Part shown: one piece after another, positions 1 through 64,000 of the stretch
How the letters are laid out: every line of letters starts with the position of its first letter
How positions within the stretch are numbered: position 1 is the stretch's first letter
From: Alicyclobacillus kakegawensis NBRC 103104
Lineage (GTDB): Bacteria; Bacillota; Bacilli; Alicyclobacillales; Alicyclobacillaceae
Length of the DNA: 64,000 bases
Direction of reading: 5' to 3'
Assembly: GCF_001552655.1 (NCBI RefSeq)
Contig: NZ_BCRP01000001.1
Coordinates: 124,001-188,000, forward strand
Notes under the pieces: generated by a model
Seen by the model: the letters and a program-made list of their open reading frames with translations, nothing else
The model's database searches: none
What the model was told of the DNA's origin: nothing
Position numbers and translations under genes: made by a program

Positions 1-115
1 GGCGGCGTACAAGGCGCTGGGGCGCGTGGCGGCGCGCCTGGCACAGCAGAAAGGGTCTGGGCATATCAACGCGCACAAGGCGTTTGGTGAATTGTTTGGA
101 GGGGATCTGGAATGA
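1..115 (+). CDS. C-terminal end of a DUF2520/Rossmann-like protein (partial)
   Basis: Only the last 37 codons are in the window, in the frame of codons beginning at base 2 and ending in TGA at 113-115. The peptide runs AYKALGRVAARLAQQ and ends AFGELFGGDLE. It resembles the C-terminal helix of the DUF2520 proteins (NADP-Rossmann plus DUF2520) that often precede panB in Bacilli, where a Y+ALG+ motif is typical. Its stop overlaps the panB start as ATGA, which suggests translational coupling. The family call rests on a short peptide and on context; that a coding frame ends here is much surer. Confidence 0.55.
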   Translation, partial: AAYKALGRVAARLAQQKGSGHINAHKAFGELFGGDLE

Positions 116-975
116 CAAAGCCGGTGACCATCCGTACGTTCCTCAGGATGAAGCAAGCGGGCGAGAAGATTGCGATGATGACCGCGTACGACTACCCGTC
201 TGCCCAGTTGTTGGAAGAGGCAGGGGTACACGCCCTGTTGATCGGCGACACGCTGGGCATGGTGGTGCAGGGGAACGGGACCACGCTGCCGGTGACGCTG
301 GAAGATGTCATCTACCACACCCGCATGGTGGCGCGGGCGGTGACCCGGCCACTGGTGGTCGCGGATCTGCCGTTCATGACCTACCAAGTCTCGCCCGAGC
401 AGGCGCTGGTCAGCGCGGGACGGCTGATGAGCGAAGGCGGCGCGCAGGCGGTCAAGCTGGAGGGCGGTGCCGCCATGGCGGAGACAGTGCGGCGATTGGT
501 CGACGCCGGGGTGCCGGTGATGGGGCACATTGGCCTCACTCCGCAGTCGGTGCACGCGTTCGGCGGATTTAAGGTGCAGGGGCGGACCGCCGCGGCCGCC
601 AAGCGGCTGCTGGACGACGCTCTGGCGCTGCAGGAGGCGGGCGCGTTTTCGGTCGTGCTGGAACTGGTCCCCGACGAGGTGGCCCAGGCCGTCTCCGAGC
701 GCCTGACCATCCCGACCATCGGCATCGGAGCGGGACCGCACTGCGACGGGCAGGTGCTGGTGTTCCACGACGCGATGGGTTACACGACCGGATACATCCC
801 TAAGCACAACAAGCGTTTCGCCCAGTTGGCGGACACGATTCGCAGCGCGGCCGCCGCGTACGTGCAGGAGGTGGCAAGCGGGCAATTCCCGGGCCCGGAC
901 CAGACCGTGCAGTTGAAAGAGGAGGAACGCGCGGAATGGGAAGACCTGCTGCGCGGCGAAACGCGCGACTCGTAA
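112..975 (+). CDS. panB: 3-methyl-2-oxobutanoate hydroxymethyltransferase (ketopantoate synthase)
   Basis: PanB transfers a hydroxymethyl group from 5,10-methylene-THF to 2-oxoisovalerate, the first committed step of pantothenate synthesis in the cytoplasm. The 287-residue TIM barrel is full length. It has the metal-binding GDTLGM loop (Asp46), LPFMTYQ (about 86-92), VKLEGG (114-119), GHIGLTPQS (139-147) and GIGAGPHCDGQ near 204. The ATG overlaps the stop of the preceding gene, and GGAGGGGATC just upstream supplies the ribosome site. panC follows after 58 bases in the same direction, so the two are probably co-transcribed. Identification is secure. Confidence 0.96.
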   Translation: MTKPVTIRTFLRMKQAGEKIAMMTAYDYPSAQLLEEAGVHALLIGDTLGMVVQGNGTTLPVTLEDVIYHTRMVARAVTRPLVVADLPFMTYQVSPEQALVSAGRLMSEGGAQAVKLEGGAAMAETVRRLVDAGVPVMGHIGLTPQSVHAFGGFKVQGRTAAAAKRLLDDALALQEAGAFSVVLELVPDEVAQAVSERLTIPTIGIGAGPHCDGQVLVFHDAMGYTTGYIPKHNKRFAQLADTIRSAAAAYVQEVASGQFPGPDQTVQLKEEERAEWEDLLRGETRDS

Positions 976-1033
976 CCACCCGACGGGCGGCGCAAGACAA
1001 GCCGTCAAAGCGAAGATGAGGTGCCTACATAGC

Positions 1034-1903
1034 ATGCAGACCATAGAGACGATTGCTGAAATTAGACAAGCGGTGGCCACAGCCCGGCGTGAAGGCAAAA
1101 CGGTGGGCCTGGTCCCGACCATGGGATTTTTGCACGATGGACACATGCGCCTGGTGGACACCGCCCGCCAGGAAAACGACCTGGTGGTGGTCAGCATCTT
1201 TGTCAACCCGCTGCAATTTGGCCCCAACGAGGACTTTGATCGCTACCCGCGCGACGCCGAGCGCGACAAAGCGATGCTGGCCGAGCACCGCTGCGATATC
1301 GTGTTCATGCCGGGTGTAGACGAGATGTACCCCAGACCGCCGGAGACGGTGATTGAGTTGCCGAGAATGAGTGAGACCCTGTGCGGCCGGTCCCGCCCTG
1401 GCCATTTCCGCGGCGTGGCCACCGTGGTCTCGAAGCTGCTGCATATCGTCCAGCCCGACCGCGCCTATTTTGGCCGCAAGGACGCTCAGCAGGCGGCCAT
1501 CATCCTGCGGCTGGTGGAGGACCTGAACATGCCGGTGCAGATTGTCACCGTCCCGACCGTGCGCGACGCGGATGGGCTGGCGAAAAGCTCGCGCAACGTC
1601 TACTTAACTCCGGAGGAACGCCGGCACGCGACCGTGCTCTACCGCTCGCTCAACCAGGCCAAGGAGGCCATCCTGGCCGGAGAACGGTCGGCGGCGAAAT
1701 TGGTGCGAGAGATGCGCGCCAGCGTGGAAGCGGAGCCTGGCGTGCGCTTGGATTACGCGGATATCGTGTCCCTCTCCGATCTGCAGCCGGTGGACAAACT
1801 AGAAGGCGAAGTGCTGCTGGCGGTGGCGGCCTATGTCGGCGAGACGAGGTTGATTGACAACTTGCAGATGAACGTCACCGAGACTGGCGCGGTGCTGATA
1901 TAA
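1034..1903 (+). CDS. panC: Pantothenate synthetase
   Basis: PanC condenses pantoate and beta-alanine with ATP through a pantoyl-adenylate. The HxGH nucleotidyltransferase motif is HDGH at residues 34-37, preceded by VPTMGFL, and the KMSKS-like signature is LAKSSRN near 185; the product is 289 residues, the usual length. I chose the ATG at 1034 because GAGGTG lies ten bases upstream and MQTIETIAEIR is a typical PanC start. An in-frame ATG at 1016 has no good ribosome site. panD, often third in this operon in Bacilli, does not follow. Confidence 0.95.
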   Translation: MQTIETIAEIRQAVATARREGKTVGLVPTMGFLHDGHMRLVDTARQENDLVVVSIFVNPLQFGPNEDFDRYPRDAERDKAMLAEHRCDIVFMPGVDEMYPRPPETVIELPRMSETLCGRSRPGHFRGVATVVSKLLHIVQPDRAYFGRKDAQQAAIILRLVEDLNMPVQIVTVPTVRDADGLAKSSRNVYLTPEERRHATVLYRSLNQAKEAILAGERSAAKLVREMRASVEAEPGVRLDYADIVSLSDLQPVDKLEGEVLLAVAAYVGETRLIDNLQMNVTETGAVLI

Positions 1904-2060
1904 GCCGTATCCAGTCCCGTGCGGCAACCCGTCGCGGACGGCCGACACCGGGCCACGCCCGGGCGGCTCCGGCGAGCACGGCGTCACATCAAAGAAACTG
2001 TCTGCGCCCGAACCAGCCCCGCCGGGGCCGCCTCCCTCGCTGGGCCCACGAGCCTACGGC

Positions 2061-3275
2061 TCACCCTTCCGTCCGATCCGTCCGTGCCGACGCGGTTTCG
2101 AGCACACGCAAGGCGCCGGCGAGCATTGCCTTGACGGCAATCGGCAGCGCCGCTTCGTCGACCGTGAAGCGCGGGTGGTGGTGTGGGTACCGGATACCCT
2201 TGTCCGGGTTGCCCGCGCCCACGAAGAAGAACGTGCCAGGCGCCGCCTGCTGATACGCGGAAAAGTCCTCCCCGCCCATCGTCTGCACCGCATCCACCAC
2301 GACCCCGGGGCCAAACACACGCGTCAGCGTCTGGCGCAGGGTCTGCGTCAACTTCTCGTCGTTGATGACCGGCCGATACCCATATTCGTAGCGAAACTCG
2401 TAGTCGGCCCCGTGCGCCTCCGTCACACCGCGGATGACGCGCTCCATCCAAACGGGCGCCGATTCGCGCAGCTCCTGCTTGAAGCTGCGCACGGTGCCGC
2501 TCATCTGCACCTCGTTCGGGATGACGTTGGTGGTGCTGCCGCCCGCAATCTGCGTGACCGAGAGCACGAGCGGATCGAGCGGATCGTTGTAGCGGGAGAC
2601 CACATGCTGCAGGTTGGTGATCACCTGGGCCGCGACGCTGATGGGATCCACCGTCAGGTGCGGCTGTGCGGCGTGGCCGCCCTGGCCGCGCACGGTCAGG
2701 TAGAACGTGTCCGGAGCGGCCATCAAGTGACCTGGTCTGAGCGCCACCTGTCCACAGGGCAGCGACGCCCACAGGTGCAGGCCGAGAACGGCGTCCACGC
2801 CCTCAAGCACACCCAGGTCCACCAGCTCCTGGGCGCCGCCCGGATACACCTCCTCCGCGTGCTGGAAGATAAACCGGACTTCCCCGGCGATTTCCTCGCG
2901 CATGCGGCTGAGCACCTTCGCCACCGCCAGCAAGACGGCGGTGTGCCCGTCATGGCCACAGGCGTGCATGACCCCCGGGTTTTGCGACACGAATTCAAAC
3001 TCGTTCTCCTCCTGAATCGGCAGCGCGTCCATGTCCGCGCGCAGCGCCACCACACCGCCCGGGCGCAATCCATGCAGGCGCGCGACGACACTGGTGCGCG
3101 TGGGGCGCGTCAGCTCGAAGCCTCCGAATGCCTGCAGGGTGTGGTAGACAAACTGAGCCGTCTTGCGCTCTTCAAACGACAGCTCCGGGTGCTGGTGCAG
3201 GTGCCGCCGCCAGCGCACCACGTCACTCGCCACCGTCTCCACCAGGTGATCGAGGTCGTGCAGGACCATCGCCAT
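2061..3275 (-). CDS. M20-family amidohydrolase (N-acyl-amino acid or hippurate hydrolase type)
   Basis: A zinc-dependent aminoacylase/carboxypeptidase of the M20D (AmhX/HipO/YkuR-like) group, 404 residues. Visible metal and catalytic motifs are HACGHDGH (about 103-110), QHAEE near 140, the lid-domain GQGGHAAQPH near 195, and MGGEDFS near 346. The substrate cannot be read from sequence; N-acetyl-diaminopimelate, hippurate-like or indole-acetyl amino acids are all family substrates. The open frame continues upstream without sense into the divergent PBP gene. The start at 3275 is supported by AAGGGGGG seven bases before the ATG and by the normal family N-terminus, which includes RRHLHQHPELSFEE. 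Confidence 0.88.
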   Translation of the reverse strand: MAMVLHDLDHLVETVASDVVRWRRHLHQHPELSFEERKTAQFVYHTLQAFGGFELTRPTRTSVVARLHGLRPGGVVALRADMDALPIQEENEFEFVSQNPGVMHACGHDGHTAVLLAVAKVLSRMREEIAGEVRFIFQHAEEVYPGGAQELVDLGVLEGVDAVLGLHLWASLPCGQVALRPGHLMAAPDTFYLTVRGQGGHAAQPHLTVDPISVAAQVITNLQHVVSRYNDPLDPLVLSVTQIAGGSTTNVIPNEVQMSGTVRSFKQELRESAPVWMERVIRGVTEAHGADYEFRYEYGYRPVINDEKLTQTLRQTLTRVFGPGVVVDAVQTMGGEDFSAYQQAAPGTFFFVGAGNPDKGIRYPHHHPRFTVDEAALPIAVKAMLAGALRVLETASARTDRTEG

Positions 3276-3611
3276 GGTGAGCCCCCCTTTTTGGCGTGTT
3301 GAACCGTCCCCGAATTCCTCCTTCTCGCTATTGTCGTCTATTATAGCTGTTTCGGTATTTTTCTGACTAGCACAGGCCGGGGAGAACGGTTTCGGGCGCT
3401 TTCGTCCCTGGTCCGCTGCCATCCGATGCGACGGGCTGCAAGCGCCGCCACTTTTCGCTCCCGTGGCGGCGGTGAGCGCCCATCCCCGCATGCGCCCTGC
3501 ATTTTCCACAGACATTAAGCGACACAGAGCTGTCGCAGATGTGTCAATTCTGCCGCCCGCGGTGGATGCTATGATAGACAGTGGCAATGGCCCAGGGAAG
3601 GAAGGTGCAGC
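3276..3611. other. Divergent intergenic region, M20 hydrolase / PBP
   Basis: This 336-base spacer separates divergent genes. On the minus strand, TATAAT (3340-3345) could be the -10 of the hydrolase gene, but no clear -35 lies upstream of it. On the plus strand an extended -10 precedes the PBP gene and is listed separately. No coding frame, repeat or RNA gene was recognised in the rest. Confidence 0.5.
3567..3575 (+). promoter_or_regulatory. Extended -10 promoter of the first PBP gene
   Basis: TGCTATGAT fits the TGnTATAAT extended -10 of sigma-A promoters and sits about 37 bases before the PBP start. The -35 region is poor. The identical nine bases, within a shared ATGCTATGATA, occur upstream of the second PBP gene at 5832-5840. 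Confidence 0.5.
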
Positions 3612-5765
3612 ATGAGCCGCTGGAAGCGCCCCCGCTTCAACCCCCGCAGAGCCAACCGCAGACGAGCTGGCCAGGCCGAGGACAACGCCAATTCGGAGCG
3701 CTTGCCGCGGCCGCATAACCGCCGCATCAACTTTGTTTATGGCGTCGTCTTTATCACCATGGCCTCCCTCGTCCTGCGATTGGGCTATGTTCAGATCAAC
3801 GAGGGAGATTACTTCCGCCAACAGGCCGCCACAGCCGCGCTCAACCGGGTGCCAGTCCTGCCGCCGCGGGGCTGGATCTACGACACCAATGGCAACCTGT
3901 TGGCCTACGACAAGCCGACGTACAGCGTGACGCTGACGAGGTTTGGCAACCACGAACAGGACTTCAACCGCATGGCGCAGCTCCTGGCGCCAGTCTTCCA
4001 CACCTCATGGGAGAAGTTGGCGCATACCATGCGGTACCAGAACGAGCAATACCAGGACATCACCCTGTTCAAGAACATCGACGACAGGCAGTTGGCGTTT
4101 ATCCAGGAGCATCTGAGCCAACTGCCGGGCCTGTCAATCCAGACCAACGGCCAACGCACCTATCCGAACGGCGACCTGGCGGGCCAGGTGCTTGGATACA
4201 TCGGACAGATTCCGAAAACGGAACTCAAAAGCTACCTGGACGGCCAGTACAACGGCATCAAGTACAAGATGACACAGTACGTGGGCAGGACGGGCATTGA
4301 GAAGGAGTACGAAAAGCTGCTCCAAGGCCAGGTCGGCGAACAGATTGTCGCCGTCAACGCACGGGACAAGTCGCAAAGTCAATTGGGGTTTGCTCCTGAG
4401 CCCGAGCCCGGCAAGTACCTGCAGTTGACGCTGGACGGGCACCTGCAAGCGATGGCGCAGGAAGCGGTGATCAACGAGGTCCAACACTCCAAGTACGCAA
4501 ATGACATCAGCATGGCCTCGGCCGTCGTACTGGACGTCAAAACCGGCGGCGTTCTGGCCATGGTCAGCTACCCCTATTTCGATCCGAACTGGTACACACC
4601 GGGCAACGGCGGCTACCAGAAGCACGCGCAATACCTGAATAATACCCTGGCCCAGATCAACACCGCCATCAGCAGTGCGCAGCCGCCCGGATCGACCGTG
4701 AAACCGGCCAACCTCATCACCGGCCTGGAGTCGGGCGTCCTGTCCTCCACAACCGCTTGGCTGGACGTGCCCTATCTCGACGTGGCCAACAAGATCATCA
4801 AGGACGACGCCAATCACGGCTGGGTGACCCCGGTAAAGGCAATCGCCGAGTCGTGCGACGTGTTCTTCTATCGCGTCGGGCTGGCGCTCGCGAACTGGGT
4901 CGGATCGACCATACAAAACCCTGGTCATCCCGCCGGCAAGAACCTGACCGACTGGCAGGAGACGGATTTCTGGAAAGGGTATGTGCGCCTCTTGGAGGGC
5001 GAGTGGCGATTTGGCCTCGGGCAACTGACCGGCATCGATCTGCCGGGCGAGATTGCGGGCAAAGCCTGGATTGACAACTTTGAGACGGGCAAACCCCAGT
5101 ACATTCAGTTAAACAAGGTGGCCCAGGAGCTCAAGGACAAAGGCAAGGTCGACCTGCTGGCCGCGCCGCCCGATGCGGCCTGGGCGGCCATCGGCCAGAT
5201 GCAGCAATTCACGCCCATTGAATTGGCGCAGTACGTGGCGACCATTGCCGACAACGGCAAGCGGCTGCAGCCGCACCTGTTGAAGGCGGTTTACAACCCA
5301 ACCTTGCAACAGCACCTGTCCAAGGACGCCAAGCCGATTGAGACCGTCAAGCCGAAGGTGCAGGCCAATCTTAAAATCAATCCGGCGTATCTGAAGCTGG
5401 CCCAGGAAGGCATGCGGGGCACTTGCAACACACCCGGGGGCACCGCCTACACGGTGTTCCAGGACGCGCCGTATGTGGCGGCCGGCAAGACGGGTACCGC
5501 CGAGATCAGCCTGCACAACCAGCGCATGGACAACTCGGTGTTTATCGGCTACGCGCCGTACAACCATCCGGAAATCGCAGTGGTCGTGATGGTTCCCGGC
5601 GCGGGCTACGGCGCCGACACCGCCGCGCCGGTCGCGCGCCAGATCATGGACACCTACTTCCAGGAACACCACCAGTTTTTCCCCAAGAAAGATTGGCAGA
5701 ACACGGCCATTCCGGCCAACTGGACGCAATCGACCGCCTACAAGCAGCCGGAACAGGAGAAATAA
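3612..5765 (+). CDS. Class B penicillin-binding protein (PBP2/PbpA-like transpeptidase), copy 1
   Basis: A membrane-anchored D,D-transpeptidase that crosslinks peptidoglycan outside the cell, 717 residues. A basic, Arg-rich cytoplasmic tail (1-38) is followed by one transmembrane segment (about 40-60, VYGVVFITMASLVLRLGYVQ), the PBP dimerisation domain (about 70-260) and the transpeptidase domain. The active-site triad is complete: STVK with Ser361, SCD at 414-416 and KTG at 626-628. GAAGGTG precedes the ATG. It is one of a tandem pair with the next gene, similar over the whole length. It could serve elongation or sporulation; sequence alone does not decide. Confidence 0.9.
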   Translation: MSRWKRPRFNPRRANRRRAGQAEDNANSERLPRPHNRRINFVYGVVFITMASLVLRLGYVQINEGDYFRQQAATAALNRVPVLPPRGWIYDTNGNLLAYDKPTYSVTLTRFGNHEQDFNRMAQLLAPVFHTSWEKLAHTMRYQNEQYQDITLFKNIDDRQLAFIQEHLSQLPGLSIQTNGQRTYPNGDLAGQVLGYIGQIPKTELKSYLDGQYNGIKYKMTQYVGRTGIEKEYEKLLQGQVGEQIVAVNARDKSQSQLGFAPEPEPGKYLQLTLDGHLQAMAQEAVINEVQHSKYANDISMASAVVLDVKTGGVLAMVSYPYFDPNWYTPGNGGYQKHAQYLNNTLAQINTAISSAQPPGSTVKPANLITGLESGVLSSTTAWLDVPYLDVANKIIKDDANHGWVTPVKAIAESCDVFFYRVGLALANWVGSTIQNPGHPAGKNLTDWQETDFWKGYVRLLEGEWRFGLGQLTGIDLPGEIAGKAWIDNFETGKPQYIQLNKVAQELKDKGKVDLLAAPPDAAWAAIGQMQQFTPIELAQYVATIADNGKRLQPHLLKAVYNPTLQQHLSKDAKPIETVKPKVQANLKINPAYLKLAQEGMRGTCNTPGGTAYTVFQDAPYVAAGKTGTAEISLHNQRMDNSVFIGYAPYNHPEIAVVVMVPGAGYGADTAAPVARQIMDTYFQEHHQFFPKKDWQNTAIPANWTQSTAYKQPEQEK

Positions 5766-5831
5766 GTCCCGTTCCGGCCTCTTTTCCCCCCTGCGGACGC
5801 CGTCGAAACACGGACACAGTTTGCTCAGAAA

Positions 5832-5840
5832 TGCTATGAT
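5832..5840 (+). promoter_or_regulatory. Extended -10 promoter of the second PBP gene
   Basis: TGCTATGAT, the same extended -10 as at 3567-3575, lies 75 bases before the chosen TTG start. Its presence implies that the second PBP gene can be transcribed on its own and that the duplication carried the promoter. No convincing -35 is present. Confidence 0.5.
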
Positions 5841-5914
5841 ATGCCTAGATTTCGTCATCGTTTGTCTGGTCGTCCGATCTCGAACTTTCCGTCTTGATGA
5901 GGGGTGAAGGCCGG

Positions 5915-8122
5915 TTGGCACATCGATCCCGCTCGTGGTTTCTCCCGCGCAACAAAAAGAAACGCCGGTCCGTACAACAGGGCCTGCCGCGAAACCCAAA
6001 GCGGCAGCCTGCGGATGAGGAACCGGCGGCGCGGGCGCGGCGCCCCCATACGGCCCGCGTCAACTTTATCTATGGCTTCGTCTTCATCGCTATGGGATGC
6101 CTCATCTTGCGTCTTGGCTTTGTGCAAATCAATGAAGGCGCATCCTTCCGCAAGCAGGCGTCGACAGTGTCCATGAAAAAGGTGGCCGTGCTGCCGTCAC
6201 GCGGTTGGATTTTCGACACCAACGGGAACCTGCTCGCCTACAACAAACCATCATACTCGGTGACCCTGGACGTGTTTTCGGACACCAAGCAGGATTTTCA
6301 CAGGATGGCGCAGCTCCTGGCGCCCGTCTTTCACGTGAACGCCAAAGATCTGGAAGACACGATGGAACAAAAGGGTGTACCCACAAGTAAGCGCCTGGCC
6401 CAAATCAGCCTGTTCAAGAACATCAGCGAGAAACAGCTGTCGTTCGTCGAGGAGCACCTGGACTCCCTGCCCGGCGTCACCATTCAGTCGGACGGAATGC
6501 GCGAATACCCGTACGGCGATTTGGCCGGGCAGGTGCTTGGCTACACCAGCTCCATCACCCAGGACAACGAGGACCAGTACCTGCACCCCAAGGACGGCGG
6601 CCCGAAGTACCTGCTGAGCCAAAAGGTCGGAACGAGCGGCATCGAGCAGGAGTACGAGCGGCTGTTGCAGGGTAAAGTCGGCAAGCAGGAAGTCCTGGTA
6701 GATCCGTCCGGAAACAGCCAGCAGCAGTTGGGCTTCAATCCGGCGCCGCAGCCGGGCAAGACGCTGCAGCTGACGCTCGACGGCCACCTCCAGGCGGTGG
6801 CCCAGGAAGCGTTGTACTCGCAACTCTTACACGCCAAAGACGCGAGCGAGATTCCGTTTGCCTCCGCCGTGATGATGGATGTGCACACCGGCGCGGTGCT
6901 GGTGATGGCCAGTTACCCATATCTGGACCCCAACTGGTATACGCCGGGCAACGGCGGCTACCTGAAACACCAGGACTACCTGAACCAACCCGGGGGGCCA
7001 CAGACCAACTACGTCATCCAAGGACCGCAGACGGTCGGATCGACCGTGAAGCCGGCCAACCTGATTCTCGCGCTGGAGGCGGGCATCATCACACCGTGGA
7101 CGACCATTGCGGACTCCTACTATACGGACCTGGGCGGGTACACTGCGCATGACGATGCGAACCACGGGATCGTGGATCCCATCAAGGCCATCGCCGTCTC
7201 ATGCGACACGTATTTCTACCAAATTGGCCTGCACTTTGCCAAGTGGTTCGGCTCGACCGCGCACAACCCCGGCGCCCCGCAGGACGGAAAATCGCTCATG
7301 TCCTGGGCGACGACCGACTTCTGGCAGGGGTACGTGAAACTGATGATGGGCGAGTGGAGCTTTGGCCTGGGGCCGAAAACCGGCATCGACCTGCCCGGCG
7401 AGCAAATGGGCAACTGGTGGGTGGACGAATTGGGGAGCAAGCCAGCGCAACCGACGGTCGTTCCGGCTGAAGTCGCCAAGACACTGAAGCAGAAGGGCCG
7501 TGTGGACATCCCCGCCTTACCCGCGGACGCAGCGTTCATCGGAATGGGGCAGCTGCAGCAGTACACGCCCATACAACTGGTGCAGTATACGGCGATGCTG
7601 GCCAACGGCGGCCAGCGCATCCAGCCGCACCTGCTCGAAGCGGTCTACCCTTCGGTGATGAAGCCGACCCTGCCCAAAAACGTCAAGCCGTTGCAGGTGG
7701 TCAAGCCACACGTGGAATCAACCTTGAAGATCAAGCCGGAGTACCTGCAGATTGCCCGCGAGGGGATGCTGGACGCGCTCAACAGCCCAGGGGGCACCGC
7801 TTACGATGTCTTTCACGACGCGCCGTACAAGGCCGCCGGCAAAACGGGTACGGCGGAGATCACCATCAACCAGCACAAGGTTGATAACTCGGTGTTCATC
7901 GCCTACGCGCCGTACGACAAGCCGCAGGTAGCGATTGCGGTGATGATCCCGGGTGCGGGCTGGGGCGCTGACGCGGCGGCGCCGGTGGCGCGCAAGATCC
8001 TCGATTCGTACTTCAAGGAGCACCACGCCTCGTTCTTCCCCAAGAAAGACTGGGAGAACACGGCAATTCCGGCCAATTGGAAGCAGTCGGCCGCCTACAA
8101 GCAGCCAGAGGAGACGCATTAG
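5915..8122 (+). CDS. Class B penicillin-binding protein (PBP2/PbpA-like transpeptidase), copy 2
   Basis: Tandem paralogue of the preceding PBP, 735 residues from a TTG start. Basic N-terminus (RNKKKRR), transmembrane segment (about 48-65), dimerisation domain, then a transpeptidase domain with STVK (Ser376), SCD (429-431) and KTG (643-645), so it should be active. I chose TTG at 5915 because AGGGGTGA lies seven bases upstream and the resulting N-terminus aligns with copy 1; the frame could also open at TTG 5894 or ATG 5897. Both copies share long near-identical blocks such as DPNWYTPGNGGY and FFPKKDW, ending in a similar NTAIPANW tail. Confidence 0.88.
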   Translation: MAHRSRSWFLPRNKKKRRSVQQGLPRNPKRQPADEEPAARARRPHTARVNFIYGFVFIAMGCLILRLGFVQINEGASFRKQASTVSMKKVAVLPSRGWIFDTNGNLLAYNKPSYSVTLDVFSDTKQDFHRMAQLLAPVFHVNAKDLEDTMEQKGVPTSKRLAQISLFKNISEKQLSFVEEHLDSLPGVTIQSDGMREYPYGDLAGQVLGYTSSITQDNEDQYLHPKDGGPKYLLSQKVGTSGIEQEYERLLQGKVGKQEVLVDPSGNSQQQLGFNPAPQPGKTLQLTLDGHLQAVAQEALYSQLLHAKDASEIPFASAVMMDVHTGAVLVMASYPYLDPNWYTPGNGGYLKHQDYLNQPGGPQTNYVIQGPQTVGSTVKPANLILALEAGIITPWTTIADSYYTDLGGYTAHDDANHGIVDPIKAIAVSCDTYFYQIGLHFAKWFGSTAHNPGAPQDGKSLMSWATTDFWQGYVKLMMGEWSFGLGPKTGIDLPGEQMGNWWVDELGSKPAQPTVVPAEVAKTLKQKGRVDIPALPADAAFIGMGQLQQYTPIQLVQYTAMLANGGQRIQPHLLEAVYPSVMKPTLPKNVKPLQVVKPHVESTLKIKPEYLQIAREGMLDALNSPGGTAYDVFHDAPYKAAGKTGTAEITINQHKVDNSVFIAYAPYDKPQVAIAVMIPGAGWGADAAAPVARKILDSYFKEHHASFFPKKDWENTAIPANWKQSAAYKQPEETH

Positions 8123-8153
8123 GCCGGACGCGGCATCGCGGTGCGGGCGAGGG

Positions 8154-8207
8154 GCGCGGCCAGCGGCTCCGTCTTTCGGGGCGGAGGTCCCTGAGCCTTG
8201 GCCGCGC
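8154..8207. terminator. Long nested hairpin between convergent PBP and epimerase genes
   Basis: GCGCGGCCA (8154-8162) pairs perfectly with TGGCCGCGC (8199-8207), with inner pairs GGCTC/GAGCC and CTCCG/CGGAG. It lies between two convergent genes and could end transcription from both sides, although neither side has a clear T-tract. Confidence 0.5.
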
Positions 8208-8221
8208 GTTGTGCGGGCGGA

Positions 8222-9151
8222 TCAACGAGTGGGGGGGCGCTGTCGCTGATAGTAATCGAGCGTCTCGGCCAGGCCGGCGGCCAACGTGTACCGCGGCTCC
8301 CATCCTAAACCCGCGCGGGCGGCTTCGTTGGCGAGCGAGCTGTGCTGGATGTCGCCGGGGCGCGGCGGGGCGTGTTCAGGCTCCAGCACCCGACCCGACA
8401 CCTGACTCATGGTCTGCAACAGCTGGTTGACGCTCGTGCGTTCGTTGCGGCTGATGTTGAACGTGCCGCCATCCCCCGTGGTGAGCGCCGCCACATTGGC
8501 GGCAGCCACATCCTTGATATAGATGAAGTCGCGTGTCTGCTCCCCGTCGCCGAAGATGACCGGGCGCCGGCCCGACAACAGGCAATCGACAAACACCGCC
8601 ACCACCCCGCCCTCCCCTTCTGGATCCTGACGGATGCCGTACACGTTGGCGTAGCGCAGGATGGTGTAACGCATGCCGGCAGACTCGGCAAACATGCGGA
8701 TGTACAGTTCGGGAGCGTATTTGGAAGCGCCGTAAGGAGATATGGGCCGAATCGGGTGGCGCTCATCCACTGGCAGGTAGTCCGGATTTCCGTAGACTGC
8801 GGCGGAAGATGCGTAGATCAGCTTGGCGACGCCCGCGCGCCGACAGGCCTGCAGCAGGCGCAGCGTGCCAAGGATATTGACGGTCGCGTCCCAGACCGGG
8901 TTTTGCACCGACAGCGGCACGGAGATCTGGGCGGCGTGGTGGATGACCACCTGCGGGCGCTCCGCAGTGACAATCGCGTGCAAGTCGTGTGTCACCAAGT
9001 CCGCTTGGTAGAAGGCCACCCCGGACGGCACATGCTCCCTCCGGCCCGTGGACAAGTTGTCCAGCACGGCAACCTCGTGCCCACTGGCGACAAGCGCGTC
9101 GACAACATTCGATCCGATGAAACCGGCGCCGCCGGTGACCAGCACTTTCAG
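8222..9151 (-). CDS. NAD-dependent UDP-sugar epimerase/dehydratase (UDP-glucose 4-epimerase-like)
   Basis: Extended short-chain dehydrogenase of 309 residues acting on nucleotide sugars. The N-terminal Rossmann motif GGAGFIGS is followed by DNLSTG, the SSAAVYG catalytic serine region and the YGASKY motif (YxxxK). The likely start is CTG at 9149-9151, giving KVLVTGGAGFIGS preceded by AAAGGAGTGG with about eight bases of spacing; GTG codons nearby overlap the ribosome site or lie too far off. It is close to GalE, but sugar specificity (Glc/Gal, GlcNAc/GalNAc or an epimerase-like dehydratase) cannot be read. It probably feeds wall or exopolymer synthesis. Confidence 0.83.
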   Translation of the reverse strand: MKVLVTGGAGFIGSNVVDALVASGHEVAVLDNLSTGRREHVPSGVAFYQADLVTHDLHAIVTAERPQVVIHHAAQISVPLSVQNPVWDATVNILGTLRLLQACRRAGVAKLIYASSAAVYGNPDYLPVDERHPIRPISPYGASKYAPELYIRMFAESAGMRYTILRYANVYGIRQDPEGEGGVVAVFVDCLLSGRRPVIFGDGEQTRDFIYIKDVAAANVAALTTGDGGTFNISRNERTSVNQLLQTMSQVSGRVLEPEHAPPRPGDIQHSSLANEAARAGLGWEPRYTLAAGLAETLDYYQRQRPPTR

Positions 9152-9282
9152 GGTGTCCACTCCTTTGGCGCGAGATCGCTGCTTCCTCTCTATGCTTGAG
9201 GAGGCCAAGTGGAAACCGCGCCCGCCGTGGAAATTTGCCCGGATGACTTGCATCCGCGGCCGCGGCAAGGCAAGATGTATCA

Positions 9283-9311
9283 GTGACCGTGTGTGAAAAT
9301 CGTGACTGTGT
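9283..9311. repeat. Direct repeat in the epimerase/coaA divergent spacer
   Basis: GTGACCGTGT (9283-9292) and GTGACTGTGT (9302-9311) differ at one base and are 19 bases apart in the 269-base spacer between two divergent genes. They may be regulator half-sites; no binding protein is implied by the sequence. Confidence 0.3.
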
Positions 9312-9420
9312 CTATCACTGCGGGTCACACGATGAGCAGGGCAACTTGCGATGCGGCTGACAAGTTCTTGAGCGACGGCCATTCGGAACGAGTGGCCGGC
9401 GGCCGCGGGGAGGCCGACCA

Positions 9421-10407
9421 ATGCACGTCGAGATAGGAGTACGACAGGCCATGGGCATCTTCAGTCCACGCGTCGGGTTTTCACCATACATCTCGTTTGA
9501 CCGCGACGAATGGGCTCGCCTGCGCGATACCACACCCTTGCCGCTAACCGAGGAAGAGCTGCAAGGTTTGCGCGGGCTCAACGAAAACATATCGCTGGCG
9601 GAAGTAGAGGCGATCTACCTGCCGCTGTCGAGACTGCTGAACCTGTACGTGGCCAACCGGCAGGAACTATACCGCGCCACCAGCGGCTTTTTGGGCAGCC
9701 AGAGCGCCGAGGTGCCGTACATTATCGGTATCGCCGGCAGTGTGGCGGTGGGCAAGAGCACGACAGCGCGCATCATCCAGGCGCTGCTCAAGCGCTGGCC
9801 CAACCACCCCAAGGTCGACCTGGTGACGACCGACGGGTTTCTCTACCCCAATCACGTGCTGGAATCCCGCGGTCTGATGAACCGCAAGGGGTTCCCGGAG
9901 AGCTACGACATCCGCCGTCTCCTCCAATTTGTCGCCGATGTCAAGTCGGGGAAACCGGAGGTTGTCGCGCCGGTGTACTCCCACTTGACGTACGACATCG
10001 TGCCCGGGGAGTATGAGGTCATTCGCCAGCCGGACATCGTTATCCTGGAAGGTCTGAACGTGCTACAGACCGGCACCTCGGATGGGCGCCGCAGTCCGCG
10101 GGTATTCCTCTCGGACTTCTTTGATTTTTCCATCTACGTAGACGCGGACGTGCGCCACATCGAGGAATGGTATGTGGACAGATTCCACACCTTGCGCCGG
10201 ACGACATTCCGGGACAGGAACTCGTACTTCCACCGCTACGCGTCCCTGACCGACGCGGAGGCGGAGGCTATGGCGCGGCGCATTTGGCACGAGATCAATG
10301 AGCCCAACCTGCGCGAGAACATCGCCCCGACCAAGGCGCGGGCCGACCTGGTGCTGGAGAAAGGGGAGGGCCATACCGTGCAGCAGGTGCACCTGCGCAA
10401 GCTGTGA
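9421..10407 (+). CDS. coaA: Type I pantothenate kinase
   Basis: CoaA phosphorylates pantothenate, the rate-setting first step to coenzyme A. The 328-residue protein aligns end to end with the E. coli-type enzyme: [16 protein letters not shown] near the start, Walker [10 protein letters not shown] (106-114), TTDGFL, GFPESYD, APVYSHL and [13 protein letters not shown] at 9421 has GGGGAGG seven bases upstream; an alternative ATG at 9451 gives the more usual N-terminus MGIFSPR but a longer spacing to GGAG. It complements panBC in the same neighbourhood. Confidence 0.95.
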
Positions 10408-10431
10408 GCGGACGGGGCTACGACCTGCGGG

Positions 10432-10788
10432 TTATTCCAGGCCCAGTTCGTCGCGTCCCGCGTCCACCCGCACAGCCAGGGTGCAAAAGCTGCACACCAG
10501 TTCGGTGATACCCTGCCGGCGCAATCGCTGCAGCGCGGCCTGGGCGGCTTGCTTCTGCCGCTGCCAACGGGCCGCGTCGCCGCCGCGCACGGAGGCGAGC
10601 CGCGTCATAGCCTCGGTGAGCCGTGCCACCTCGAGTTCGCGGCAGTAATCCTCAAGCAAGATGTAGCGGCCGCGGGGCAGAACCACGGTGCTCGGCCACT
10701 GGCCGTGCTGGTCTTGATATTGTCGAACCTGCTCGTCAAGCTCCCGCAGGAGTAAGTCGAACAAACGATGCCCATGGCTTGCCGTCAC
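10432..10788 (-). CDS. Hypothetical protein, 118 residues
   Basis: Not recognised. A soluble, charged, mostly helical protein with a GTG start and a G-rich ribosome site about five bases upstream. The middle (about 55-95) is rich in Arg, Gln and Ala and may form a coiled coil. A CSFC pair near residue 99 followed by a conserved-looking LAVRVD tail could bind metal or form a disulphide, but that is speculation. It is convergent with coaA and separated from it by 24 bases. Codon use resembles its neighbours, which supports it as a real gene. Confidence 0.55.
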   Translation of the reverse strand: MTASHGHRLFDLLLRELDEQVRQYQDQHGQWPSTVVLPRGRYILLEDYCRELEVARLTEAMTRLASVRGGDAARWQRQKQAAQAALQRLRRQGITELVCSFCTLAVRVDAGRDELGLE

Positions 10789-10936
10789 AGCGCCACCCCA
10801 CCCGCTGATCTCTCTGTGTCACGGATTCTTCCACGATTACCACGATTCGTGATGGGGAAACAAATTCCTGCAAAGAGCCCGCGGTTCCAATCTGCGTGGA
10901 TATAATGGGGAATGGAGCGTGATCTCGAGTGGCCAG

Positions 10937-10965
10937 TTGACGGAGAGATGGCCATGTGGCATAGT
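10937..10965 (+). promoter_or_regulatory. Promoter of the DHA2 exporter
   Basis: TTGACG (10937-10942), a 17-base spacer and CATAGT (10960-10965) preceded by TGG form a sigma-A-type promoter with an extended -10. Transcription would start near 10972, about 85 bases before the gene. Confidence 0.55.
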
Positions 10966-10976
10966 TGCATTACGGC

Positions 10977-10993
10977 GACTAAACAATATAGTC
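10977..10993 (+). promoter_or_regulatory. Palindromic operator-like site
   Basis: GACTA and TAGTC flank seven bases (10977-10993), immediately downstream of the predicted start of transcription. This position and form suit a TetR- or MarR-type repressor; no such regulator gene is adjacent. Confidence 0.4.
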
Positions 10994-11055
10994 ACTAAAC
11001 CATTCATCAAGACGGAATGTTGCCGTTTTGTGCGGCGAGAGTGGAGGAATGCTGT

Positions 11056-12666
11056 TTGGAACAGGAGAACGTCCTGCCCGCGGAGCGACCGGGCACGTTT
11101 ATTCGCCACCGCGCGATGCTCATCACCGGCCTTATCATCGCGATGCTGTTTGGCGCGTTGGACCAGACGATTGTGGGTACGGCGATGCCGCGCATCGTCG
11201 GCGACCTGGGCGGGCTCGCCTACATGACCTGGCTGACCACCGCCTACATGCTGACGTCCACCACCGTGGTGCCCATCGCCGGCAAGTTGGCCGATTTGCT
11301 CGGCCGGCGCGTGGTCTACATTTCCGGGCTGGCGCTGTTCATGATAGGGTCCGCCCTGTGCGGGACGGCCCAGACCATGGACCAACTGATCATCTTTCGC
11401 GGCTTTCAAGGCATCGGCGGCGGCATCATGATGCCAATGGCCATGGTCATCATCGGCGACCTGTTCACCGGTGCCGAGCGCGCCAAGTGGCAAGGCATCT
11501 TTGGCGCCATTTTCGGCCTGTCGTCCATCATCGGCCCGCAGATTGGCGGTTGGATTGTGGACGCTCTGAGCTGGCGCTGGGTGTTTTACATCAATCTGCC
11601 GATAGCCCTCATCGCCATCGTGTTCATCGCCCTCGGCCTGGCCGCGCATGAACGGCACACGCGCGTGCAGTTTGACATCCCCGGCATCCTGACCTTGATT
11701 GTCGGCGTCGTCAGCCTGCTGCTGGCGCTCACATTCGGCGGCAAGGACGCACCCTGGACGTCCTGGAAGATCCTCGGCCTGTTTGCCCTGACGGCCGTCG
11801 CCTTGGCCGCATTCATCTGGGCGGAAGCCAGGACCAAGGAGCCTATCCTGCCGTTACGCCTGTTTCGCAGCCGGATTTTCGTGCTCATCAACGGTGTCGG
11901 GTTCCTCATGAGCGTCGGCATGTTCGGCTCCATCATGTTCATCCCGCTGTTTCTGCAGGGTATCGCCGGCATCAGCCCGTCCGCGTCCGGGACCGCCATG
12001 ACGCCTATGATGCTCACGGTTATGCTGGGCAGCATCGTGGGCGGGCGCCTGGTGACCAAGGTTGGCGTGCGCACCCAGACGGTGGCGGGGATGTTGATTA
12101 TGGCAGCGTCCTTCTACCTGCTGACGCACCTGAGCGTGCATACGGCCAGCTGGGTGGTTTCTGTATACATGATCATCCTGGGTCTGGGACTGGGACTGGT
12201 CATGCCGCTTTTGACCATCGCGCTGCAGGAGAGCTTCCCCAAGACCGAACTTGGGGTGGTCACCTCGTCCAGCCAATTTTTCCGCCAGATTGGCGGGACC
12301 TTTGGTATGACGATTCTGGGCGCCGTGCTCAACGCGCGTTCCAGTGCGCAGCTTACAGACGCGCTGGGACCATTCCTCAAGCAGGCCGGCGGCAACCCAG
12401 CCGTTGCCCATATTCAATCCATGATCACGACCAATGCGCAGGGGCTGTATTCGTCGCTCTTGAGCCCATCGGCCCTGGCCCAGATGCCGGACGCAATCCG
12501 AACGGCGGTCGTGCCTGTGCTCAAATCCACCCTGGTGGATTCGCTGCACAGCGTCTTTCTCATCGGCATGCTGTTCGTCCTCTTGGGTGTGGTCTGCGCT
12601 CTGTTCCTCGGACGCATCCACATCTCCAACCCGCGCGCGCCGCGGGCAAAACCGATCGCCGAATAA
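11056..12666 (+). CDS. MFS multidrug exporter, DHA2 (EmrB/QacA) family
   Basis: A 14-transmembrane proton-driven drug exporter of 536 residues. The family signature LDQTIVGTAMPRIVGDL lies in helix 1, motif A (KLADLLGRR) in the loop after helix 2, and RGFQGIGGG in helix 4. The long last periplasmic loop (about 440-490) is typical of 14-helix members. I chose TTG at 11056 because GGAGG lies eight bases upstream and the first residues MEQENVLPAERPG lead directly to helix 1; the open frame extends 13 codons further up without support. The substrate is unknown. A promoter with a downstream palindrome suggests inducible expression. Confidence 0.88.
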   Translation: MEQENVLPAERPGTFIRHRAMLITGLIIAMLFGALDQTIVGTAMPRIVGDLGGLAYMTWLTTAYMLTSTTVVPIAGKLADLLGRRVVYISGLALFMIGSALCGTAQTMDQLIIFRGFQGIGGGIMMPMAMVIIGDLFTGAERAKWQGIFGAIFGLSSIIGPQIGGWIVDALSWRWVFYINLPIALIAIVFIALGLAAHERHTRVQFDIPGILTLIVGVVSLLLALTFGGKDAPWTSWKILGLFALTAVALAAFIWAEARTKEPILPLRLFRSRIFVLINGVGFLMSVGMFGSIMFIPLFLQGIAGISPSASGTAMTPMMLTVMLGSIVGGRLVTKVGVRTQTVAGMLIMAASFYLLTHLSVHTASWVVSVYMIILGLGLGLVMPLLTIALQESFPKTELGVVTSSSQFFRQIGGTFGMTILGAVLNARSSAQLTDALGPFLKQAGGNPAVAHIQSMITTNAQGLYSSLLSPSALAQMPDAIRTAVVPVLKSTLVDSLHSVFLIGMLFVLLGVVCALFLGRIHISNPRAPRAKPIAE

Positions 12667-12674
12667 GGAGGGTG

Positions 12675-13070
12675 CTACTTCAGACGCTGGGTGGCATCCA
12701 CCACGGTCATCCAGCCCGTGAATTCAGCCCCGCCGCCCCCGGCCGGATCGGAAATGTATTCAAAGCGGCCGCTGGTCCAAGGAGCGAAGCCGATTGTCGA
12801 CACCCGGCCGGGGGCCAAAGTTTCCGTGTAAATACGGTAGTAGGGTATGGAAAATTGGTGCGCCTTCTTGCCGACGTTGACTACCCGCAGCTGTAACGGC
12901 TGGTTCAATGCCACCAGGATGTTTTGCGGGCGAAAGCCCGCATCCGTGATGGCAATCTGCAGCGTACGCGGCTGGGCTTGGACTTGCGGAGCAAAGAAGG
13001 CAGAGAGCCCGGTTAGGGCCAACGCGCCGGCCGCGACAGCCCAGCGCCCCCATATTGAAAATCGACGCAT
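12675..13070 (-). CDS. Exported cupredoxin-like protein, ligand loop degenerate
   Basis: 131 residues with a signal peptide or anchor (MRRFSIWGRW... ending AQA near 32), then a single cupredoxin-like beta domain. The first half has the typical IAITDAGFRPQNILV and VGKKAHQFSIP segments, the latter with the usual His. The C-terminal copper loop, normally carrying Cys and His before GM, reads ISDPAGGGGAEFTGWM and has neither, so a type 1 copper site is unlikely. GAGGTGG lies five bases before the ATG. It is convergent with the exporter gene, eight bases away. Function unknown. Confidence 0.65.
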   Translation of the reverse strand: MRRFSIWGRWAVAAGALALTGLSAFFAPQVQAQPRTLQIAITDAGFRPQNILVALNQPLQLRVVNVGKKAHQFSIPYYRIYTETLAPGRVSTIGFAPWTSGRFEYISDPAGGGGAEFTGWMTVVDATQRLK

Positions 13071-13299
13071 GGTTACCACCTCAACCATAGATTTCCCGAA
13101 CCCCCCAGGCGCATACGCCTCATTCCCCAAGAATCCGCAAATTCGTCATTGGTGAACACCCGGTCCTATAGAAATCGCCGGCTGTCCATGGTAGAGTATG
13201 TCTATCCATGTCGTTTGGACGGTTTGCGACGGACTGTTCGCTAGGGGATTGACGTGTACACATATCCAAGAGGTCATTCTGTTATGATGAGGGGAAAAT

Positions 13300-14355
13300 A
13301 TGGCGAAACATGAAACCCGACGCGTGTCGGGCAAGCCGCGCAAAAAAAAGCGGCACATCCTGCGCAACACCCTGTTGTCCATCGCGGTCATCGTGGGCGC
13401 GGCGGCCGGGGTCGGCGCGTGGGAGTACCACAAACTGCAACCGCAGAACCATTTCAGCAACCTGCCCGTTGTCACTCCAACGGGAGAGTCGAAGCAAAGT
13501 ACCACCCTGCCAAGCGGCGTGTTCAACGTTTTGCTCATCGGATCGGACCAACGCCCGGGAGAGAAGGCCAGCCACACCGATTCGATGGTGCTGGTGCACG
13601 TGGACCTTCAGAGCCATCAGTACAACATGCTCAGCATTCCGCGCGACACGCGGGTATACATGCAGGGATACGGATACACGAAACTGACCAGCGTGCAATA
13701 CATCGCCCAGTCCACGCACGGTACCAAGGAGGGCATCCTCCAAGCCGTCGCGGCCGTGAGTCAACTGACGGGTGTCCCTATCAACTACTATGCGGAAACC
13801 AACTACTGGGGACTTCAGGACTTGGTCAACGCCCTCGGCGGCATCACGATGGACCTGCCGTTTGACGTACGTCTGACCCACCCGTGGTATAAGCAAGACC
13901 AGGGCAAGGTGTACACCAAGGGAGTGCATACCATGACCGGCAGAGACGTCGCGGAAGTGGTGCATGAACGCGATTCTCTGCCCGGAACCGATTATGGCCG
14001 ACAACGGCTGCAGCAACTGGCCCTAGCGGCAATCGCCAAGAAGGCGATGAGCCCGGCGGAGATCCCACGCCTGCCGGCGCTGGCCAAGGAGATGCCGAAA
14101 TTCCTGATTGCGACCAACATGTCCACAGAGGACTTTCTGAGCCTGGGGTTGGCTGTGAAATCGGACTTCAATTCAAGCAGTGAAATTCACCATTACCAGA
14201 TACCGGGGACCAATGAGACGATGTACGACGACATCCTCAAGAATTATAACTCGGAAATTGTCCTGGATAAAACCAAGCTGCACCAGATCATTCAGGAGCA
14301 CTTTGTCGGGCGGATTGACAACGAGTCGAGTGGCCCAAGTTCCATAAGCGGGTGA
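13300..14355 (+). CDS. LytR-CpsA-Psr (LCP) family cell wall polymer ligase
   Basis: LCP enzymes transfer teichoic acid or capsule polymers from undecaprenyl lipid carriers to peptidoglycan. This one has 351 residues: a basic tail (1-18), one transmembrane segment (about 20-40), and the extracellular LCP domain from about residue 70 with NVLLIGSDQR, HTDSMVLVHVD, SIPRDTRV and the late ERDSLPGTDYGRQRR-like motif (actual end GRQRLQQL). GAGGGGA precedes the ATG. It is a good candidate to attach the polymer made by the gene island at 23-32 kb. A weak hairpin follows the gene. Confidence 0.9.
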   Translation: MAKHETRRVSGKPRKKKRHILRNTLLSIAVIVGAAAGVGAWEYHKLQPQNHFSNLPVVTPTGESKQSTTLPSGVFNVLLIGSDQRPGEKASHTDSMVLVHVDLQSHQYNMLSIPRDTRVYMQGYGYTKLTSVQYIAQSTHGTKEGILQAVAAVSQLTGVPINYYAETNYWGLQDLVNALGGITMDLPFDVRLTHPWYKQDQGKVYTKGVHTMTGRDVAEVVHERDSLPGTDYGRQRLQQLALAAIAKKAMSPAEIPRLPALAKEMPKFLIATNMSTEDFLSLGLAVKSDFNSSSEIHHYQIPGTNETMYDDILKNYNSEIVLDKTKLHQIIQEHFVGRIDNESSGPSSISG

Positions 14356-14376
14356 CCATCTGCCGCTGCCGAAAAG

Positions 14377-14408
14377 CGCTCTCCCCCTTTCCGGCGGAGG
14401 GCGTTTAT
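14377..14408 (+). terminator. Probable rho-independent terminator after the LCP gene
   Basis: CGCTCTCC (14377-14384) pairs with GGAGGGCG (14396-14403), with one G-U pair, followed by TTTAT. The preceding AAAA makes it usable from the opposite strand too, where another gene ends at 14460. Confidence 0.5.
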
Positions 14409-14459
14409 GCAGGTCAGCCCGACAGACTTCGACGTGATTCCGGCTGGTTGGGCCGGCGG

Positions 14460-15125
14460 TCAATCCCCCAGGAACAAGCGCGCGGCAAAGTACGCCACAA
14501 TGAACGATGCCACCAGACAAACCAGAAACCAGGCCGCCGTGCGCAGCGCCGAGGACTTGCCTTCAGGCTCGGCTGCTTGCGCCTGCGGCGAATCCATAGG
14601 CGAATCCATATCGGATGCATCGACACGCCAACGTCCGGCTGGCACGTCAATCGGCCGCGTGTCCTCCGACACCTGCGGCGTCGTTGCCCACGCCTGCTCG
14701 TCCACCGCTGCACCGCTCGACGGCGCTTGGCGGCCAGACGACTCCCAGCGCTTGCCGGATGGCGGCTCATCCGTCTTGCGCCCGTTCCGGTAGGAGGCGC
14801 CGGTGTCCAGAGGCTCGCTCAACGGTACGCCAATCATCTCGGCCAATTCCACATCGTCTTTGCACCAGACCAAATCCAGGGGATAGAACAACGCGTTGCC
14901 GTCAAAGTCGTGACCGACCGGACGGCCGCGATACAAGGCGATGAACACGCCGCGCCCGCGCGCGTCCGCAAGTGCCTGTTCCAGCCACGGAGCCTCCTCG
15001 CCCGGGCGCGCGTAGTAGCGGGAATTCAAGACGTAATTGCCCGCTCCCGCGGCCTCCGCTGCTTCTATGTGTCGGCGCGCCACCGCCGGGGATTCCTCGA
15101 AGCGAATGAAGACCAGGTACTCCAC
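14460..15125 (-). CDS. Hypothetical tail-anchored protein, 221 residues
   Basis: Not recognised. From a GTG start with AAGGTGG nine bases upstream, residues 1-105 form a compact alpha/beta domain (MEYLVFIRFEESP, then VFIALYRGRPVGHDFDG). A low-complexity, Pro/Ser/Asp-rich linker (about 110-190) leads to a single C-terminal transmembrane helix (about 196-217, TAAWFLVCLVASFIVAYFAA). The layout suggests a cytoplasmic domain anchored by its C-terminus. The duplicated DMDSP/PMDSP in the linker is a small repeat. No partner is evident from the neighbours. Confidence 0.6.
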   Translation of the reverse strand: MEYLVFIRFEESPAVARRHIEAAEAAGAGNYVLNSRYYARPGEEAPWLEQALADARGRGVFIALYRGRPVGHDFDGNALFYPLDLVWCKDDVELAEMIGVPLSEPLDTGASYRNGRKTDEPPSGKRWESSGRQAPSSGAAVDEQAWATTPQVSEDTRPIDVPAGRWRVDASDMDSPMDSPQAQAAEPEGKSSALRTAAWFLVCLVASFIVAYFAARLFLGD

Positions 15126-15236
15126 CTATCCGTACCACCTTCTGCCGTCATCTGCGGATCTTGGCCGCCCCAATTCGACACGATATGCCCTAGCATACCA
15201 CGAATCGCATCCGTTCGACGACGCTGGCAAGGCACC

Positions 15237-15265
15237 TTGACCAATTCCGCAACCCTTGTTATCCT
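15237..15265 (+). promoter_or_regulatory. Promoter of the folD-like transcript
   Basis: TTGACC (15237-15242), a 17-base spacer and TATCCT (15260-15265) preceded by TGT. Transcription would begin near 15272 and leave an unusually long leader of about 210 bases before the folD-like gene. Confidence 0.5.
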
Positions 15266-15315
15266 GGGAACGGATTGACCGGAAGCCACGCGCTCGGACT
15301 CCGCTCCCCTGCGAA

Positions 15316-15463
15316 GTTCCTGGCGCGCATGCCGAGAATGAACAGGAACCACCATATGACTGGCGGAACGTGGAGCACCACGAGGGAGTATGGTGGATAA
15401 AAGACAGCCGACCGCCTGGGCGAACACGTACGAGATGCGTGTGTACAGCTCAGACGGTCTTTT
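15316..15463 (+). other. Structured leader of the folD-like gene
   Basis: The leader contains GTTCCTG/CAGGAAC (15316-15322 with 15343-15349), CCACCATA/TATGGTGG (15349-15356 with 15389-15396), and a last structure GACCG/CGGTC (15410-15414 with 15455-15459) enclosing ACACG/CGTGT and followed by TTTTCGTT, just before the gene's ribosome site. The first two stems share a base and would compete. This resembles an attenuator or translational switch but matches no riboswitch consensus that I recognise. Confidence 0.35.
15356..15400 (+). CDS. Possible 14-residue leader peptide
   Basis: ATG at 15356 with AGGAA seven bases upstream opens a short frame MTGGTWSTTREYGG that stops at TAA 15398-15400. Four Thr and four Gly codons in fourteen are notable next to a one-carbon gene. 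It lies across the second leader stem, so ribosome movement would change the fold. It may also be a chance frame. Confidence 0.25.
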   Translation: MTGGTWSTTREYGG

Positions 15464-15482
15464 CGTTAGGAGGGGCAGCTGG

Positions 15483-16352
15483 ATGACCATGCAACTGTGC
15501 GGCCGTGGCTTGGCTTTGGACATTCGCGCACGCGTGCGCGCGCAGGCGCTGGCGTGGCAGGCCCGCGGAGTCACGCCGCGGATGGTGACGGTGTTGGTGG
15601 AAGGCGACGCGGCTTCGGATTTTTACGCCAACGCCAAGCGCCGTACCGCCCGCCAGCTCGGCATCGAACTGGAGGTGCGCCAAGTGCCGGCGGACACCTC
15701 GCAGGCGCAGCTGTTGTCGGTACTGGAACAGTTGAACAGGGACCCGCTCGTGCACGGCATCATGGTCGAGCTGCCGCTGCCGCCGAGCATCGACACCCAG
15801 ACCGTTATCGCCGCCATCCGCCCGGAGAAGGATATTGACGGCCTGACGCCCCACAACCGCATGGCCAACCTGTGCGGCACGCCCGGCATTTATCCAGCCA
15901 CGCCGGAGGCCTGCGTGCAACTGGCGGAGTACCACGGCTATCCCCTGGCTGGGAGACACGCCGTCCTGGTCGGGTTTGGGCAGACCGTCGGCCAGCCGCT
16001 GCTGCATCTGCTCCTGCGCAAAGGAGCCACCGTCACTGTCTGCCATATCGGCACCCCCGATTTGCGGGTGCACACGCGCCAAGCGGACATCCTGTTTGTC
16101 GCCGTCGGCAAGGCCGGTCTGATTCGTGAGGACATGGTGCACGAGCGGCTGTGGGTGATTGACGCCGGCATCAACGAATCCCCGGACGGTGGCGTGGTGG
16201 GAGATGTCCATCCGGCGGCCGCAGCCCGCGCGGCCGCCTGCTCCCCCGTCCCGGGCGGTGTCGGACCCGTGACCACCGCCCTCTTGTTCTCCAACCTGAT
16301 GCAAGCCCTGCGTCTGCAGCAGCCGCTGCGCACGGCGGCCCCGCGTCAATAG
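15483..16352 (+). CDS. folD: Divergent FolD-like methylene-THF dehydrogenase/cyclohydrolase
   Basis: FolD interconverts 5,10-methylene-, methenyl- and 10-formyl-THF. The 289-residue protein keeps the YANAK (Tyr and Lys of the folate site), VELPLPP, KDIDGLTP and PGGVGPVTTALL motifs. The nucleotide-binding signature normally GRSxxVGxP reads GFGQTVGQP, and the following CHSRT-type loop reads CHIGTPDL, so cofactor use may differ from the NADP type or the dehydrogenase may be weak. ATG at 15483 follows AGGAGGGG with seven bases of spacing; ATG 15489 and an upstream ATG 15390 are in frame. It may be a second FolD rather than the housekeeping copy. Confidence 0.8.
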   Translation: MTMQLCGRGLALDIRARVRAQALAWQARGVTPRMVTVLVEGDAASDFYANAKRRTARQLGIELEVRQVPADTSQAQLLSVLEQLNRDPLVHGIMVELPLPPSIDTQTVIAAIRPEKDIDGLTPHNRMANLCGTPGIYPATPEACVQLAEYHGYPLAGRHAVLVGFGQTVGQPLLHLLLRKGATVTVCHIGTPDLRVHTRQADILFVAVGKAGLIREDMVHERLWVIDAGINESPDGGVVGDVHPAAAARAAACSPVPGGVGPVTTALLFSNLMQALRLQQPLRTAAPRQ

Positions 16353-17347
16353 TATGTGCGCAGCGCTGTCAGCCGGCCGTCGCTGGCCAGCTCATAAGCG
16401 TCGATGCTCGCGGGCACCAGCAGCGTGTCTCCTGCCTTGAGCGGCAGCTCTTCCTTTTGCCAGCGCAACACGCCTGATCCGTCCGCGCAGATGAGAATGT
16501 CCGGGTTGCCTGGGCGGCCGCTCTGCAGAGCCGCCGATGCCTGTTCCAGCTGCACTTTGTCCAGTGTGAAATACGGACACGTGACCAACCGCTGCATCGT
16601 CCAGCCGTTCCCTTGGCCGAGGATGCGGCGCTGGGTGGCGTCTTCCACATGCCGTTTCTGAGCCAGTAGCTCGTCCGCGTCATCCCGGTAGATCATGGCG
16701 TCAGCCGCCCTCTCGACATGCAGCTCCCGCGGCCGCCCGTCCTTACCCACGCGATCCCAGTCGTACACGCGGTACGTCACGTCCGAGGTCTGCTGCACCT
16801 CAATCACCATCGTTCCCCCCAACAGCGCGTGCAGGGTGCGCGACGGGACGTAGACCACGTCTCCCGGTTGAATCGGCCGGTACTCCAAGAAATCCTTCAC
16901 CCGGCCCTCCAGGATTGCCGTCCGATATTGCTCGCGGTTCTGAAAACGGTGCCCGTAGTTGACCCGGCCCCGCTCGGGGCACTTGAGCACATACCAAGCC
17001 TCCGTCTTGCCAAAATCACCCTCGTGTTCCTTCGCGTAGGCGTCGTCCGGGTGGATTTGCACGGACAAATCTGTGCTCGCTTCCAGGAACTTCACCAACA
17101 GCGGAAAGCGGGGTTGTGGCGAGTCGCCCAGGTACTCCTCCGGATACTGCGCCGTCAGGTCCACCAGCGATTTGCCAGCAAGCCATCCGTTGCTGACCAC
17201 GCTCGTGCCGTTGGGGTGGCCAGAGAGCACCCAATACTCTCCTATCGGCGCCTCGGTGGCAACACCAAACCAGGACTTGAGCACACCCCCGCCCCAAATC
17301 CGTTCCATGGCGATGGGCGTAAACTTGACGGGATAAAACATGGCCAT
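16346..17347 (-). CDS. manA: Mannose-6-phosphate isomerase, class I
   Basis: ManA interconverts mannose-6-phosphate and fructose-6-phosphate, linking mannose units for glycans to glycolysis. The 333-residue protein is the short Firmicute form: MERIWGG near the start, zinc ligands in VQIHPDD, GKTEAWYVL and PSRTLHALLGG, and the VYDWDR motif near residue 190. Three in-frame ATG or GTG codons lie at 17353, 17347 and 17341; GGGGAAGG five bases before 17347 favours that one, and 17341 is nearly as good. It overlaps the end of the folD-like gene by seven bases on the opposite strand. Confidence 0.92.
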   Translation of the reverse strand: MAMFYPVKFTPIAMERIWGGGVLKSWFGVATEAPIGEYWVLSGHPNGTSVVSNGWLAGKSLVDLTAQYPEEYLGDSPQPRFPLLVKFLEASTDLSVQIHPDDAYAKEHEGDFGKTEAWYVLKCPERGRVNYGHRFQNREQYRTAILEGRVKDFLEYRPIQPGDVVYVPSRTLHALLGGTMVIEVQQTSDVTYRVYDWDRVGKDGRPRELHVERAADAMIYRDDADELLAQKRHVEDATQRRILGQGNGWTMQRLVTCPYFTLDKVQLEQASAALQSGRPGNPDILICADGSGVLRWQKEELPLKAGDTLLVPASIDAYELASDGRLTALRTYY

Positions 17348-17418
17348 GCGCACCTTCCCCTTTCGGTATCATCCGTCCCATTGGGCGGCTAAAGGGCCTA
17401 ACCACACCCCGCGAACAT

Positions 17419-17449
17419 AAAAAACCGCCCCTGCTGTCCAGCATGGCGG
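17419..17449 (-). terminator. Rho-independent terminator inside the manA leader
   Basis: Read on the minus strand, CCGCC...GGCGG (17445-17449 with 17425-17429), with inner GCTG/CAGC, is followed by six T. It lies 72 bases before manA and downstream of a good minus-strand promoter, so it would stop or attenuate manA transcription, or end a short RNA of about 70 bases. Confidence 0.6.
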
Positions 17450-17495
17450 CCCGCCCGCCCACAGCGGCCTTTGGCTGCGGGTTTCTCTGACCGAC

Positions 17496-17524
17496 ATCTT
17501 AGCACAGGGGATGGCCTGCGGCAA
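17496..17524 (-). promoter_or_regulatory. Promoter upstream of manA
   Basis: On the minus strand TTGCCG (17519-17524), 17 bases, then TAAGAT (17496-17501) preceded by TGC, an extended -10. Transcription would start near 17489. In the leader, CCGCAGC can pair with GCTGTGG before the terminator hairpin. Confidence 0.5.
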
Positions 17525-17654
17525 ACCGTGCATGCACCTGCGAAACGCACGGATATCCCACTTCCGTACTCGCCAAGTCATTCCATCAACACGCGAAAGT
17601 TTCAACGGGTGAAAGGGTTGCGCGTCGAAGACTGGACCCAATAAGTGCCCGTAT

Positions 17655-17690
17655 GGCCTCCCCCGCGGCCCCACTGCAACCAGGGAGGCC
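17655..17690 (-). terminator. Hairpin after the aromatic acid MFS gene
   Basis: GGCCTCCC (17655-17662) pairs perfectly with GGGAGGCC (17683-17690), 49 bases past the MFS stop. There is no T-tract, so it may stabilise the mRNA end rather than terminate. The rest of the spacer from 17348 to 17738 holds only the manA promoter and terminator. Confidence 0.4.
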
Positions 17691-17738
17691 GCGCAGAGGG
17701 GCCGTGCAGGGGAACCAAGGAGCGACTGCGCCGCCCGC

Positions 17739-19067
17739 TCACACGGCGGGATGGCTTGAGTGCTGCCGCCACACAGCGTAACGCTGCTGAACCAAGGCCA
17801 TGGCTACAGCGGACACCACGCTGGGCAGCGCAAAGGCGAGAAAGTCGGCGGTCAGGGACAGGTGTCCGGCCACCAACAGGCCACCCACTGTGGGTCCCAA
17901 AATGCCGCCCAGGCGGCCCACCCCCAGCGCCCATCCGATGCCGGTAGACCGCATTTCCGTCGGATAGTACTGGGACACGTAGGCGTTGGACGTAATCTGC
18001 GTGCCCGTGGTGGTGGCTCCGGCGACAAACAGCAGAACATAGAGCAGCCCGATGGACGGTCTTTGACTCATCGCCACCAGCGAGGCGGCTGCGATGAGAA
18101 ACGACACCACCAGCACCGGTTTCGCCCCCACCCAATCCGCGATGCGCGATCCGACCACCGCACCGACAATGGCCCCGACATTCAGCGCCAGCAGAGACCC
18201 GAGACTCGACGCCACCGCAAACCCGGCGGTCTGCATCAGCTTCGGAAGCCACGTCGTCAAGCCGTACATCGTCAACAAGCACATGAAAAACGAAACCCAA
18301 AACAGGACCGTCGATACGCCCCGGCCTTCGCCGAACAGCCGGATGACCGGGAACCCTCTCTCCACAGGCCGTGTCAACACGTAGCTATCCTGTGCGTCAT
18401 AGGTCTCCCCGGACACTCGCGCAAGCACAGCGGCGAGCTTGTCTGTGCGCTGTTTCTGCGAGTAAAACTGCAGGGAATCCGGCACCCACCAGACAAACAG
18501 CGGCAACACCAGCAACGGAATGGCTCCTATCCAGAGTACGGCTTGCCAGCCGGCCGTCGGCACCAACCACATCCCGATAAGTGAAGCCACCACGCCGCCG
18601 AACGGGTGGCCGCTGAACATCACGGCGACCAATGTGCTGCGGACGGACGCCGGCGCGTACTCCGTCACCAGAGCGACCGTGTTCGGCATGATGCCGCCCA
18701 GGCCCAGGCCGGCGATAAATCGCAGCACCGCAAACGCCGTCGGCCCGCCGGCGAATCCTGCCAACCCGGTGAATACGCAGAACACGGCGCAGCTGATCAC
18801 AATCACATTCTTGCGCCCCCACCGGTCCGCCGCTGGCCCCAGCGCGAGAGCGCCAATCATCATGCCCACCAGCGCGTAACTGTTGAGCGATCCGGCCACC
18901 ACCGGCGAGATCCCCCAGTCCTTCATCAGCGACGGGACAATTGTCCCGTACATGAACAGATCATAGCCGTCACACATAATCATGAACGTACAGCATATAA
19001 TCAGGAACCAATGAAAGCGATTAACCCGAGCGCGTCCAATCACTTCATCCACGTTCACAGTGCGCAT
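17739..19067 (-). CDS. MFS aromatic acid:H+ symporter (AAHS family)
   Basis: A 12-helix importer of 442 residues of the PcaK/BenK/GenK type. The AAHS signature in helix 1, DGYDLFMYG, is present with both acidic residues, followed by GPAADRWGRK (motif A) after helix 2 and the PTEMRSTGIGWALG-type motif in the second half. GGAGGTGA lies seven bases before the ATG. It is followed in the same direction after the iclR gene and stands divergent to gentisate dioxygenase genes, so gentisate or a precursor such as 3-hydroxybenzoate is the probable substrate; that is an inference from context. Confidence 0.85.
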   Translation of the reverse strand: MRTVNVDEVIGRARVNRFHWFLIICCTFMIMCDGYDLFMYGTIVPSLMKDWGISPVVAGSLNSYALVGMMIGALALGPAADRWGRKNVIVISCAVFCVFTGLAGFAGGPTAFAVLRFIAGLGLGGIMPNTVALVTEYAPASVRSTLVAVMFSGHPFGGVVASLIGMWLVPTAGWQAVLWIGAIPLLVLPLFVWWVPDSLQFYSQKQRTDKLAAVLARVSGETYDAQDSYVLTRPVERGFPVIRLFGEGRGVSTVLFWVSFFMCLLTMYGLTTWLPKLMQTAGFAVASSLGSLLALNVGAIVGAVVGSRIADWVGAKPVLVVSFLIAAASLVAMSQRPSIGLLYVLLFVAGATTTGTQITSNAYVSQYYPTEMRSTGIGWALGVGRLGGILGPTVGGLLVAGHLSLTADFLAFALPSVVSAVAMALVQQRYAVWRQHSSHPAV

Positions 19068-19180
19068 CCGTCCTTCACCTCCGCTCCCCCGCCAGGGGTT
19101 TCGTTATCCGTCAAGCTCCAAACCCCACCAGGGGCTGTCGTTGTCCATCAATCCGAGCCCCTCTCCTGGGCTCCTTCGCC

Positions 19181-19948
19181 TTAGGCGTCGCCGCAGCCCA
19201 GTTCCCGGGACAGACGGCGGCACTCCTCTTTCAACGCCTTCACGACCGGCGAGGCCGCGCTTCCGTCCAACACGCCCAAAATCCCGACCACCGTGATGGC
19301 CGCGACCACTTCGCCGTCGCGCCCAAACACCGGGCAGCCAATCGCCAAAATCCCCGGCAGCAAACTCTCCTCCGTGGTGGCAAAGCCGTTTTTGCGAATG
19401 GCCGCCAATTCAACTTCCAACGCCTCGGCGTCGATGCCGTACTCCCGCAGTTCCCGGATGCGCACCGCCTCCGTCTGGGCACGCGGCAGGTACGCGAGGA
19501 ACACCTTGCCGCCCGCCGACTTCACCGCGCTCACCTGTGCTCCGATGCGAATCCCGATGTTGACGGCGCGCGTGCTCTCCTCCCATTGCAGAAAGTGCGG
19601 CCCCCGCTCGGTCCACACCGACAGCGCCACCGTCTCGTTGATACGCTCGCGCAGCCGCTCCAGCGCCGGCTTCGCCAGTCTGCGGATGTCCCAGCGGTTG
19701 GATGCCAAAAGTCCCAGTGACATCAGCTCCGGTCCCACCGAATAACGCAAGTCGTCGTCGCGCGTGAGAAACCCTGTCCGATACAGGCTGGTCAGGTAAC
19801 GGTGCAAACGGCTCTTCGACATCCCACACAGCTCGCTGATCTCCGTGATGGACAACGGTCGGTTCGCCGCTCCAACCTGTTTCAGAATCGCAATCGCTAT
19901 CTCGACCGACTGGATGCCGAGACCCGTCATCTCACGCCGATTGGACAT
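19181..19948 (-). CDS. IclR-family transcriptional regulator
   Basis: 255 residues: an N-terminal winged helix-turn-helix (about 12-70, LSITEISELCGMSKSRLHRYL) and a C-terminal effector domain (about 85-250) with GGKVFLAYL and AIGCPVFGRDGEVVAAITV. It should bind an aromatic acid or pathway intermediate and control the divergent gentisate genes and its own operon. The next gene downstream in the same direction is the aromatic acid importer, 113 bases away. Four palindromic sites in the divergent spacer are candidate operators. Start at ATG 19948; the family assignment is secure and the ligand is inferred. Confidence 0.9.
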   Translation of the reverse strand: MSNRREMTGLGIQSVEIAIAILKQVGAANRPLSITEISELCGMSKSRLHRYLTSLYRTGFLTRDDDLRYSVGPELMSLGLLASNRWDIRRLAKPALERLRERINETVALSVWTERGPHFLQWEESTRAVNIGIRIGAQVSAVKSAGGKVFLAYLPRAQTEAVRIRELREYGIDAEALEVELAAIRKNGFATTEESLLPGILAIGCPVFGRDGEVVAAITVVGILGVLDGSAASPVVKALKEECRRLSRELGCGDA

Positions 19949-20025
19949 CCTCTGCCTCCGTTCGTGAACCGTCTCTAGCCCTTAACTCTACCAGATTGGA
20001 GCCTCTGCCTCACCTCCCAACCATA

Positions 20026-20040
20026 TTAACAATTAGTAAA
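20026..20040 (-). promoter_or_regulatory. IclR operator candidate A
   Basis: TTAACAATTAGTAAA is an imperfect palindrome; its complement, TTTACTAATTGTTAA, closely resembles site B (TTTACTATTGGTAAA). It lies 16-30 bases downstream of the predicted iclR start of transcription. Confidence 0.45.
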
Positions 20041-20041
20041 T

Positions 20042-20067
20042 ATGATTCACGAGATTGTGATTATCAT
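20042..20067. promoter_or_regulatory. Imperfect palindrome over the iclR start of transcription
   Basis: ATGATTCAC and GTGATTATCAT form an inverted repeat with one extra base, spanning the predicted -10 and start of the iclR transcript. It may be a further operator, of a different sequence from sites A and B. Confidence 0.35.
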
Positions 20068-20092
20068 AAGAGGCAAACATCCGACTTGTCAA
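20063..20092 (-). promoter_or_regulatory. Promoter of the iclR-MFS operon
   Basis: On the minus strand TTGACA (20087-20092), 18 bases, TATGAT (20063-20068), a near-consensus sigma-A promoter. Transcription would start near 20056. Confidence 0.65.
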
Positions 20093-20111
20093 TCCCCTCC
20101 GAATTCAACCG

Positions 20112-20140
20112 TTTACAAAACCAGCCGACGTTGCTATAGT
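20112..20140 (+). promoter_or_regulatory. Promoter of the gentisate operon
   Basis: TTTACA (20112-20117), 17 bases, TATAGT (20135-20140) preceded by TGC. Transcription would start near 20147, inside operator candidate C. Confidence 0.65.
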
Positions 20141-20143
20141 CGA

Positions 20144-20160
20144 GTTAACGAATCGATAAC
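20144..20160 (+). promoter_or_regulatory. IclR operator candidate C
   Basis: GTTA and TAAC flank nine bases, over the predicted start of the gentisate operon transcript. It shares the GTTAAC core with site A. Confidence 0.4.
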
Positions 20161-20164
20161 TTTG

Positions 20165-20179
20165 TTTACTATTGGTAAA
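20165..20179 (+). promoter_or_regulatory. IclR operator candidate B
   Basis: TTTACTATTGGTAAA is a palindrome of TTTAC/GTAAA arms around five bases. It ends exactly at the ribosome site of the first gentisate gene, a position suited to repression. Confidence 0.5.
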
Positions 20180-20194
20180 GGAGCGTGGTATAGC

Positions 20195-21100
20195 TTGAAG
20201 CTTGCGACATTCAGCAAAGGGGCGGGCCATCGTCTGGGCGTGGTCCTGTCTGAGGAACAATTGTTGGACGTGGAGCTGGCCGAGCGGGCCATAGACGGCT
20301 TCCTCCCCGGCCAGCCCGTAGGCTCGATGCTGGAGTACCTCGCCGCCGGGGACGCCAGCCACCAGCGACTGCAACGCCTCGTGGAGGCCGCACGCCAACA
20401 GCCGCAGGTGCTTGCCGACGCCTGCGTCGACACCGCCTCCGTCCGGTTGGAAGCGCCCATCCCACGCCCCGGCAAGATCATCTGCGTGGGCCATAACTAC
20501 CGAGAACACATCCTGGAGATGAAGCGGGAAATCCCCGAATACCCGGTGCTCTTCGCCAAGTTCGCCCACACCGTGCGCGGGTCGGGAGACGTCATCCCGC
20601 TGCCGCCCGTGACCCAGAAACTGGACTATGAAGCCGAGTTCGCGTTTGTCATCGGGCGCACCGCCAAAGACGTGCCGCCAGAAGAGGCGCTCCGCTACGT
20701 GGGCGGCTACACCATCGCCAACGATGTGTCCGCCCGCGACTTGCAGCGCCGCACCATCCAGTGGATGCAGGGCAAGAACCTGGACGGCAGCCTGCCCCTC
20801 GGCCCCTACCTGGTCACCCCGGACGAGGTGCCCAACCCGCATGACCTGGATGTCACCCTGACGGTCAACGGCGACGTCCGCCAGCGCGCCAACACCGGAA
20901 CGCTGGTGTTCAACGTCAACTTCCTCGTCGCGTATATCTCGCAGATTCTTACCCTGGAGCCCGGAGATGTCATTCTCACCGGCACCCCCGGCGGCGTCGG
21001 CGACGCGATGAACCCGCCCCAGTACCTGAAGGACGGGGACGTCGTTGAAATCACGATTGACAAGCTCGGCACGCTCACAAACCGCGTGCAGGCTGTTTGA
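20195..21100 (+). CDS. Fumarylacetoacetate hydrolase family protein, probable fumarylpyruvate hydrolase
   Basis: 301 residues. The C-terminal FAH domain starts at about residue 90 (ICVGHNYREHI) and has the metal ligands in YEAEFAFVIG and the ANDVSARDLQRR motif, then GDVILTGTPGGVG near the end. In the gentisate route it would split fumarylpyruvate to fumarate and pyruvate. The likely start is TTG at 20195, with GGAG eleven bases upstream just after an operator palindrome; the open frame runs 51 codons higher through the promoter region, which cannot be coding. DinB and dioxygenase genes follow in the same operon. Confidence 0.88.
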   Translation: MKLATFSKGAGHRLGVVLSEEQLLDVELAERAIDGFLPGQPVGSMLEYLAAGDASHQRLQRLVEAARQQPQVLADACVDTASVRLEAPIPRPGKIICVGHNYREHILEMKREIPEYPVLFAKFAHTVRGSGDVIPLPPVTQKLDYEAEFAFVIGRTAKDVPPEEALRYVGGYTIANDVSARDLQRRTIQWMQGKNLDGSLPLGPYLVTPDEVPNPHDLDVTLTVNGDVRQRANTGTLVFNVNFLVAYISQILTLEPGDVILTGTPGGVGDAMNPPQYLKDGDVVEITIDKLGTLTNRVQAV

Positions 21101-21112
21101 GGAGGTGACCCC

Positions 21113-21616
21113 ATGAGCCAAGTGGAGGCATACCGGCAGCAGATTCGCGGTCTGCTGGACGAAATGCTGAACACCGTCGCGCCGCTGCCGGAAACGGTCA
21201 TCCGTTTTCAACCGGCGGCAGACAAGTGGACCATCCTGCAGGTGCTCGCCCACGTTGAGGAGGCGAACACGTTCTGGATGAGTGAACTCAAGGCCACTCT
21301 GGCCGATCCGGCCCGAAAATGGGGCCGCACGCTGCAACACGAAAGCCGCCTGGGCGCCGTCGCTCGAGCGCACGACCGGAGCACCCAGGATGTCGTCGAA
21401 GGGGTGCGCTCGACGCAGGACCTCATCGACCGCACACTGTCCAGTATCACCGACCAGGACCTGCAAGTACGGGCGGATCATGTAAATCCGAAGTTCGGCA
21501 ACCAGCCGCTGTCGTTTCTTCTCGATCACTTCCTGGTGGAACACATTTCGGGCCACATTGGACAGATTCGCCGCAACCTGGCGGCGTACGAACAGGCCCG
21601 CGAGGAGGGATTCTAA
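21113..21616 (+). CDS. DinB/YfiT-fold protein, putative thiol-dependent maleylpyruvate isomerase
   Basis: 167 residues forming the four-helix DinB fold with the three metal-binding His visible: His47 (LAHVEEAN), and His144 and His148 in FLVEHISGHIG. This superfamily includes bacillithiol S-transferases and the mycothiol-dependent maleylpyruvate isomerase of Corynebacterium. Its place between the fumarylpyruvate hydrolase and gentisate dioxygenase genes fills the missing isomerase step exactly. Since low-GC-type spore formers use bacillithiol, a bacillithiol-dependent reaction is the best guess. GGAGGTGA lies six bases upstream. Fold assignment is firm, reaction is inferred. Confidence 0.75.
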   Translation: MSQVEAYRQQIRGLLDEMLNTVAPLPETVIRFQPAADKWTILQVLAHVEEANTFWMSELKATLADPARKWGRTLQHESRLGAVARAHDRSTQDVVEGVRSTQDLIDRTLSSITDQDLQVRADHVNPKFGNQPLSFLLDHFLVEHISGHIGQIRRNLAAYEQAREEGF

Positions 21617-22726
21617 TTGGAGACGCACGCGTTCCTCGACAGCCCGGAGGTGCGACAGTTCAACGAAGAGCTGGAAAGCGTTCACCTCGGTCCACTGTGG
21701 CACGCCATTCCCGTCCTGATGCCGAGGGAGCCGCAGCCGCAGGCTGTACCGTATCTGTGGAAGCGGCAGCTCCTGCACGACAAGCTGATGAAAGCCCGTG
21801 AAATCTTCACACCCGACCGGGGTGGCGAACGGCGCGCCATTTACCTGCAAAACCCCGGCCTGCGCCAACGCCAGCCGTGGGGCTGGGCGTCCACCACGCA
21901 GACCCTGTACGCCGCCGTGCAGCTGATTCTGCCCGGCGAGGCGGCCCCGTCGCACCGGCACACCCAGAGCGCCCTGCGCTTCATCACGCACGGCAAAGGC
22001 GCGTACACCATTGTCCAAGGGGAGCGGGTGTTCATGGAGGAGGGCGACTTTCTCACCACCCCGCAGGGGCTGTGGCACGGGCACGCACACACGGGCGAGG
22101 AGCCGATGTTCTGGATGGACTGCCTCGACATCCCGCTCATCTACGCCATCGGCGGCACGTTTTTCGATCCGCACCCCGACCACCTGGAGTCCCCGTCCGT
22201 GCCGGACGGCCACTCGGCCCAGCGCTACCAAGGCGGCATGCTGCGCCCGATATCCGACAGGCGCCCGGCCGCGGCCCCGCTCAACCGGTTCCGCTGGCGC
22301 TCGACCGAACAAGCGCTCCTCGGCATGGACGGCACGCCGCCGGATCCGTTTGACGGCTATGCGGTCGAATACATCAACCCCTCCACCGGGCAGCCGGCCC
22401 ACCCCAACGTGGCGTCGTGGATGCAGCGCCTGCCCAAGGGCTTCCACTCGCTCGCGCATCGGCATACCTACGCGAGCATCTATCACGTGTTTCGTGGCAG
22501 CGGCTACACCATTATCAACGGGCAGAAATTCGAATGGGCCGAAGGCGATTACTTTGTCGTGCCCAACTGGGCCTGGCATGAGCATGTCAATGCCGGATCG
22601 ACCGACGCCTATTTGTTCTCGGTGAGCGATCTACCCATCATGGAACGGTTCAACCTGCAACGGGAAGAGGCGTTGCCCGCGGAACATCAAGCGGTTGAAT
22701 CGGTGTTTGAGCCGGCGCTGGGCTGA
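21617..22726 (+). CDS. Gentisate 1,2-dioxygenase
   Basis: A bicupin Fe(II) ring-cleavage enzyme, 369 residues, opening gentisate to maleylpyruvate. The first cupin has the iron ligands His113 and His115 in PSHRHTQSALRFI, with the third His in LWHGHAH near 155; the family block AIYLQNPGL and QTLYAAVQLILPGE precede it. The second cupin has HRHTYASIYHVF near 290 and WAWHEHVN near 325. The start is TTG directly after the preceding stop, with GGAGG eight bases upstream. 1-hydroxy-2-naphthoate or salicylate 1,2-dioxygenases are close relatives and the only serious alternatives. Confidence 0.88.
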   Translation: METHAFLDSPEVRQFNEELESVHLGPLWHAIPVLMPREPQPQAVPYLWKRQLLHDKLMKAREIFTPDRGGERRAIYLQNPGLRQRQPWGWASTTQTLYAAVQLILPGEAAPSHRHTQSALRFITHGKGAYTIVQGERVFMEEGDFLTTPQGLWHGHAHTGEEPMFWMDCLDIPLIYAIGGTFFDPHPDHLESPSVPDGHSAQRYQGGMLRPISDRRPAAAPLNRFRWRSTEQALLGMDGTPPDPFDGYAVEYINPSTGQPAHPNVASWMQRLPKGFHSLAHRHTYASIYHVFRGSGYTIINGQKFEWAEGDYFVVPNWAWHEHVNAGSTDAYLFSVSDLPIMERFNLQREEALPAEHQAVESVFEPALG

Positions 22727-22743
22727 ACCCGCGGCCGAAACTC

Positions 22744-22783
22744 GGAGACTGGGTCCGAATGCGAGTCTTGCGCCCCAGTCTCC
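22744..22783 (+). terminator. Hairpin at the end of the gentisate operon
   Basis: GGAGACTGGG (22744-22753) pairs perfectly over ten bases with CCCAGTCTCC (22774-22783). No T-tract follows, so termination is plausible but not shown. Confidence 0.45.
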
Positions 22784-22941
22784 CCTCCCCGTATGGCCCG
22801 GCTTCCTGCCTTCCCCAAGCCACTGATTTATAGTAAAGTAAGGTTGTGTCATCTTGCGGTTTCTGTCGAATCCCGCAATAAGTTCACAGGCACCACCGCG
22901 TCGCATCCACCCAATTCGACAAACGCAAGGAGCGTAAGGGC

Positions 22942-23144
22942 GTGGCGTCATCCAACCATTCTCCCCAGCCCTCGCGCTGGCAAATCCAAAATCGCCGATC
23001 AAAGAAGCTTATCGAATGATACGCACCAATCTGCAGTTCGCAGGCGTGAGGAAAGAGACGAAGGTCATTCTTGTCGCCAGCAGCGAACCGGGTGAAGGCA
23101 AAACATCGACCATATTCAATCTCGGCTTGTCTAACAGCGAGTAG
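22942..23144 (+). pseudogene. Remnant of a BY-kinase (CpsD/CapB/YwqD-type tyrosine kinase)
   Basis: After a ribosome site (AAGGAGCG) and GTG, the first 10-15 codons MASSNHSPQPS are in one frame. The conserved part NPKSPIKEAYRMIRTNLQF and VILVASSEPGEGKTST (Walker A) continues in another, from about 22971. It then runs into TAG at 23142-23144 after the P-loop helix. A full BY-kinase has about 220 residues, so the gene is both frameshifted and truncated. Such kinases control capsule and exopolymer export, which fits the following polymer genes and suggests that the start of an older polysaccharide operon decayed here. Confidence 0.7.
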
Positions 23145-23156
23145 GTTCTTTACAAT

Positions 23157-23271
23157 GTTCACGTGCCTACCCCGTGTAGACAGGCAAACTGCACACGATA
23201 TGTTAATATGTTTGCCGCTCCGTGACAGGAATAGCGGTTCGATTTTATCCGAAACACTCGGCAACGTGAAC
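23157..23271. repeat. Nested inverted repeats upstream of the polymer genes
   Basis: GTTCACGTGCC (23157-23167) faces GGCAACGTGAAC (23260-23271), one base different in length, and encloses GGCAAAC (23183-23189) facing GTTTGCC (23210-23216). This 115-base structure follows the kinase remnant. It may be a leader structure of the next gene or the scar of a deleted element. Confidence 0.3.
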
Positions 23272-23313
23272 ATGACATCAGGATTCCGCTGTACTGAGGG
23301 GACGAAGAGATGA

Positions 23314-25674
23314 ATGGGCTCCATGCCGGAAGTTAAGACGTCAAAAGGGACGAGCAGTGTTTTGGTTAGCCTGATAATGCCAATCTACAACGTGGAGAAT
23401 TACATCGAACAGACGATACAGGGACTGCTGAAGCAGACCCTTCAAGATATCGAGTTTATCTTGGTTGACGACGGATCGACCGACCGGACGAACGACATCG
23501 TCAGTCGGTATGCCGCCATGGACCCGCGATTTCACGTTTTACGAAAGAAAAACGGAGGTCCTGCGTCGGCTCGTAATCATGGTTTGGCCGCGGCCAAGGG
23601 GCAATACATCTGTTTTGTCGATTCTGACGATCTTTTGCCAGAAAACGCCCTTGAGGTACTGTACACGGCGGCGTGCAAGTATAATGCCGACTTGGTCATG
23701 GGTTCCATGGTCCGTTTCAACAGCAAGGGGCGCTGGCCCGTCCGAATTCAAGTGGATAAGGGCCTTACCATCCCTGGATTCAAACAACTCATTGACAATC
23801 CAGAATTGTTTTACTCCGTCGGCCCATGCGCAAAGCTCTACAGACGAGACCTCGTCCAAGATATCCGTTTCCCCGAGCATATCACCTTGGGCGAAGACCA
23901 GCCGTTTGTAATTCAAGCCTATTTGCGCGCCCATCGAATATACTCGGTAGGGTCGGTCGTTTATTATTACCGCGTCCGCGAGGACGGAACCCATTCACTG
24001 ACGCAGGAAGCTCTCGCGAGGCCACTTTCAGCCCTGGACAACCTGTATGAAATGGTGTCCTTAATCACGCCTCTTCTGAATCACAACCGGGACTTGTTGT
24101 GCAATTATTTGGAGCGAGTCGTGTCCATGGATATTTGGCCCCGTCTCACGTCGGCTCTTCGGACACGGGATGTTCATGTCCAGAGAGCGACGTTTGAGTC
24201 CCTCAATAACTGGATTCGTGATTGGGACAATGAGGTACTGGCATTGGTCCCCGGCGTGCGTTATTGGTTCGTGAAAGGTATCATGGATCGACTCCACCAA
24301 GTGCGAATTGGTGCTTACCGACCATATTGGCAACTGCTGAATACCATATTCTCGAAGCTGGACCCTTCTGCCAAAGACGCATTTCGCAGTCGACATCGAA
24401 AGGTATTCAAAGTGGCGACCAAGGCCATCCAGCACCGCAGCACGATGCCATTCTGGTGGTTCGTCCAACAAAGAAAAGGAAGGCAGCTAAGAGCAAAATT
24501 GACATCCGCCTTTCTCCGGCGGGTAGTCTTCACGTTCGGGAAGATATTCCCTGGCAGATCGCGAAAAATTGTTCTTGCAACCAGCAAGGGGAATCAACTA
24601 CGAGGTAACCTGAAGGCTATCTATGACCACATTTTCTACACCAACGATGTGTCGCGGCTACGAGTGTACGGCGGACACAGAAGAGGATTTCTGCAGAAGT
24701 GCTGCCAATTCTATAACTTTGGAAGCGCCGCAACCATCGTCCTGGATGATTACTATAGACCCTTATACAACTTGCTGGCCAGAAAGGATACAGCGGTGGT
24801 CCAGACCTGGCATGCTTGCGGCGCCTTCAAGAAGTTTGGATTCAGCGCCATAGGCCAGGTCGACTCCAACTCTGACGAATTCGAAAGAAGGGCTCACCGG
24901 ATTTACACAGCCGCGGTAACCGATTCCCGGTCAGTTGTACCGCACTATGCCGAGGCCTTTGGCATGCCCGAGAGCACCGTGTTGCCTATAGGCGTACCCC
25001 GCACGGACATGTTCTTTGATAAGGAACTCATTGAGTATACCAAGCGGCGGTATCTAGGTGAATACCCGATTCTGCGAGGAAAGAAGATACTTTTATACGC
25101 ACCGACTTTCCGCGGTCGGCCCGGTCAGCGGGCGAAATTCAATGTGGAACTTGATCTACATCTCATGCAAAGACAGTTGTCATCGGAGTACCGACTCCTT
25201 CTGAAGCTCCATCCTGTGGTCAAAAAAGCCATTCGACTGAATGAGGAACTCACGGACTTTGTCCTGGACTTGTCTTCGGTCCAAGACGTTAATGAACTGT
25301 TGTTGATTGCCGACCTGCTGATAACGGATTATTCGTCTATCGTGTTTGAGTTCAGCCTGCTTCGTAGACCGATGATCTTTTACGCTTACGACTTGGAAGA
25401 GTATCTCTCGGAGCGCGGATTTTATTATGACTATACAAAGTTTGTTCCCGGCCCTATCGCTCGAACGACCGATGAGGTCATTCGCCTTATCTCAGCCGGG
25501 GCATTTGATTTGGATCGGATAGAAAGGTTCTCGGAACATTTCTTCGATCACCGGGATGGGCTCTCATTGCACCGGTTCATGCAGGCGTTCACGCATCATG
25601 ATGAAGCGAAATGGAAGGGGAAGGATCTCCGTGGACGAGCTGCAACCAGTCCTATGCTGGGTCATCGCAGTTGA
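23314..25674 (+). CDS. Fusion: GT2 glycosyltransferase plus TagF/TarL-type polyol-phosphate transferase
   Basis: 786 residues in two enzymes. Residues 17-230 are a GT-A family 2 glycosyltransferase with VSLIMPIYN, DDGSTD (52-57) and DSDD (103-106). Residues about 285-400 form a helical linker shared with the next protein. Residues about 415-770 are a CDP-glycerol/CDP-ribitol polyolphosphotransferase with TWHACGAFKKFG (about 494), ILLYAPTFRG (about 592) and TDYSSIVFE (about 671). It would add a sugar and a polyol-phosphate to a lipid-linked wall polymer at the inner membrane face. The nearby tarI-tarJ genes suggest ribitol-phosphate. Spacing to GAGGGGA is long (11). Confidence 0.88.
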   Translation: MGSMPEVKTSKGTSSVLVSLIMPIYNVENYIEQTIQGLLKQTLQDIEFILVDDGSTDRTNDIVSRYAAMDPRFHVLRKKNGGPASARNHGLAAAKGQYICFVDSDDLLPENALEVLYTAACKYNADLVMGSMVRFNSKGRWPVRIQVDKGLTIPGFKQLIDNPELFYSVGPCAKLYRRDLVQDIRFPEHITLGEDQPFVIQAYLRAHRIYSVGSVVYYYRVREDGTHSLTQEALARPLSALDNLYEMVSLITPLLNHNRDLLCNYLERVVSMDIWPRLTSALRTRDVHVQRATFESLNNWIRDWDNEVLALVPGVRYWFVKGIMDRLHQVRIGAYRPYWQLLNTIFSKLDPSAKDAFRSRHRKVFKVATKAIQHRSTMPFWWFVQQRKGRQLRAKLTSAFLRRVVFTFGKIFPGRSRKIVLATSKGNQLRGNLKAIYDHIFYTNDVSRLRVYGGHRRGFLQKCCQFYNFGSAATIVLDDYYRPLYNLLARKDTAVVQTWHACGAFKKFGFSAIGQVDSNSDEFERRAHRIYTAAVTDSRSVVPHYAEAFGMPESTVLPIGVPRTDMFFDKELIEYTKRRYLGEYPILRGKKILLYAPTFRGRPGQRAKFNVELDLHLMQRQLSSEYRLLLKLHPVVKKAIRLNEELTDFVLDLSSVQDVNELLLIADLLITDYSSIVFEFSLLRRPMIFYAYDLEEYLSERGFYYDYTKFVPGPIARTTDEVIRLISAGAFDLDRIERFSEHFFDHRDGLSLHRFMQAFTHHDEAKWKGKDLRGRAATSPMLGHRS

Positions 25675-26797
25675 TGAACCAGGCACAGTCATTGGCAAAT
25701 TTCTCGCAGCAAATTCTTCCGCCCCTGCATGCGAATATTGCTTCCTGTGTCGCACGGGGGCCGAGATGAATGATGGTGACCTATTGGCAGTGAAAAACTC
25801 AAGCAAGGTTGTTATTTCAAGCGAACCGAATAACATTGCAGAAAACCTATCCCAGTTGCTTGACAAAACGTCAGCAGCATATTATTGGTTTCAGCAGGGC
25901 ACGGATAACAACGAGTATTCTATCGGGGAGATCGTCCGTCGGATTGCCGAGGTCGGCCTCCATGACCACGACGTGATCGTTTTTCGTTCGCATGGCGACT
26001 CCTACAGGCAATATTCGCGGCTTGAAGAGGTGCCCTCCCTGCTGCACGACGCCGACATCAGCCATATGGTGTTTCACCGTAACCTGTTGGCGAAACTGTC
26101 ACGGGAAATCCACAGCGCAAACAGACAATATGACCCATATGAATGGAAGGCCCGCGCCTTGCTCAGCGCTGACTGGATCCATGTATACCCTCTCTCCCGG
26201 CAGCCATTACTCCAAATCCCCTCAATAGGGGACGAGCCTTCTGATTCCAGAATCTTAACCCAAATCGAGACCGCTATCCACCAGTTCACAGAAGAGTTTT
26301 CCAGCTTCGTGGAGAATGTCGGCAGACTCCATATAAACAAATACATTCGCATGGAACTGATTGCAAACTACTGCGAGGAGTTGATGAGCGGCTACATTGG
26401 GCCCCTGTACCAAGAGGTTTTGAGCAGGCGAAATCGGAAAGAGCAATCCGTCATGCTTACCCTAATTTACAGGTGGCTGAACACACTGGACAAAAGGACC
26501 TTAAATTCTGTACCCTCAATTCCATATTATTTCGTGCGAAACACGATTGATCGCTATCTGTCCTTGTCATGGTCCACCCGGCGGAAACATTTGCGCATTT
26601 TGACACATATACTGACAAACATGCATTATAATGTTTTCCAGGAATACCGGTCGCGCCACAATCATCTCTATCCAGCCGCCATGGCCGCGGCCCGATGGAA
26701 ATCGACACTTCCAATTTTCCTCTACCTGCTCCGCCGGAAACTGAAAGCTAGGAGAGCGGATGAATCATCGAACGGAGTTCGGGGTTATTCTGTATGA
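25631..26797 (+). CDS. Degenerate GT2-like protein of the polymer island
   Basis: 388 residues from a GTG start with GGGGAAGGA just upstream, overlapping the previous gene by 44 bases. The C-terminal third (SIPYYFVRNTIDRYLSLSW, YRSRHNHLYPAAMA, TLPIFLYLLRRKLK) is clearly related to the linker region of the preceding fusion protein (GVRYWFVKGIMDRLHQ, FRSRHRKVFK, TMPFWWFVQQRKG). The N-terminal part looks like a GT-A fold but lacks the DDGS and DxD motifs, so catalysis is doubtful. It may be a partner or scaffold of the fusion enzyme. I do not recognise a named family. Confidence 0.6.
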   Translation: MDELQPVLCWVIAVDEPGTVIGKFLAANSSAPACEYCFLCRTGAEMNDGDLLAVKNSSKVVISSEPNNIAENLSQLLDKTSAAYYWFQQGTDNNEYSIGEIVRRIAEVGLHDHDVIVFRSHGDSYRQYSRLEEVPSLLHDADISHMVFHRNLLAKLSREIHSANRQYDPYEWKARALLSADWIHVYPLSRQPLLQIPSIGDEPSDSRILTQIETAIHQFTEEFSSFVENVGRLHINKYIRMELIANYCEELMSGYIGPLYQEVLSRRNRKEQSVMLTLIYRWLNTLDKRTLNSVPSIPYYFVRNTIDRYLSLSWSTRRKHLRILTHILTNMHYNVFQEYRSRHNHLYPAAMAAARWKSTLPIFLYLLRRKLKARRADESSNGVRGYSV

Positions 26798-26841
26798 TTT
26801 CCATCCTCGTGGTCCTGAGCACGGAAATGGAGTGATGTCTT

Positions 26842-27696
26842 ATGACGCTCATCAACGTTGCAGTGCTCGGATGTTGTGCCACGCGGGACGTTTTCAATTC
26901 CCGTTTCAATCCTCACTACAGGGATTTTTACAACTGCGGGTTGACGCAGAACCAATCTTCGATCATAAGCCTTATGAGTGACCGGATAGAATATGATCCA
27001 CGTAAGATCAATAATCTGTCTGACTACGATAGATGGAATGTGGAAACCGAGTTCACCAAGGAGTTTTTGGACCTGCTCCCGGGATTGTCACCGGATTATT
27101 TACTCATAGACTTCTTTGCGGATGTACACTTTGGCTGTATTCAATTGAGCGATACACAATATATCACCAATAATAGGTGGAAGTTATGGAAAACTTCCTA
27201 TTACAAGGAACTAGAAGAAAAAGGGGGTGTCATCAAATTCTCCCTCCAACAAACTCCGGAGGCATATTTCAATCTGTGGAAGACGTGTGCAGATAGATTG
27301 TTCCATTTTATTCATCGCACCGTTCCTGATTGCAAAATCATCATCCACAAAGCAAGGAACGTGGATTATTTCTACCCAAGAGATGGTGCCCCTCAGCGGC
27401 TGAGCACTTCTGGACGTGTCCAGCCTATTGATGTAGAGGCATACAATGAGATGTGGTCACGAATGGATGAATACGTCGTTGAGACATACGGCACCGATGT
27501 TATCGATCTTTTTTCCAACAATAATTATTTGTCATACGAAGAACACCCGTGGGGGCCGTTTTACGTTCATTATACGATGAACTATTACCATGATTTTTTG
27601 AGAGAATTACATAAGATCGTCGTCAGAGACGATCGCGCCTCAACCTCCATTGGCCAAAGGATCATGTCGGACCTACTCAAAGTCAGTTCCGCGTAA
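26842..27696 (+). CDS. DUF6270-like protein of polysaccharide clusters
   Basis: 284 residues, soluble. The N-terminus VAVLGCCATRDVFNS and NQSSIISLMS, and the end HPWGPFYVHYTMNYYHDFL, match the DUF6270 pattern seen in capsule and exopolymer loci, where an SGNH-hydrolase-like fold is suggested; its usual GSC motif is GCC here. A possible role is polymer acylation or deacylation, but that is not established. GGAG lies nine bases before the ATG. The gene is notably AT-richer than the flanking chromosome. It meets the next gene tail to tail with a 14-base overlap. Confidence 0.6.
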   Translation: MTLINVAVLGCCATRDVFNSRFNPHYRDFYNCGLTQNQSSIISLMSDRIEYDPRKINNLSDYDRWNVETEFTKEFLDLLPGLSPDYLLIDFFADVHFGCIQLSDTQYITNNRWKLWKTSYYKELEEKGGVIKFSLQQTPEAYFNLWKTCADRLFHFIHRTVPDCKIIIHKARNVDYFYPRDGAPQRLSTSGRVQPIDVEAYNEMWSRMDEYVVETYGTDVIDLFSNNNYLSYEEHPWGPFYVHYTMNYYHDFLRELHKIVVRDDRASTSIGQRIMSDLLKVSSA

Positions 27697-28939
27697 CCAT
27701 TTTGGCCCGAACAGCTGACATCCGACGTGCGGTGCCTCTTTCCCCCGTCATAACCATGTCTACGAACCGGGCGCTTGAACGCCCGTCCACGTGATCAAAA
27801 AAGTATTCGATGAACTTGTCCAACATGTCGGTATGAAAGTCGCGTGTTTTTATGGCCTCTACCATTTCCTCCGTAGTTCTGACGATTTTCCCGGGGACAA
27901 AATCTTCATAACTAAAATAAAAATCCCTCTTGGTTGTGTAATCTTCGAGATCAAAAGCAAAAAACAGCATGGGTCTGTGTAGTAGTGCATATTCAAAACA
28001 AACCGACGAATAATCGGTGACGAGGATATCGGCTACAAACAACAAATCATTGACTTCCCTGTACTGTGAGAAATCGAGCAGAAATCCCTGATATGCATCT
28101 GGAATCGGGAATCTGTCCTTGACAAACGGGTGCATCTTGACTAGAAAGGCATATTCATTGCTCAGAGCCTCGTATAGCTTATCCACGTCAACAACCTCAA
28201 ACGGGAAGTAGGCGCTACTCTCCCCGCTGCCCCGGAATGTCGGGGCGTAGAGAATGATTTTCTTGGACATCAAGTCGGGATATTGCTTGAAAAACTTTTC
28301 CCTCACAGATTCGCGATAACCCTCATCAAAGAAGACGTCTGTGCGTGGCACACCACAGGGTATGATGCGTTCGGGAGAAATGCCAAACCCCTCGGCATAA
28401 TAGGGAATGACATTCCTCGAACTGACAATGGCTTTCGTGTAGTTGCGGTGGTTGATTCCTCGTTTGTGGCCTGTGTAGATTTCACGGCTGTAGCCGAATT
28501 TCTTAAAGGCACCTGCCGCATGCCAGACCTGAATCAGCTCCGCTTTCTTGCGAATCTTCAATGGATACACCATGGGATAAAAGTCATCCAACAGAATAAA
28601 CCGGGACGTTGCCAAATGAAACGCCAACCGAATCAGTTCCCGATACGTCTTGCGTCGGCCAATACTCGGCGAAAGGGCGAATACATAGGTGTAATCCCAG
28701 CCGCGCCGCAACAGTTCGTCATACACGAATTTGAGGTTCCCATCCAATTGTCCCCGACTGTCGGAAGCAAACAATATCTTTCTTTGAATGGGGAGGATTT
28801 TAAACAGGGAGTAGGAAATCCGGAAACCGTATGAACGAAATGCCCGATAAACAAACCTCTGTTCTATGATTTTCATCACAGCCCATAACCCTTGCCGGCG
28901 CAGCAGCGATACGACACGTCCCAAGACAGGTAGCCTCAT
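27683..28939 (-). CDS. TagF/TarL-family polyol-phosphate polymerase
   Basis: 418 residues, a full CDP-glycerol:glycerophosphotransferase-family protein without an attached glycosyltransferase. Motifs: NLKFVYDEL (68-76), ILLDDFYP (115-122), VWHAAGAFKKFG (138-149), CGVPRTDVFFDEG, IILYAPTFRG and TDYSSVCFE. A short amphipathic N-terminus (RRQGLWAVMKIIEQRFV) probably docks on the membrane. It follows a similar gene by 21 bases in an operon led by tarI-tarJ, so CDP-ribitol is the likely donor. It may be a primase or the main polymerase; the pair cannot be separated by sequence. Confidence 0.87.
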   Translation of the reverse strand: MRLPVLGRVVSLLRRQGLWAVMKIIEQRFVYRAFRSYGFRISYSLFKILPIQRKILFASDSRGQLDGNLKFVYDELLRRGWDYTYVFALSPSIGRRKTYRELIRLAFHLATSRFILLDDFYPMVYPLKIRKKAELIQVWHAAGAFKKFGYSREIYTGHKRGINHRNYTKAIVSSRNVIPYYAEGFGISPERIIPCGVPRTDVFFDEGYRESVREKFFKQYPDLMSKKIILYAPTFRGSGESSAYFPFEVVDVDKLYEALSNEYAFLVKMHPFVKDRFPIPDAYQGFLLDFSQYREVNDLLFVADILVTDYSSVCFEYALLHRPMLFFAFDLEDYTTKRDFYFSYEDFVPGKIVRTTEEMVEAIKTRDFHTDMLDKFIEYFFDHVDGRSSARFVDMVMTGERGTARRMSAVRAKMVTRN

Positions 28940-28960
28940 CTCAAATCCTCATCTTTATGG

Positions 28961-30202
28961 TTATGCACGCGTCTCAAACAAATCCAGCACTCTTTGCGTG
29001 GAACGCCCGTCAACCGCATCAAAGAATCGATCCCGAAAACGACGGATAACATCTAACTGGAAATCGCCAGAGAGAATCCACCTTGCAAGATCTCGGGTCT
29101 CTGTGAAGAACGGCCCGGGAATCAAGGTTTTGTAATCGTAATAAAAATCCCGTTCCAACACATAACTATCTAAGTCGGTGGCGAAGAAAGCCATAGGCTT
29201 GAGCAGCAGACTGTAATCGAATATCACAGACGAATAATCGGTCACCAGACAGTCGGAGACAATCATCAGGTCTTCGATCTCCACTCCCCGCAGGTCCACG
29301 CGAACAAAATCCGAAAAATCCCCGGGCCCCGGGAAGTCGATCCCTTTCATATATGGATGCAAATGGACGAGTACCCGGTACTCGTCTCCCAACATTCGAT
29401 ACAAGGTGCCCATGTCGATGGGACACTGGAACCGGCTCTGATTGTAACTCTCTCCGCGGAACGTCGGGGCGTACAAAATCAGCTTCTTCCCAATTAAATC
29501 GGGAAATGCATCGTAAAATTCCTTGATTATTTGGTTGCGCACTTCCGGGTTGAGCAGCTTGTCAGTTCTCGGCAGACCCAGCGGCAGGATACGTCGCGGC
29601 GACATCCGAAACGCTTCGGCATAGTGAGAAACCACCTCGCTCGAGCTGACAATCACTGTTGAGTAATTGGAGTGAATCGGCACGTGCTGCACATAATCTG
29701 GGCTCGTTCCCACCGTCCTGCCCATGATGCTGTAGCCAAATTTCTTGAACGCTCCGGCCGCGTGCCAGAGCTGGATGACTTCGGTCCCTCTTCTCAATTT
29801 CACGACATACACGGGGAAGTAGTAATCGTCAATCACAAAGTATCTCGATGTGGCCATGTGGTATCCAGCTCGCACCATGTAAAACACGTAGCTGATTTTA
29901 TCCATCAAACTCCCCTGATACTTGCGCACCAACACGACCACATGATATTGATTGCGTCGCCTGAGTTCATCGCACACCGCCCGCAGGTTCCCGTGCAGAC
30001 GCGCGCTTCGGTACGACGCCAAGGTCACCTTGTCCTTTCTAACGGGAAAAAGAGCGCACGCTCCGTAATAGGCCAGACGAATAATCCACTTCGCCAGCCA
30101 TGTGGACAACACTTTGAAGTTGGCAACACGGGCAGGTTTGGGTCCTGGGCGCGTCGTTCTGGCTGTATCTGTATCCAACGGTGCCGTCGCTAAATCGCCC
30201 AT
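28961..30202 (-). CDS. TagF/TarL-family polyol-phosphate polymerase, second copy
   Basis: 413 residues from ATG 30202 (an in-frame ATG at 30223 is possible), overlapping tarJ by 13 bases. A low-complexity, Thr/Pro-rich N-terminus (about 1-30) precedes the catalytic core with NLRAVCDEL, FVIDDYYFP, LWHAAGAFKKFG, LGLPRTDKLL, LILYAPTFRGES and TDYSSVIFDYS. It is a paralogue of the adjacent gene and of the C-terminal half of the fusion protein at 23.3 kb; three related polymerases at one locus suggest primase, polymerase and variant roles in one ribitol-phosphate polymer. Confidence 0.86.
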   Translation of the reverse strand: MGDLATAPLDTDTARTTRPGPKPARVANFKVLSTWLAKWIIRLAYYGACALFPVRKDKVTLASYRSARLHGNLRAVCDELRRRNQYHVVVLVRKYQGSLMDKISYVFYMVRAGYHMATSRYFVIDDYYFPVYVVKLRRGTEVIQLWHAAGAFKKFGYSIMGRTVGTSPDYVQHVPIHSNYSTVIVSSSEVVSHYAEAFRMSPRRILPLGLPRTDKLLNPEVRNQIIKEFYDAFPDLIGKKLILYAPTFRGESYNQSRFQCPIDMGTLYRMLGDEYRVLVHLHPYMKGIDFPGPGDFSDFVRVDLRGVEIEDLMIVSDCLVTDYSSVIFDYSLLLKPMAFFATDLDSYVLERDFYYDYKTLIPGPFFTETRDLARWILSGDFQLDVIRRFRDRFFDAVDGRSTQRVLDLFETRA

Positions 30203-31215
30203 TTCATCACCGTTTTTCCCCATGGACTGGTTAGATCCACCTCAAACGTCTCCACAATGTCGCGCAGGGATCGAACTTCGTTCACCACCCCGACCAGGCG
30301 CTGCAAGTAGTCTATCAAATTCGGATGACGCTTGAGTAGATCGACGGTCTCCACGAAATCGTCCCGGCCGCTCCGGCTGCTCCCAATAACCGTCAGCCCC
30401 TTCTCCAACACCATGCGCGTATTCACTTCAATCGGGTATTCCGAGACCCCCAAAAGCACTATACTGCCTTCCGGGTGGATATGGTCGATGATTTGGTTGA
30501 CAGCGGCCTGACTGCCGATGCCGCCCACACATTCGAACGCATGGTCCACGTGGACCGACTCCGGAACGGCGTCCACTCGGTACACGGCGTCCGCGAAAGA
30601 GAAATTCTCCAGTTTCCAGTCGGTCTTGCCGAACACGGCGACATGGCTGTCCGGATAGTACGTCTTGAGCAGCAGGGCCGTGATAAACCCGACATTCCCG
30701 TCTCCCCACACCCCGAACGCCTCTCTTCGGCTATGGGCCTTGCGGGAGAAGCGGCCGAGGGCGTGCACGCTCACGGAAACCAGTTCCGTAAACGCGGCGA
30801 CGTGCGGATCGAAGCCGGGAAATAGAGGCACAACCCGGTCTCGGGGCAAAAAGACATAGTCCTGCATAAAGCCGTCATGCCCGCTCGAACAAAAACGGCT
30901 TGTCCGGAGATAATTCTCGGCTATCACAGGATCTTGCTCCACGGGCTGATTCGGAATCATCACCACCGACGTTCCGGCACGGTATTCTCCGGCGGCATCA
31001 TAGGCGACAAGACCGATGCCTTCGTGGATTAAGGCCATCGGTAGCTTTTTGCGCATCGTCTCCTGGTTGCGTGAACCGGTGTAATATCTCTGATCTGCTG
31101 CGCAGATGGATAAGTACGTGGGCCGGACCACCACGTGGTCCGCCCTCAGGTCGACCCCTTTGTAAGCGATTTCGAATTGACGAGCGGCGACAAGGCGGTA
31201 CACCTGGTTGATCAT
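30190..31215 (-). CDS. tarJ: Ribitol-5-phosphate dehydrogenase
   Basis: TarJ reduces ribulose-5-phosphate to ribitol-5-phosphate with NADPH. The 341-residue medium-chain zinc dehydrogenase has the TarJ-type ICAADQRYYTG and HEGIG zinc-site segments, GVWGDGNVGFI as the nucleotide loop, and ECVGG and SSRSGRDDF in the second half. It overlaps the tarI stop by four bases (ATGA), the usual tarIJ coupling. Together with tarI it makes CDP-ribitol for the polymerases encoded just downstream. Confidence 0.92.
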   Translation of the reverse strand: MINQVYRLVAARQFEIAYKGVDLRADHVVVRPTYLSICAADQRYYTGSRNQETMRKKLPMALIHEGIGLVAYDAAGEYRAGTSVVMIPNQPVEQDPVIAENYLRTSRFCSSGHDGFMQDYVFLPRDRVVPLFPGFDPHVAAFTELVSVSVHALGRFSRKAHSRREAFGVWGDGNVGFITALLLKTYYPDSHVAVFGKTDWKLENFSFADAVYRVDAVPESVHVDHAFECVGGIGSQAAVNQIIDHIHPEGSIVLLGVSEYPIEVNTRMVLEKGLTVIGSSRSGRDDFVETVDLLKRHPNLIDYLQRLVGVVNEVRSLRDIVETFEVDLTSPWGKTVMKWAI

Positions 31216-31925
31216 ACGGGTTCCTTCTCCTCACACATCGCCTCGGCGACCCGCAAATCATACGGGGTCGTGATCTTGATATTGAACACCTCGCCCCGGA
31301 CAATATAAACTGGCTCCCCGGACAGAGACACGATTTTGCAGGCGTCCGTGAGCACGCGTCTTTGTTCGCCCGTCAATTGCTGGTAGAGGGAAACCAGTTT
31401 CTTGATGTTGAAACTCTGCGGCGTTTGCCCTTGGAACATCTCGGACCGCAGCGGAATATCCGTGATGACTCGACCGTCTTCCGATTGGATTATGGTGTCG
31501 ATGGCGGGTACCGCCGTATCAACCGCGCCGTACCGGAGTGCGCACTCAATGTTCTCTTCAATGATGCGATGGGTAACAAACGGGCGCACGGAGTCGTGCG
31601 TGACCACGATATCGTCGTCGTGGACGCCGTAATGCTCCTCGATGTATTGAATGCCTCTCATGATGGAGCCATTTCTGTCCTCGCCACCTTCAACGACCAC
31701 CACGCGCTCATCCGTGCCGATGTGCCTGCGGATGATGTCTTGTGCGTGATTCATCCATTCACGAGGAACCACGACAAGGATCTTATCGAATCGATCGTGA
31801 ACGAGGAATTTCTCCAAGGTGTGCACAACAATCGGCCTGTTCTGCAACGTCAGGAACTGTTTGGGCAAGTTCACATTGCCCATCCGTGTCCCTTTGCCCG
31901 CTGCGAGAATCTCCGCATAGATCAC
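31212..31925 (-). CDS. tarI: Ribitol-5-phosphate cytidylyltransferase
   Basis: TarI couples CTP and ribitol-5-phosphate to CDP-ribitol. 237 residues of the IspD/TarI nucleotidyltransferase fold: ILAAGKGTRMG (6-16), NLPKQFLTL, VVVPREW, GGEDRNGSI, THDSVRPFV and the TPQSFN motif. The TarI-type PLRSEMFQGQTPQ stretch and the linkage to tarJ separate it from IspD. It is the first gene of a four-gene minus-strand operon from a strong promoter about 130 bases upstream. Confidence 0.92.
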   Translation of the reverse strand: MIYAEILAAGKGTRMGNVNLPKQFLTLQNRPIVVHTLEKFLVHDRFDKILVVVPREWMNHAQDIIRRHIGTDERVVVVEGGEDRNGSIMRGIQYIEEHYGVHDDDIVVTHDSVRPFVTHRIIEENIECALRYGAVDTAVPAIDTIIQSEDGRVITDIPLRSEMFQGQTPQSFNIKKLVSLYQQLTGEQRRVLTDACKIVSLSGEPVYIVRGEVFNIKITTPYDLRVAEAMCEEKEPV

Positions 31926-32060
31926 CCACCTATCCCCCTCAATCCTAGCTGCTGAGTCATAGTGGTGGAATCTATCGATACAAGTGAGACCGAAGCGTCA
32001 TCTCAGAACCTCAAGGGCGCGTGTAGAATCTTGCAGGATCATGTCCCTTGTATGATTTGC

Positions 32061-32088
32061 ATTATAGACCACATACATATTTTTTCAA
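32061..32088 (-). promoter_or_regulatory. Promoter of the tarIJ-polymerase operon
   Basis: On the minus strand TTGAAA (32083-32088), 16 bases, TATAAT (32061-32066). Start near 32054 leaves an untranslated leader of about 130 bases before tarI. The rest of the 31926-32203 spacer shows no further feature that I can support. Confidence 0.6.
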
Positions 32089-32203
32089 CCCAAAAGTCCT
32101 GGTAACCGCCAGGATGCCGGGGGCAGGGAATTATGTTAGTGTAATGCTCTGGTGGGAGATGGATAACGGTCGACATGTCGAGCAGATGAAGGGGCGAAGG
32201 CCA

Positions 32204-32884
32204 ATGCAGGAAACTCCGGATTTTGTCACCCCGGCTCGTGCAGCCGAGGTGGAGATTGTCGTCAAGAAGTCGCGCTTCATCGGCCAGCTGCGGCCGGTCA
32301 ATTCGGTCGAACAGGCGGAGGCGGACCTGGATGCGATTCGCGCTGTCCACAAAACGGCCACGCACAACTGCTATGCGTACACCGTGGGACTTGGGGTGCC
32401 GGTGGAGCGGTTTTCCGATGACGGGGAGCCGTCGGGCACAGCCGGGCGTCCCATCTTGGAAGTGTTGCGCCGGCGAGGGGTGAGCAACTCCCTGGTTGTC
32501 GTCACGCGCTATTTTGGCGGCACGCTGCTTGGAGCCAGTGGCCTGGTGCGCGCGTACACCGACACGGCCGCCCGCGTGCTGGACGAGGCAGAGTGGCTCA
32601 CGTGTCGGTGGATGCAGCCGGTCAGCGTCGCGATTGACTACGGACGTTTCGGCAAGTTGGAGCACGAGCTGGCGTCGGCTGGTTGGGTGGTCCGCGACAA
32701 GCAGTTTTCCGAAGACGTCCGACTGCTGATATGGACCCCTGTAGGGGATACCTTGAAGCTGAAAGAGCAAATCGCCGATTGGACGGACGGACAGGCCCGG
32801 ATTGAGGTGGGGCCGGCTGAATATGTGGGCGAGGATGAACAGGGAGAGTTGGTGTTTGGGGTGGTCGAGAGCAAAAACCGGTAA
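32204..32884 (+). CDS. YigZ/IMPACT family protein (UPF0029)
   Basis: 226 residues: an N-terminal IMPACT domain with KKSRFIG, ATHNCYAYTVG, FSDDGEPSGTAGRPILE and VTRYFGGTLLGASGLVRAY, then a C-terminal ferredoxin-like DUF1949 domain (about 140-215). The bacterial family (YigZ, YvyE) is linked to stress and translation but lacks a settled reaction. I chose ATG 32204 with AAGGGG nine bases upstream; the frame opens 52 codons earlier but that part overlaps the opposite-strand promoter and is not conserved. In B. subtilis the yvyE gene lies near wall polymer genes as well. Confidence 0.88.
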   Translation: MQETPDFVTPARAAEVEIVVKKSRFIGQLRPVNSVEQAEADLDAIRAVHKTATHNCYAYTVGLGVPVERFSDDGEPSGTAGRPILEVLRRRGVSNSLVVVTRYFGGTLLGASGLVRAYTDTAARVLDEAEWLTCRWMQPVSVAIDYGRFGKLEHELASAGWVVRDKQFSEDVRLLIWTPVGDTLKLKEQIADWTDGQARIEVGPAEYVGEDEQGELVFGVVESKNR

Positions 32885-32991
32885 CTTGGCAGATGGACGT
32901 CACTTCCAGTCCCGATTCGCCTCTCCCTTCAAAACTGTGCTTGCCTCCGCCGGGCGCGCGTCAACCCGGATTTCGTGGAGCGGATGAATGC

Positions 32992-34341
32992 TTAGGGGAT
33001 TCCTTGATCCGTTGCGGAATCTGTGATACCAGACAAGATACGGATGAGGCAAGGCAAGAGAGCGGCCAGGTAGATGCTCGCCGCGGGCGCGGCGAGGACG
33101 TGGCCTGCCAAACTGGCGACGGCCAAGCCCAGACACACGGACAGCCAATACGGGGCAGCCGTGGGCAGGCTGTGGACGGCCCTCATCTGCCGATAGACGG
33201 CCACCCCCAGCAGGACGGCCAACGGCAGCACCCACAGCACGAAACCGATGGCTCCGAAGCTGAACCACGCATCGTGAAAATCCATCTCCACAAGTTTCGG
33301 GCGTTGCTCGTAGTTCCCCGCAAACCCCGCCCCAAACACCTTTTGCACGAGCGGATCGTGGGAAAAAAGGGCGCGCGCCTGCGCCAGGTAGACATCGCGG
33401 CTGCTGTACACGAGTTCGTCTGTATCCGCAGCCTGGGCCATGCCTACCTCGCCCGTCGCGCCTGGGTGAACCAGCGGGTGAATCCAGGCGATGTGCGTAT
33501 GCGTGTTCGCCGCCACCGGAGACCACGGCGTGGCCCCTAGGTAGAACACCAGTGTGGCGGCATACGCCCATGCCCGACCTGCCTGGGGCAGGCGCTGGCG
33601 CCCTTGCAGGGTGCGCGCGAAACAGGCCAGCGGCACCACCAGCAGCGCGGCGGCGCCCGCCAAATACGCGGTCTTGGTGCCCAGCGCGAGCAGGCCAAAA
33701 CACACCAGCCATATCGGGAGCCAGCGCCTCAGACTTTGCCACGCACCGATAGACGACGGGGCGTCCCACGCCCTGGCCAGCGCTACCGGAAAGGTCATGG
33801 CGAGTGCGGCGCTGACCTCGTTGGCTGAGAAGTACCACCCGCTCACCCCCGCTTTCCCCAAGTAGTGGTAACTGGGCAGGGCGGTGCCGGTCAGGGTGGC
33901 CGTCAACATGACGGCGCCGGTCAATCCCGCCGCCGCAGACACGGCCCGGGCGACTGCCGGCCAGAAGCCTGGCCGAGATGAGCGGAGGAAAGTGGCAAAG
34001 GTGAGCAGGAGAGTGGGAAAGTACCAGGCCTTGGCCGCATACGTCAGTTCCAGGCGCGGCGAGAACACCGGCTTGTAGAGGTAGTTGACCACAAAGTTGG
34101 CCGCGAGAAAGCCCGCAACCAGCAGCGTATAGGCCTGCAACAGGCGTCTCGGCCGCTGTGGCAGGCTGGCTCCGGTGAACAGATACGCCATGCCGCCCAG
34201 GAGCGCGACAACGCGCACCAGGACGCCGACGGTGACAGGGCCGTGCAAGGTGTACAGGCTGGCCGTGGTGGCGGCGTCCAAGAGCGGCTGGACGACGAGA
34301 AACCACGGCAGAAACCGCCCCATAACTTGGCGCAGGCCCAT
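32992..34341 (-). CDS. O-antigen ligase/polymerase family membrane protein
   Basis: 449 residues with about 11-12 transmembrane helices and the Wzy_C-type O-antigen ligase arrangement: GKAGVSGWYFSANEVSAAL in the middle and a large extracellular loop near 290-345 containing HTHIAWIHPL and SRDVYLAQARALF. Such proteins polymerise or attach lipid-linked glycans. GGAGG lies eight bases before ATG 34341. It stands alone near the wall polymer island, so it may process that polymer or a second glycan. Confidence 0.75.
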   Translation of the reverse strand: MGLRQVMGRFLPWFLVVQPLLDAATTASLYTLHGPVTVGVLVRVVALLGGMAYLFTGASLPQRPRRLLQAYTLLVAGFLAANFVVNYLYKPVFSPRLELTYAAKAWYFPTLLLTFATFLRSSRPGFWPAVARAVSAAAGLTGAVMLTATLTGTALPSYHYLGKAGVSGWYFSANEVSAALAMTFPVALARAWDAPSSIGAWQSLRRWLPIWLVCFGLLALGTKTAYLAGAAALLVVPLACFARTLQGRQRLPQAGRAWAYAATLVFYLGATPWSPVAANTHTHIAWIHPLVHPGATGEVGMAQAADTDELVYSSRDVYLAQARALFSHDPLVQKVFGAGFAGNYEQRPKLVEMDFHDAWFSFGAIGFVLWVLPLAVLLGVAVYRQMRAVHSLPTAAPYWLSVCLGLAVASLAGHVLAAPAASIYLAALLPCLIRILSGITDSATDQGIP

Positions 34342-34499
34342 CCACGTAACCTCCTTCCCGTCCCGCCGCTGCTCCATCCTGCTCGCAAGGGCAGGTGCCT
34401 ATTTCCCATGCGGGTGGTGGCAGCGGGCCCAGATGCGCAATAGGCTGAAGTACCCGGGTGCCTGGAACCTTCAGTGAAAGTGAAGGAGTGACGATCCGC

Positions 34500-34778
34500 A
34501 TGAAACTGCCACCGGAGTCTGGAATGACGATGGACTCGGACCTTGCCGCTGAACCTGAGTGGAAGACTCGCGGCGGACACCGTCTCGCGCCGCATGAAAC
34601 CCTGGAACTGCACGAACTGCTGGCGTTCCAGGCCAATCATCTGGCCCGTCATAAGAAGGCGGCGGCCAAAATCCACGACCCAGCTCTGTGCGAACTCTAC
34701 CTGGAAGCCATTGCAGCGGGCGAGCGCTGCATCTATGAGCTGATGGGCGCACTCAAGGCTCGCGCTTACATGACCTGA
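34500..34778 (+). CDS. Small CotF-like, probable spore coat-associated protein
   Basis: 92 residues. The segment HETLELHELLAFQANHLARHKK and the following helix ending in CIYELMGAL form a two-helix pattern like the small partner genes of CotF-type coat proteins (YraF/YraG sets). ATG 34500 has AAGGAG eleven bases upstream; GTG 34488 and ATG 34524 (GGAG, spacing six) are alternatives. It is followed after 74 bases by a clear CotF-family gene. Coat function is an inference from that pairing. Confidence 0.55.
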   Translation: MKLPPESGMTMDSDLAAEPEWKTRGGHRLAPHETLELHELLAFQANHLARHKKAAAKIHDPALCELYLEAIAAGERCIYELMGALKARAYMT

Positions 34779-34852
34779 TCTTCACCCTGGCGGCGGGTTT
34801 TATCCCGTCCTCCGCAAAAATCTGCTGCAAAAAACCGAAAGGAGAACCGTTT

Positions 34853-35419
34853 ATGACCCATGCCGGTCAAGACCCAGTCTACGCCGGAGCCCTTTTGGGC
34901 TATGCGAAGGCCTCGGTGCGCAACACTGCGGCCGCCATCACCGAGACAGCCACACCACAGGTGCGCCGCATGCTGATGGCCCACCTGCGCAAGACCATCC
35001 GCCTGCACGCGAAAGTGTTTCACTATATGTACAGGCGGGGGCTGTATCCTGTCCATCACCCGGACCAGATCATCCAAAACGATTTCCGCAGCGCCAAGAT
35101 GGCCCTGGCGATGCCGGTGATGACCTCCCACCACACCATGAAACACAAACCTATGCCGATGCCTGTCCACCCGCCGCTGGGCGGTATGTGGGCAAAAACC
35201 GGGCCGAGTGTGTCGACGGGCGGGACACACGGATGGGCGACACCCGCAAAATCACACCCCGCGTACGCCTGCTCCACGCAGCTCTCGCACCTGGAGACGG
35301 AGTCGCCACCCAGCGACGTGCCGTACCCATACCACCTGGAATCGGGCGATGACGAGAGCCACGACGACATCCCGGGCGGCCATCGGGATCTGCGCAAAGA
35401 GACGGACGCAGACGCGTAG
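34853..35419 (+). CDS. Spore coat protein, CotF family
   Basis: 188 residues. Residues 8-88 are a Coat F domain: YAKASVRNTAAAITETATPQVRRML, then HAKVFHYMYRRGLYPVH and DFRSAKMALAM. The rest is low-complexity, rich in His, Pro, Met and Ser (about 90-188), as in many coat proteins. AAAGGAG lies eight bases before the ATG. Expression would be late in the mother cell; I could not pick out a sigma-K promoter with confidence. The similarity to the preceding small gene suggests a coat pair. Confidence 0.8.
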   Translation: MTHAGQDPVYAGALLGYAKASVRNTAAAITETATPQVRRMLMAHLRKTIRLHAKVFHYMYRRGLYPVHHPDQIIQNDFRSAKMALAMPVMTSHHTMKHKPMPMPVHPPLGGMWAKTGPSVSTGGTHGWATPAKSHPAYACSTQLSHLETESPPSDVPYPYHLESGDDESHDDIPGGHRDLRKETDADA

Positions 35420-35424
35420 CGGCG

Positions 35425-35961
35425 TCACAGCACGTGCTCACTATGTAACCGGCTCCGAAACAACTCGGCTTCCACCAGACGCTGCATGACGCTCCCCCTG
35501 CTCATGGGCACATCGATGATCCGCCCGTCCAGCAGCAGGATGCGGGTGGTATGGGAGTTGAGCGTGTCCAGATCCGCTATGTACGTATCGGCGATGTATC
35601 CAACGGCCCCGTCGTTGCGCCCGCGCAGCTTGGTGCGCATCTTGAGGCAGACATACACCAAGTTGCGCGGTGGGATGACGATGGGCATGTACAGCCACCG
35701 GTTGTTCAGGCGGCGGAACTCCAGGCGCAGATCCTCCTGGCTGATACAGTAACACCCCATTACCTGCTTTCGTATCCACACGGCGCTACTGCCAAACACC
35801 ATTTCCAACCCGCCTTCGCCGTACACCACCGACGAATTGCCAAAGTCCTTGAGGTACACGGGCGCCCACGCGACGATGCGGGGCACCCACAGTTTCCTGT
35901 CCGGCACCTCGGCGCGCCGCAGATAAAGCGCCACCCCGGGGCCTGGAATGTAAAACTCCAT
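35425..35961 (-). CDS. ComK-like protein (competence transcription factor family)
   Basis: 178 residues. The order of segments fits ComK: FGSSAVWIRKQVMGCYCIS (56-74; B. subtilis ComK has FGSSYAGRK and a similar continuation), RNLVYVCLKMRT (99-110; the PxxQIFLFPT region), GYIADTYI, and LLLDGRIIDVPMSRGSVMQRLVEA (142-165; the NGKTMELPISYNSF region). The match is of pattern, not identity, and it is shorter at both ends. GGGGTG precedes ATG 35961. It is divergent from a sigma factor gene, which hints at a DNA uptake or stress circuit. If not ComK, it is an unknown protein. Confidence 0.55.
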   Translation of the reverse strand: MEFYIPGPGVALYLRRAEVPDRKLWVPRIVAWAPVYLKDFGNSSVVYGEGGLEMVFGSSAVWIRKQVMGCYCISQEDLRLEFRRLNNRWLYMPIVIPPRNLVYVCLKMRTKLRGRNDGAVGYIADTYIADLDTLNSHTTRILLLDGRIIDVPMSRGSVMQRLVEAELFRSRLHSEHVL

Positions 35962-36289
35962 CTCCTCACCCCCTAGAATGATCTATTGGATTATTTTCTA
36001 TTCCGAAAGTATATGAGTGTTTTCATTCACATTCAATAAATTCAATTGAAAGTTAAGGACTTAATTGGTTTATATAAATGGAACTTACATGTAATAGTGA
36101 ACATATCAAGTGGATTTCCCATTTCTCCGCATCGAATGGCCCCGACCGGTGGAATCGGAGTGTCCTGCCATTCTCCATTGTCGAGGACTTGCGGACATGT
36201 CCGGGTTCGCCTACCGCGCCACCGGTAGACTATCCTGGGCCTGCGCGCAAATCCAAGAGGAGACCGGTCTCCCACAAGGAGACAAGCAA
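35962..36289. promoter_or_regulatory. AT-rich divergent control region, ComK-like / sigma factor
   Basis: The first half is strikingly AT-rich against the surroundings. TTCAATTGAA (36041-36050) and TTAAGGACTTAA (36053-36064) are perfect palindromes. TTGAAA (36046-36051), 18 bases, TTATAT (36070-36075) is a candidate promoter for the sigma gene, with the second palindrome inside its spacer. The predicted leader of over 200 bases (about 36082-36289) shows no open frame with a ribosome site that I trust. Confidence 0.45.
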
Positions 36290-36880
36290 ATGGAGACGGA
36301 GACGTCTACGCATGTGGCGGTTGAGACGTGGATAGAACGGGCGCAGACAGGAGACAAAGTGGCCGTGCAGGCGTTGCTGGCCCAGTTTGAAGGGATGCTG
36401 CAAGCGATTTCCCGCCGCTATCGGGGTCTCTCGCAGGCTGACGCCCTGCAGGAGGCTTACCTCAGCCTGCTCCTTGCCATTCGCGACTACGATAAGTCCT
36501 TCGGCGTGCCTTTTGCGGCCTACGCCCAGCGCAAGGTGCACGGCGACGTACGCACGGCGATGCGCCGATGGTGGACGCACGACGCCCGGTTGGAACGGAC
36601 AGACAGAGACAAAAACCGCCCCCGCGCATGGGACGATGGCCAAGCCGCCCTCTCGTCAGACAGGACGGCCAACCCGTACAGCCTTATAGAGTGGCGGCTG
36701 GTACTCCCCGCTGCCGGTCTCAGTGAACGAGAGCGAGTGGTCACCGAAGCCATGGCCAGTGGCTGGCGCATCAAAGAGCTGGCACAGGCCCTTGGCGTTT
36801 CCGCTGAAACGGTGAAGACGGTGCGCAAACGCGCCCTGCGCAAACTCCGCGAGCACTTGCGACCGGGCGACGGACACTAA
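36290..36880 (+). CDS. Sigma-70-family RNA polymerase sigma factor (small)
   Basis: 196 residues. Region 2 spans about 20-90 (FEGMLQAISRRYRGLSQADALQEAYLSLLLAIRDYDKS, with the usual core-binding and -10-recognition helices), and region 4 spans about 140-190 (LSERERVVTEAMASGWRIKELAQALGVSAETVKT). Region 3 and any anti-sigma gene are missing, as in small ECF-like or competence-type sigma factors. AAGGAG lies nine bases before ATG 36290; the frame opens higher but without a start of that quality. The regulon is unknown; the divergent ComK-like gene is a natural first candidate. Confidence 0.8.
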   Translation: METETSTHVAVETWIERAQTGDKVAVQALLAQFEGMLQAISRRYRGLSQADALQEAYLSLLLAIRDYDKSFGVPFAAYAQRKVHGDVRTAMRRWWTHDARLERTDRDKNRPRAWDDGQAALSSDRTANPYSLIEWRLVLPAAGLSERERVVTEAMASGWRIKELAQALGVSAETVKTVRKRALRKLREHLRPGDGH

Positions 36881-36884
36881 CGGA

Positions 36885-37325
36885 TTAGCCAATCGCGAAC
36901 AGTATGGTGCCTTCGGCCACCAGGTTTCCGTCGACCAACGCGCGGCCCTGGCCCTTGCCCATGGTGCCGCGTATACGGTCGATGGTTAGCTCCATGTCCA
37001 GTCGGTCTCCGGGGCGCACCTGGCCGCGGAAACGCACGCCGTCCATGCCGGCGAACATCGGCAGCCTGCCCGCGAACTCGGGCATCGTCAGCACCGCCAC
37101 CCCGCCGAGCTGGGCCATCGCCTCCATGATGAGCACCCCCGGCATGAGGCTGTATTCCGGGAAGTGCCCTTGAAAGTGCGGCTCATTGGCGCTCACCAGC
37201 TTGTAGCCGGCGACACGTTTGCCGGGCTCCAGCTCGGTCACCCGGTCGACGAGGAAAAATGGATAGCGGTGCGGCAGGATCTTGCGAATGTCCTCCGCAT
37301 ACAACGGCAACGTCCAGTCTGACAT
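36885..37325 (-). CDS. fabZ: 3-hydroxyacyl-ACP dehydratase
   Basis: FabZ dehydrates 3-hydroxyacyl-ACP in fatty acid elongation. The 146-residue hot-dog protein has LPHRYPFFLVDRV, then GHFPEYSLMPGVLIMEAMAQLGG with catalytic His and Glu, and FRGQVRPGD. GGAGGG lies six bases before ATG 37325. In Bacillus the gene also follows flhO-flhP; here a pgsA-like gene is placed between. It meets the sigma factor gene tail to tail with four bases between. Confidence 0.95.
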   Translation of the reverse strand: MSDWTLPLYAEDIRKILPHRYPFFLVDRVTELEPGKRVAGYKLVSANEPHFQGHFPEYSLMPGVLIMEAMAQLGGVAVLTMPEFAGRLPMFAGMDGVRFRGQVRPGDRLDMELTIDRIRGTMGKGQGRALVDGNLVAEGTILFAIG

Positions 37326-37513
37326 GCGTTTCCCTCCAGGTCCACATCCTGCCGACATATGTGTGTCGGCGTGATCGCAAAATATAAGCAATCCCCGCGG
37401 CCGAAGCTGGCGCGGGGTTGACATAGGTGCACTGGCCGTCGGCGCGTCGGACACCAAGGCGACAGGCACGGACAGGTGCACGGTGTCGGCGCGGGCGGCC
37501 ACTGCACCATGGT

Positions 37514-38053
37514 TTACAAAACGCGACGGTGCACGTCGATAATCTGCATGCTTGCCACATATAGAAAGGTGGTCACGTAGGAGAACACCAACGTGAAACT
37601 GAGCAGCCACGTAGAAAACGTATCACCCGGCCAAGCCAGAATGATAGAGCAGATACTCGCGTAATAGAAAACCGTGGTCGTCTTGCCCCAACGATTCGCC
37701 TTCGGCACCGCGCGCTTGCCCAAAAAGTAGAAAAATGCGGCCCCAAGAATCATCAGCGCATCGCGCAAGACAAGCAACCCGGCAAGCAACCACGACACCC
37801 GGTTCGATTGGATGAGCGAGAACAGTACAGCCACCATCATCAGCTTGTCCGCGAGCGGATCCAGCAACTGTCCGGTCTGCGTCTCCAGTCCCTTTCGCCG
37901 CGCGATGTATCCGTCCAGTATATCCGTTAACCCCGCCAGTAACAAAATAAAAAGCGCGCTCACCTTGTGCGGGCTGGCCACGCTGTAAAAAGCCCACAAA
38001 TACACGGGTATAAGAACAAACCGGAACAGGGTCAGCGTGTTCGGCAGGTTCAC
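37514..38053 (-). CDS. CDP-alcohol phosphatidyltransferase, PgsA-like
   Basis: 179 residues with about five to six membrane helices. The CDP-alcohol signature D-G-x2-A-R-x8-G-x3-D-x3-D is complete as DGYIARRKGLETQTGQLLDPLADK (stated here by its key residues Asp, Gly, Ala, Arg, Gly, Asp, Asp; the motif begins near residue 47). The protein is most like CDP-diacylglycerol-glycerol-3-phosphate 3-phosphatidyltransferase, the first step to phosphatidylglycerol; it may be a second copy besides the usual pgsA. A good promoter precedes it. Confidence 0.85.
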   Translation of the reverse strand: MNLPNTLTLFRFVLIPVYLWAFYSVASPHKVSALFILLLAGLTDILDGYIARRKGLETQTGQLLDPLADKLMMVAVLFSLIQSNRVSWLLAGLLVLRDALMILGAAFFYFLGKRAVPKANRWGKTTTVFYYASICSIILAWPGDTFSTWLLSFTLVFSYVTTFLYVASMQIIDVHRRVL

Positions 38054-38082
38054 TCCCCGGCCCCCTCTTCTATACGATGGAA

Positions 38083-38112
38083 ATTATACCGCCGGATATT
38101 GAAAGGACGCAA
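38083..38112 (-). promoter_or_regulatory. Promoter of the pgsA-like gene
   Basis: On the minus strand TTGCGT (38107-38112), 18 bases, TATAAT (38083-38088). Start near 38076, leaving a short leader that holds the ribosome site. Confidence 0.5.
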
Positions 38113-38178
38113 CTGCAAATACCCTGTCCGAATCTACCAGACCCGCCGGGCCTTTACGCCCGCACAAGCGCTGCCGCC

Positions 38179-38997
38179 TCAGCCCACATGGATGTCATCC
38201 GCCGTGCCCATCATACGGTTGGTCATCTGCAATGCCTCTGCGTTCAACTCGAACAGCCGCTGTGCCTGTATCATCTGGGTCATCTCGTCGGTAAGGTCGA
38301 CGCTGCTCTGGTTCAGGGCTTGCTGCTGCAACATCGACCGCCCGTTCCCCTGGCCTGCGGCCGCCAGGCGATAATTCCAGCCGGGACGAATGGCGTAAGC
38401 GTTACCGCCCGCAGGCTGCAGCGATTGACCGGGCAGCGGCACGTCCACCAGCGCTATCGTCGGGCCCACGCGATTCCCCCACCGGATTTGTCCATCGGCG
38501 CTGATTTGCATATCCGCTTCCGCCTCGCCCGCGCCGACACCAGGAGGCAGGTAAATAGGCTGGCGGTTGCGATCCAGCACCAATTGACCGGACGCGGTCG
38601 CAAGCGCGAAGCGCCCGTCCGCCTGCCGGCTCCACGCCAGGTTGCCCGCTCTGGTCACCAATTCCCTCCCGTCGCTGTCCCGCACCAGCAGGAAGGCGGG
38701 ACCTTGCACCGCCACGTCCATGGGATTGCCGGTCTGAACCACGGACGTCTGTGAGAAGTCCAAGTCGGTCGCTGTGGAATGCACCCCGGTGCCACCACGC
38801 CACCCGGGCGGCGTGTAGCGATTGGCATCCATAGGCGCGGTGGCGGACGCAGGCAGCGCGGCCGTCAACTCGTCGGCGAATGACGTGCCCTCCTGTGCGT
38901 ACCCTGGCGTCTGCACATTGGCCACATTGGCGGCGATGTCTGTCAACCAATCCTGCCCGGCGGTAAGGCCGGACAGGCTTGTCCATAACGACTGCAT
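38179..38997 (-). CDS. flhP: Flagellar basal-body rod family protein FlhP
   Basis: 272 residues of the FlgF/FlgG hook-basal-body family. The N-terminal rod motif (ANVANVQTPGYAQEG, 23-37) and C-terminal helix (MIQAQRLFELNAEALQMTNRMM) form the coiled assembly ends; the middle has FAVQGPAFLLV-type text (DVAVQGPAFLLV). In Bacillus flhO and flhP lie beside mbl and encode distal rod proteins. It follows flhO by 21 bases on the same strand. Confidence 0.88.
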   Translation of the reverse strand: MQSLWTSLSGLTAGQDWLTDIAANVANVQTPGYAQEGTSFADELTAALPASATAPMDANRYTPPGWRGGTGVHSTATDLDFSQTSVVQTGNPMDVAVQGPAFLLVRDSDGRELVTRAGNLAWSRQADGRFALATASGQLVLDRNRQPIYLPPGVGAGEAEADMQISADGQIRWGNRVGPTIALVDVPLPGQSLQPAGGNAYAIRPGWNYRLAAAGQGNGRSMLQQQALNQSSVDLTDEMTQMIQAQRLFELNAEALQMTNRMMGTADDIHVG

Positions 38998-39018
38998 CGG
39001 TCTACCCCCTTACCCTCG

Positions 39019-40230
39019 TCACAGGTTCACTTTCCCGACATCGTTCACGGCCTTGTCGAGCAAGGTGTCTTCCGTCTGTATCACCTGCTGGTTGGCCTGG
39101 TACTGGCCAATCACCATCATCATGTTGGCCACGGTGGACGCCGCGTCGACGTTGCTCTGCTCCAGGCTGCCGGGGCTGAGGGATCCGGTGCCCGGGCGTA
39201 GCGCCGCAGTCACCGCCTGGGGATTGAGCGTACCGAGCATGTACTCCGTCTCTCCCAACGGTTGCAGCTGCGTCACGTCCGCGTCCACCAAGCCCAGACG
39301 GGCTCCAGCTACCGGCTGGTTGTTGGCGTCCACCACTTCGTACGAGGGCTGCCCCGCCGCATCGAACACCGGCCCACCGTCGGCGGCAAACAGGGTGTCT
39401 CCTTGGTAGTTCGGGTTGATGACAATGCGCGCTCCGACGATAGGCCGGCCGTTAGCATCCACCGGCAGCACCGCGTGCCCCGCCGCGTCGACCAAGGTGT
39501 GCTGGGCGTTGACCTCAAAGTGGCCGTCGCGCGTCAGCGCGATGCCCGCCGCGCCCTCCGGGGACGTGTAAGCCACGGCGAAGAAACTGTGCCAGCCCAT
39601 GTCCTGCTCGTTGCCGACGCGGATGGAGGCGTTCTGCCAATCCGCGTCCTGCGGCGACGCCAGCACCTGGCCAGCCGCGTTGGCAAACAGGTAGGAGGGG
39701 TTGCCGTTTGCATCGTAGTCCGGCTCCCCATCGGCCGCATAGAGAGCCTGCCCTTGGTAGGCGGGGTTGCGAATCGCGTACACACCGGCGATCACGTTGC
39801 CGTTGGCATCCAGCACGGCCAGCGGTTGGCCGCCCAGCGACAGCCGTCCTCCGGCGCCCACAGTCACGGTGCCCGCTGCCGATTCCGGCTGGCCGCCGGG
39901 GCCCGCCACCGTGGCGTATGTTCCGGCCGGAGTCTGGTCGCGGATGCCGACATCCAGGTTGCGCCCGGTCTGGGTGAGATCACCCTGGCTGAACAGCGGC
40001 ACCCCCTCTTGAAACACCACCCCGGTGCCCAGCTGACCTATGGGAGACCCCTCTCCGTTTTCCCCGGTGTAATCCAGGGCGGCCAACAGTTGATTGGGAA
40101 AAGACAGCATCGACCCATCGCTCGCCTTGAACCCGGGCGTCTCCAGGTTGGCCAGGTTGTTGGCGAGCAGTTGTTGCATCCGTTCGTCCGCCAGCATGCC
40201 GGCGGCTGCCGTCGTCAAACCGCGAATCAT
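39019..40230 (-). CDS. flhO: Flagellar basal-body rod family protein FlhO with duplicated insert
   Basis: 403 residues, much longer than the usual 270 or so. The N-terminal rod helix (MLADERMQQLLANNLANLETPGFKA by residues 12-36) and the C-terminal helix (MMMVIGQYQANQQVIQTEDTLLDKAV) are normal. Residues about 137-197 and 254-318 are two copies of one module: VLDANGNVIAG, NPAYQG, LYAADGEPDYDANGNPSY in the first and PVDANGRPIVGA, NPNYQG, LFAADGGPVFDAAGQPSY in the second. The insert would sit in the exposed part of the rod protein. ATG 40230 has GGGAGG eight bases upstream. Confidence 0.87.
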   Translation of the reverse strand: MIRGLTTAAAGMLADERMQQLLANNLANLETPGFKASDGSMLSFPNQLLAALDYTGENGEGSPIGQLGTGVVFQEGVPLFSQGDLTQTGRNLDVGIRDQTPAGTYATVAGPGGQPESAAGTVTVGAGGRLSLGGQPLAVLDANGNVIAGVYAIRNPAYQGQALYAADGEPDYDANGNPSYLFANAAGQVLASPQDADWQNASIRVGNEQDMGWHSFFAVAYTSPEGAAGIALTRDGHFEVNAQHTLVDAAGHAVLPVDANGRPIVGARIVINPNYQGDTLFAADGGPVFDAAGQPSYEVVDANNQPVAGARLGLVDADVTQLQPLGETEYMLGTLNPQAVTAALRPGTGSLSPGSLEQSNVDAASTVANMMMVIGQYQANQQVIQTEDTLLDKAVNDVGKVNL

Positions 40231-40266
40231 CACGCATCCCTCCCGCGCTGCAGATTTTTTGACCCA

Positions 40267-41289
40267 CTAGCGCGCCACGCGCCTGCGCGACGGGCGCGGA
40301 GCGCTGCGCAGCCGGTAGGGGCTCTCAATGTACATTCCGGTTCCACGAACCACGCAGCGCATCGGATCTTCGGCCACATGCACCGGGATCTCAAGCTCCC
40401 GGACCATCAGCTTGTCCAATCCGTCCACCAACGCTCCCCCGCCGGTCAGGACGATGCCCTTGTCGAAGATGTCGGCCGCCAACTCCGGCGGCGTGCGCTC
40501 GAGCACCGACTTGGTCGCGCCCACGATCTGCGCGACCGGATCGGCCAGGGCTTCACGCATCTCCTCCGCGTGGATGTTGACTGTCTTCGGCAGGCCGCTG
40601 ACCATGTCGCGACCGCGCACATCCATTTCCCCCGTACGGCCGTCCGGGAATACTGTCGCCAGTTCCTTCTTCAGCTCTTCGGCGGTCCGCTCGCCGATGA
40701 GCAGATTGTGCTCCCGCTTGATATACGCGATAATGGCCTCGTCGAGCTTGTCCCCCGCCACGCGCAACGATGCCGAGGTCACTACGTCGCCGAGCGAAAG
40801 CACCGCGATGTCGGTCGTACCGCCGCCGATGTCGACGACCATGCTTCCGCTTGGCTCGAAGATGTTGAGTCCCGCACCGATAGCCGCCGCCTTCGGTTCC
40901 TCAATCAGGTCGACCCCTTTGGCACCGCAGGCTTCGGCGGCTTCCCGCACCGCCTTTTGCTCCACCGAGGTGATGCCGGCCGGTACGCAGATCATCAGGT
41001 GCGGCCTGGCCATCATGCTCTTGCCAATGGTCTTGCGGATAAAGTGGCGCAACATAATTTCTGTGACCTCGAAGTCCGCGATGACTCCTTCGCGCAACGG
41101 CCGGATGGCGACAATATTCCCCGGCGTCCGTCCCAGCATCTGCCGCGCCTCTTCGCCGACCGCGACGACATGCCCGGTCGTTTGGTCGATGGCCACGACA
41201 GACGGCTCAAACAGGACAACGCCCCGCCCTTTCACATGGATCAGCACGGTGGCCGTGCCCAGGTCCACTCCGATTTCCCTCGAAAACAT
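40267..41289 (-). CDS. mbl: Rod-shape-determining actin homologue Mbl
   Basis: 340 residues of the MreB/Mbl actin family that directs side-wall synthesis. IGVDLGTATVLIHVKGRG (phosphate 1), VVDIGGGTTDIAVLSLG (phosphate 2) and VLTGGGALVDGLDKL (adenosine site) are intact. The place between spoIIID and flhO is the Mbl position in Bacillus. The C-terminal tail ends in a basic stretch (RSAPRPSRRRVAR) not seen in standard Mbl. It probably works with the elongation PBPs. Confidence 0.95.
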   Translation of the reverse strand: MFSREIGVDLGTATVLIHVKGRGVVLFEPSVVAIDQTTGHVVAVGEEARQMLGRTPGNIVAIRPLREGVIADFEVTEIMLRHFIRKTIGKSMMARPHLMICVPAGITSVEQKAVREAAEACGAKGVDLIEEPKAAAIGAGLNIFEPSGSMVVDIGGGTTDIAVLSLGDVVTSASLRVAGDKLDEAIIAYIKREHNLLIGERTAEELKKELATVFPDGRTGEMDVRGRDMVSGLPKTVNIHAEEMREALADPVAQIVGATKSVLERTPPELAADIFDKGIVLTGGGALVDGLDKLMVRELEIPVHVAEDPMRCVVRGTGMYIESPYRLRSAPRPSRRRVAR

Positions 41290-41401
41290 TTACTACGAAT
41301 CCTCCCCAACTGAGCATCAGACTCGGCGTATCCTCTGCAACCGCTGTGTGGAGCCAGTTTGTGGACGTGCACGATGACCACATCGAGCCCAAATTAAAGT
41401 T

Positions 41402-41698
41402 CTACAAACTCTGGGAAACTCCTGTCTGCGGCTTGTAATTTTCTGTCGAACTTTCTTTGTTGTACTTCATTTTTGTCGCCTGACCGCCCCGCAGGTGGCG
41501 GATGGACTTGTGGTATTCCAGGATCTCCTTGACGTGGCTGGCCAGTTCGGGGTTGATCTCCGGCAGCCGCTCTGTCAAGTCTTTGTGGACGGTGCTTTTG
41601 GAAACCCCAAACTCGCGGGCAATCGTGCGCACCGTGTTGCGGGTCTCGACGATGTACTCACCAATTTTCAAGGTGCGCTCTTTGATGTAATCGTGCAC
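41402..41698 (-). CDS. spoIIID: Stage III sporulation transcriptional regulator SpoIIID
   Basis: SpoIIID is a mother-cell DNA-binding protein that switches genes between the sigma-E and sigma-K stages. 98 residues, close to the usual 93: YIKERTLKIGEYIVETRNTVRTIAREFGVSKSTVHKDL contains the helix-turn-helix (about 22-42), then LPEINPEL and HLRGGQATKMKY. The start is GTG with GGAGG eight bases upstream. A sigma-E-like promoter lies about 40 bases upstream. Confidence 0.96.
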   Translation of the reverse strand: MHDYIKERTLKIGEYIVETRNTVRTIAREFGVSKSTVHKDLTERLPEINPELASHVKEILEYHKSIRHLRGGQATKMKYNKESSTENYKPQTGVSQSL

Positions 41699-41736
41699 TC
41701 CCCTCGCCTCCCCATTCTGCTCAGGTGGTCTGATAC

Positions 41737-41764
41737 AGTATATGAGGGGGTGTACACGGTATGC
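41737..41764 (-). promoter_or_regulatory. Sigma-E-like promoter of spoIIID
   Basis: On the minus strand GCATACC (41758-41764), 13 bases, CATATACT (41737-41744). This fits the B. subtilis sigma-E pattern kmATATT-N13/14-CATACAhT except for the last two -35 bases and one -10 base. spoIIID is a known sigma-E gene in Bacillus. Confidence 0.5.
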
Positions 41765-41840
41765 CTGAGAAAGCGGGATGAGGGCTTGTCAGAGCAGTTT
41801 TCGTCATTCTAGCTTTTGTTTTCTCTCATTTGCGTGCGGG

Positions 41841-41879
41841 GAAATAATAAGAAAGTAGGCCGCTCCTTTGGAAACGGCC
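41841..41879 (-). terminator. Rho-independent terminator after spoIIQ
   Basis: On the minus strand GGCCG...CGGCC (41875-41879 with 41858-41862), with extra TCC/GGA pairing, is followed by a T-rich tail. It separates the spoIIQ transcript from spoIIID. Confidence 0.6.
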
Positions 41880-41918
41880 ACAGTCCGTCGTGATGGGTTT
41901 AGCAACGTATCTAGTGGG

Positions 41919-42626
41919 TTACCGCTTGGGCAATACCGAAGCGGGGTCGACCGGGGTCTTGCCGTCCTTCTCTACCGCGAAGAACAGGTGGTTGCCCTGG
42001 CTCTCTTCAAACCGGCAGGTGCCGCTCTGACCAATCGCCTGGCCCATGGTCACCTTGTCGCCTTTGTGCACCGAAACACTGCCCAGCGACTCGTACAGCT
42101 CCACATTGCCATCCTGACTGGTGACTTCAACCGTCTTGCCGTTGAGCGGATCGTCCCTGACCGCGGTCACCGTACCGCTGGCTGCCGCATCGACTTCAAA
42201 CGGCTTGCCGTCCTGCGCCTTGATGTCGATGCCGGTGTGAGGATAAAAGCCTCCGTCATACGATACGAGTGCCTTGGCCTGCTCGCGCTGGGATCCATGC
42301 TCGGGGAAGAACCCCATGCTGACTTGAATCTGAGTGCCTTCGGCCACCGGCCAGGTGTAGGCGACATCGGTCGTCTGGGCCTGAGTCGGCAGATTCCCCT
42401 CGTCGGCCACGGTGCCGGAGGTCTGGGACGTGTGCATCTGACTGCGCGCGTACATCAGGCCAATGATCAGCGCAGCCGCCCCCAGGTAGATGGCCGGGTA
42501 AACCCAACGCTTCGAGAACACCTTGCGTGTGGACACGACGGTCGGTTCAGGCGCCATGGGCGCCGTCTTAGCCTGTTCTGTCTCTCGCTTTGTCTGTGAA
42601 GGATTGGTATTCTTGTTATCCTCCAT
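41919..42626 (-). CDS. spoIIQ: Stage II sporulation protein SpoIIQ (M23/LytM fold)
   Basis: Forespore membrane protein that holds the engulfing membranes together with SpoIIIAH. 235 residues: a cytoplasmic tail (1-40), one transmembrane segment (about 43-60), and an extracellular M23 domain (about 95-232). Zinc residues His130 and Asp134 (HTGID) are present, but the second motif, normally HxH, reads HLFF (213-216), so a zinc ligand is lost and the domain is probably not an active endopeptidase. GAGGTGA lies seven bases before the ATG. A sigma-F-type promoter and the spoIID neighbour fit the assignment. Confidence 0.9.
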   Translation of the reverse strand: MEDNKNTNPSQTKRETEQAKTAPMAPEPTVVSTRKVFSKRWVYPAIYLGAAALIIGLMYARSQMHTSQTSGTVADEGNLPTQAQTTDVAYTWPVAEGTQIQVSMGFFPEHGSQREQAKALVSYDGGFYPHTGIDIKAQDGKPFEVDAAASGTVTAVRDDPLNGKTVEVTSQDGNVELYESLGSVSVHKGDKVTMGQAIGQSGTCRFEESQGNHLFFAVEKDGKTPVDPASVLPKR

Positions 42627-42647
42627 GTGGCGCTCACCTCATTAGGC

Positions 42648-42677
42648 CAGTGTCGCCACGTTGTCCGCGTTCTATAC
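42648..42677 (-). promoter_or_regulatory. Sigma-F-type promoter of spoIIQ
   Basis: On the minus strand GTATA (42673-42677), 15 bases, GGCGACACTG (42648-42657). This matches the B. subtilis sigma-F pattern GyATA and GGnrAnAhTr at every defined position. Start near 42641, just before the ribosome site. Confidence 0.7.
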
Positions 42678-42748
42678 CTGTCTACCCGCAACCTTCACAG
42701 ACACACGAGGTTTTGTGCGGATGTCGCCACCTCCGCCCGGGCGGACGG

Positions 42749-43924
42749 TTATACCCGGACCGGTTTGCTGCCGGGGTAGAACTTCTCAAGTATCCACTGC
42801 CAATCCCGCCCCTGCTCGGCGAACGCGCTCGCCTGATGCAGGCTGAGACCAAACCCGGGCCCCTCCCCGTGCACCGTGACACGCAGCCCGGACTTGTCCA
42901 CGCGCAAGGTGAAACAGGGTGAAGCCAGACCCAGCGCCGCGGCGAACGACTCCCCCGTCCAGGTCCTGCCGTCCGCCTCCACACGCACGACATACCCTTG
43001 GGCGTCGCGCTCAGCAACCCGCACCCCCGCCAGATTGACAGCCGTCTCGCCCAGCGCCCGGGCCAATCGGGCCCGGCTGACGCTTGTCGTGCTCGTCCGC
43101 TCCGCGGCCCGGTCGGCCGGGCAAGCCACCGCGCGTAGGTAGGGCGCGGTCTTTTTCAGCGATCCGCTCGCGCTCCGGGTCCACCCGTTCGTGATGGTGG
43201 TGATGAAGGCCATAATGGGTTGCCGGCGGTACTCAAGGATGATACCGTCTGTGCCCAAGATAGCCTGTTCCAAGCGCGCCTTGACCCAACCGGCGTCCGC
43301 GCCAAACCGCTCGTCCCAGGCCGACTCCGGCAGCCAGGGCAGGTCGACGGCCGGATTGTCGGTCACATCGGCGTGGTGGGCCCTCGCCAGCGCCGTTTGC
43401 CCCGCAGGCGCCTGCATGGCGTGGGCCGCGTACGTGCGGGCGGCCACCGCCGCCGCTTTCAGCGCGGCCAGCGGCGCGTGCGGATTCACCTGGGCGGCCA
43501 GGACACCCAACAGGTACTCGTTCTCCGGCATGCTCACCACCGTCCGGGTCCCCACCCGGTACACTGTGACCTTCACGGCTGCGTCCCGGCTTTTCGACCA
43601 CGCGGCAACCGGATTCGGGCCGCGGCTGTGCACTTGATGTACAGTAGCCGCGACAGCGCCGGGGAGTACGACCATGGCGAAGAAGGCGGCGAGCAGTAAG
43701 AACCCGGCCTGGATGCGCGCGTCCGCCTCGGACCAGCGAAGAAACAACCGCCGCCCGGACGCGGCGGCGATACCGCCGGCTGCCTTCGCCGCAGCACGGA
43801 CACCTCCAACGGCACGGGTGGACGGCGAGGCCGAGAAGCCCCGGGTTCCCGCGCGGAAGCGGCCCGGACGCCGGGCAAACGGGGCGCGCCGCGATAGAAC
43901 ACGGCGACGTGAAAAAAAGAACAA
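42749..43924 (-). CDS. spoIID: Stage II sporulation protein SpoIID, catalytic Glu replaced
   Basis: SpoIID is the lytic transglycosylase of engulfment. 391 residues from TTG 43924 (GGAGGTGG seven bases upstream). A long basic cytoplasmic tail (1-65) precedes a transmembrane segment (about 72-92). The domain motif reads MPENEYLLGVLAAQVNP; the Glu that follows the VxA(S/A) of the family and is the catalytic acid in B. subtilis is Gln145 here. The later GHGVGMSQ motif reads GPGFGLSLHQ. Position between spoIIQ and murA makes it the orthologue, yet it may be inactive or may work differently. Confidence 0.88.
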   Translation of the reverse strand: MFFFSRRRVLSRRAPFARRPGRFRAGTRGFSASPSTRAVGGVRAAAKAAGGIAAASGRRLFLRWSEADARIQAGFLLLAAFFAMVVLPGAVAATVHQVHSRGPNPVAAWSKSRDAAVKVTVYRVGTRTVVSMPENEYLLGVLAAQVNPHAPLAALKAAAVAARTYAAHAMQAPAGQTALARAHHADVTDNPAVDLPWLPESAWDERFGADAGWVKARLEQAILGTDGIILEYRRQPIMAFITTITNGWTRSASGSLKKTAPYLRAVACPADRAAERTSTTSVSRARLARALGETAVNLAGVRVAERDAQGYVVRVEADGRTWTGESFAAALGLASPCFTLRVDKSGLRVTVHGEGPGFGLSLHQASAFAEQGRDWQWILEKFYPGSKPVRV

Positions 43925-44052
43925 AGCCTGTCCACCTCCCTGCTCGGACGCCAAGTGGCTCCGTACTAGGGATATGCGGACAGGCTCGCAGACAGAACGG
44001 CTCGCGATTCCATACTCAGCGCGAACGCGGATGATGCCTTGTTCCGTGCGCT

Positions 44053-45369
44053 TCAGCCCTCTTTGCGCAGAGGCACAAGGCGGAGCCGGGCTCCCGCCCC
44101 CTCCTCGTCAATCCGGTAGATGTGGGCGCCAAGCGACTGGAACTTGCCGACCAAGTCATCGTAGCCTCGGTCAATGTGGTGCAGGCCGGTGATCTCCGTT
44201 TCCCCTTCGGCCATCAAACCAGCGATGACCAGCGCCGCGCCGGCGCGCAGGTCGGTCGCCGTCACCTGGGCACCGGACAGACGCGGAACCCCTTCGATGA
44301 TGGCGGACCTTCCCTCGACCTGAATCTGAGCGCCCATGCGGCGCAACTCGGCCACATGCAGGAAGCGGTTCTCGAACACCGTCTCGGTCACCATGCTGGT
44401 GCCCAGGCAGAGAGTGAGCGCCGCAACCATCTGCGCCTGCAGATCGGTCGGGTAAGCGGGATAGTAGTGGGTCTTCACATCAATCCCGCGCAAGCGCCCG
44501 CCCTGAACCGGCCAGACTTGGATGCCCGAGACGTCATCTTCCAACTGCACGCCGGCCTCTTCCAGTTTCGCGATGAGCGACATCAGGTGCTGGGAGACGG
44601 CGTTTTCCACATAGACACCCTCGCCCATGACGGCGCCGGCGAGCAAGAACGTGCCCGCTTCAATGCGGTCAGGGATGACGTTATGGGTGGCACCAGTGAG
44701 CGATTGGACGCCTTCGATGCGAATGATATCCGTCCCGGCTCCTCGCACGTGCGCCCCCATCGCGTTCAGGTAGTTGGCCAAATCGACGTTCTCCGGCTCC
44801 TTGGCCGCGTTCTCAATGATGGTGGTGCCCTTGGCCAGACACGCGGCCATCATCAGGTTCTGGGTGGCCCCCACGCTTGGGATGTCCAGGTAAATGCGGG
44901 CGCCCCGCAATCCGCCGGGAGGCGCATGGAAGACAGTGGCCCCGTTTTCCACCACCGCTGTGGCTCCCATCGCTTCGAAACCCTTGATGTGCAGGTCCAC
45001 CGGCCGGGGGCCGATGTTACAACCGCCCGGCATGGCGATGCGGGCATGTCCAAAGCGCGCCAAAAGCGGCCCGGCCACCACAAACGAGGCGCGCATGCGC
45101 CGAACCAGATCAGCAGGGGGTTCACAACTGTCGACGCGGGACGCGTTGATGCGCACGGTATGGCCGCGCCGCTCGACAATCGCGCCGAGCGACTGGATGG
45201 TCTCCATCATGTGTCGAACATCAAGCAAGTCTGGCACATCTTCAATTTGACTGGTTCCCGACTCGGCCAATAAACTCGCGGCCAAAATGGGCAACACGGC
45301 GTTTTTGGCGCCGCTGACCCGGACCCTGCCGCGCAGGCGATGGCCGCCTTCAATCATCATCTTGGACAA
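44053..45369 (-). CDS. murA: UDP-N-acetylglucosamine 1-carboxyvinyltransferase
   Basis: MurA transfers enolpyruvate from PEP to UDP-GlcNAc, the first committed peptidoglycan step. 438 residues: SGAKNA with Lys22 and Asn23, PGGCNIGPRPVDLHI with the fosfomycin-reactive Cys117, and DLRAGAALVIAGL near the end. The start is TTG at 45369 after GGGGGTT; ATG codons three or four positions later are possible. It follows ywmB and precedes spoIID, the Bacillus order, so this is the MurAA type. Confidence 0.95.
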   Translation of the reverse strand: MSKMMIEGGHRLRGRVRVSGAKNAVLPILAASLLAESGTSQIEDVPDLLDVRHMMETIQSLGAIVERRGHTVRINASRVDSCEPPADLVRRMRASFVVAGPLLARFGHARIAMPGGCNIGPRPVDLHIKGFEAMGATAVVENGATVFHAPPGGLRGARIYLDIPSVGATQNLMMAACLAKGTTIIENAAKEPENVDLANYLNAMGAHVRGAGTDIIRIEGVQSLTGATHNVIPDRIEAGTFLLAGAVMGEGVYVENAVSQHLMSLIAKLEEAGVQLEDDVSGIQVWPVQGGRLRGIDVKTHYYPAYPTDLQAQMVAALTLCLGTSMVTETVFENRFLHVAELRRMGAQIQVEGRSAIIEGVPRLSGAQVTATDLRAGAALVIAGLMAEGETEITGLHHIDRGYDDLVGKFQSLGAHIYRIDEEGAGARLRLVPLRKEG

Positions 45370-45572
45370 TGCGTCAACCCCCGTGGAAGTGGCGGACTTC
45401 TACCATTTTCTGTCGGTCTACGGAAGCCAGTCCCCGCACGGAAGGTCCGATTCGAACAGCCGACAAACGGGCCGAAACGTGCTCTCGCGCCAACGGATGC
45501 CGGGACCGCCCGAGTGCACACCGTTGACGGCGAGCCGCTTATGTATTGCCGATGTCTGCGATTCGAGTCGTG

Positions 45573-46448
45573 TTAATACGTGACGGTGATGATGGGCGTT
45601 CCGATGACGACATGTGTGTAATGGTGATAGCTATCATAATGAACTGCGACTTGCAAGTTCATTTTATGACCGTCGCTGGTCATCCAGACGGAACCGAGTG
45701 GACTATATGCGGAAACACTTGTCAATGACCCCGTATGAATACCTTCCACCCGGCGGGCAGACACGGACTCCAAGACACGGGATACCATGGCACCTTGTTT
45801 GCTATTCAATATCCTACCATCTTGATACCCCGAGATACAAGCAGAGATTTGTGGCGAAGCATGGAAACTCTCGACGGCCGCCCGCTCGACCGTCCACCAT
45901 GCAGACACCCGTTTCTGCACGTCTCCCAATCCCGTGCCCGGTTCATCGGCTCGAATCACCAGCACAGTTTCAGCCGTCGCCTCGCTGGCCTGCAGACTCG
46001 ACAGAATGATAGACACTCGCGCGCGTTGCTTCGTCTGTCCTTCAGTAGCGACGTACGCTTCACCGTCCACCGCCTTCCTCAAAGTTTTCACGTGCATGAG
46101 GTTCACACCGTGCTGGGCCATTTCCTGCCGAATGCGGTCGGCCATTGTCGATAACTGCGAGAGACCCATAAACTGCTGGTTGACCTCGGACCAGTTGTGC
46201 ACCTCCAAGCCCAGGGGATGTGCCCCGCTCGCTGCATACGCCCGGGTGAGACAGCGAGCCGCGGTGGCAGCATCGGCGGTTTCCTCCTCGTTTGCCGTGC
46301 CCGCCTGCGCATGTTCTCCCGATTGAATGGACGATCCGCCCGCCTCACTTGTTGCACGCACGTCTGCGACCACCGCCGTGGACGCAAAGACCTGGTGAAA
46401 CAGCGTCAATGCCCCGATACCAGCTGCCAGCCACAGCCATAACCTCAT
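45573..46448 (-). CDS. YwmB-family protein
   Basis: 291 residues with an N-terminal signal or anchor (LWLWLAAGIGALTLFHQVFA) and an extracellular TATA-box-like YwmB domain (about 65-291). Family proteins lie before murA and spoIID in Bacilli and are thought to act around the wall, but the reaction is unknown. ATG 46448 follows GGGGAGGAG with six bases of spacing. The linker (about 33-65) is low in complexity. Assignment rests largely on position and length. Confidence 0.75.
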   Translation of the reverse strand: MRLWLWLAAGIGALTLFHQVFASTAVVADVRATSEAGGSSIQSGEHAQAGTANEEETADAATAARCLTRAYAASGAHPLGLEVHNWSEVNQQFMGLSQLSTMADRIRQEMAQHGVNLMHVKTLRKAVDGEAYVATEGQTKQRARVSIILSSLQASEATAETVLVIRADEPGTGLGDVQKRVSAWWTVERAAVESFHASPQISACISGYQDGRILNSKQGAMVSRVLESVSARRVEGIHTGSLTSVSAYSPLGSVWMTSDGHKMNLQVAVHYDSYHHYTHVVIGTPIITVTY

Positions 46449-46568
46449 CACTTACTCCTCCCCGCTGGCCGTGCCGTCTATACATGCCAGTATCGACCAG
46501 GCGGGAAAGGTTTATACGAAGCTTGTTGCTAGATTGATAGGGGAACAAGGACGGAGAGAACCCGTACG

Positions 46569-46832
46569 TCAGAACAGCACGCGCAGCAGCTGAAACGCCA
46601 GAATGTAGGCCACCGCCGCCAGGGCCAGCAGGAAGCCGCCCAAAAGAGCGAGCAGAAAGCGCAGCACCCGGGTCTGGGTACCAAACGGATCGAACAGAAA
46701 CTTATCCCACTTGAGCGCCCCGAGCGCCCACCAGGTTACCCAGGTGCCGAACAGGAACGCAAGGATGAACAGGACGCCGTCGGCTGCCCACACAGCGCCG
46801 CCTGGAAGCGTACCCATCATGGTGGTGGACAT
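46569..46832 (-). CDS. DUF1146 (YwzB) small membrane protein
   Basis: 87 residues with two transmembrane helices (about 12-34 and 58-82) joined by a short loop with WWALGALKWDKFLFDPF, the DUF1146 pattern. In Bacillus ywzB sits between atpC and ywmB. ATG 46832 has GAGGGA seven bases upstream; the open frame extends 46 codons higher without support. Function unknown. Confidence 0.75.
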   Translation of the reverse strand: MSTTMMGTLPGGAVWAADGVLFILAFLFGTWVTWWALGALKWDKFLFDPFGTQTRVLRFLLALLGGFLLALAAVAYILAFQLLRVLF

Positions 46833-46873
46833 GGAAGCATCCCTCATTTCGCATCGAGCGTCGTCTTGCGGGT

Positions 46874-46882
46874 ATTGTAACA
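46874..46882 (-). promoter_or_regulatory. Extended -10 upstream of the DUF1146-ywmB-murA-spoIID genes
   Basis: On the minus strand TGTTACAAT fits TGnTATAAT in all but one -10 base. No -35 is visible. It would serve the murA-side genes independently of the catabolic operon upstream. Confidence 0.4.
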
Positions 46883-46928
46883 CGCGAAGCGGGGAGGGGC
46901 GGGTGGTGGGGAGGGGGGGAACACCGTT

Positions 46929-46964
46929 CCGGCTCTGCCCCGGACGCATCCCGAGCAGAGCCGG
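46929..46964 (-). terminator. Hairpin after the threonate-operon MFS gene
   Basis: CCGGCTCTGC (46929-46938) pairs perfectly with GCAGAGCCGG (46955-46964), starting 26 bases past the MFS stop. No T-tract follows on the minus strand. Confidence 0.45.
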
Positions 46965-46989
46965 AAGCAAGACCTCACCAGGTGGGATG

Positions 46990-48264
46990 TCACAGACGGA
47001 CGGCTTCCTCGATGGCGTCGGTGCTGCTGTCGGTATCCGATTTCAGCATAGGTGTGACCAGCATGGCGATGACCAGGAACGCAGCCAAGACATAGAAACC
47101 GACGAAACTGCTGTGCGTGATACCCTTCAAATAACCGACGAGGTACGGACCCAGGAAGCCGCCTAGATTGCCGATGGCATTGATGAGGCCCATAGCTGCG
47201 CCTACGATTTCGATGCGCAGGATGCGGCTGGGTATCGCCCAAAACGGACCATAGGGACCGTAAACCCCAATCGCCGTGATGACAAGAAAGACCATGCTCA
47301 CAATGGGGTTGTTCCCAATCACTTGCCCGGCGACCAGACCGACTGTCCCGATGATCAAGGGCACAGCCACGAACAAGCGCCGGTTTCCTGTCTTGTCACT
47401 CAGATACGAAGTGACAATCATGGAAAGCAGGGCAAACAAAAACGGTATGGCCGAAAGAAATCCCACGGTCCCCGGCGACGCAATGCCTTGAAACGACTTG
47501 ACGACAGACGGCTCCCACAAGGAGAAACCGTAGAAGCCACTCATCCAAAAGAAATACGCGACGATAAGCCACCACACCGTCTTGTTCTTTAGGGCCACAC
47601 GAAGACCTTGGTCTTCCGGTTTTCCTGCATTTTCGGATGCCAACGTCCGTTCAGTGACTTCCTTCTCGGCGTCCGTCAACCAACGAGCCATGCGCGGCTT
47701 ATCCGGCACCACCAACAGCCACACAATAGCCCAGATGATGGGAGGCGCCCCTTCAATCAGAAAGATCTCGCGCCAGTTCAGGAAGGTCAACAACCAGCCG
47801 GTCAATGGTGCCATGATCACAGCCGATATGGGCAGGCAGGTCATCCACAGCGCGTTCGCTCTGGCCCGTTCCTCGTCCGCAAACCAAGAGGCGAGCAGGA
47901 CGAGCACACCGGGCCACACACCACCCTCGAAGATGCCCAGCACTAACCGCGCCAGGTACAGCTGTGAAGACGTTTGCACAAGACCAGTGGCCATGGCCGA
48001 CAGCCCCCACAAGATCATCAAAATGAACACGACTTTCTTGGCGCTCCAGCGACTGGCGAGGTAACCGCCGGGAATTTGCAAGATCATATAACCGACGAAG
48101 AAGATACCTGAAGCGAACCCAGCGGCCGAACTGCTGAGATGAAAAGAGTCGTCGATGTACGGAAGGATCATCGACACGTTGATCCGATCCATGTACGCGA
48201 GCATATACATGACCACAGCAACCGGGATGATGTACCACCATCTCCGTACTGGCATCTGATTCAT
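46990..48264 (-). CDS. MFS anion:cation symporter (ACS) family, probable sugar acid importer
   Basis: 424 residues, 12 helices, with the ACS features YMDRINVSMILPYI in helix 1 and the GGYLASRWSAKKV loop after helix 2. The gene ends a three-gene operon with a DUF1537 kinase and PdxA2, so four-carbon sugar acids (threonate, erythronate) are the probable cargo. Its start is ATG 48264 with GGGGAGGG six bases upstream, eight codons inside the open frame. Galactarate/glucarate transporters are the family's other common members. Confidence 0.82.
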   Translation of the reverse strand: MNQMPVRRWWYIIPVAVVMYMLAYMDRINVSMILPYIDDSFHLSSSAAGFASGIFFVGYMILQIPGGYLASRWSAKKVVFILMILWGLSAMATGLVQTSSQLYLARLVLGIFEGGVWPGVLVLLASWFADEERARANALWMTCLPISAVIMAPLTGWLLTFLNWREIFLIEGAPPIIWAIVWLLVVPDKPRMARWLTDAEKEVTERTLASENAGKPEDQGLRVALKNKTVWWLIVAYFFWMSGFYGFSLWEPSVVKSFQGIASPGTVGFLSAIPFLFALLSMIVTSYLSDKTGNRRLFVAVPLIIGTVGLVAGQVIGNNPIVSMVFLVITAIGVYGPYGPFWAIPSRILRIEIVGAAMGLINAIGNLGGFLGPYLVGYLKGITHSSFVGFYVLAAFLVIAMLVTPMLKSDTDSSTDAIEEAVRL

Positions 48265-48393
48265 GGCGAGCCCTCCCCAACAGTGCATCGTATAGCCAAT
48301 TTGTGTAGACGGTTACATGTCGACCCGAGATTTTGCCGCCCGCATCCCCTTAGCGCACACCGCGGGCGGCGGCGAGACTGCTTCGCTCCTAAC

Positions 48394-49401
48394 TCAAACC
48401 GGCCGGTAATTCGGCGCGTAGCGGATAGCGGCGCGGATGGCCTCCACCATTGAGACGGCCGACGCGAGGCCTTTGCCTGCGATGTCGAAGGCGGTGCCGT
48501 GATCGACGCTGGTGCGCAGGGTCGGCAGGCCGAGAGTGATGGACACGGTTTTCTCGAAATCCATCACCTTGGCGGCGATGTGCCCCTGATCGTGATAGAG
48601 TGAAAGCACCGCGTCGTACTGGCCCTGGCGCGCGAAGTGGAAGACCGAATCCGCGGGCACGGGGCCGACCACGTCCATCCCCTGCGCCACCGCGCGTTCA
48701 ATCGCGGGGCGGATGGACTCGATTTCCTCCCGGCCGAGCAGTCCCCCCTCTCCGGAATGGGGATTGAGTCCGGCGACCGCAAGCCGCGGCTTGGCTGCGG
48801 CCAGGGTTGCGAGCGCGCGGTAGGCGCGCACGATGCCGGCGTGGACAAAGTCACTGTCCGCAATCTGACGGCAGGCCTCAATGAGCGGCACGTGGCGGGT
48901 GAGGAAGAAGATGCGCACGTTCTGAATGAGGAACATGGTCATCTCCGACTTGACATGCTGCAGGTCGGCAAACATTTCGGTATGGCCGATGTAGGGCACA
49001 TTGGCGGCGCGCAGCGCCTCTTTGTTGATGGGGGCCGTGACCACCGCGTCCACCTGGCCAGCGTTCGCCAATTCCACCGCACGCTGCACGTATTCAAACG
49101 CGGCCTGCCCACACTGCGCCTGCACCTCACCAAGCGTCAGTTTGGACACGTCGATGTTGTCGAGGTCCAGGACGTCGACTGTGCCCGCCGTGTAGGAGGC
49201 CTCGGACGGGGCGGACACCCGCCGCAGCGAGACCGGGATGTCCAGCCGCGCTCGGATGTCCTCCAGCGCGGCCAGGGAGCCGATGACAAGCGGCCGCGAC
49301 TCGTCGTACAGAGTGGCGTCCGCCAACGCCTTCAGCGTGATCTCTGGGCCGATGCCGGCGGCATCGCCCATGGTGATAGCCAAAACGGGACGTTCAGACA
49401 T
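48394..49401 (-). CDS. PdxA2-type 4-phosphate dehydrogenase of four-carbon acid sugars
   Basis: 335 residues of the PdxA family: TMGDAAGIGPEITLKAL, VTAPINKEALRAANVPYIGHTEMFAD with metal-binding His, GLNPHSGEGGLLG, and YHDQGHIAAKV. Full pdxA motifs are present, but the genomic partner is a DUF1537 kinase, which marks the PdxA2 subgroup that oxidises and decarboxylates D-threonate- or D-erythronate-4-phosphate to dihydroxyacetone phosphate. A role in pyridoxine synthesis is less likely in an organism group that usually makes PLP by PdxST. Confidence 0.85.
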   Translation of the reverse strand: MSERPVLAITMGDAAGIGPEITLKALADATLYDESRPLVIGSLAALEDIRARLDIPVSLRRVSAPSEASYTAGTVDVLDLDNIDVSKLTLGEVQAQCGQAAFEYVQRAVELANAGQVDAVVTAPINKEALRAANVPYIGHTEMFADLQHVKSEMTMFLIQNVRIFFLTRHVPLIEACRQIADSDFVHAGIVRAYRALATLAAAKPRLAVAGLNPHSGEGGLLGREEIESIRPAIERAVAQGMDVVGPVPADSVFHFARQGQYDAVLSLYHDQGHIAAKVMDFEKTVSITLGLPTLRTSVDHGTAFDIAGKGLASAVSMVEAIRAAIRYAPNYRPV

Positions 49402-49440
49402 GCGCTCACCTTCCTGTGCGGTTTTCCTGCGATACCGGTG

Positions 49441-50661
49441 TCAAGCTCCGGACAATAACACTCGAACACTGTCGTACACAGCGCTGTCAGGCCCAATTGA
49501 TCCGCCCTTGGTCACGACGCGCAGGTCCCTGTACGGACCGGAGACGATGCGGCTGAGGATGCACAGCGGCCACACCTCGAGGATGGGTTCCAGAGCCTCC
49601 GCCTGCAGGCGGTGCAGGACCTCGTACGCCACCTCCCCGCCGCTGACGTACAGGCCGTGGATAGTCACCCGTGCCAGCACCGTCTCCGTCAGCACGGCCA
49701 GGGCGCGCGACACGTCCACGGCCGCTTGGCCTTCGCACGGATTGCCGTCTGTACGAACGCCCACAACGCGCTCTTGGGAAAAAGCCCGCTCCACCTGTTG
49801 GGCGATCCGCTCGATATACGCGGGGCCTGCGTCCGGATCGGCCAATGCGAGCGGATCGACCTGGAGAAGGCGGGTTTCGCTGTGCTCTTCCAGGTACGCG
49901 AGCTGGCGCCGGGTGGTCGGCATCAGGCTGCCGGAGACGACGAAGATGCGGTTCTGCCGGGCGGCGAGCGCCGAGAAGTAATGGACGGTGAATGGCCCTG
50001 GATCAATCGGCAGGATGGGCACAGGCCAGGCGGCGAATGACTGGGCCAGAGACGCGATGTCCTCGTCGCTCTCCGCGTCGCAGACGATGAGCAGGCGCTC
50101 GTCCGTGCCACCGAGACGCTCGGCCCAGTGTTGAAACCCTTGAGCGGCCTCCTCTCGCGTCAGACGCACAATCGGCAGCCGGGTCTGGGCGCGCAGCAGT
50201 TTGGTCAGGTTGGACGTCGTGACCGGGGTGTGCACATCGGACCCGATTTCCGTCTCGTGCACCGGGACGCCGTGCACGTACAGGCGGCCGTCGCGCACGG
50301 TGCGTCCGGAAGCCGGAAAGGCGCAGACCACCACCCCGACGGCCCGTGGCGGAAGCATCTCCAGCATGGCCTCGGCCTCCGCTCCAATCGGCCCCCGAAA
50401 CGTGCTGTCGATTCGTTTCGCCACGTGGGTCTTCTCTCCCCACCGCTGGAGGACCAAGCGCATCATGGAGCGCACGCGATCCGCCGCCCTCTCCGGGGGC
50501 AACAGTCGGGTGCCTGTGTTCCATATCGTGGCCGCGCCCTGCGGCCGCGGCAGCGCCTGATCGTGACGCAGCAAGGTTTGGGCCCGCCAACCCAAGTGGC
50601 GAAACAGTACTGCCTCGGCGTTGGAGCCTGTCAGGTCGTCGCTAAACACCAGGATGTCCAT
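49441..50661 (-). CDS. Four-carbon acid sugar kinase (DUF1537; DtnK/DenK type)
   Basis: 406 residues. The N-terminal domain has FSDDLTGSNAEAV (6-18), the KRIDSTFRGPIGAE motif near 83 and CAFPASGRTVRDGRLYVHGVPV near 115; the C-terminal nucleotide-binding domain has VSGSLMPTTRRQL, LYVSGGEVAYEVL and VVTKGGSIG. It phosphorylates D-threonate, L-threonate or D-erythronate at C4, followed by PdxA2. First gene of the minus-strand operon; a DeoR gene is divergent and its operator repeats lie in this gene's promoter. Confidence 0.85.
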   Translation of the reverse strand: MDILVFSDDLTGSNAEAVLFRHLGWRAQTLLRHDQALPRPQGAATIWNTGTRLLPPERAADRVRSMMRLVLQRWGEKTHVAKRIDSTFRGPIGAEAEAMLEMLPPRAVGVVVCAFPASGRTVRDGRLYVHGVPVHETEIGSDVHTPVTTSNLTKLLRAQTRLPIVRLTREEAAQGFQHWAERLGGTDERLLIVCDAESDEDIASLAQSFAAWPVPILPIDPGPFTVHYFSALAARQNRIFVVSGSLMPTTRRQLAYLEEHSETRLLQVDPLALADPDAGPAYIERIAQQVERAFSQERVVGVRTDGNPCEGQAAVDVSRALAVLTETVLARVTIHGLYVSGGEVAYEVLHRLQAEALEPILEVWPLCILSRIVSGPYRDLRVVTKGGSIGPDSAVYDSVRVLLSGA

Positions 50662-50710
50662 GCCCGTCCCCTCCCAGCGGCGCGCGGTGTGTGCGCTTAC
50701 CTGCAGTCAC

Positions 50711-50740
50711 AATATATAACACAAAATAACACAATGTCAA
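50711..50740 (-). promoter_or_regulatory. Promoter of the sugar-acid operon with tandem DeoR-type repeats
   Basis: On the minus strand TTGACA (50735-50740), 18 bases, TATATT (50711-50716). The spacer is filled by two direct repeats on the plus strand, ATAACACAAA (50716-50725) and ATAACACAAT (50726-50735), exactly ten bases apart. A repressor here would block polymerase directly. Confidence 0.6.
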
Positions 50741-50811
50741 TGGATTATGTTCATGGGATCACATTTTGTTTCAGCCATACGTTCGATATAGATAGGTCTT
50801 GTTGCTTTGTG

Positions 50812-50840
50812 GTGACGATGACCGAGAGACCCTCTATAAT
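50812..50840 (+). promoter_or_regulatory. Promoter of the deoR-type gene
   Basis: GTGACG (50812-50817), 17 bases, TATAAT (50835-50840). Start near 50847, about 30 bases before the ATG. Confidence 0.55.
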
Positions 50841-50878
50841 GGGATTAGACACGCCGGGAGAACAAGAGGTGTTTGGGG

Positions 50879-51640
50879 ATGTTGGCCGCGCAGCGCAGAA
50901 AAGAGATCTACCACATGCTCGCGACACGCGGGCAGGTCGAATTGCAGGAGCTCGCCGCGTACTTTCAGGTGTCCATGATGACCATTCGCCGCGACCTGGA
51001 GCAACTGGAACAGGAGGGCAAGGCGCGGCGGGTGCACGGGGGCGCCATTGTCGGGGAGCAGAAGTGGACGCCCGACAGCCTGGAGGTCAAGTCGACGGCG
51101 AACATCCAACAGAAGCAGGCCATCGCGCGCAAGGTGATGACCCTGCTCAAGCCCAACCGCTCCATCTTCCTGGATGCCGGCAGCACGGCGTACGAAGTCG
51201 CGAAGGAGCTGGCCGCCTCGTTTCTGGAACCGCTGACAATCTGTACGCCGGATCTGCAGATTGCCCTGCTCCTGTCCCAGACCCCCCGCTTTCAGGTGTA
51301 CGCCTGCGGCGGCCTCGTGGACGCGGCCACCGCCAGCTTCGGCGGCGCCTTCGCCACGCGCATGATCCGTTCGCTGCACGCCGACCTGGCGCTCATCGGC
51401 TGCGACGGGTTGACCCTCAAAGACGGAGCGATGAGCGCCCGCGTGGAGCAGGTGTCGGTCAAGCAGGCGATGATGGAGCGCAGCCTGCAGGCGGCGCTGA
51501 TGACCGACAGCAGCAAACTCGGCCGCGTCTCGTTTGCCACCATCGCCCCCCTGCACGCCTTCGACTACGCGGTCATGGACGACGGCGTCGATGACACCCT
51601 GTCCGAGGGGTTAAAGAAATCAGGCGTCCAGATGGTGTGA
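50879..51640 (+). CDS. DeoR-family transcriptional regulator
   Basis: 253 residues: an N-terminal DeoR helix-turn-helix (MLAAQRRKEIYHMLATRGQVELQELAAYFQVSMMTIRRDL by its family pattern, about 1-40; the recognition helix is near 29-42), then RRVHGGA, and a sugar-phosphate-binding DeoRC domain (about 75-235) with DAGSTAYEVA and GCDGL. It should sense a sugar-acid phosphate and repress the divergent operon. ATG 50879 with GAGGTG seven bases upstream is preferred over TTG 50873. It meets nuoN tail to tail, one base apart. Confidence 0.9.
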   Translation: MLAAQRRKEIYHMLATRGQVELQELAAYFQVSMMTIRRDLEQLEQEGKARRVHGGAIVGEQKWTPDSLEVKSTANIQQKQAIARKVMTLLKPNRSIFLDAGSTAYEVAKELAASFLEPLTICTPDLQIALLLSQTPRFQVYACGGLVDAATASFGGAFATRMIRSLHADLALIGCDGLTLKDGAMSARVEQVSVKQAMMERSLQAALMTDSSKLGRVSFATIAPLHAFDYAVMDDGVDDTLSEGLKKSGVQMV

Positions 51641-51641
51641 A

Positions 51642-53105
51642 TCAGAACCACTGCACCCACTGCAGCGGATGCAGCAGCGCCGCTGGAACCACGCCGAGCA
51701 CCAGAGTACCGGCCACGCACAGCGCGACCACCAGATTCATCACCGGCCCGGCGTGTATCGGCTGTACGGCCGCGGCGTCGGCATCGCGGCGGAACATGTG
51801 GCGCACCCAACCCAGGTAGTAATAGAACGAGACCACGCTGGCGACAAACAGCAATACGCCCAGCCACACCGCCTGGAAGTGAATGGTCTCCATGAATATG
51901 TAAAATTTCCCGAGGAACCCGCCGGTCAGCGGCATGCCCGCGAGCGAGAGCAAAAACACAGTCAACGCCCCCGCCAGCCAGGGGGATCTTTGGTACAAGC
52001 CGTGCAGCGCGTCGTCCGTGGCCGTCTGGCTGGATTGGCCCACCACCGACACCACGGCGAAGGCGCCGATGGTCATGAAGGTGTACGCGAACAGATAGAA
52101 CGCCAGGCTGTCAAACAGGCCCGTCCAGTCGGTGTAGCTGGGGCCAATGAGAGCCAGGGGAATCAGCGCGTATCCCGCCTGGGCGACACTTGAGAACGCC
52201 AGCAGGCGCTTCATGTTCCGCTGCGGCAGAGCGAGCAGGTTGCCCGCCAGCATGGTCGCCGCGGCGAAGATGCCCGCCCAGTAGAACACCTCTGTCGCGA
52301 CGCCGTTGAAGATGAACAACAGCATGCGCAGCAGCATGGCGAACGCGGCCGCTTTCGAGAGCGTGGCCAAGAAGGAACTGATGGGCGAGGGCGCTCCGTC
52401 GTAGGCGTCGGGCGTCCACATGTGAAACGGAACCAACGACAGCTTGAACCCCATCCCACACAGCATGAGGATGAAACCCAAAAGCACGATGGCCGGGTAC
52501 TGTTGGTACAACTGACCGCCCAGCTGTCCCAGTTGCACCAGGTTGGTGGTGCCGGAGATGCCGTAGATGAACGACATCCCGTACAGCAACACGGCCGATC
52601 CGACCGATCCCATGATCAAGTACTTGATTCCGCCCTCGACGGCACGGACGGATTTTCGGCGGACGGCGACCAAGACGTAGCTGGCGACAGACAAGAGTTC
52701 CAATCCGATGTAAAGGGTGATGAGGTCCACGGCGGACGCCATCGCCAGCGCCCCGGCCACGCCGAACAGGATGAGATACGTGTGTTCAGCAGCCAAGGGC
52801 TGCTCGGCGCTGTACGCGTACGAAAACAACAGAATCAGCGCCGCCGAGACGAGGATGAGCAGGGTAAAGACGCTGGCAAATCCGTCAATCATCACGGTGT
52901 TCAAGGCCGCTGTCGGCTTGGCCCACAGATGCTCCACGGCCGGCACCAGCGCCGCCAAGACGCCGGCCAAAGCCGGCCAGACCAGCCAGCGCCGGAGCCC
53001 TTTGAGAAAGATGAATTCCAAAATCATGACCACAAACGCGGTCACCGAGACGATAAGGAGTGGGCCCATCGTCAGCCAATAGGGTTGATGGATGAGGTCC
53101 GGCAT
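51642..53105 (-). CDS. nuoN: NADH-quinone oxidoreductase subunit N
   Basis: 487 residues, about 14 helices of the proton-translocating Mrp-antiporter type. Key charged residues of the family are visible in FKLSLVPFHMWTPDAYDGAP (Lys and the HxWxPDAYxG loop) and in SKAAAFAMLLR. Last gene of the nuo operon, three bases after nuoM. With nuoL and nuoM it forms the membrane arm. Confidence 0.95.
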   Translation of the reverse strand: MPDLIHQPYWLTMGPLLIVSVTAFVVMILEFIFLKGLRRWLVWPALAGVLAALVPAVEHLWAKPTAALNTVMIDGFASVFTLLILVSAALILLFSYAYSAEQPLAAEHTYLILFGVAGALAMASAVDLITLYIGLELLSVASYVLVAVRRKSVRAVEGGIKYLIMGSVGSAVLLYGMSFIYGISGTTNLVQLGQLGGQLYQQYPAIVLLGFILMLCGMGFKLSLVPFHMWTPDAYDGAPSPISSFLATLSKAAAFAMLLRMLLFIFNGVATEVFYWAGIFAAATMLAGNLLALPQRNMKRLLAFSSVAQAGYALIPLALIGPSYTDWTGLFDSLAFYLFAYTFMTIGAFAVVSVVGQSSQTATDDALHGLYQRSPWLAGALTVFLLSLAGMPLTGGFLGKFYIFMETIHFQAVWLGVLLFVASVVSFYYYLGWVRHMFRRDADAAAVQPIHAGPVMNLVVALCVAGTLVLGVVPAALLHPLQWVQWF

Positions 53106-53108
53106 GAA

Positions 53109-54656
53109 TTAACCCCCTATCCCGAGCAGCGTGTGAGCCGACAGGCCAAACAAGTCGCCGATGACGGCCGGATAGACCCCGACCACCAGCACCAGCGCGG
53201 TCAGGACAACGAGCGGCAGGTACTCTACCGGCCGGGCGTCGGTCAGCGCCGCGGCGGGCGGCGCGGCCGGCCCAAACGTGGTCTTTTGCATCGCGTACAA
53301 CAGGTACGTGGCGGACAGAATGAGCCCGAGCGCGCCGACCAGAGACAGGTATGGGTGACCGGCGAAGGCGCCCAGGAACGCCTGGAGTTCACTGACGAAC
53401 CCGCTGGTGAGCGGCAGCCCCAGAGACCCGAGCGCGGCAAACAGCAAGAACCCGGAGAGCATGGGCATCGGCTTGGACAGGCCGCCCAGCTGCCCCATTT
53501 GGCTGGTGCCCGTGCGCTCCTCGATGGCCCCTGAGATGAAGAACAAGAGCGCCGTGAGCAGCCCGGAAGAGACCATCATGAACATGGCTCCCTGCAGCCC
53601 AGCCGCGTTCATCGCCGAGATGCCGAGCAGGACCAGGCCCATGTGACTGATGCTGGAGAAGGCTATCAATCGCCGCCAGCCGTCCGCCGCCCAGGCGGCA
53701 AACGCTCCGTACAGGATGTTGATGACACCGAAGACCGCCAGAAGCAGGCTGAACCGGTGCACCTGGTCGGGCAGCATGCCGACGCCGAAGCGCAGCAGGA
53801 TGTAGGCGCCGATTTTCGTCATGATGCCGCCCATCAACATGTTGGTGGCGGTGTCCGCCTGTTCGTGCGCCTGGGGCAGCCAGGTGTGAAACGGGACAAA
53901 CGCCTCCTCGATGAACACGGCCAACAACAGGACCAAGAACAGGGCCGGCCGCGTTCCGCCGAACACCGGCGCAGCGTGCGCGATGTCGTGTTGGAGGGTG
54001 GGCAACGAAAACGTCAGGGATCCGACCGACGCCGGCAGCTTGGGCGTGGAGGCGACGGTGGCCCCTTGGTAGTACAGGCCCGCCAGGCCGTAGGCCAGGC
54101 CGAGAAACGCGGCCAGCACCCCGATGGTGGCAAACCCGCGATACAACAGAAACTTGTAAGCCGCGTGCCGGCGGCGCGGGCCGCCAAACTGCTGGATCAA
54201 GAAGAACCCCGCAAACAGAGCCAGCTCAAGCGCCACCAAAAAGGTGAACAGGTCCAGCGCCGCGAGAACACCGAGGATGGCCGCCGCAAACAGGCTCTGC
54301 CAGAAGCGGTACACGCGCGCGCGCCCCTCCGGGGAAGGCCTGCCGACCACCGCCAGCAGCGCGATCACGGCCGTCAGCGTCAGCAGCGGCAGCGACAGGC
54401 TGTCCACCCCGAACGACAGCCCGATGGTCAGATTGTGGCCCAACCATACGTTGGGCAGCGTGAACCAGCTGAACGAACTGACGTGCGCATACCCGGCGCC
54501 AGGATAGCCGGCCCAGGCCAGCACGGCCAGCACCAGGGATACCGCAAAGCCGACTCCGGCGACAAGCCGTGACAGGCCCGCGGCGCGAGCCGGCAGGAAC
54601 AGGGTGACGAGCGCCGCAATCACCGGCGCCCCTGGCAGCCAGAGACTCAGGCCCAT
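53109..54656 (-). CDS. nuoM: NADH-quinone oxidoreductase subunit M
   Basis: 515 residues, 14 helices. The family signature FVPFHTWLPQAHEQADTATNMLMGGIMTKIGAYILLRFG (given by its core FHTWLPQAH) lies near 235, with LVALELALFAGFFLIQQ near 115. It is the second antiporter-like proton pump. The gene lies three bases after nuoL and three before nuoN. Confidence 0.95.
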   Translation of the reverse strand: MGLSLWLPGAPVIAALVTLFLPARAAGLSRLVAGVGFAVSLVLAVLAWAGYPGAGYAHVSSFSWFTLPNVWLGHNLTIGLSFGVDSLSLPLLTLTAVIALLAVVGRPSPEGRARVYRFWQSLFAAAILGVLAALDLFTFLVALELALFAGFFLIQQFGGPRRRHAAYKFLLYRGFATIGVLAAFLGLAYGLAGLYYQGATVASTPKLPASVGSLTFSLPTLQHDIAHAAPVFGGTRPALFLVLLLAVFIEEAFVPFHTWLPQAHEQADTATNMLMGGIMTKIGAYILLRFGVGMLPDQVHRFSLLLAVFGVINILYGAFAAWAADGWRRLIAFSSISHMGLVLLGISAMNAAGLQGAMFMMVSSGLLTALLFFISGAIEERTGTSQMGQLGGLSKPMPMLSGFLLFAALGSLGLPLTSGFVSELQAFLGAFAGHPYLSLVGALGLILSATYLLYAMQKTTFGPAAPPAAALTDARPVEYLPLVVLTALVLVVGVYPAVIGDLFGLSAHTLLGIGG

Positions 54657-54659
54657 GTT

Positions 54660-56570
54660 CTACAGCACCCCCCCGACACCCAAGACCGCAACCACAATCA
54701 CGACGACCAGCCCGAACGCCGCAATCACGCCGTACGCCTGCACCTGCCCGTTCTGCGTGTATTTCAGGGCCAGGCCCAGGACGCCCACCAGCCGCGCCCC
54801 GACCTCGATGATGCCGTCGATAAGGTACCTGTCCAGCGCGCGCACGAAGCGCGCCACGACCTTGCCTGCGGCGACCACGGTGTAGTAGTACACCTCGTCC
54901 AGGTAGAACTTGTTGAACGAGACCGCGTGCAGGATGGAGAATCTCTCCGCCAGCCGCGCCGGCGCCGCTGACTCGCGCCCGTACAGCAGGTAGGCCAGGC
55001 CGATGCCCAACAGTCCGACGACGACACTGAACACCATCAACGGCAGGCTTTCGTGCACTGGCGTCGCCGCGGCGGCGCTGGCCGTGGCGTCGTGTTCCAG
55101 GTACCGCTCCAGCGCGTGCCCGTTCCACGGTGTGTTGACAAACCCCGCCAGCGTCGCCAGAACGGCCAGAATCACCAGCGGCACCGTCATCACCCAGGAG
55201 CCCTCGTGGGCGCCCCGGGTTCGTTCCTCATCCCGGGACTGGCCCGTGAACACGAGGAAGTAGACGCGAAAGATGTAAAAGGCGGTGCAGAACGCCGCCG
55301 CCAGCCCCAGCCAATACAGCGCCGTGTCGCCTTGCTGCCACGCCGCGGTCAGGATGTCGTCCTTGGACCAAAAGCCGGAAAACGGAAAGATGCCCGCCAG
55401 CGCCAGAGCGCCCGCCAGGAACGACCAGCGGGTTATGGGCAACTTGCGGCCGAGCCCTCCCATCTGGAACAGGTCCTGCGTGTCGACCGCGTGAATCACA
55501 GACCCGGCCGCCAAAAACAAGAGCGCCTTGAAGAACGCGTGCGTGAACAGGTGAAACACGCCCAGCGTATAGGCGCCGATACCCAGCGCTAGCATCATGT
55601 ATCCGAGCTGGGAGATGGTCGAGTAGGCAATCACCCGTTTGATATCCCGTTGCGTCAGGCCAATCAGAGCCGCCAACAGCGCCGTCACGCCGCCAATCCA
55701 GGCCACCGTCGTGAGCGCTGGCGGGCTGGCTTGAAACAGCGGGAACATGCGGGCCACCAGGTAGACGCCGGCGGCGACCATGGTGGCCGCGTGAATCAAA
55801 GCTGACACCGGCGTCGGGCCTTCCATGGCGTCGGGCAGCCAGACATGCAGGGGAAACTGGGCCGACTTGCCCACTGCGCCGAGAAAGACCAAGAGCGCCG
55901 CCAACGTGGTCAGTCCCTGACTGCCCATCCAGCCCAGGTGCAGGGTGTGCGCCGACACCGCCTGGAATATGGCCGTGAAATCGAATGATCCGCCCGTGCC
56001 CAGGAACAGCAAAACCATGCCGATAAACAGGCCGGTGTCGCCGATGCGGGTGACGATAAACGACTTTTTCGCGGCCAACGCCGCCTCCGGCTTGAAATAC
56101 CAGAACCCGACCAACAGATACGAGCACAGCCCCACCATTTCCCAGAATATGTACAATTGCAATAGATTCGGGGAGATCACCAGCCCCAGCATCGAGAAGA
56201 CAAACAGGTTGAGGTACTGGTAAAACACGGAGAACCGTTCGTCTCCGCGCATGTATCCCCGCGAGAAGAGCAGCACCAATACGCTGACCAGGCTGACGAC
56301 CACCAGCATCAGGGCGTTCAGGTGCGTGAGCGAGATACCCACATCGACGCGGGCGGATCCAATGGTGAGCCAATGGAACAGCCACGTCTCACCGCTCGCT
56401 GGTTCAGGCCCAAGCTGGAAGAACACCACCAGGCTCAGCACGCACGAAACGCCGGTCAGGACCACGGACACCCCGGCCGCCACCGCCTCCGGCGTTCGCC
56501 GCCCGGACAGGAGCAAAAACACATACCCGGCCAGCGGCCACAGCGGCACCAGCCACACCCAATCTGTCAT
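54660..56570 (-). CDS. nuoL: NADH-quinone oxidoreductase subunit L
   Basis: 636 residues, 16 or so helices, the third antiporter-like pump with the C-terminal lateral helix region. Motifs: EMVGLCSYLLVGFW, QFPLHVWLPDAMEGPTPVSALIHAATMVAAG (core HVWLPDAMEG near 240), and RDIKRVIAYSTISQLGYM. A gap of 88 bases separates it from nuoK, the largest inside this part of the operon. Confidence 0.95.
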   Translation of the reverse strand: MTDWVWLVPLWPLAGYVFLLLSGRRTPEAVAAGVSVVLTGVSCVLSLVVFFQLGPEPASGETWLFHWLTIGSARVDVGISLTHLNALMLVVVSLVSVLVLLFSRGYMRGDERFSVFYQYLNLFVFSMLGLVISPNLLQLYIFWEMVGLCSYLLVGFWYFKPEAALAAKKSFIVTRIGDTGLFIGMVLLFLGTGGSFDFTAIFQAVSAHTLHLGWMGSQGLTTLAALLVFLGAVGKSAQFPLHVWLPDAMEGPTPVSALIHAATMVAAGVYLVARMFPLFQASPPALTTVAWIGGVTALLAALIGLTQRDIKRVIAYSTISQLGYMMLALGIGAYTLGVFHLFTHAFFKALLFLAAGSVIHAVDTQDLFQMGGLGRKLPITRWSFLAGALALAGIFPFSGFWSKDDILTAAWQQGDTALYWLGLAAAFCTAFYIFRVYFLVFTGQSRDEERTRGAHEGSWVMTVPLVILAVLATLAGFVNTPWNGHALERYLEHDATASAAAATPVHESLPLMVFSVVVGLLGIGLAYLLYGRESAAPARLAERFSILHAVSFNKFYLDEVYYYTVVAAGKVVARFVRALDRYLIDGIIEVGARLVGVLGLALKYTQNGQVQAYGVIAAFGLVVVIVVAVLGVGGVL

Positions 56571-56658
56571 ACCTTCACCTTCCTCCCGGCCCGGCCCAAG
56601 CCGGCAGCGCGCCGCGTCCTGCGCCTTTCGGCAGCGACGCCCGCCGCGAGGCCGCCTG

Positions 56659-56985
56659 TCAATACTTTTCCGTGTTCAGGTCCTTTACCTCGGTCGATTT
56701 GCGCAGGCGGAACGCGGCCAAGACCAGCGCCAACCCGACGGCGATCTCGGCGGCGGCCACGGTGATGGTGAACAGCGCAAACACCTGCCCGTCGAGGTTC
56801 GGCGCCACCCCAAGACGCGAGAAGGCGACCAGGTTGATGTTGACCGCGTTGAGCATCAATTCCAGCGAGATCAACACCATGATGAGGTTGCGCTTGGTCA
56901 GCACCCCGTACAGGCCGATGCAGAACAGGATGGCGGCCAGACCGAGCAGGGACCCGGTCGGCACCGAGACCACCGGATTGTCCAC
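56659..56985 (-). CDS. nuoK: NADH-quinone oxidoreductase subunit K
   Basis: 108 residues, three helices. [17 protein letters not shown] contains the conserved membrane glutamate. GTG start directly after the nuoJ stop, so translation is probably coupled. Part of the proton path of the membrane arm. Confidence 0.95.
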
Positions 56986-57504
56986 TCACTCATCCTCCTT
57001 TCGCGCCTGCGCCAGCACCACGGCGCCCACCAGCGCCACGACCAGAAGCAGCGACACCAGCTCGAAAGCAACCGTGTAGTGTTGGAACAACTCCAGGCCG
57101 ATTGCGGCCGGGTTGGAGCGTCCGTGGTTGATGTCGGTACCGCCCTGCGCCGGCCACGCCTGGCTGCGGATAATCCACAGCAGCGCGGCCGCCAGCAGGA
57201 CACAAAACGCGGCGCTGGCGCCGTTTTGCAGCGTCCAGCGAAATGGTGGTTCCATTTCCTCATGGTTGGTGAGCATGATGGCAAACATGATGAGAATGGT
57301 GATGGCGCCCGCGTAGATGAGCACCTGCGCGATGCCGACGAACGGCGCCCCAAGCAGGATGTACACGGCGGCGCAGCCGATGAACACCGCCCCAATCGCC
57401 AGCGCCATGTAGATGACCTTGCGCAGCGTGAGAAACGAGATGGCGGCGCTGAGGATGGCCAGCGCAATGATAAAGAAGGCGATGAGCGCCGGGTGCAGGC
57501 TCAT
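56986..57504 (-). CDS. nuoJ: NADH-quinone oxidoreductase subunit J
   Basis: 172 residues, five helices. The conserved VQVLIYAGAI-type helix reads IAQVLIYAGAITILIMFAIML. It overlaps nuoI by four bases (ATGA). Membrane arm subunit next to the quinone module. Confidence 0.95.
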   Translation of the reverse strand: MSLHPALIAFFIIALAILSAAISFLTLRKVIYMALAIGAVFIGCAAVYILLGAPFVGIAQVLIYAGAITILIMFAIMLTNHEEMEPPFRWTLQNGASAAFCVLLAAALLWIIRSQAWPAQGGTDINHGRSNPAAIGLELFQHYTVAFELVSLLLVVALVGAVVLAQARKEDE

Positions 57505-57944
57505 GCGTCGTCACCCGCCGTGGCTGCTTGCACGCGTTCGGGATGGTTCTGCTCGTAGCGCAACTGGTTTTCGTACAGCCAGTTCATATCCAGATAGAAA
57601 CTGTCGCGCGTCTCCGCGGCCATCTCAAACGTGTCGGACATGAGAATCGCCTCCGTCGGGCAGACCTCGGTGCACAAGTCGCAGAGAATGCAGATGTCAA
57701 AGTTGATGTCAAACGTGTCGATGCGCATTTTTTTGTTCGCGTCCCGCTCCCCGCCCAGCGAGATGCAGTCGGTGGGACAGATGCGGGCGCACTGGTTGCA
57801 GTTGATGCACAGCTCCGGGATGAACCGGTGCACCCCGCGAAATCGCTCCGGCCACTCCGGGCGCACGTCCGGGTACTGCAACGTGACCTTTTTCTTCGGC
57901 AGCTGGCTGAGCGTGACGCTCATCCCTTTGAGAAACCCAAACAC
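57501..57944 (-). CDS. nuoI: NADH-quinone oxidoreductase subunit I (2x[4Fe-4S] ferredoxin)
   Basis: 147 residues. Two CxxCxxCxxxCP clusters, CINCNQCARICP (about 46-57) and CILCDLCTEVCP (about 85-96), carry electrons to NuoB. The N-terminus is a short amphipathic anchor. With no NuoEFG in the operon, electrons probably enter here or by a ferredoxin-like donor. Confidence 0.95.
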   Translation of the reverse strand: MFGFLKGMSVTLSQLPKKKVTLQYPDVRPEWPERFRGVHRFIPELCINCNQCARICPTDCISLGGERDANKKMRIDTFDINFDICILCDLCTEVCPTEAILMSDTFEMAAETRDSFYLDMNWLYENQLRYEQNHPERVQAATAGDDA

Positions 57945-57999
57945 GCGACCTCACCCCGTTTTCTCCCTGCACCCGGCAGGGCGTCAAGATGGCTGACTT

Positions 58000-58992
58000 T
58001 CACACCCACGCCTTCACCACCGCCGTGATGACCAGGTTGAGCAGCGCCACCGGCAACAGGACTTTCCAACTGAATGACATCAACTGGTCGACCCGCAGAC
58101 GCGGCATGGTGGCACGCAGCCAGAACTGAAAGAAGATAAACGCGGCAACCTTGATAGCAAACCACAACCATCCCGGCAGCCACGGACCCAGCCACCCGCC
58201 GAGGAACAAGGTCGCCGCCAGCCCGGCCATGGCGAACAGGTACAGGTACTCGGTGAGCATGAAGAAGGCGAAGCGAAAGCCTGTGTATTCGACATGGTAC
58301 CCGGCCACCAACTCCGATTCCGCCTCGGGCAGGTCGAAGGGGGTCCGGTTCAACTCCGCGGTCGCGGCGACCAAGAACACCAGAAAGCCCAAAATCTGCG
58401 GGATGACAAACCACCAGGTGCGCTGCGCGGAGACGATGTCATTCAGGTTGAGCGATCCGGCCATGAGTACGACACCGACCAGCGACAGCCCGAGCGGGAT
58501 CTCGTAGCTGAGCATCTGCGCCGCGCTGCGCATGCCGCCAATCAGGGCGTACTTGTTGTTGGAGGCCCATCCCCCCAGCATGACCCCGTGAATGGTGATG
58601 GCGGACAAGGCCAGGTAGTACAGGGCCCCGATGCTGAGGTTGGCTGTGAACACGTGCGTGCGCGAAAACGGAATGACAGCCAGGACCATGAAGGATGGGA
58701 TAAAGGCAATCACCGGGGCCAGCAGGAACAGGCTGCGGTCCGCCTTTTCGGGCACCACGTCCTCCTTGATGAGCAGCTTGAGGATGTCCGCAAACGACTG
58801 GAACAGCCCCAGCGGGCCGACGCGGTTGGGGCCGATGCGCCCCTGCATCCAGCCCAGCACCTTGCGTTCGAAGTAGATTTCATAAGTCACCACGCCCAAA
58901 CCAATGAGCAGCACAACGATGGCGCCGATGACCATGCCGAGGAACGGCAGCCAGGAGAGCCCCGCGTTGTGCCACTGCCAGAGCCAGGCCAT
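58000..58992 (-). CDS. nuoH: NADH-quinone oxidoreductase subunit H
   Basis: 330 residues, eight helices, lining the quinone chamber. Family blocks: YEIYFERKVLGWMQGRIGPNRVGP by its core RKVLGWMQGRIGPN near 45, AELNRTPFDLPEAESELVAGYHVEY with the charged quinone-site residues, and the RATMPRLRVDQLM end loop. The start follows the nuoD stop directly. Confidence 0.95.
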   Translation of the reverse strand: MAWLWQWHNAGLSWLPFLGMVIGAIVVLLIGLGVVTYEIYFERKVLGWMQGRIGPNRVGPLGLFQSFADILKLLIKEDVVPEKADRSLFLLAPVIAFIPSFMVLAVIPFSRTHVFTANLSIGALYYLALSAITIHGVMLGGWASNNKYALIGGMRSAAQMLSYEIPLGLSLVGVVLMAGSLNLNDIVSAQRTWWFVIPQILGFLVFLVAATAELNRTPFDLPEAESELVAGYHVEYTGFRFAFFMLTEYLYLFAMAGLAATLFLGGWLGPWLPGWLWFAIKVAAFIFFQFWLRATMPRLRVDQLMSFSWKVLLPVALLNLVITAVVKAWV

Positions 58993-60126
58993 TCAGGCGT
59001 CCACCTCCCCCAGCACGATGTCAACGGCGCCGAGGATGGCAATCAGGTTGGCCATGTTCTGTCCCCGCAGGAGTCGCGGCAACAGCTGCAGGTTGACAAA
59101 CGACGGCTTGCGGATCTTCAGCCGGTATGGCTTGTCTTTGCCGTCGCTGACGATGAAAAAGCCCAGCTCGCCCCGCGCCCCCTCAATGCCCGAATAATAC
59201 TCGCCGGCCGGAATGCGAATCAGCCGCGGCACCTTGCCCAGGACCGGCCCCGTATCGGGGATCTGCTCCAGCGCCTGCTCGACAATTTTCAGCGACTCCC
59301 CCATCTCCAAAAGGTGCAGGTAGTAGCGGTCGAAGCAGTCGCCGTGTTGCCCGAGGGGCACGGCGAAGTCGAAACGGTCATAGATGCTGTACGGCTTTTT
59401 CCGCCGCAGGTCCCAGTCGAAGCCGGTGCTGCGCAGGTTGATGCCGCTCATCCCGTAAGCCAGCGCCGTTTCAGCATCGTACACCCCAACCCCGCGCGTG
59501 CGGTCGAGGAAGATCTCGTTGCCCGTGATCAGGCTGTCGTACATCTTGATCTTCTCGCGCATGAACGGCACAAACGCCCGCACCTTGTCGAGCCATCCCG
59601 GCGGAGCGTCGTACTTCACGCCGCCGATGCGCATGAAATTGTACGTCAGGCGCGCCCCGCTGATCTCGTTGAACAACTGGACAATCCGTTCGCGCTCCTG
59701 GAACACGTACAAAAACGGGCTCATGGCGCCCAGGTCCAGCAGGTACGTGCCGATGAACAGCAGATGGGAGGCGATACGCTGCATCTCCATCAGAATCACC
59801 CGCAGGTACTCGGCGCGTTCCGGAACCTGGATGTCCAGCGCCTCTTCCACGGCGTGGCAGAAGGCGTAGTTGTTGAGCATGGCCGCCAGGTAATCGAGCC
59901 GGTCGGTGTACGGGATGATCTGGGTGTACTGCAGGTCCTCTGCCAGCTTCTCCGTCCCGCGGTGCAAGTAGCCAATGACCGGATCTGCGTCGAGAATCGT
60001 CTCGCCGCTGATCTTTACCAGCAGCCGAAATACCCCGTGCGTGCTGGGGTGCTGCGGGCCGACGTTGAGCAGCATCTCTTCTGTGCGAACTTGGTTGGCT
60101 TCGTCCAGGAGCGCCATCGTCCTCAT
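58993..60126 (-). CDS. nuoD: NADH-quinone oxidoreductase subunit D (49 kDa)
   Basis: 377 residues. NVGPQHPSTHGVFRLL (about 21-36) is the quinone-site loop with the conserved His; RGTEKLAE and CHAVE follow, and RKPSFVNLQLLPRLLRGQ is near the end. An in-frame ATG at 60117 is an alternative start. NuoC and NuoD are separate proteins, not the fused CD form. Confidence 0.95.
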   Translation of the reverse strand: MRTMALLDEANQVRTEEMLLNVGPQHPSTHGVFRLLVKISGETILDADPVIGYLHRGTEKLAEDLQYTQIIPYTDRLDYLAAMLNNYAFCHAVEEALDIQVPERAEYLRVILMEMQRIASHLLFIGTYLLDLGAMSPFLYVFQERERIVQLFNEISGARLTYNFMRIGGVKYDAPPGWLDKVRAFVPFMREKIKMYDSLITGNEIFLDRTRGVGVYDAETALAYGMSGINLRSTGFDWDLRRKKPYSIYDRFDFAVPLGQHGDCFDRYYLHLLEMGESLKIVEQALEQIPDTGPVLGKVPRLIRIPAGEYYSGIEGARGELGFFIVSDGKDKPYRLKIRKPSFVNLQLLPRLLRGQNMANLIAILGAVDIVLGEVDA

Positions 60127-60141
60127 CCCCCCGCCTCATGT

Positions 60142-60783
60142 TCACGGCCGCTGTCCGTCGACCAGCGGCCGTTCCGTCTCTGCCCAGACGCTGTAATCCT
60201 TGCGCAGCGGATGCCCGACAAAATCGTCATCCAACATGATGCGGCGGAGATCTGGGTGGCCGCGAAAGTCTACCCCGAGCAAGTCGTAGATCTCCCGTTC
60301 CTCCCAGTTCACCCCGGGATGGGCCGGGACCAGGGAAGGCAGCCATGCCTCGTCCCTCGGTGTCTGGGTCTTGAGGCAGACGAAATGGCCCAACTCCGTG
60401 GATTGGACAAACAGCACGACCTCAATCCGATCCGCATAGTCGGTCCCCGCCATGCACTCGACGTAGTTAAGCCGCCAATCGGGATGGGTACGCAGGTAGT
60501 CGACCGCGTCCAACCAACGCTCGCGGACAATCCGCAACATGGGTTTGTGGTGCGCCGCTCCGCTCTCCAGGACCGCCTCCGGCCCGAACTGCTCGACCAC
60601 CGCCTGGCTCAACCGCTCCGCCTGCTCTCTGGCGGCCAGGACGCGGGGGTCGGGCGCCGGCGGCTGCTTGTTCGCCGCCCGTCCGGCCGCAGACGCCGCC
60701 CCGGCAGCCGCTTTGCCGCCTGCCTCCTGACCTCGGGCGGCCTTCGTCGGCGCGGCCGGTCGCTGGGGCTGCTCTTCGCTCAC
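60142..60783 (-). CDS. nuoC: NADH-quinone oxidoreductase subunit C (30 kDa) with Ala/Pro-rich N-terminal extension
   Basis: 213 residues from GTG 60783, which overlaps the nuoB end. Residues about 1-50 are low in complexity, rich in Ala, Pro, Gln and Lys ([17 protein letters not shown]), longer than in most NuoC proteins. The core has [40 protein letters not shown] by its core [11 protein letters not shown] near 165, and PLRKDY. Subunit of the peripheral arm. Confidence 0.93.
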
Positions 60784-61322
60784 GCCTGCTCCCTCCTCAT
60801 GCGCGCCTCGCGGCGAATTTTCTCCTGTAACAGGTTGAGGCCGTAGATCAGCGCGGGCGGCGACGGCGGGCAACCAGGAATGTAGATGTCGACCGGCACC
60901 ACCTGGTCAACCCCTTTCACCACCGAGTAGCTGCGTACATACGGACCTCCGGCCGTCGCACAGACGCCCATGGCCACCACCCACTTGGGCTCGGCCATCT
61001 GCTCGTACAGGCGGCGCAGTAGCGGGGCCATCTTTTTCGTCACCGTCCCCGCCACAATCATCACGTCCGACTGCCGCGGCGAAGCGCGAAAAAAGATGCC
61101 GAACCTGTCCATGTCGTAATGGGAAGCGCTGGCCCCCATCATCTCAATCGCGCAGCACGCCAAACCGAACGTCAGCGGCCAAAGGCTGTTGCTGCGCGCC
61201 CACGCCTTGAGCTGTTCCAGCGGCTGCAACAGGACGCCAGCGCGCCGGAGTTCCATATTCTCTTCCGGGGTCAGCCCTTCGTACTCGATCACCGGCAAAC
61301 GGCTGTCGGCATTCAGTTCCAT
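60780..61322 (-). CDS. nuoB: NADH-quinone oxidoreductase subunit B ([4Fe-4S] cluster N2)
   Basis: 180 residues. Cluster N2 ligands are in [18 protein letters not shown] and [17 protein letters not shown] 61322 follows GAAGGTG; the open frame continues higher through nuoA in another frame sense and is not coding there. It overlaps nuoA by ten bases. Confidence 0.95.
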
Positions 61323-61681
61323 TCGAGCACCTTCTTTCGCCACGCGTAGCCGAGTCCCACGGCCAGTATGATAATGAACAAAAGCGCTTCCACCAACCCG
61401 AACTTGCCCAGCCAATGGTAGCTGACGGCCCACGGATAGAGAAAAAGGGTTTCCACGTCAAAGACGACGAATAGCAGAGCAAACAGGTAATAGCGGGCGT
61501 TGTAGCGGACGTGCGAGTCCCCAATCGGTGTGACGCCGCTTTCATACGTCTCTAGTTTCCCGCGCGTCGGTCGGCTGGGACGCAGCATCGGCCCGATGAT
61601 CCAGATAGTCGCCAGCGGCAGCAGCACCGCCAAGGCAATGAACAAGATCACGAACAAGTACTCGTTGAAGTACTGAGACAT
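61313..61681 (-). CDS. nuoA: NADH-quinone oxidoreductase subunit A
   Basis: 122 residues, three helices, with [44 protein letters not shown] by its cores YESGV and [12 protein letters not shown]. First gene of the nuo operon. ATG 61681 follows GGGGAA; the frame opens 35 codons higher over the promoter leader. Confidence 0.95.
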
Positions 61682-61806
61682 TCCCGATTCCCCTTCCGGC
61701 CAGCTCATCCGCCCCGCAGCCGGCGACTGGTGTGAGCCAACGCATGGAAAACATGTGATCCGACGGAAGGATTCCGACTCCAACAAATATCGATATAGAC
61801 GTAAAT

Positions 61807-61836
61807 ATTATAACAGAGCTGGTTGGGAGAGTACAA
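61807..61836 (-). promoter_or_regulatory. Promoter of the nuo operon
   Basis: On the minus strand TTGTAC (61831-61836), 18 bases, TATAAT (61807-61812) preceded by TGT. Start near 61800. Confidence 0.6.
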
Positions 61837-61862
61837 CAAAACGCCCGCCGGCTGACGGGCGT
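61837..61862 (-). terminator. Terminator of the atp operon
   Basis: ACGCCCG (61841-61847) pairs perfectly with CGGGCGT (61856-61862); on the minus strand the stem is followed by TTTG. It lies 145 bases past the atpC stop. A T-rich stretch also follows on the plus strand. Confidence 0.6.
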
Positions 61863-62006
61863 CGTTTCAGTTTTTCATACGGCTAAAATACATTCACACG
61901 GTACATTCACGGCGATTACAGGCAGCTCGCTCCGCGCCCCCGCCGCGGTCTAGCGCACGCGGCCAAACCGGATGCGGGGCGAGCCGGCAAGGAAAGCGCA
62001 GCTGGC

Positions 62007-62444
62007 TCAGCCCGCGCGCCGCCCCAGCGGATGGCCGGCTTGCGCCGATTTTTCGGCAGCCTCCTGGCGCAGCCTGGCACGCCGCAAAGCCGCCTCCGCC
62101 TCAGCCCGCTCCTCCGCGGTGGACGCCTTGGCCAGCCGTTCCTCCGCCTGCTCCTGCGCTCGAGCGGCCCGCTCCACATCGATGTGTCCGCCTAATTCCG
62201 CTGTATCTGCCAGCAGCGTGATGCGCGTGGGTAGGACCTCCAGGAAACCGCCGGTGACGTGGATAAAGTCCTCTCCGTCCACAAGCTTCACCTTGACAAT
62301 TCCCGGCTTCACGGTGGTCGCGAGCGGTGCGTGCCGCGGCAGGATGCCCAGTTCTCCGTCGCCCCCGCGCAGGGACACCATGCTCACTTCCTGAGACAAG
62401 AGCTGCCGCTCCGGCGTCACCACTTCCAACAGAACCGTACTCAC
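62007..62444 (-). CDS. atpC: ATP synthase epsilon subunit
   Basis: 145 residues from GTG 62444 with GGAGGTGG four bases upstream. The beta-sandwich domain has VVTPERQLLS, GGDGELGILPRHAPL and VTGGFLEVLPTRITLLAD; the C-terminal helical pair is charged and ends in HPLGRRAG. It couples F1 rotation and can inhibit hydrolysis. Last gene of the atp operon. Confidence 0.95.
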   Translation of the reverse strand: MSTVLLEVVTPERQLLSQEVSMVSLRGGDGELGILPRHAPLATTVKPGIVKVKLVDGEDFIHVTGGFLEVLPTRITLLADTAELGGHIDVERAARAQEQAEERLAKASTAEERAEAEAALRRARLRQEAAEKSAQAGHPLGRRAG

Positions 62445-62528
62445 TGCGCCACCTCCTTCCTGGATGCGTTGCCGCGTGGGCGGCGGCCAATTCTCAGGCT
62501 CGTCGCCCATCGTCGGCCCGGGCCCGCG

Positions 62529-64000
<1,472 letters not shown>

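Follow-up and report, generated by a model that had tools for sequence, protein, structure and literature searches.

The spoIID gene in the window (the whole stretch of DNA analysed, 64,000 nucleotides in length) is ordinary in its identity and unusual in its state: the catalytic set of SpoIID is dismantled throughout the Alicyclobacillaceae, in an order without detectable SpoIIP. A rather probable explanation, and the one favored here, is that SpoIID turned into a pseudoenzyme after SpoIIP had been lost and was kept for a structural role in engulfment. In B. subtilis and C. difficile, SpoIIP is the amidase that removes peptides from the septal glycan, with SpoIIM as the membrane anchor. As described for the model species, SpoIIP produces bare glycan, which is then cut by SpoIID (PMC6221140, PMC9600426). 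The catalytic glutamate of SpoIID corresponds to E88 in the B. subtilis and E101 in the C. difficile protein. An E101A variant of the latter is reported to be stable and inactive and to give no spores (PMC6221140), which agrees with an earlier sequence-only reading of the window that regarded this residue as essential for activity. A review describes the glutamate as strictly conserved in all Bacilli (PMC6934232); the Alicyclobacillaceae are an exception to this statement.

The window gene is an orthologous spoIID, and its host is an Alicyclobacillus closely related to A. shizuokensis. Its interval is open in the minus frame, and the plus strand is interrupted by stops. The start codon is preceded by GGGAGGTGG, and an alternative TTG at 43954 would give a protein of 401 residues; the residue numbers used below (F160, H366 etc.) follow this longer form and are lowered by 10 in the 391-residue form. 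The genes are arranged in the order murA-spoIID-spoIIQ-spoIIID-mbl (Table 1), the last of which we take to be mbl from its sequence. Identical arrangements occur in A. shizuokensis, A. herbarius, A. macrosporangiidus, and A. montanus as well as in outgroup Bacilli, e. g. Tumebacillus and Paenibacillus, so that spoIID indeed resides in its conserved place, as had been proposed from the sequence.

Table 1. Features of the spoIID locus in the window
Feature	Position	Strand	Remarks
spoIID	42749..43924	-	391 aa from TTG 43924; N-terminal membrane helix and SpoIID/LytB domain
CAG codon	43490..43492	-	Gln at the catalytic Glu position; residue 145 of 391, 155 of 401
GPGFGLSLHQ	42833..42862	-	in place of GHGxGMSQxG; outgroup-conserved His and Gln gone
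murA	44053..45369	-	upstream of spoIID; synteny
spoIIQ	41919..42626	-	M23/LytM domain; HxH reads HLF
spoIIID	41402..41698	-	neighbour in the spoIID locus
mbl (MreB family)	40267..41289	-	synteny

Like the SpoIIDs of B. subtilis, B. anthracis (4rwr), and C. difficile (5i1t, 5txu), the window protein combines a membrane anchor with the SpoIID/LytB domain in the same fold, and its gene has murA and spoIIQ as neighbours, an arrangement shared with other Bacilli. The profiles PF08486 and SpoIID_LytB recognize it with 50.2 bits (cut-off 23) and 103.7 bits (cut-off 83.3), respectively, and an AlphaFold model of residues 77-401 (pLDDT 92.5) has SpoIIDs as its best PDB matches, with VIA-align Z scores of 31.6 (5i1t) and 25.9 (4rwr). 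It differs from the proteins named above in the exchange of Glu for Gln, in the missing His and Gln of the GHGxGMSQ motif, and in the lack of a detected SpoIIP partner in its genome. Moreover, it reaches only 159.5 bits with the equivalog profile TIGR02870 (spore_II_D), for which the curated cut-off is 234.75, and no match exceeds this cut-off in any of the 59 genomes of the order Alicyclobacillales. The SpoIID/LytB domain is also shared by LytB-type amidase enhancers and long SpoIID/LytB proteins. Four weak SpoIID matches in the class sample, G102, G135, and G216 (frames of 718-753 aa) as well as G056 (519 aa), are probably not spoIID orthologues, since these long frames match only in pieces; G216 has SpoIIP and G056 shows a weak SpoIIP match.

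In the window protein, the motif around the catalytic position reads YLLGVLAAQVNPHAP with Gln145 (391-residue form). In an alignment with the solved SpoIID 4rwr, the motif is free of gaps and the Glu of 4rwr is located opposite this Gln, which thus occupies the site of the catalytic residue, in keeping with the initial assignment. The altered second motif, GPGFGLSLHQ instead of GHGxGMSQ, was likewise read in the protein and turned out to be the deeper clue of the two. A. shizuokensis SpoIID carries the identical Gln, also encoded by CAG, and the exchange was most simply fixed on the branch leading to this species and the window species.

This comparison was extended to the SpoIIDs of all 39 Alicyclobacillaceae genomes with a match (of 41), one of which, a fragment (L250), was excluded from the tree and from the position-by-position comparison, leaving 38 full-length members. 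One outgroup set comprises 68 SpoIIDs of the same class but outside the family, selected among its 154 genomes over the SpoIID cut-off, and a second one 25 further SpoIIDs over the cut-off, of which 3 belong to this class and 22 to other classes within the phylum. The catalytic Glu is found in 68/68 and 25/25 of these, respectively, and chance can be excluded as an explanation because Glu occupies the site in 93/93 outgroup rows, all of them matches over the SpoIID cut-off, a selection that favors canonical sequences. Among the 39 family members, the same position is occupied by Glu (23), Gln (8), Asn (6), or Ala (1) and is not covered by the fragment. In an IQ-TREE phylogeny with 38 family and 13 outgroup rows, computed after omission of the trait columns, the Glu state changed six times.

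More uniform changes are found elsewhere in the protein. Neither the His of GHGxGMSQ nor the Gln of SQ, two residues with a supposed catalytic role, is retained in any of the Alicyclobacillaceae (0/39 each), compared to 93/93 outgroup SpoIIDs that have both. After SQ[YW], where the outgroups have Gly, the family carries Glu (33 of 39) or Gln (6 of 39) within a motif, GMSLHEA, that is itself conserved. In addition, F160, Q168, Q205, H366, Q372, and G374, which are invariant in the 68 class outgroups, are missing from all 38 full-length family members, with Leu replacing Q205 in every case. The family also lacks E260 (65/68 outgroups) and R338 (67/68), whose sites are occupied in 34/38 members by Arg and Ala, respectively. 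In the 25 further outgroups, the Glu, His, and Gln as well as Q168, Q205, and E260 are present throughout (25/25 each), the R338 site reads Arg (19), Gln (5), or Lys (1), and the F160 site Phe (22) or Tyr (3). The residues A167, R173, T174, T235, G257, T259, Y272, L273, G363, G365, G369, S371, and A375 of the fold core are invariant in both groups (68/68 and 38/38). Hence, the idea of a single Glu-to-Gln oddity in an otherwise normal SpoIID has to be abandoned, since the second motif has been rebuilt in 39/39 members and further conserved positions have switched.

A survey of named records gave the altered pattern in nine family loci (eight titled Alicyclobacillus and one Bacillota MAG), most of which coincide with genomes of the 39-row alignment. 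The full residue set was present in 30 non-family loci, and one further SpoIID was a fragment. Half of the 80 named loci (40) have no SpoIID in the flank and were left out. As a separate observation, a Cys within a PYLxxxxCPxD stretch (residue 278; 211 in the first row of the alignment) is invariant in 18/18 aligned family SpoIIDs, where the solved SpoIIDs read SPWD or SPYD.

No SpoIIP was detected by PF07454 in any of the 59 genomes of the order, and TIGR02867, searched at E values up to 1, gave seven matches, all at 0.17 or worse and none above the cut-off. The flanks of the 30 outgroup SpoIIP loci with the highest scores include gpr in 29 and lepA in 22 cases; within the order, lepA is located inside the gpr-locus stretch in 8/9 loci of the family and 2/2 of the sister family. 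These 11 gpr loci were also searched with a profile built from 23 SpoIIPs (E values up to 10, no filters), which recovered 3/3 left-out outgroup loci as a positive control. The idea of a SpoIIP hidden at the usual gpr locus was rejected, as the profile had no match in any of the 11. The spore protease GPR is encoded in 59/59 genomes and SpoIIM in 56/59 at an E value of 0.001, 24 of them above the cut-off, including the window genome (G000:C10:85139-85666, 106.9 bits). The gene set is thus of the spore-former type, and Alicyclobacillus is described as spore-forming (e. g. PMC5023266).

The absence of SpoIIP, which had been reported for Alicyclobacillus, is hereby extended to the order (0/59 genomes). 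In Galperin et al. 2012 (PMC3533761), spoIIP is given as missing in A. acidocaldarius, with a sequencing error considered as a possible cause; a 2021 survey with two Alicyclobacillus genomes (PMC7924749) likewise states that the Alicyclobacillus signature lacks SpoIIP. In the open-licence literature, we found no report of an altered SpoIID active site in the family or of a link to the loss of SpoIIP. In the sister family f2 (G037-G054; e. g. loci L136 and L138), GPR occurs in 18/18 genomes together with neither SpoIIP nor a full SpoIID match, so that engulfment possibly takes place there in the absence of both proteins.

A broader association of the two proteins is found in a phylum sample, in which 342/398 genomes have SpoIIP. 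SpoIID matches with E values around the cut-off level (about 1e-69) occur in 307/342 genomes with and 0/56 genomes without SpoIIP, an association that is based on lists compared by eye and includes non-spore-formers and distant homologues. Thirty-six genomes have a SpoIID match and no SpoIIP, the best E value being 1.3e-67 and none reaching the cut-off by this measure; a few of them might pass by another measure, since the tally of genomes above the SpoIID cut-off given by the tool, 313, is six higher than the count by eye. Among the 36, ten genomes of family f74 (G312, G415, G439, G462, G485, G506, G526, G566, G584, and G601) lack SpoIIP and have SpoIID matches with E values from 1e-44 to 1e-67, which makes them a candidate for an independent case. 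Among the aligned class outgroups, 67/68 genomes have SpoIIP; in the remaining one, G141, whose assembly is fragmented, SpoIID is intact and SpoIIP was not detected.

Despite these alterations, spoIID of the window is under purifying selection. For the pair formed by the window species and A. shizuokensis, both of which carry the Gln, dN/dS amounts to 0.07-0.12 (YN00 and maximum likelihood; the maximum-likelihood value against A. herbarius is saturated), compared to 0.07-0.09 for spoIIQ, 0.03-0.05 for mbl, and 0.02 for murA. At middle distances, SpoIID has evolved faster in the family than in other Bacilli at matched MurA or Mbl divergence: with MurA identities of 65-75 %, SpoIID identity is 0.37 in the family (11 pairs) versus 0.50 in others (127 pairs), and with 75-80 % it is 0.40 (13 pairs) versus 0.55 (19 pairs), all of these pairs being non-independent. 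For the closest pairs (Mbl identity 95-99 %), values of 0.75 (3 pairs) and 0.77 (13 pairs) were obtained, and the faster rate is not clear.

From the missing residues, we strongly infer that SpoIID of the window is inactive. A reversion of Gln to Glu alone is unlikely to bring activity back, because the second motif is rebuilt in all 39 members, additional conserved positions are switched, the Glu state changed repeatedly, and no SpoIIP was found in the order. A plausible course of events would start with the loss of SpoIIP in the Alicyclobacillales. Bare glycan strands would then no longer have been formed and SpoIID would have been left without a substrate. Its catalysis would thus have become purposeless, with a binding role as what was left. 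In the family ancestor, the His and Gln of GHGxGMSQ and the other conserved positions may then have been replaced, after which the Glu would have been free to change, with several shifts to Gln, Asn, and Ala. SpoIID could have been retained for a task that does not require catalysis, most likely to hold together the mother-cell engulfment complex with SpoIIM and the SpoIIQ-SpoIIIAH bridge, and septal wall cutting, if there is any, would fall to another enzyme.

That SpoIID can have non-catalytic roles follows from reports that B. subtilis SpoIID stimulates SpoIIP even when inactive, an effect not seen in C. difficile, and that SpoIIQ and SpoIIIAH are interaction partners of C. difficile SpoIID (PMC6934232). 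A precedent for a hydrolase fold that is retained without its catalytic site is SpoIIQ of Bacilli, a LytM protein with a degenerate zinc site (PMC3533761, PMC6934232); such a pseudoenzyme state is typical of SpoIIQ in Bacilli, unlike SpoIID with its reportedly strict Glu (PMC6934232). In C. difficile, however, a scaffold alone is insufficient, given that the stable E101A variant does not support sporulation. Furthermore, the Glu is kept in 23 of the 38 full-length family members, which is above the expectation for free drift and implies that some family SpoIIDs may be active, and the conservation of GMSLHEA points to a new constraint rather than mere decay. Finally, SpoIIP loss and motif switch have come together a single time, at family level, so that the link between them is based on one event.

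In some species, the retained Glu and the conservation of GMSLHEA would be compatible with an enzyme whose active site has been rebuilt. As a general explanation, we consider it unlikely that SpoIID is still an enzyme, in which GMSLHEA supplies the catalytic groups and another amidase replaces SpoIIP in providing the substrate. The near-uniform occupancy of the position following SLH (33 Glu and 6 Gln of 39) and the 23/38 members with the old Glu would fit such a scenario. A change of the amidase is conceivable as well, since SpoIID is reported to work in vitro after the unrelated amidases CwlH or AmiA (PMC6635528). Similarly, chlamydial SpoIID (Waddlia) acts with amidases other than SpoIIP and partly depends on Asp48 (PMC6635528); this protein differs from the one described here in that it is reported to be active, with Asp48 being important, and serves division instead of sporulation. 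However, the window protein, A. shizuokensis, and G017 have lost both carboxylates (Gln155 together with SLHQ), and H366, Q372, Q168, and Q205 are gone in 38/38 members.

Still less probable is a slow decay, in which spoIID became nearly dispensable after the loss of SpoIIP, its active site drifted, and the gene is being lost lineage by lineage. In A. cellulosilyticus, murA and spoIIQ are separated by a gap of 187 bp that contains no spoIID, and in one MAG (L268) murA directly adjoins spoIIQ. In the sister family, SpoIID matches are weak and short and limited to 5/18 genomes, none of them representing a full SpoIID. The faster evolution at middle distances is also compatible with decay. Opposed to this are the low dN/dS at a stage when Gln had already been fixed, the fold-core residues without exception in 38/38 members, and the SpoIID match in 39/41 genomes of the family, the two without one including the near-complete G012. 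A sequencing error or a private mutation of one strain, finally, is refuted, as A. shizuokensis was assembled separately and carries the identical Gln and codon, and the Glu has been lost elsewhere in the family as well; CAG is indeed one base away from GAG, as the sequence-only reading had remarked, but GAA is the codon in A. herbarius, the closest relative that carries the Glu.

In SpoIIQ of the window, a zinc ligand is lost as the HxH motif reads HLF. The same protein retains HxxxD in all 12 loci L253-L264 (11 titled Alicyclobacillus and one Bacillota MAG), where the second His of HxH is replaced by Phe (4) or Tyr (8); HxH is kept in 49/51 of the other named loci with SpoIIQ, the two without it being MAGs (L268 and L316). 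A restored SpoIIQ endopeptidase was rejected as a substitute on account of the missing His in 12/12 loci, and SpoIIQ can probably not serve as a stand-in hydrolase.

In the window genome, an SLT-domain lytic transglycosylase gene (L128:6549-7433, G000:C2; Pfam SLT 5.6e-32) is located convergent to gpr, near the spoIIP site of other Bacilli. It occurs near gpr in 8/9 family loci and is missing in G008 and the two sister-family loci. Its product is a candidate replacement wall enzyme with a hypothetical role in sporulation. Downstream of gpr, a small membrane protein (L128:7695-8270) is conserved in 9/9 family loci. It has no Pfam match above the cut-off, and its profile matched none of the ORFs in the vicinity of SpoIIP at 30 outgroup loci; by its place and shape (one helix, a linker, and an amphipathic tail), it is perhaps the counterpart of YqxA. 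A second SpoIID-domain protein (L125:6541-7161) comprises 206 residues with a signal-like start, has kept the Glu, and has no GHG motif. It is a possible replacing enzyme.

Taken together, the SpoIIP partner is gone, the cutting residues of SpoIID are lost, and spoIID has been kept, and engulfment may therefore proceed differently in these bacteria. As a tentative proposal, the spore-formers of the family might engulf without any known engulfment wall enzyme at work, with SpoIIP lost, SpoIID reduced to a pseudoenzyme, and the zinc site of SpoIIQ broken. If this were true, wall degradation by the SpoIID-SpoIIM-SpoIIP (DMP) complex would be dispensable for engulfment in nature, and it would have been replaced either by an unrelated hydrolase, for which the SLT protein encoded near gpr is a candidate, or by wall synthesis and the SpoIIQ-SpoIIIAH bridge alone. 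Spore-formers that depart from the rule in both SpoIID and SpoIIP make it testable whether engulfment needs septal wall cutting and what the non-catalytic task of SpoIID may be.
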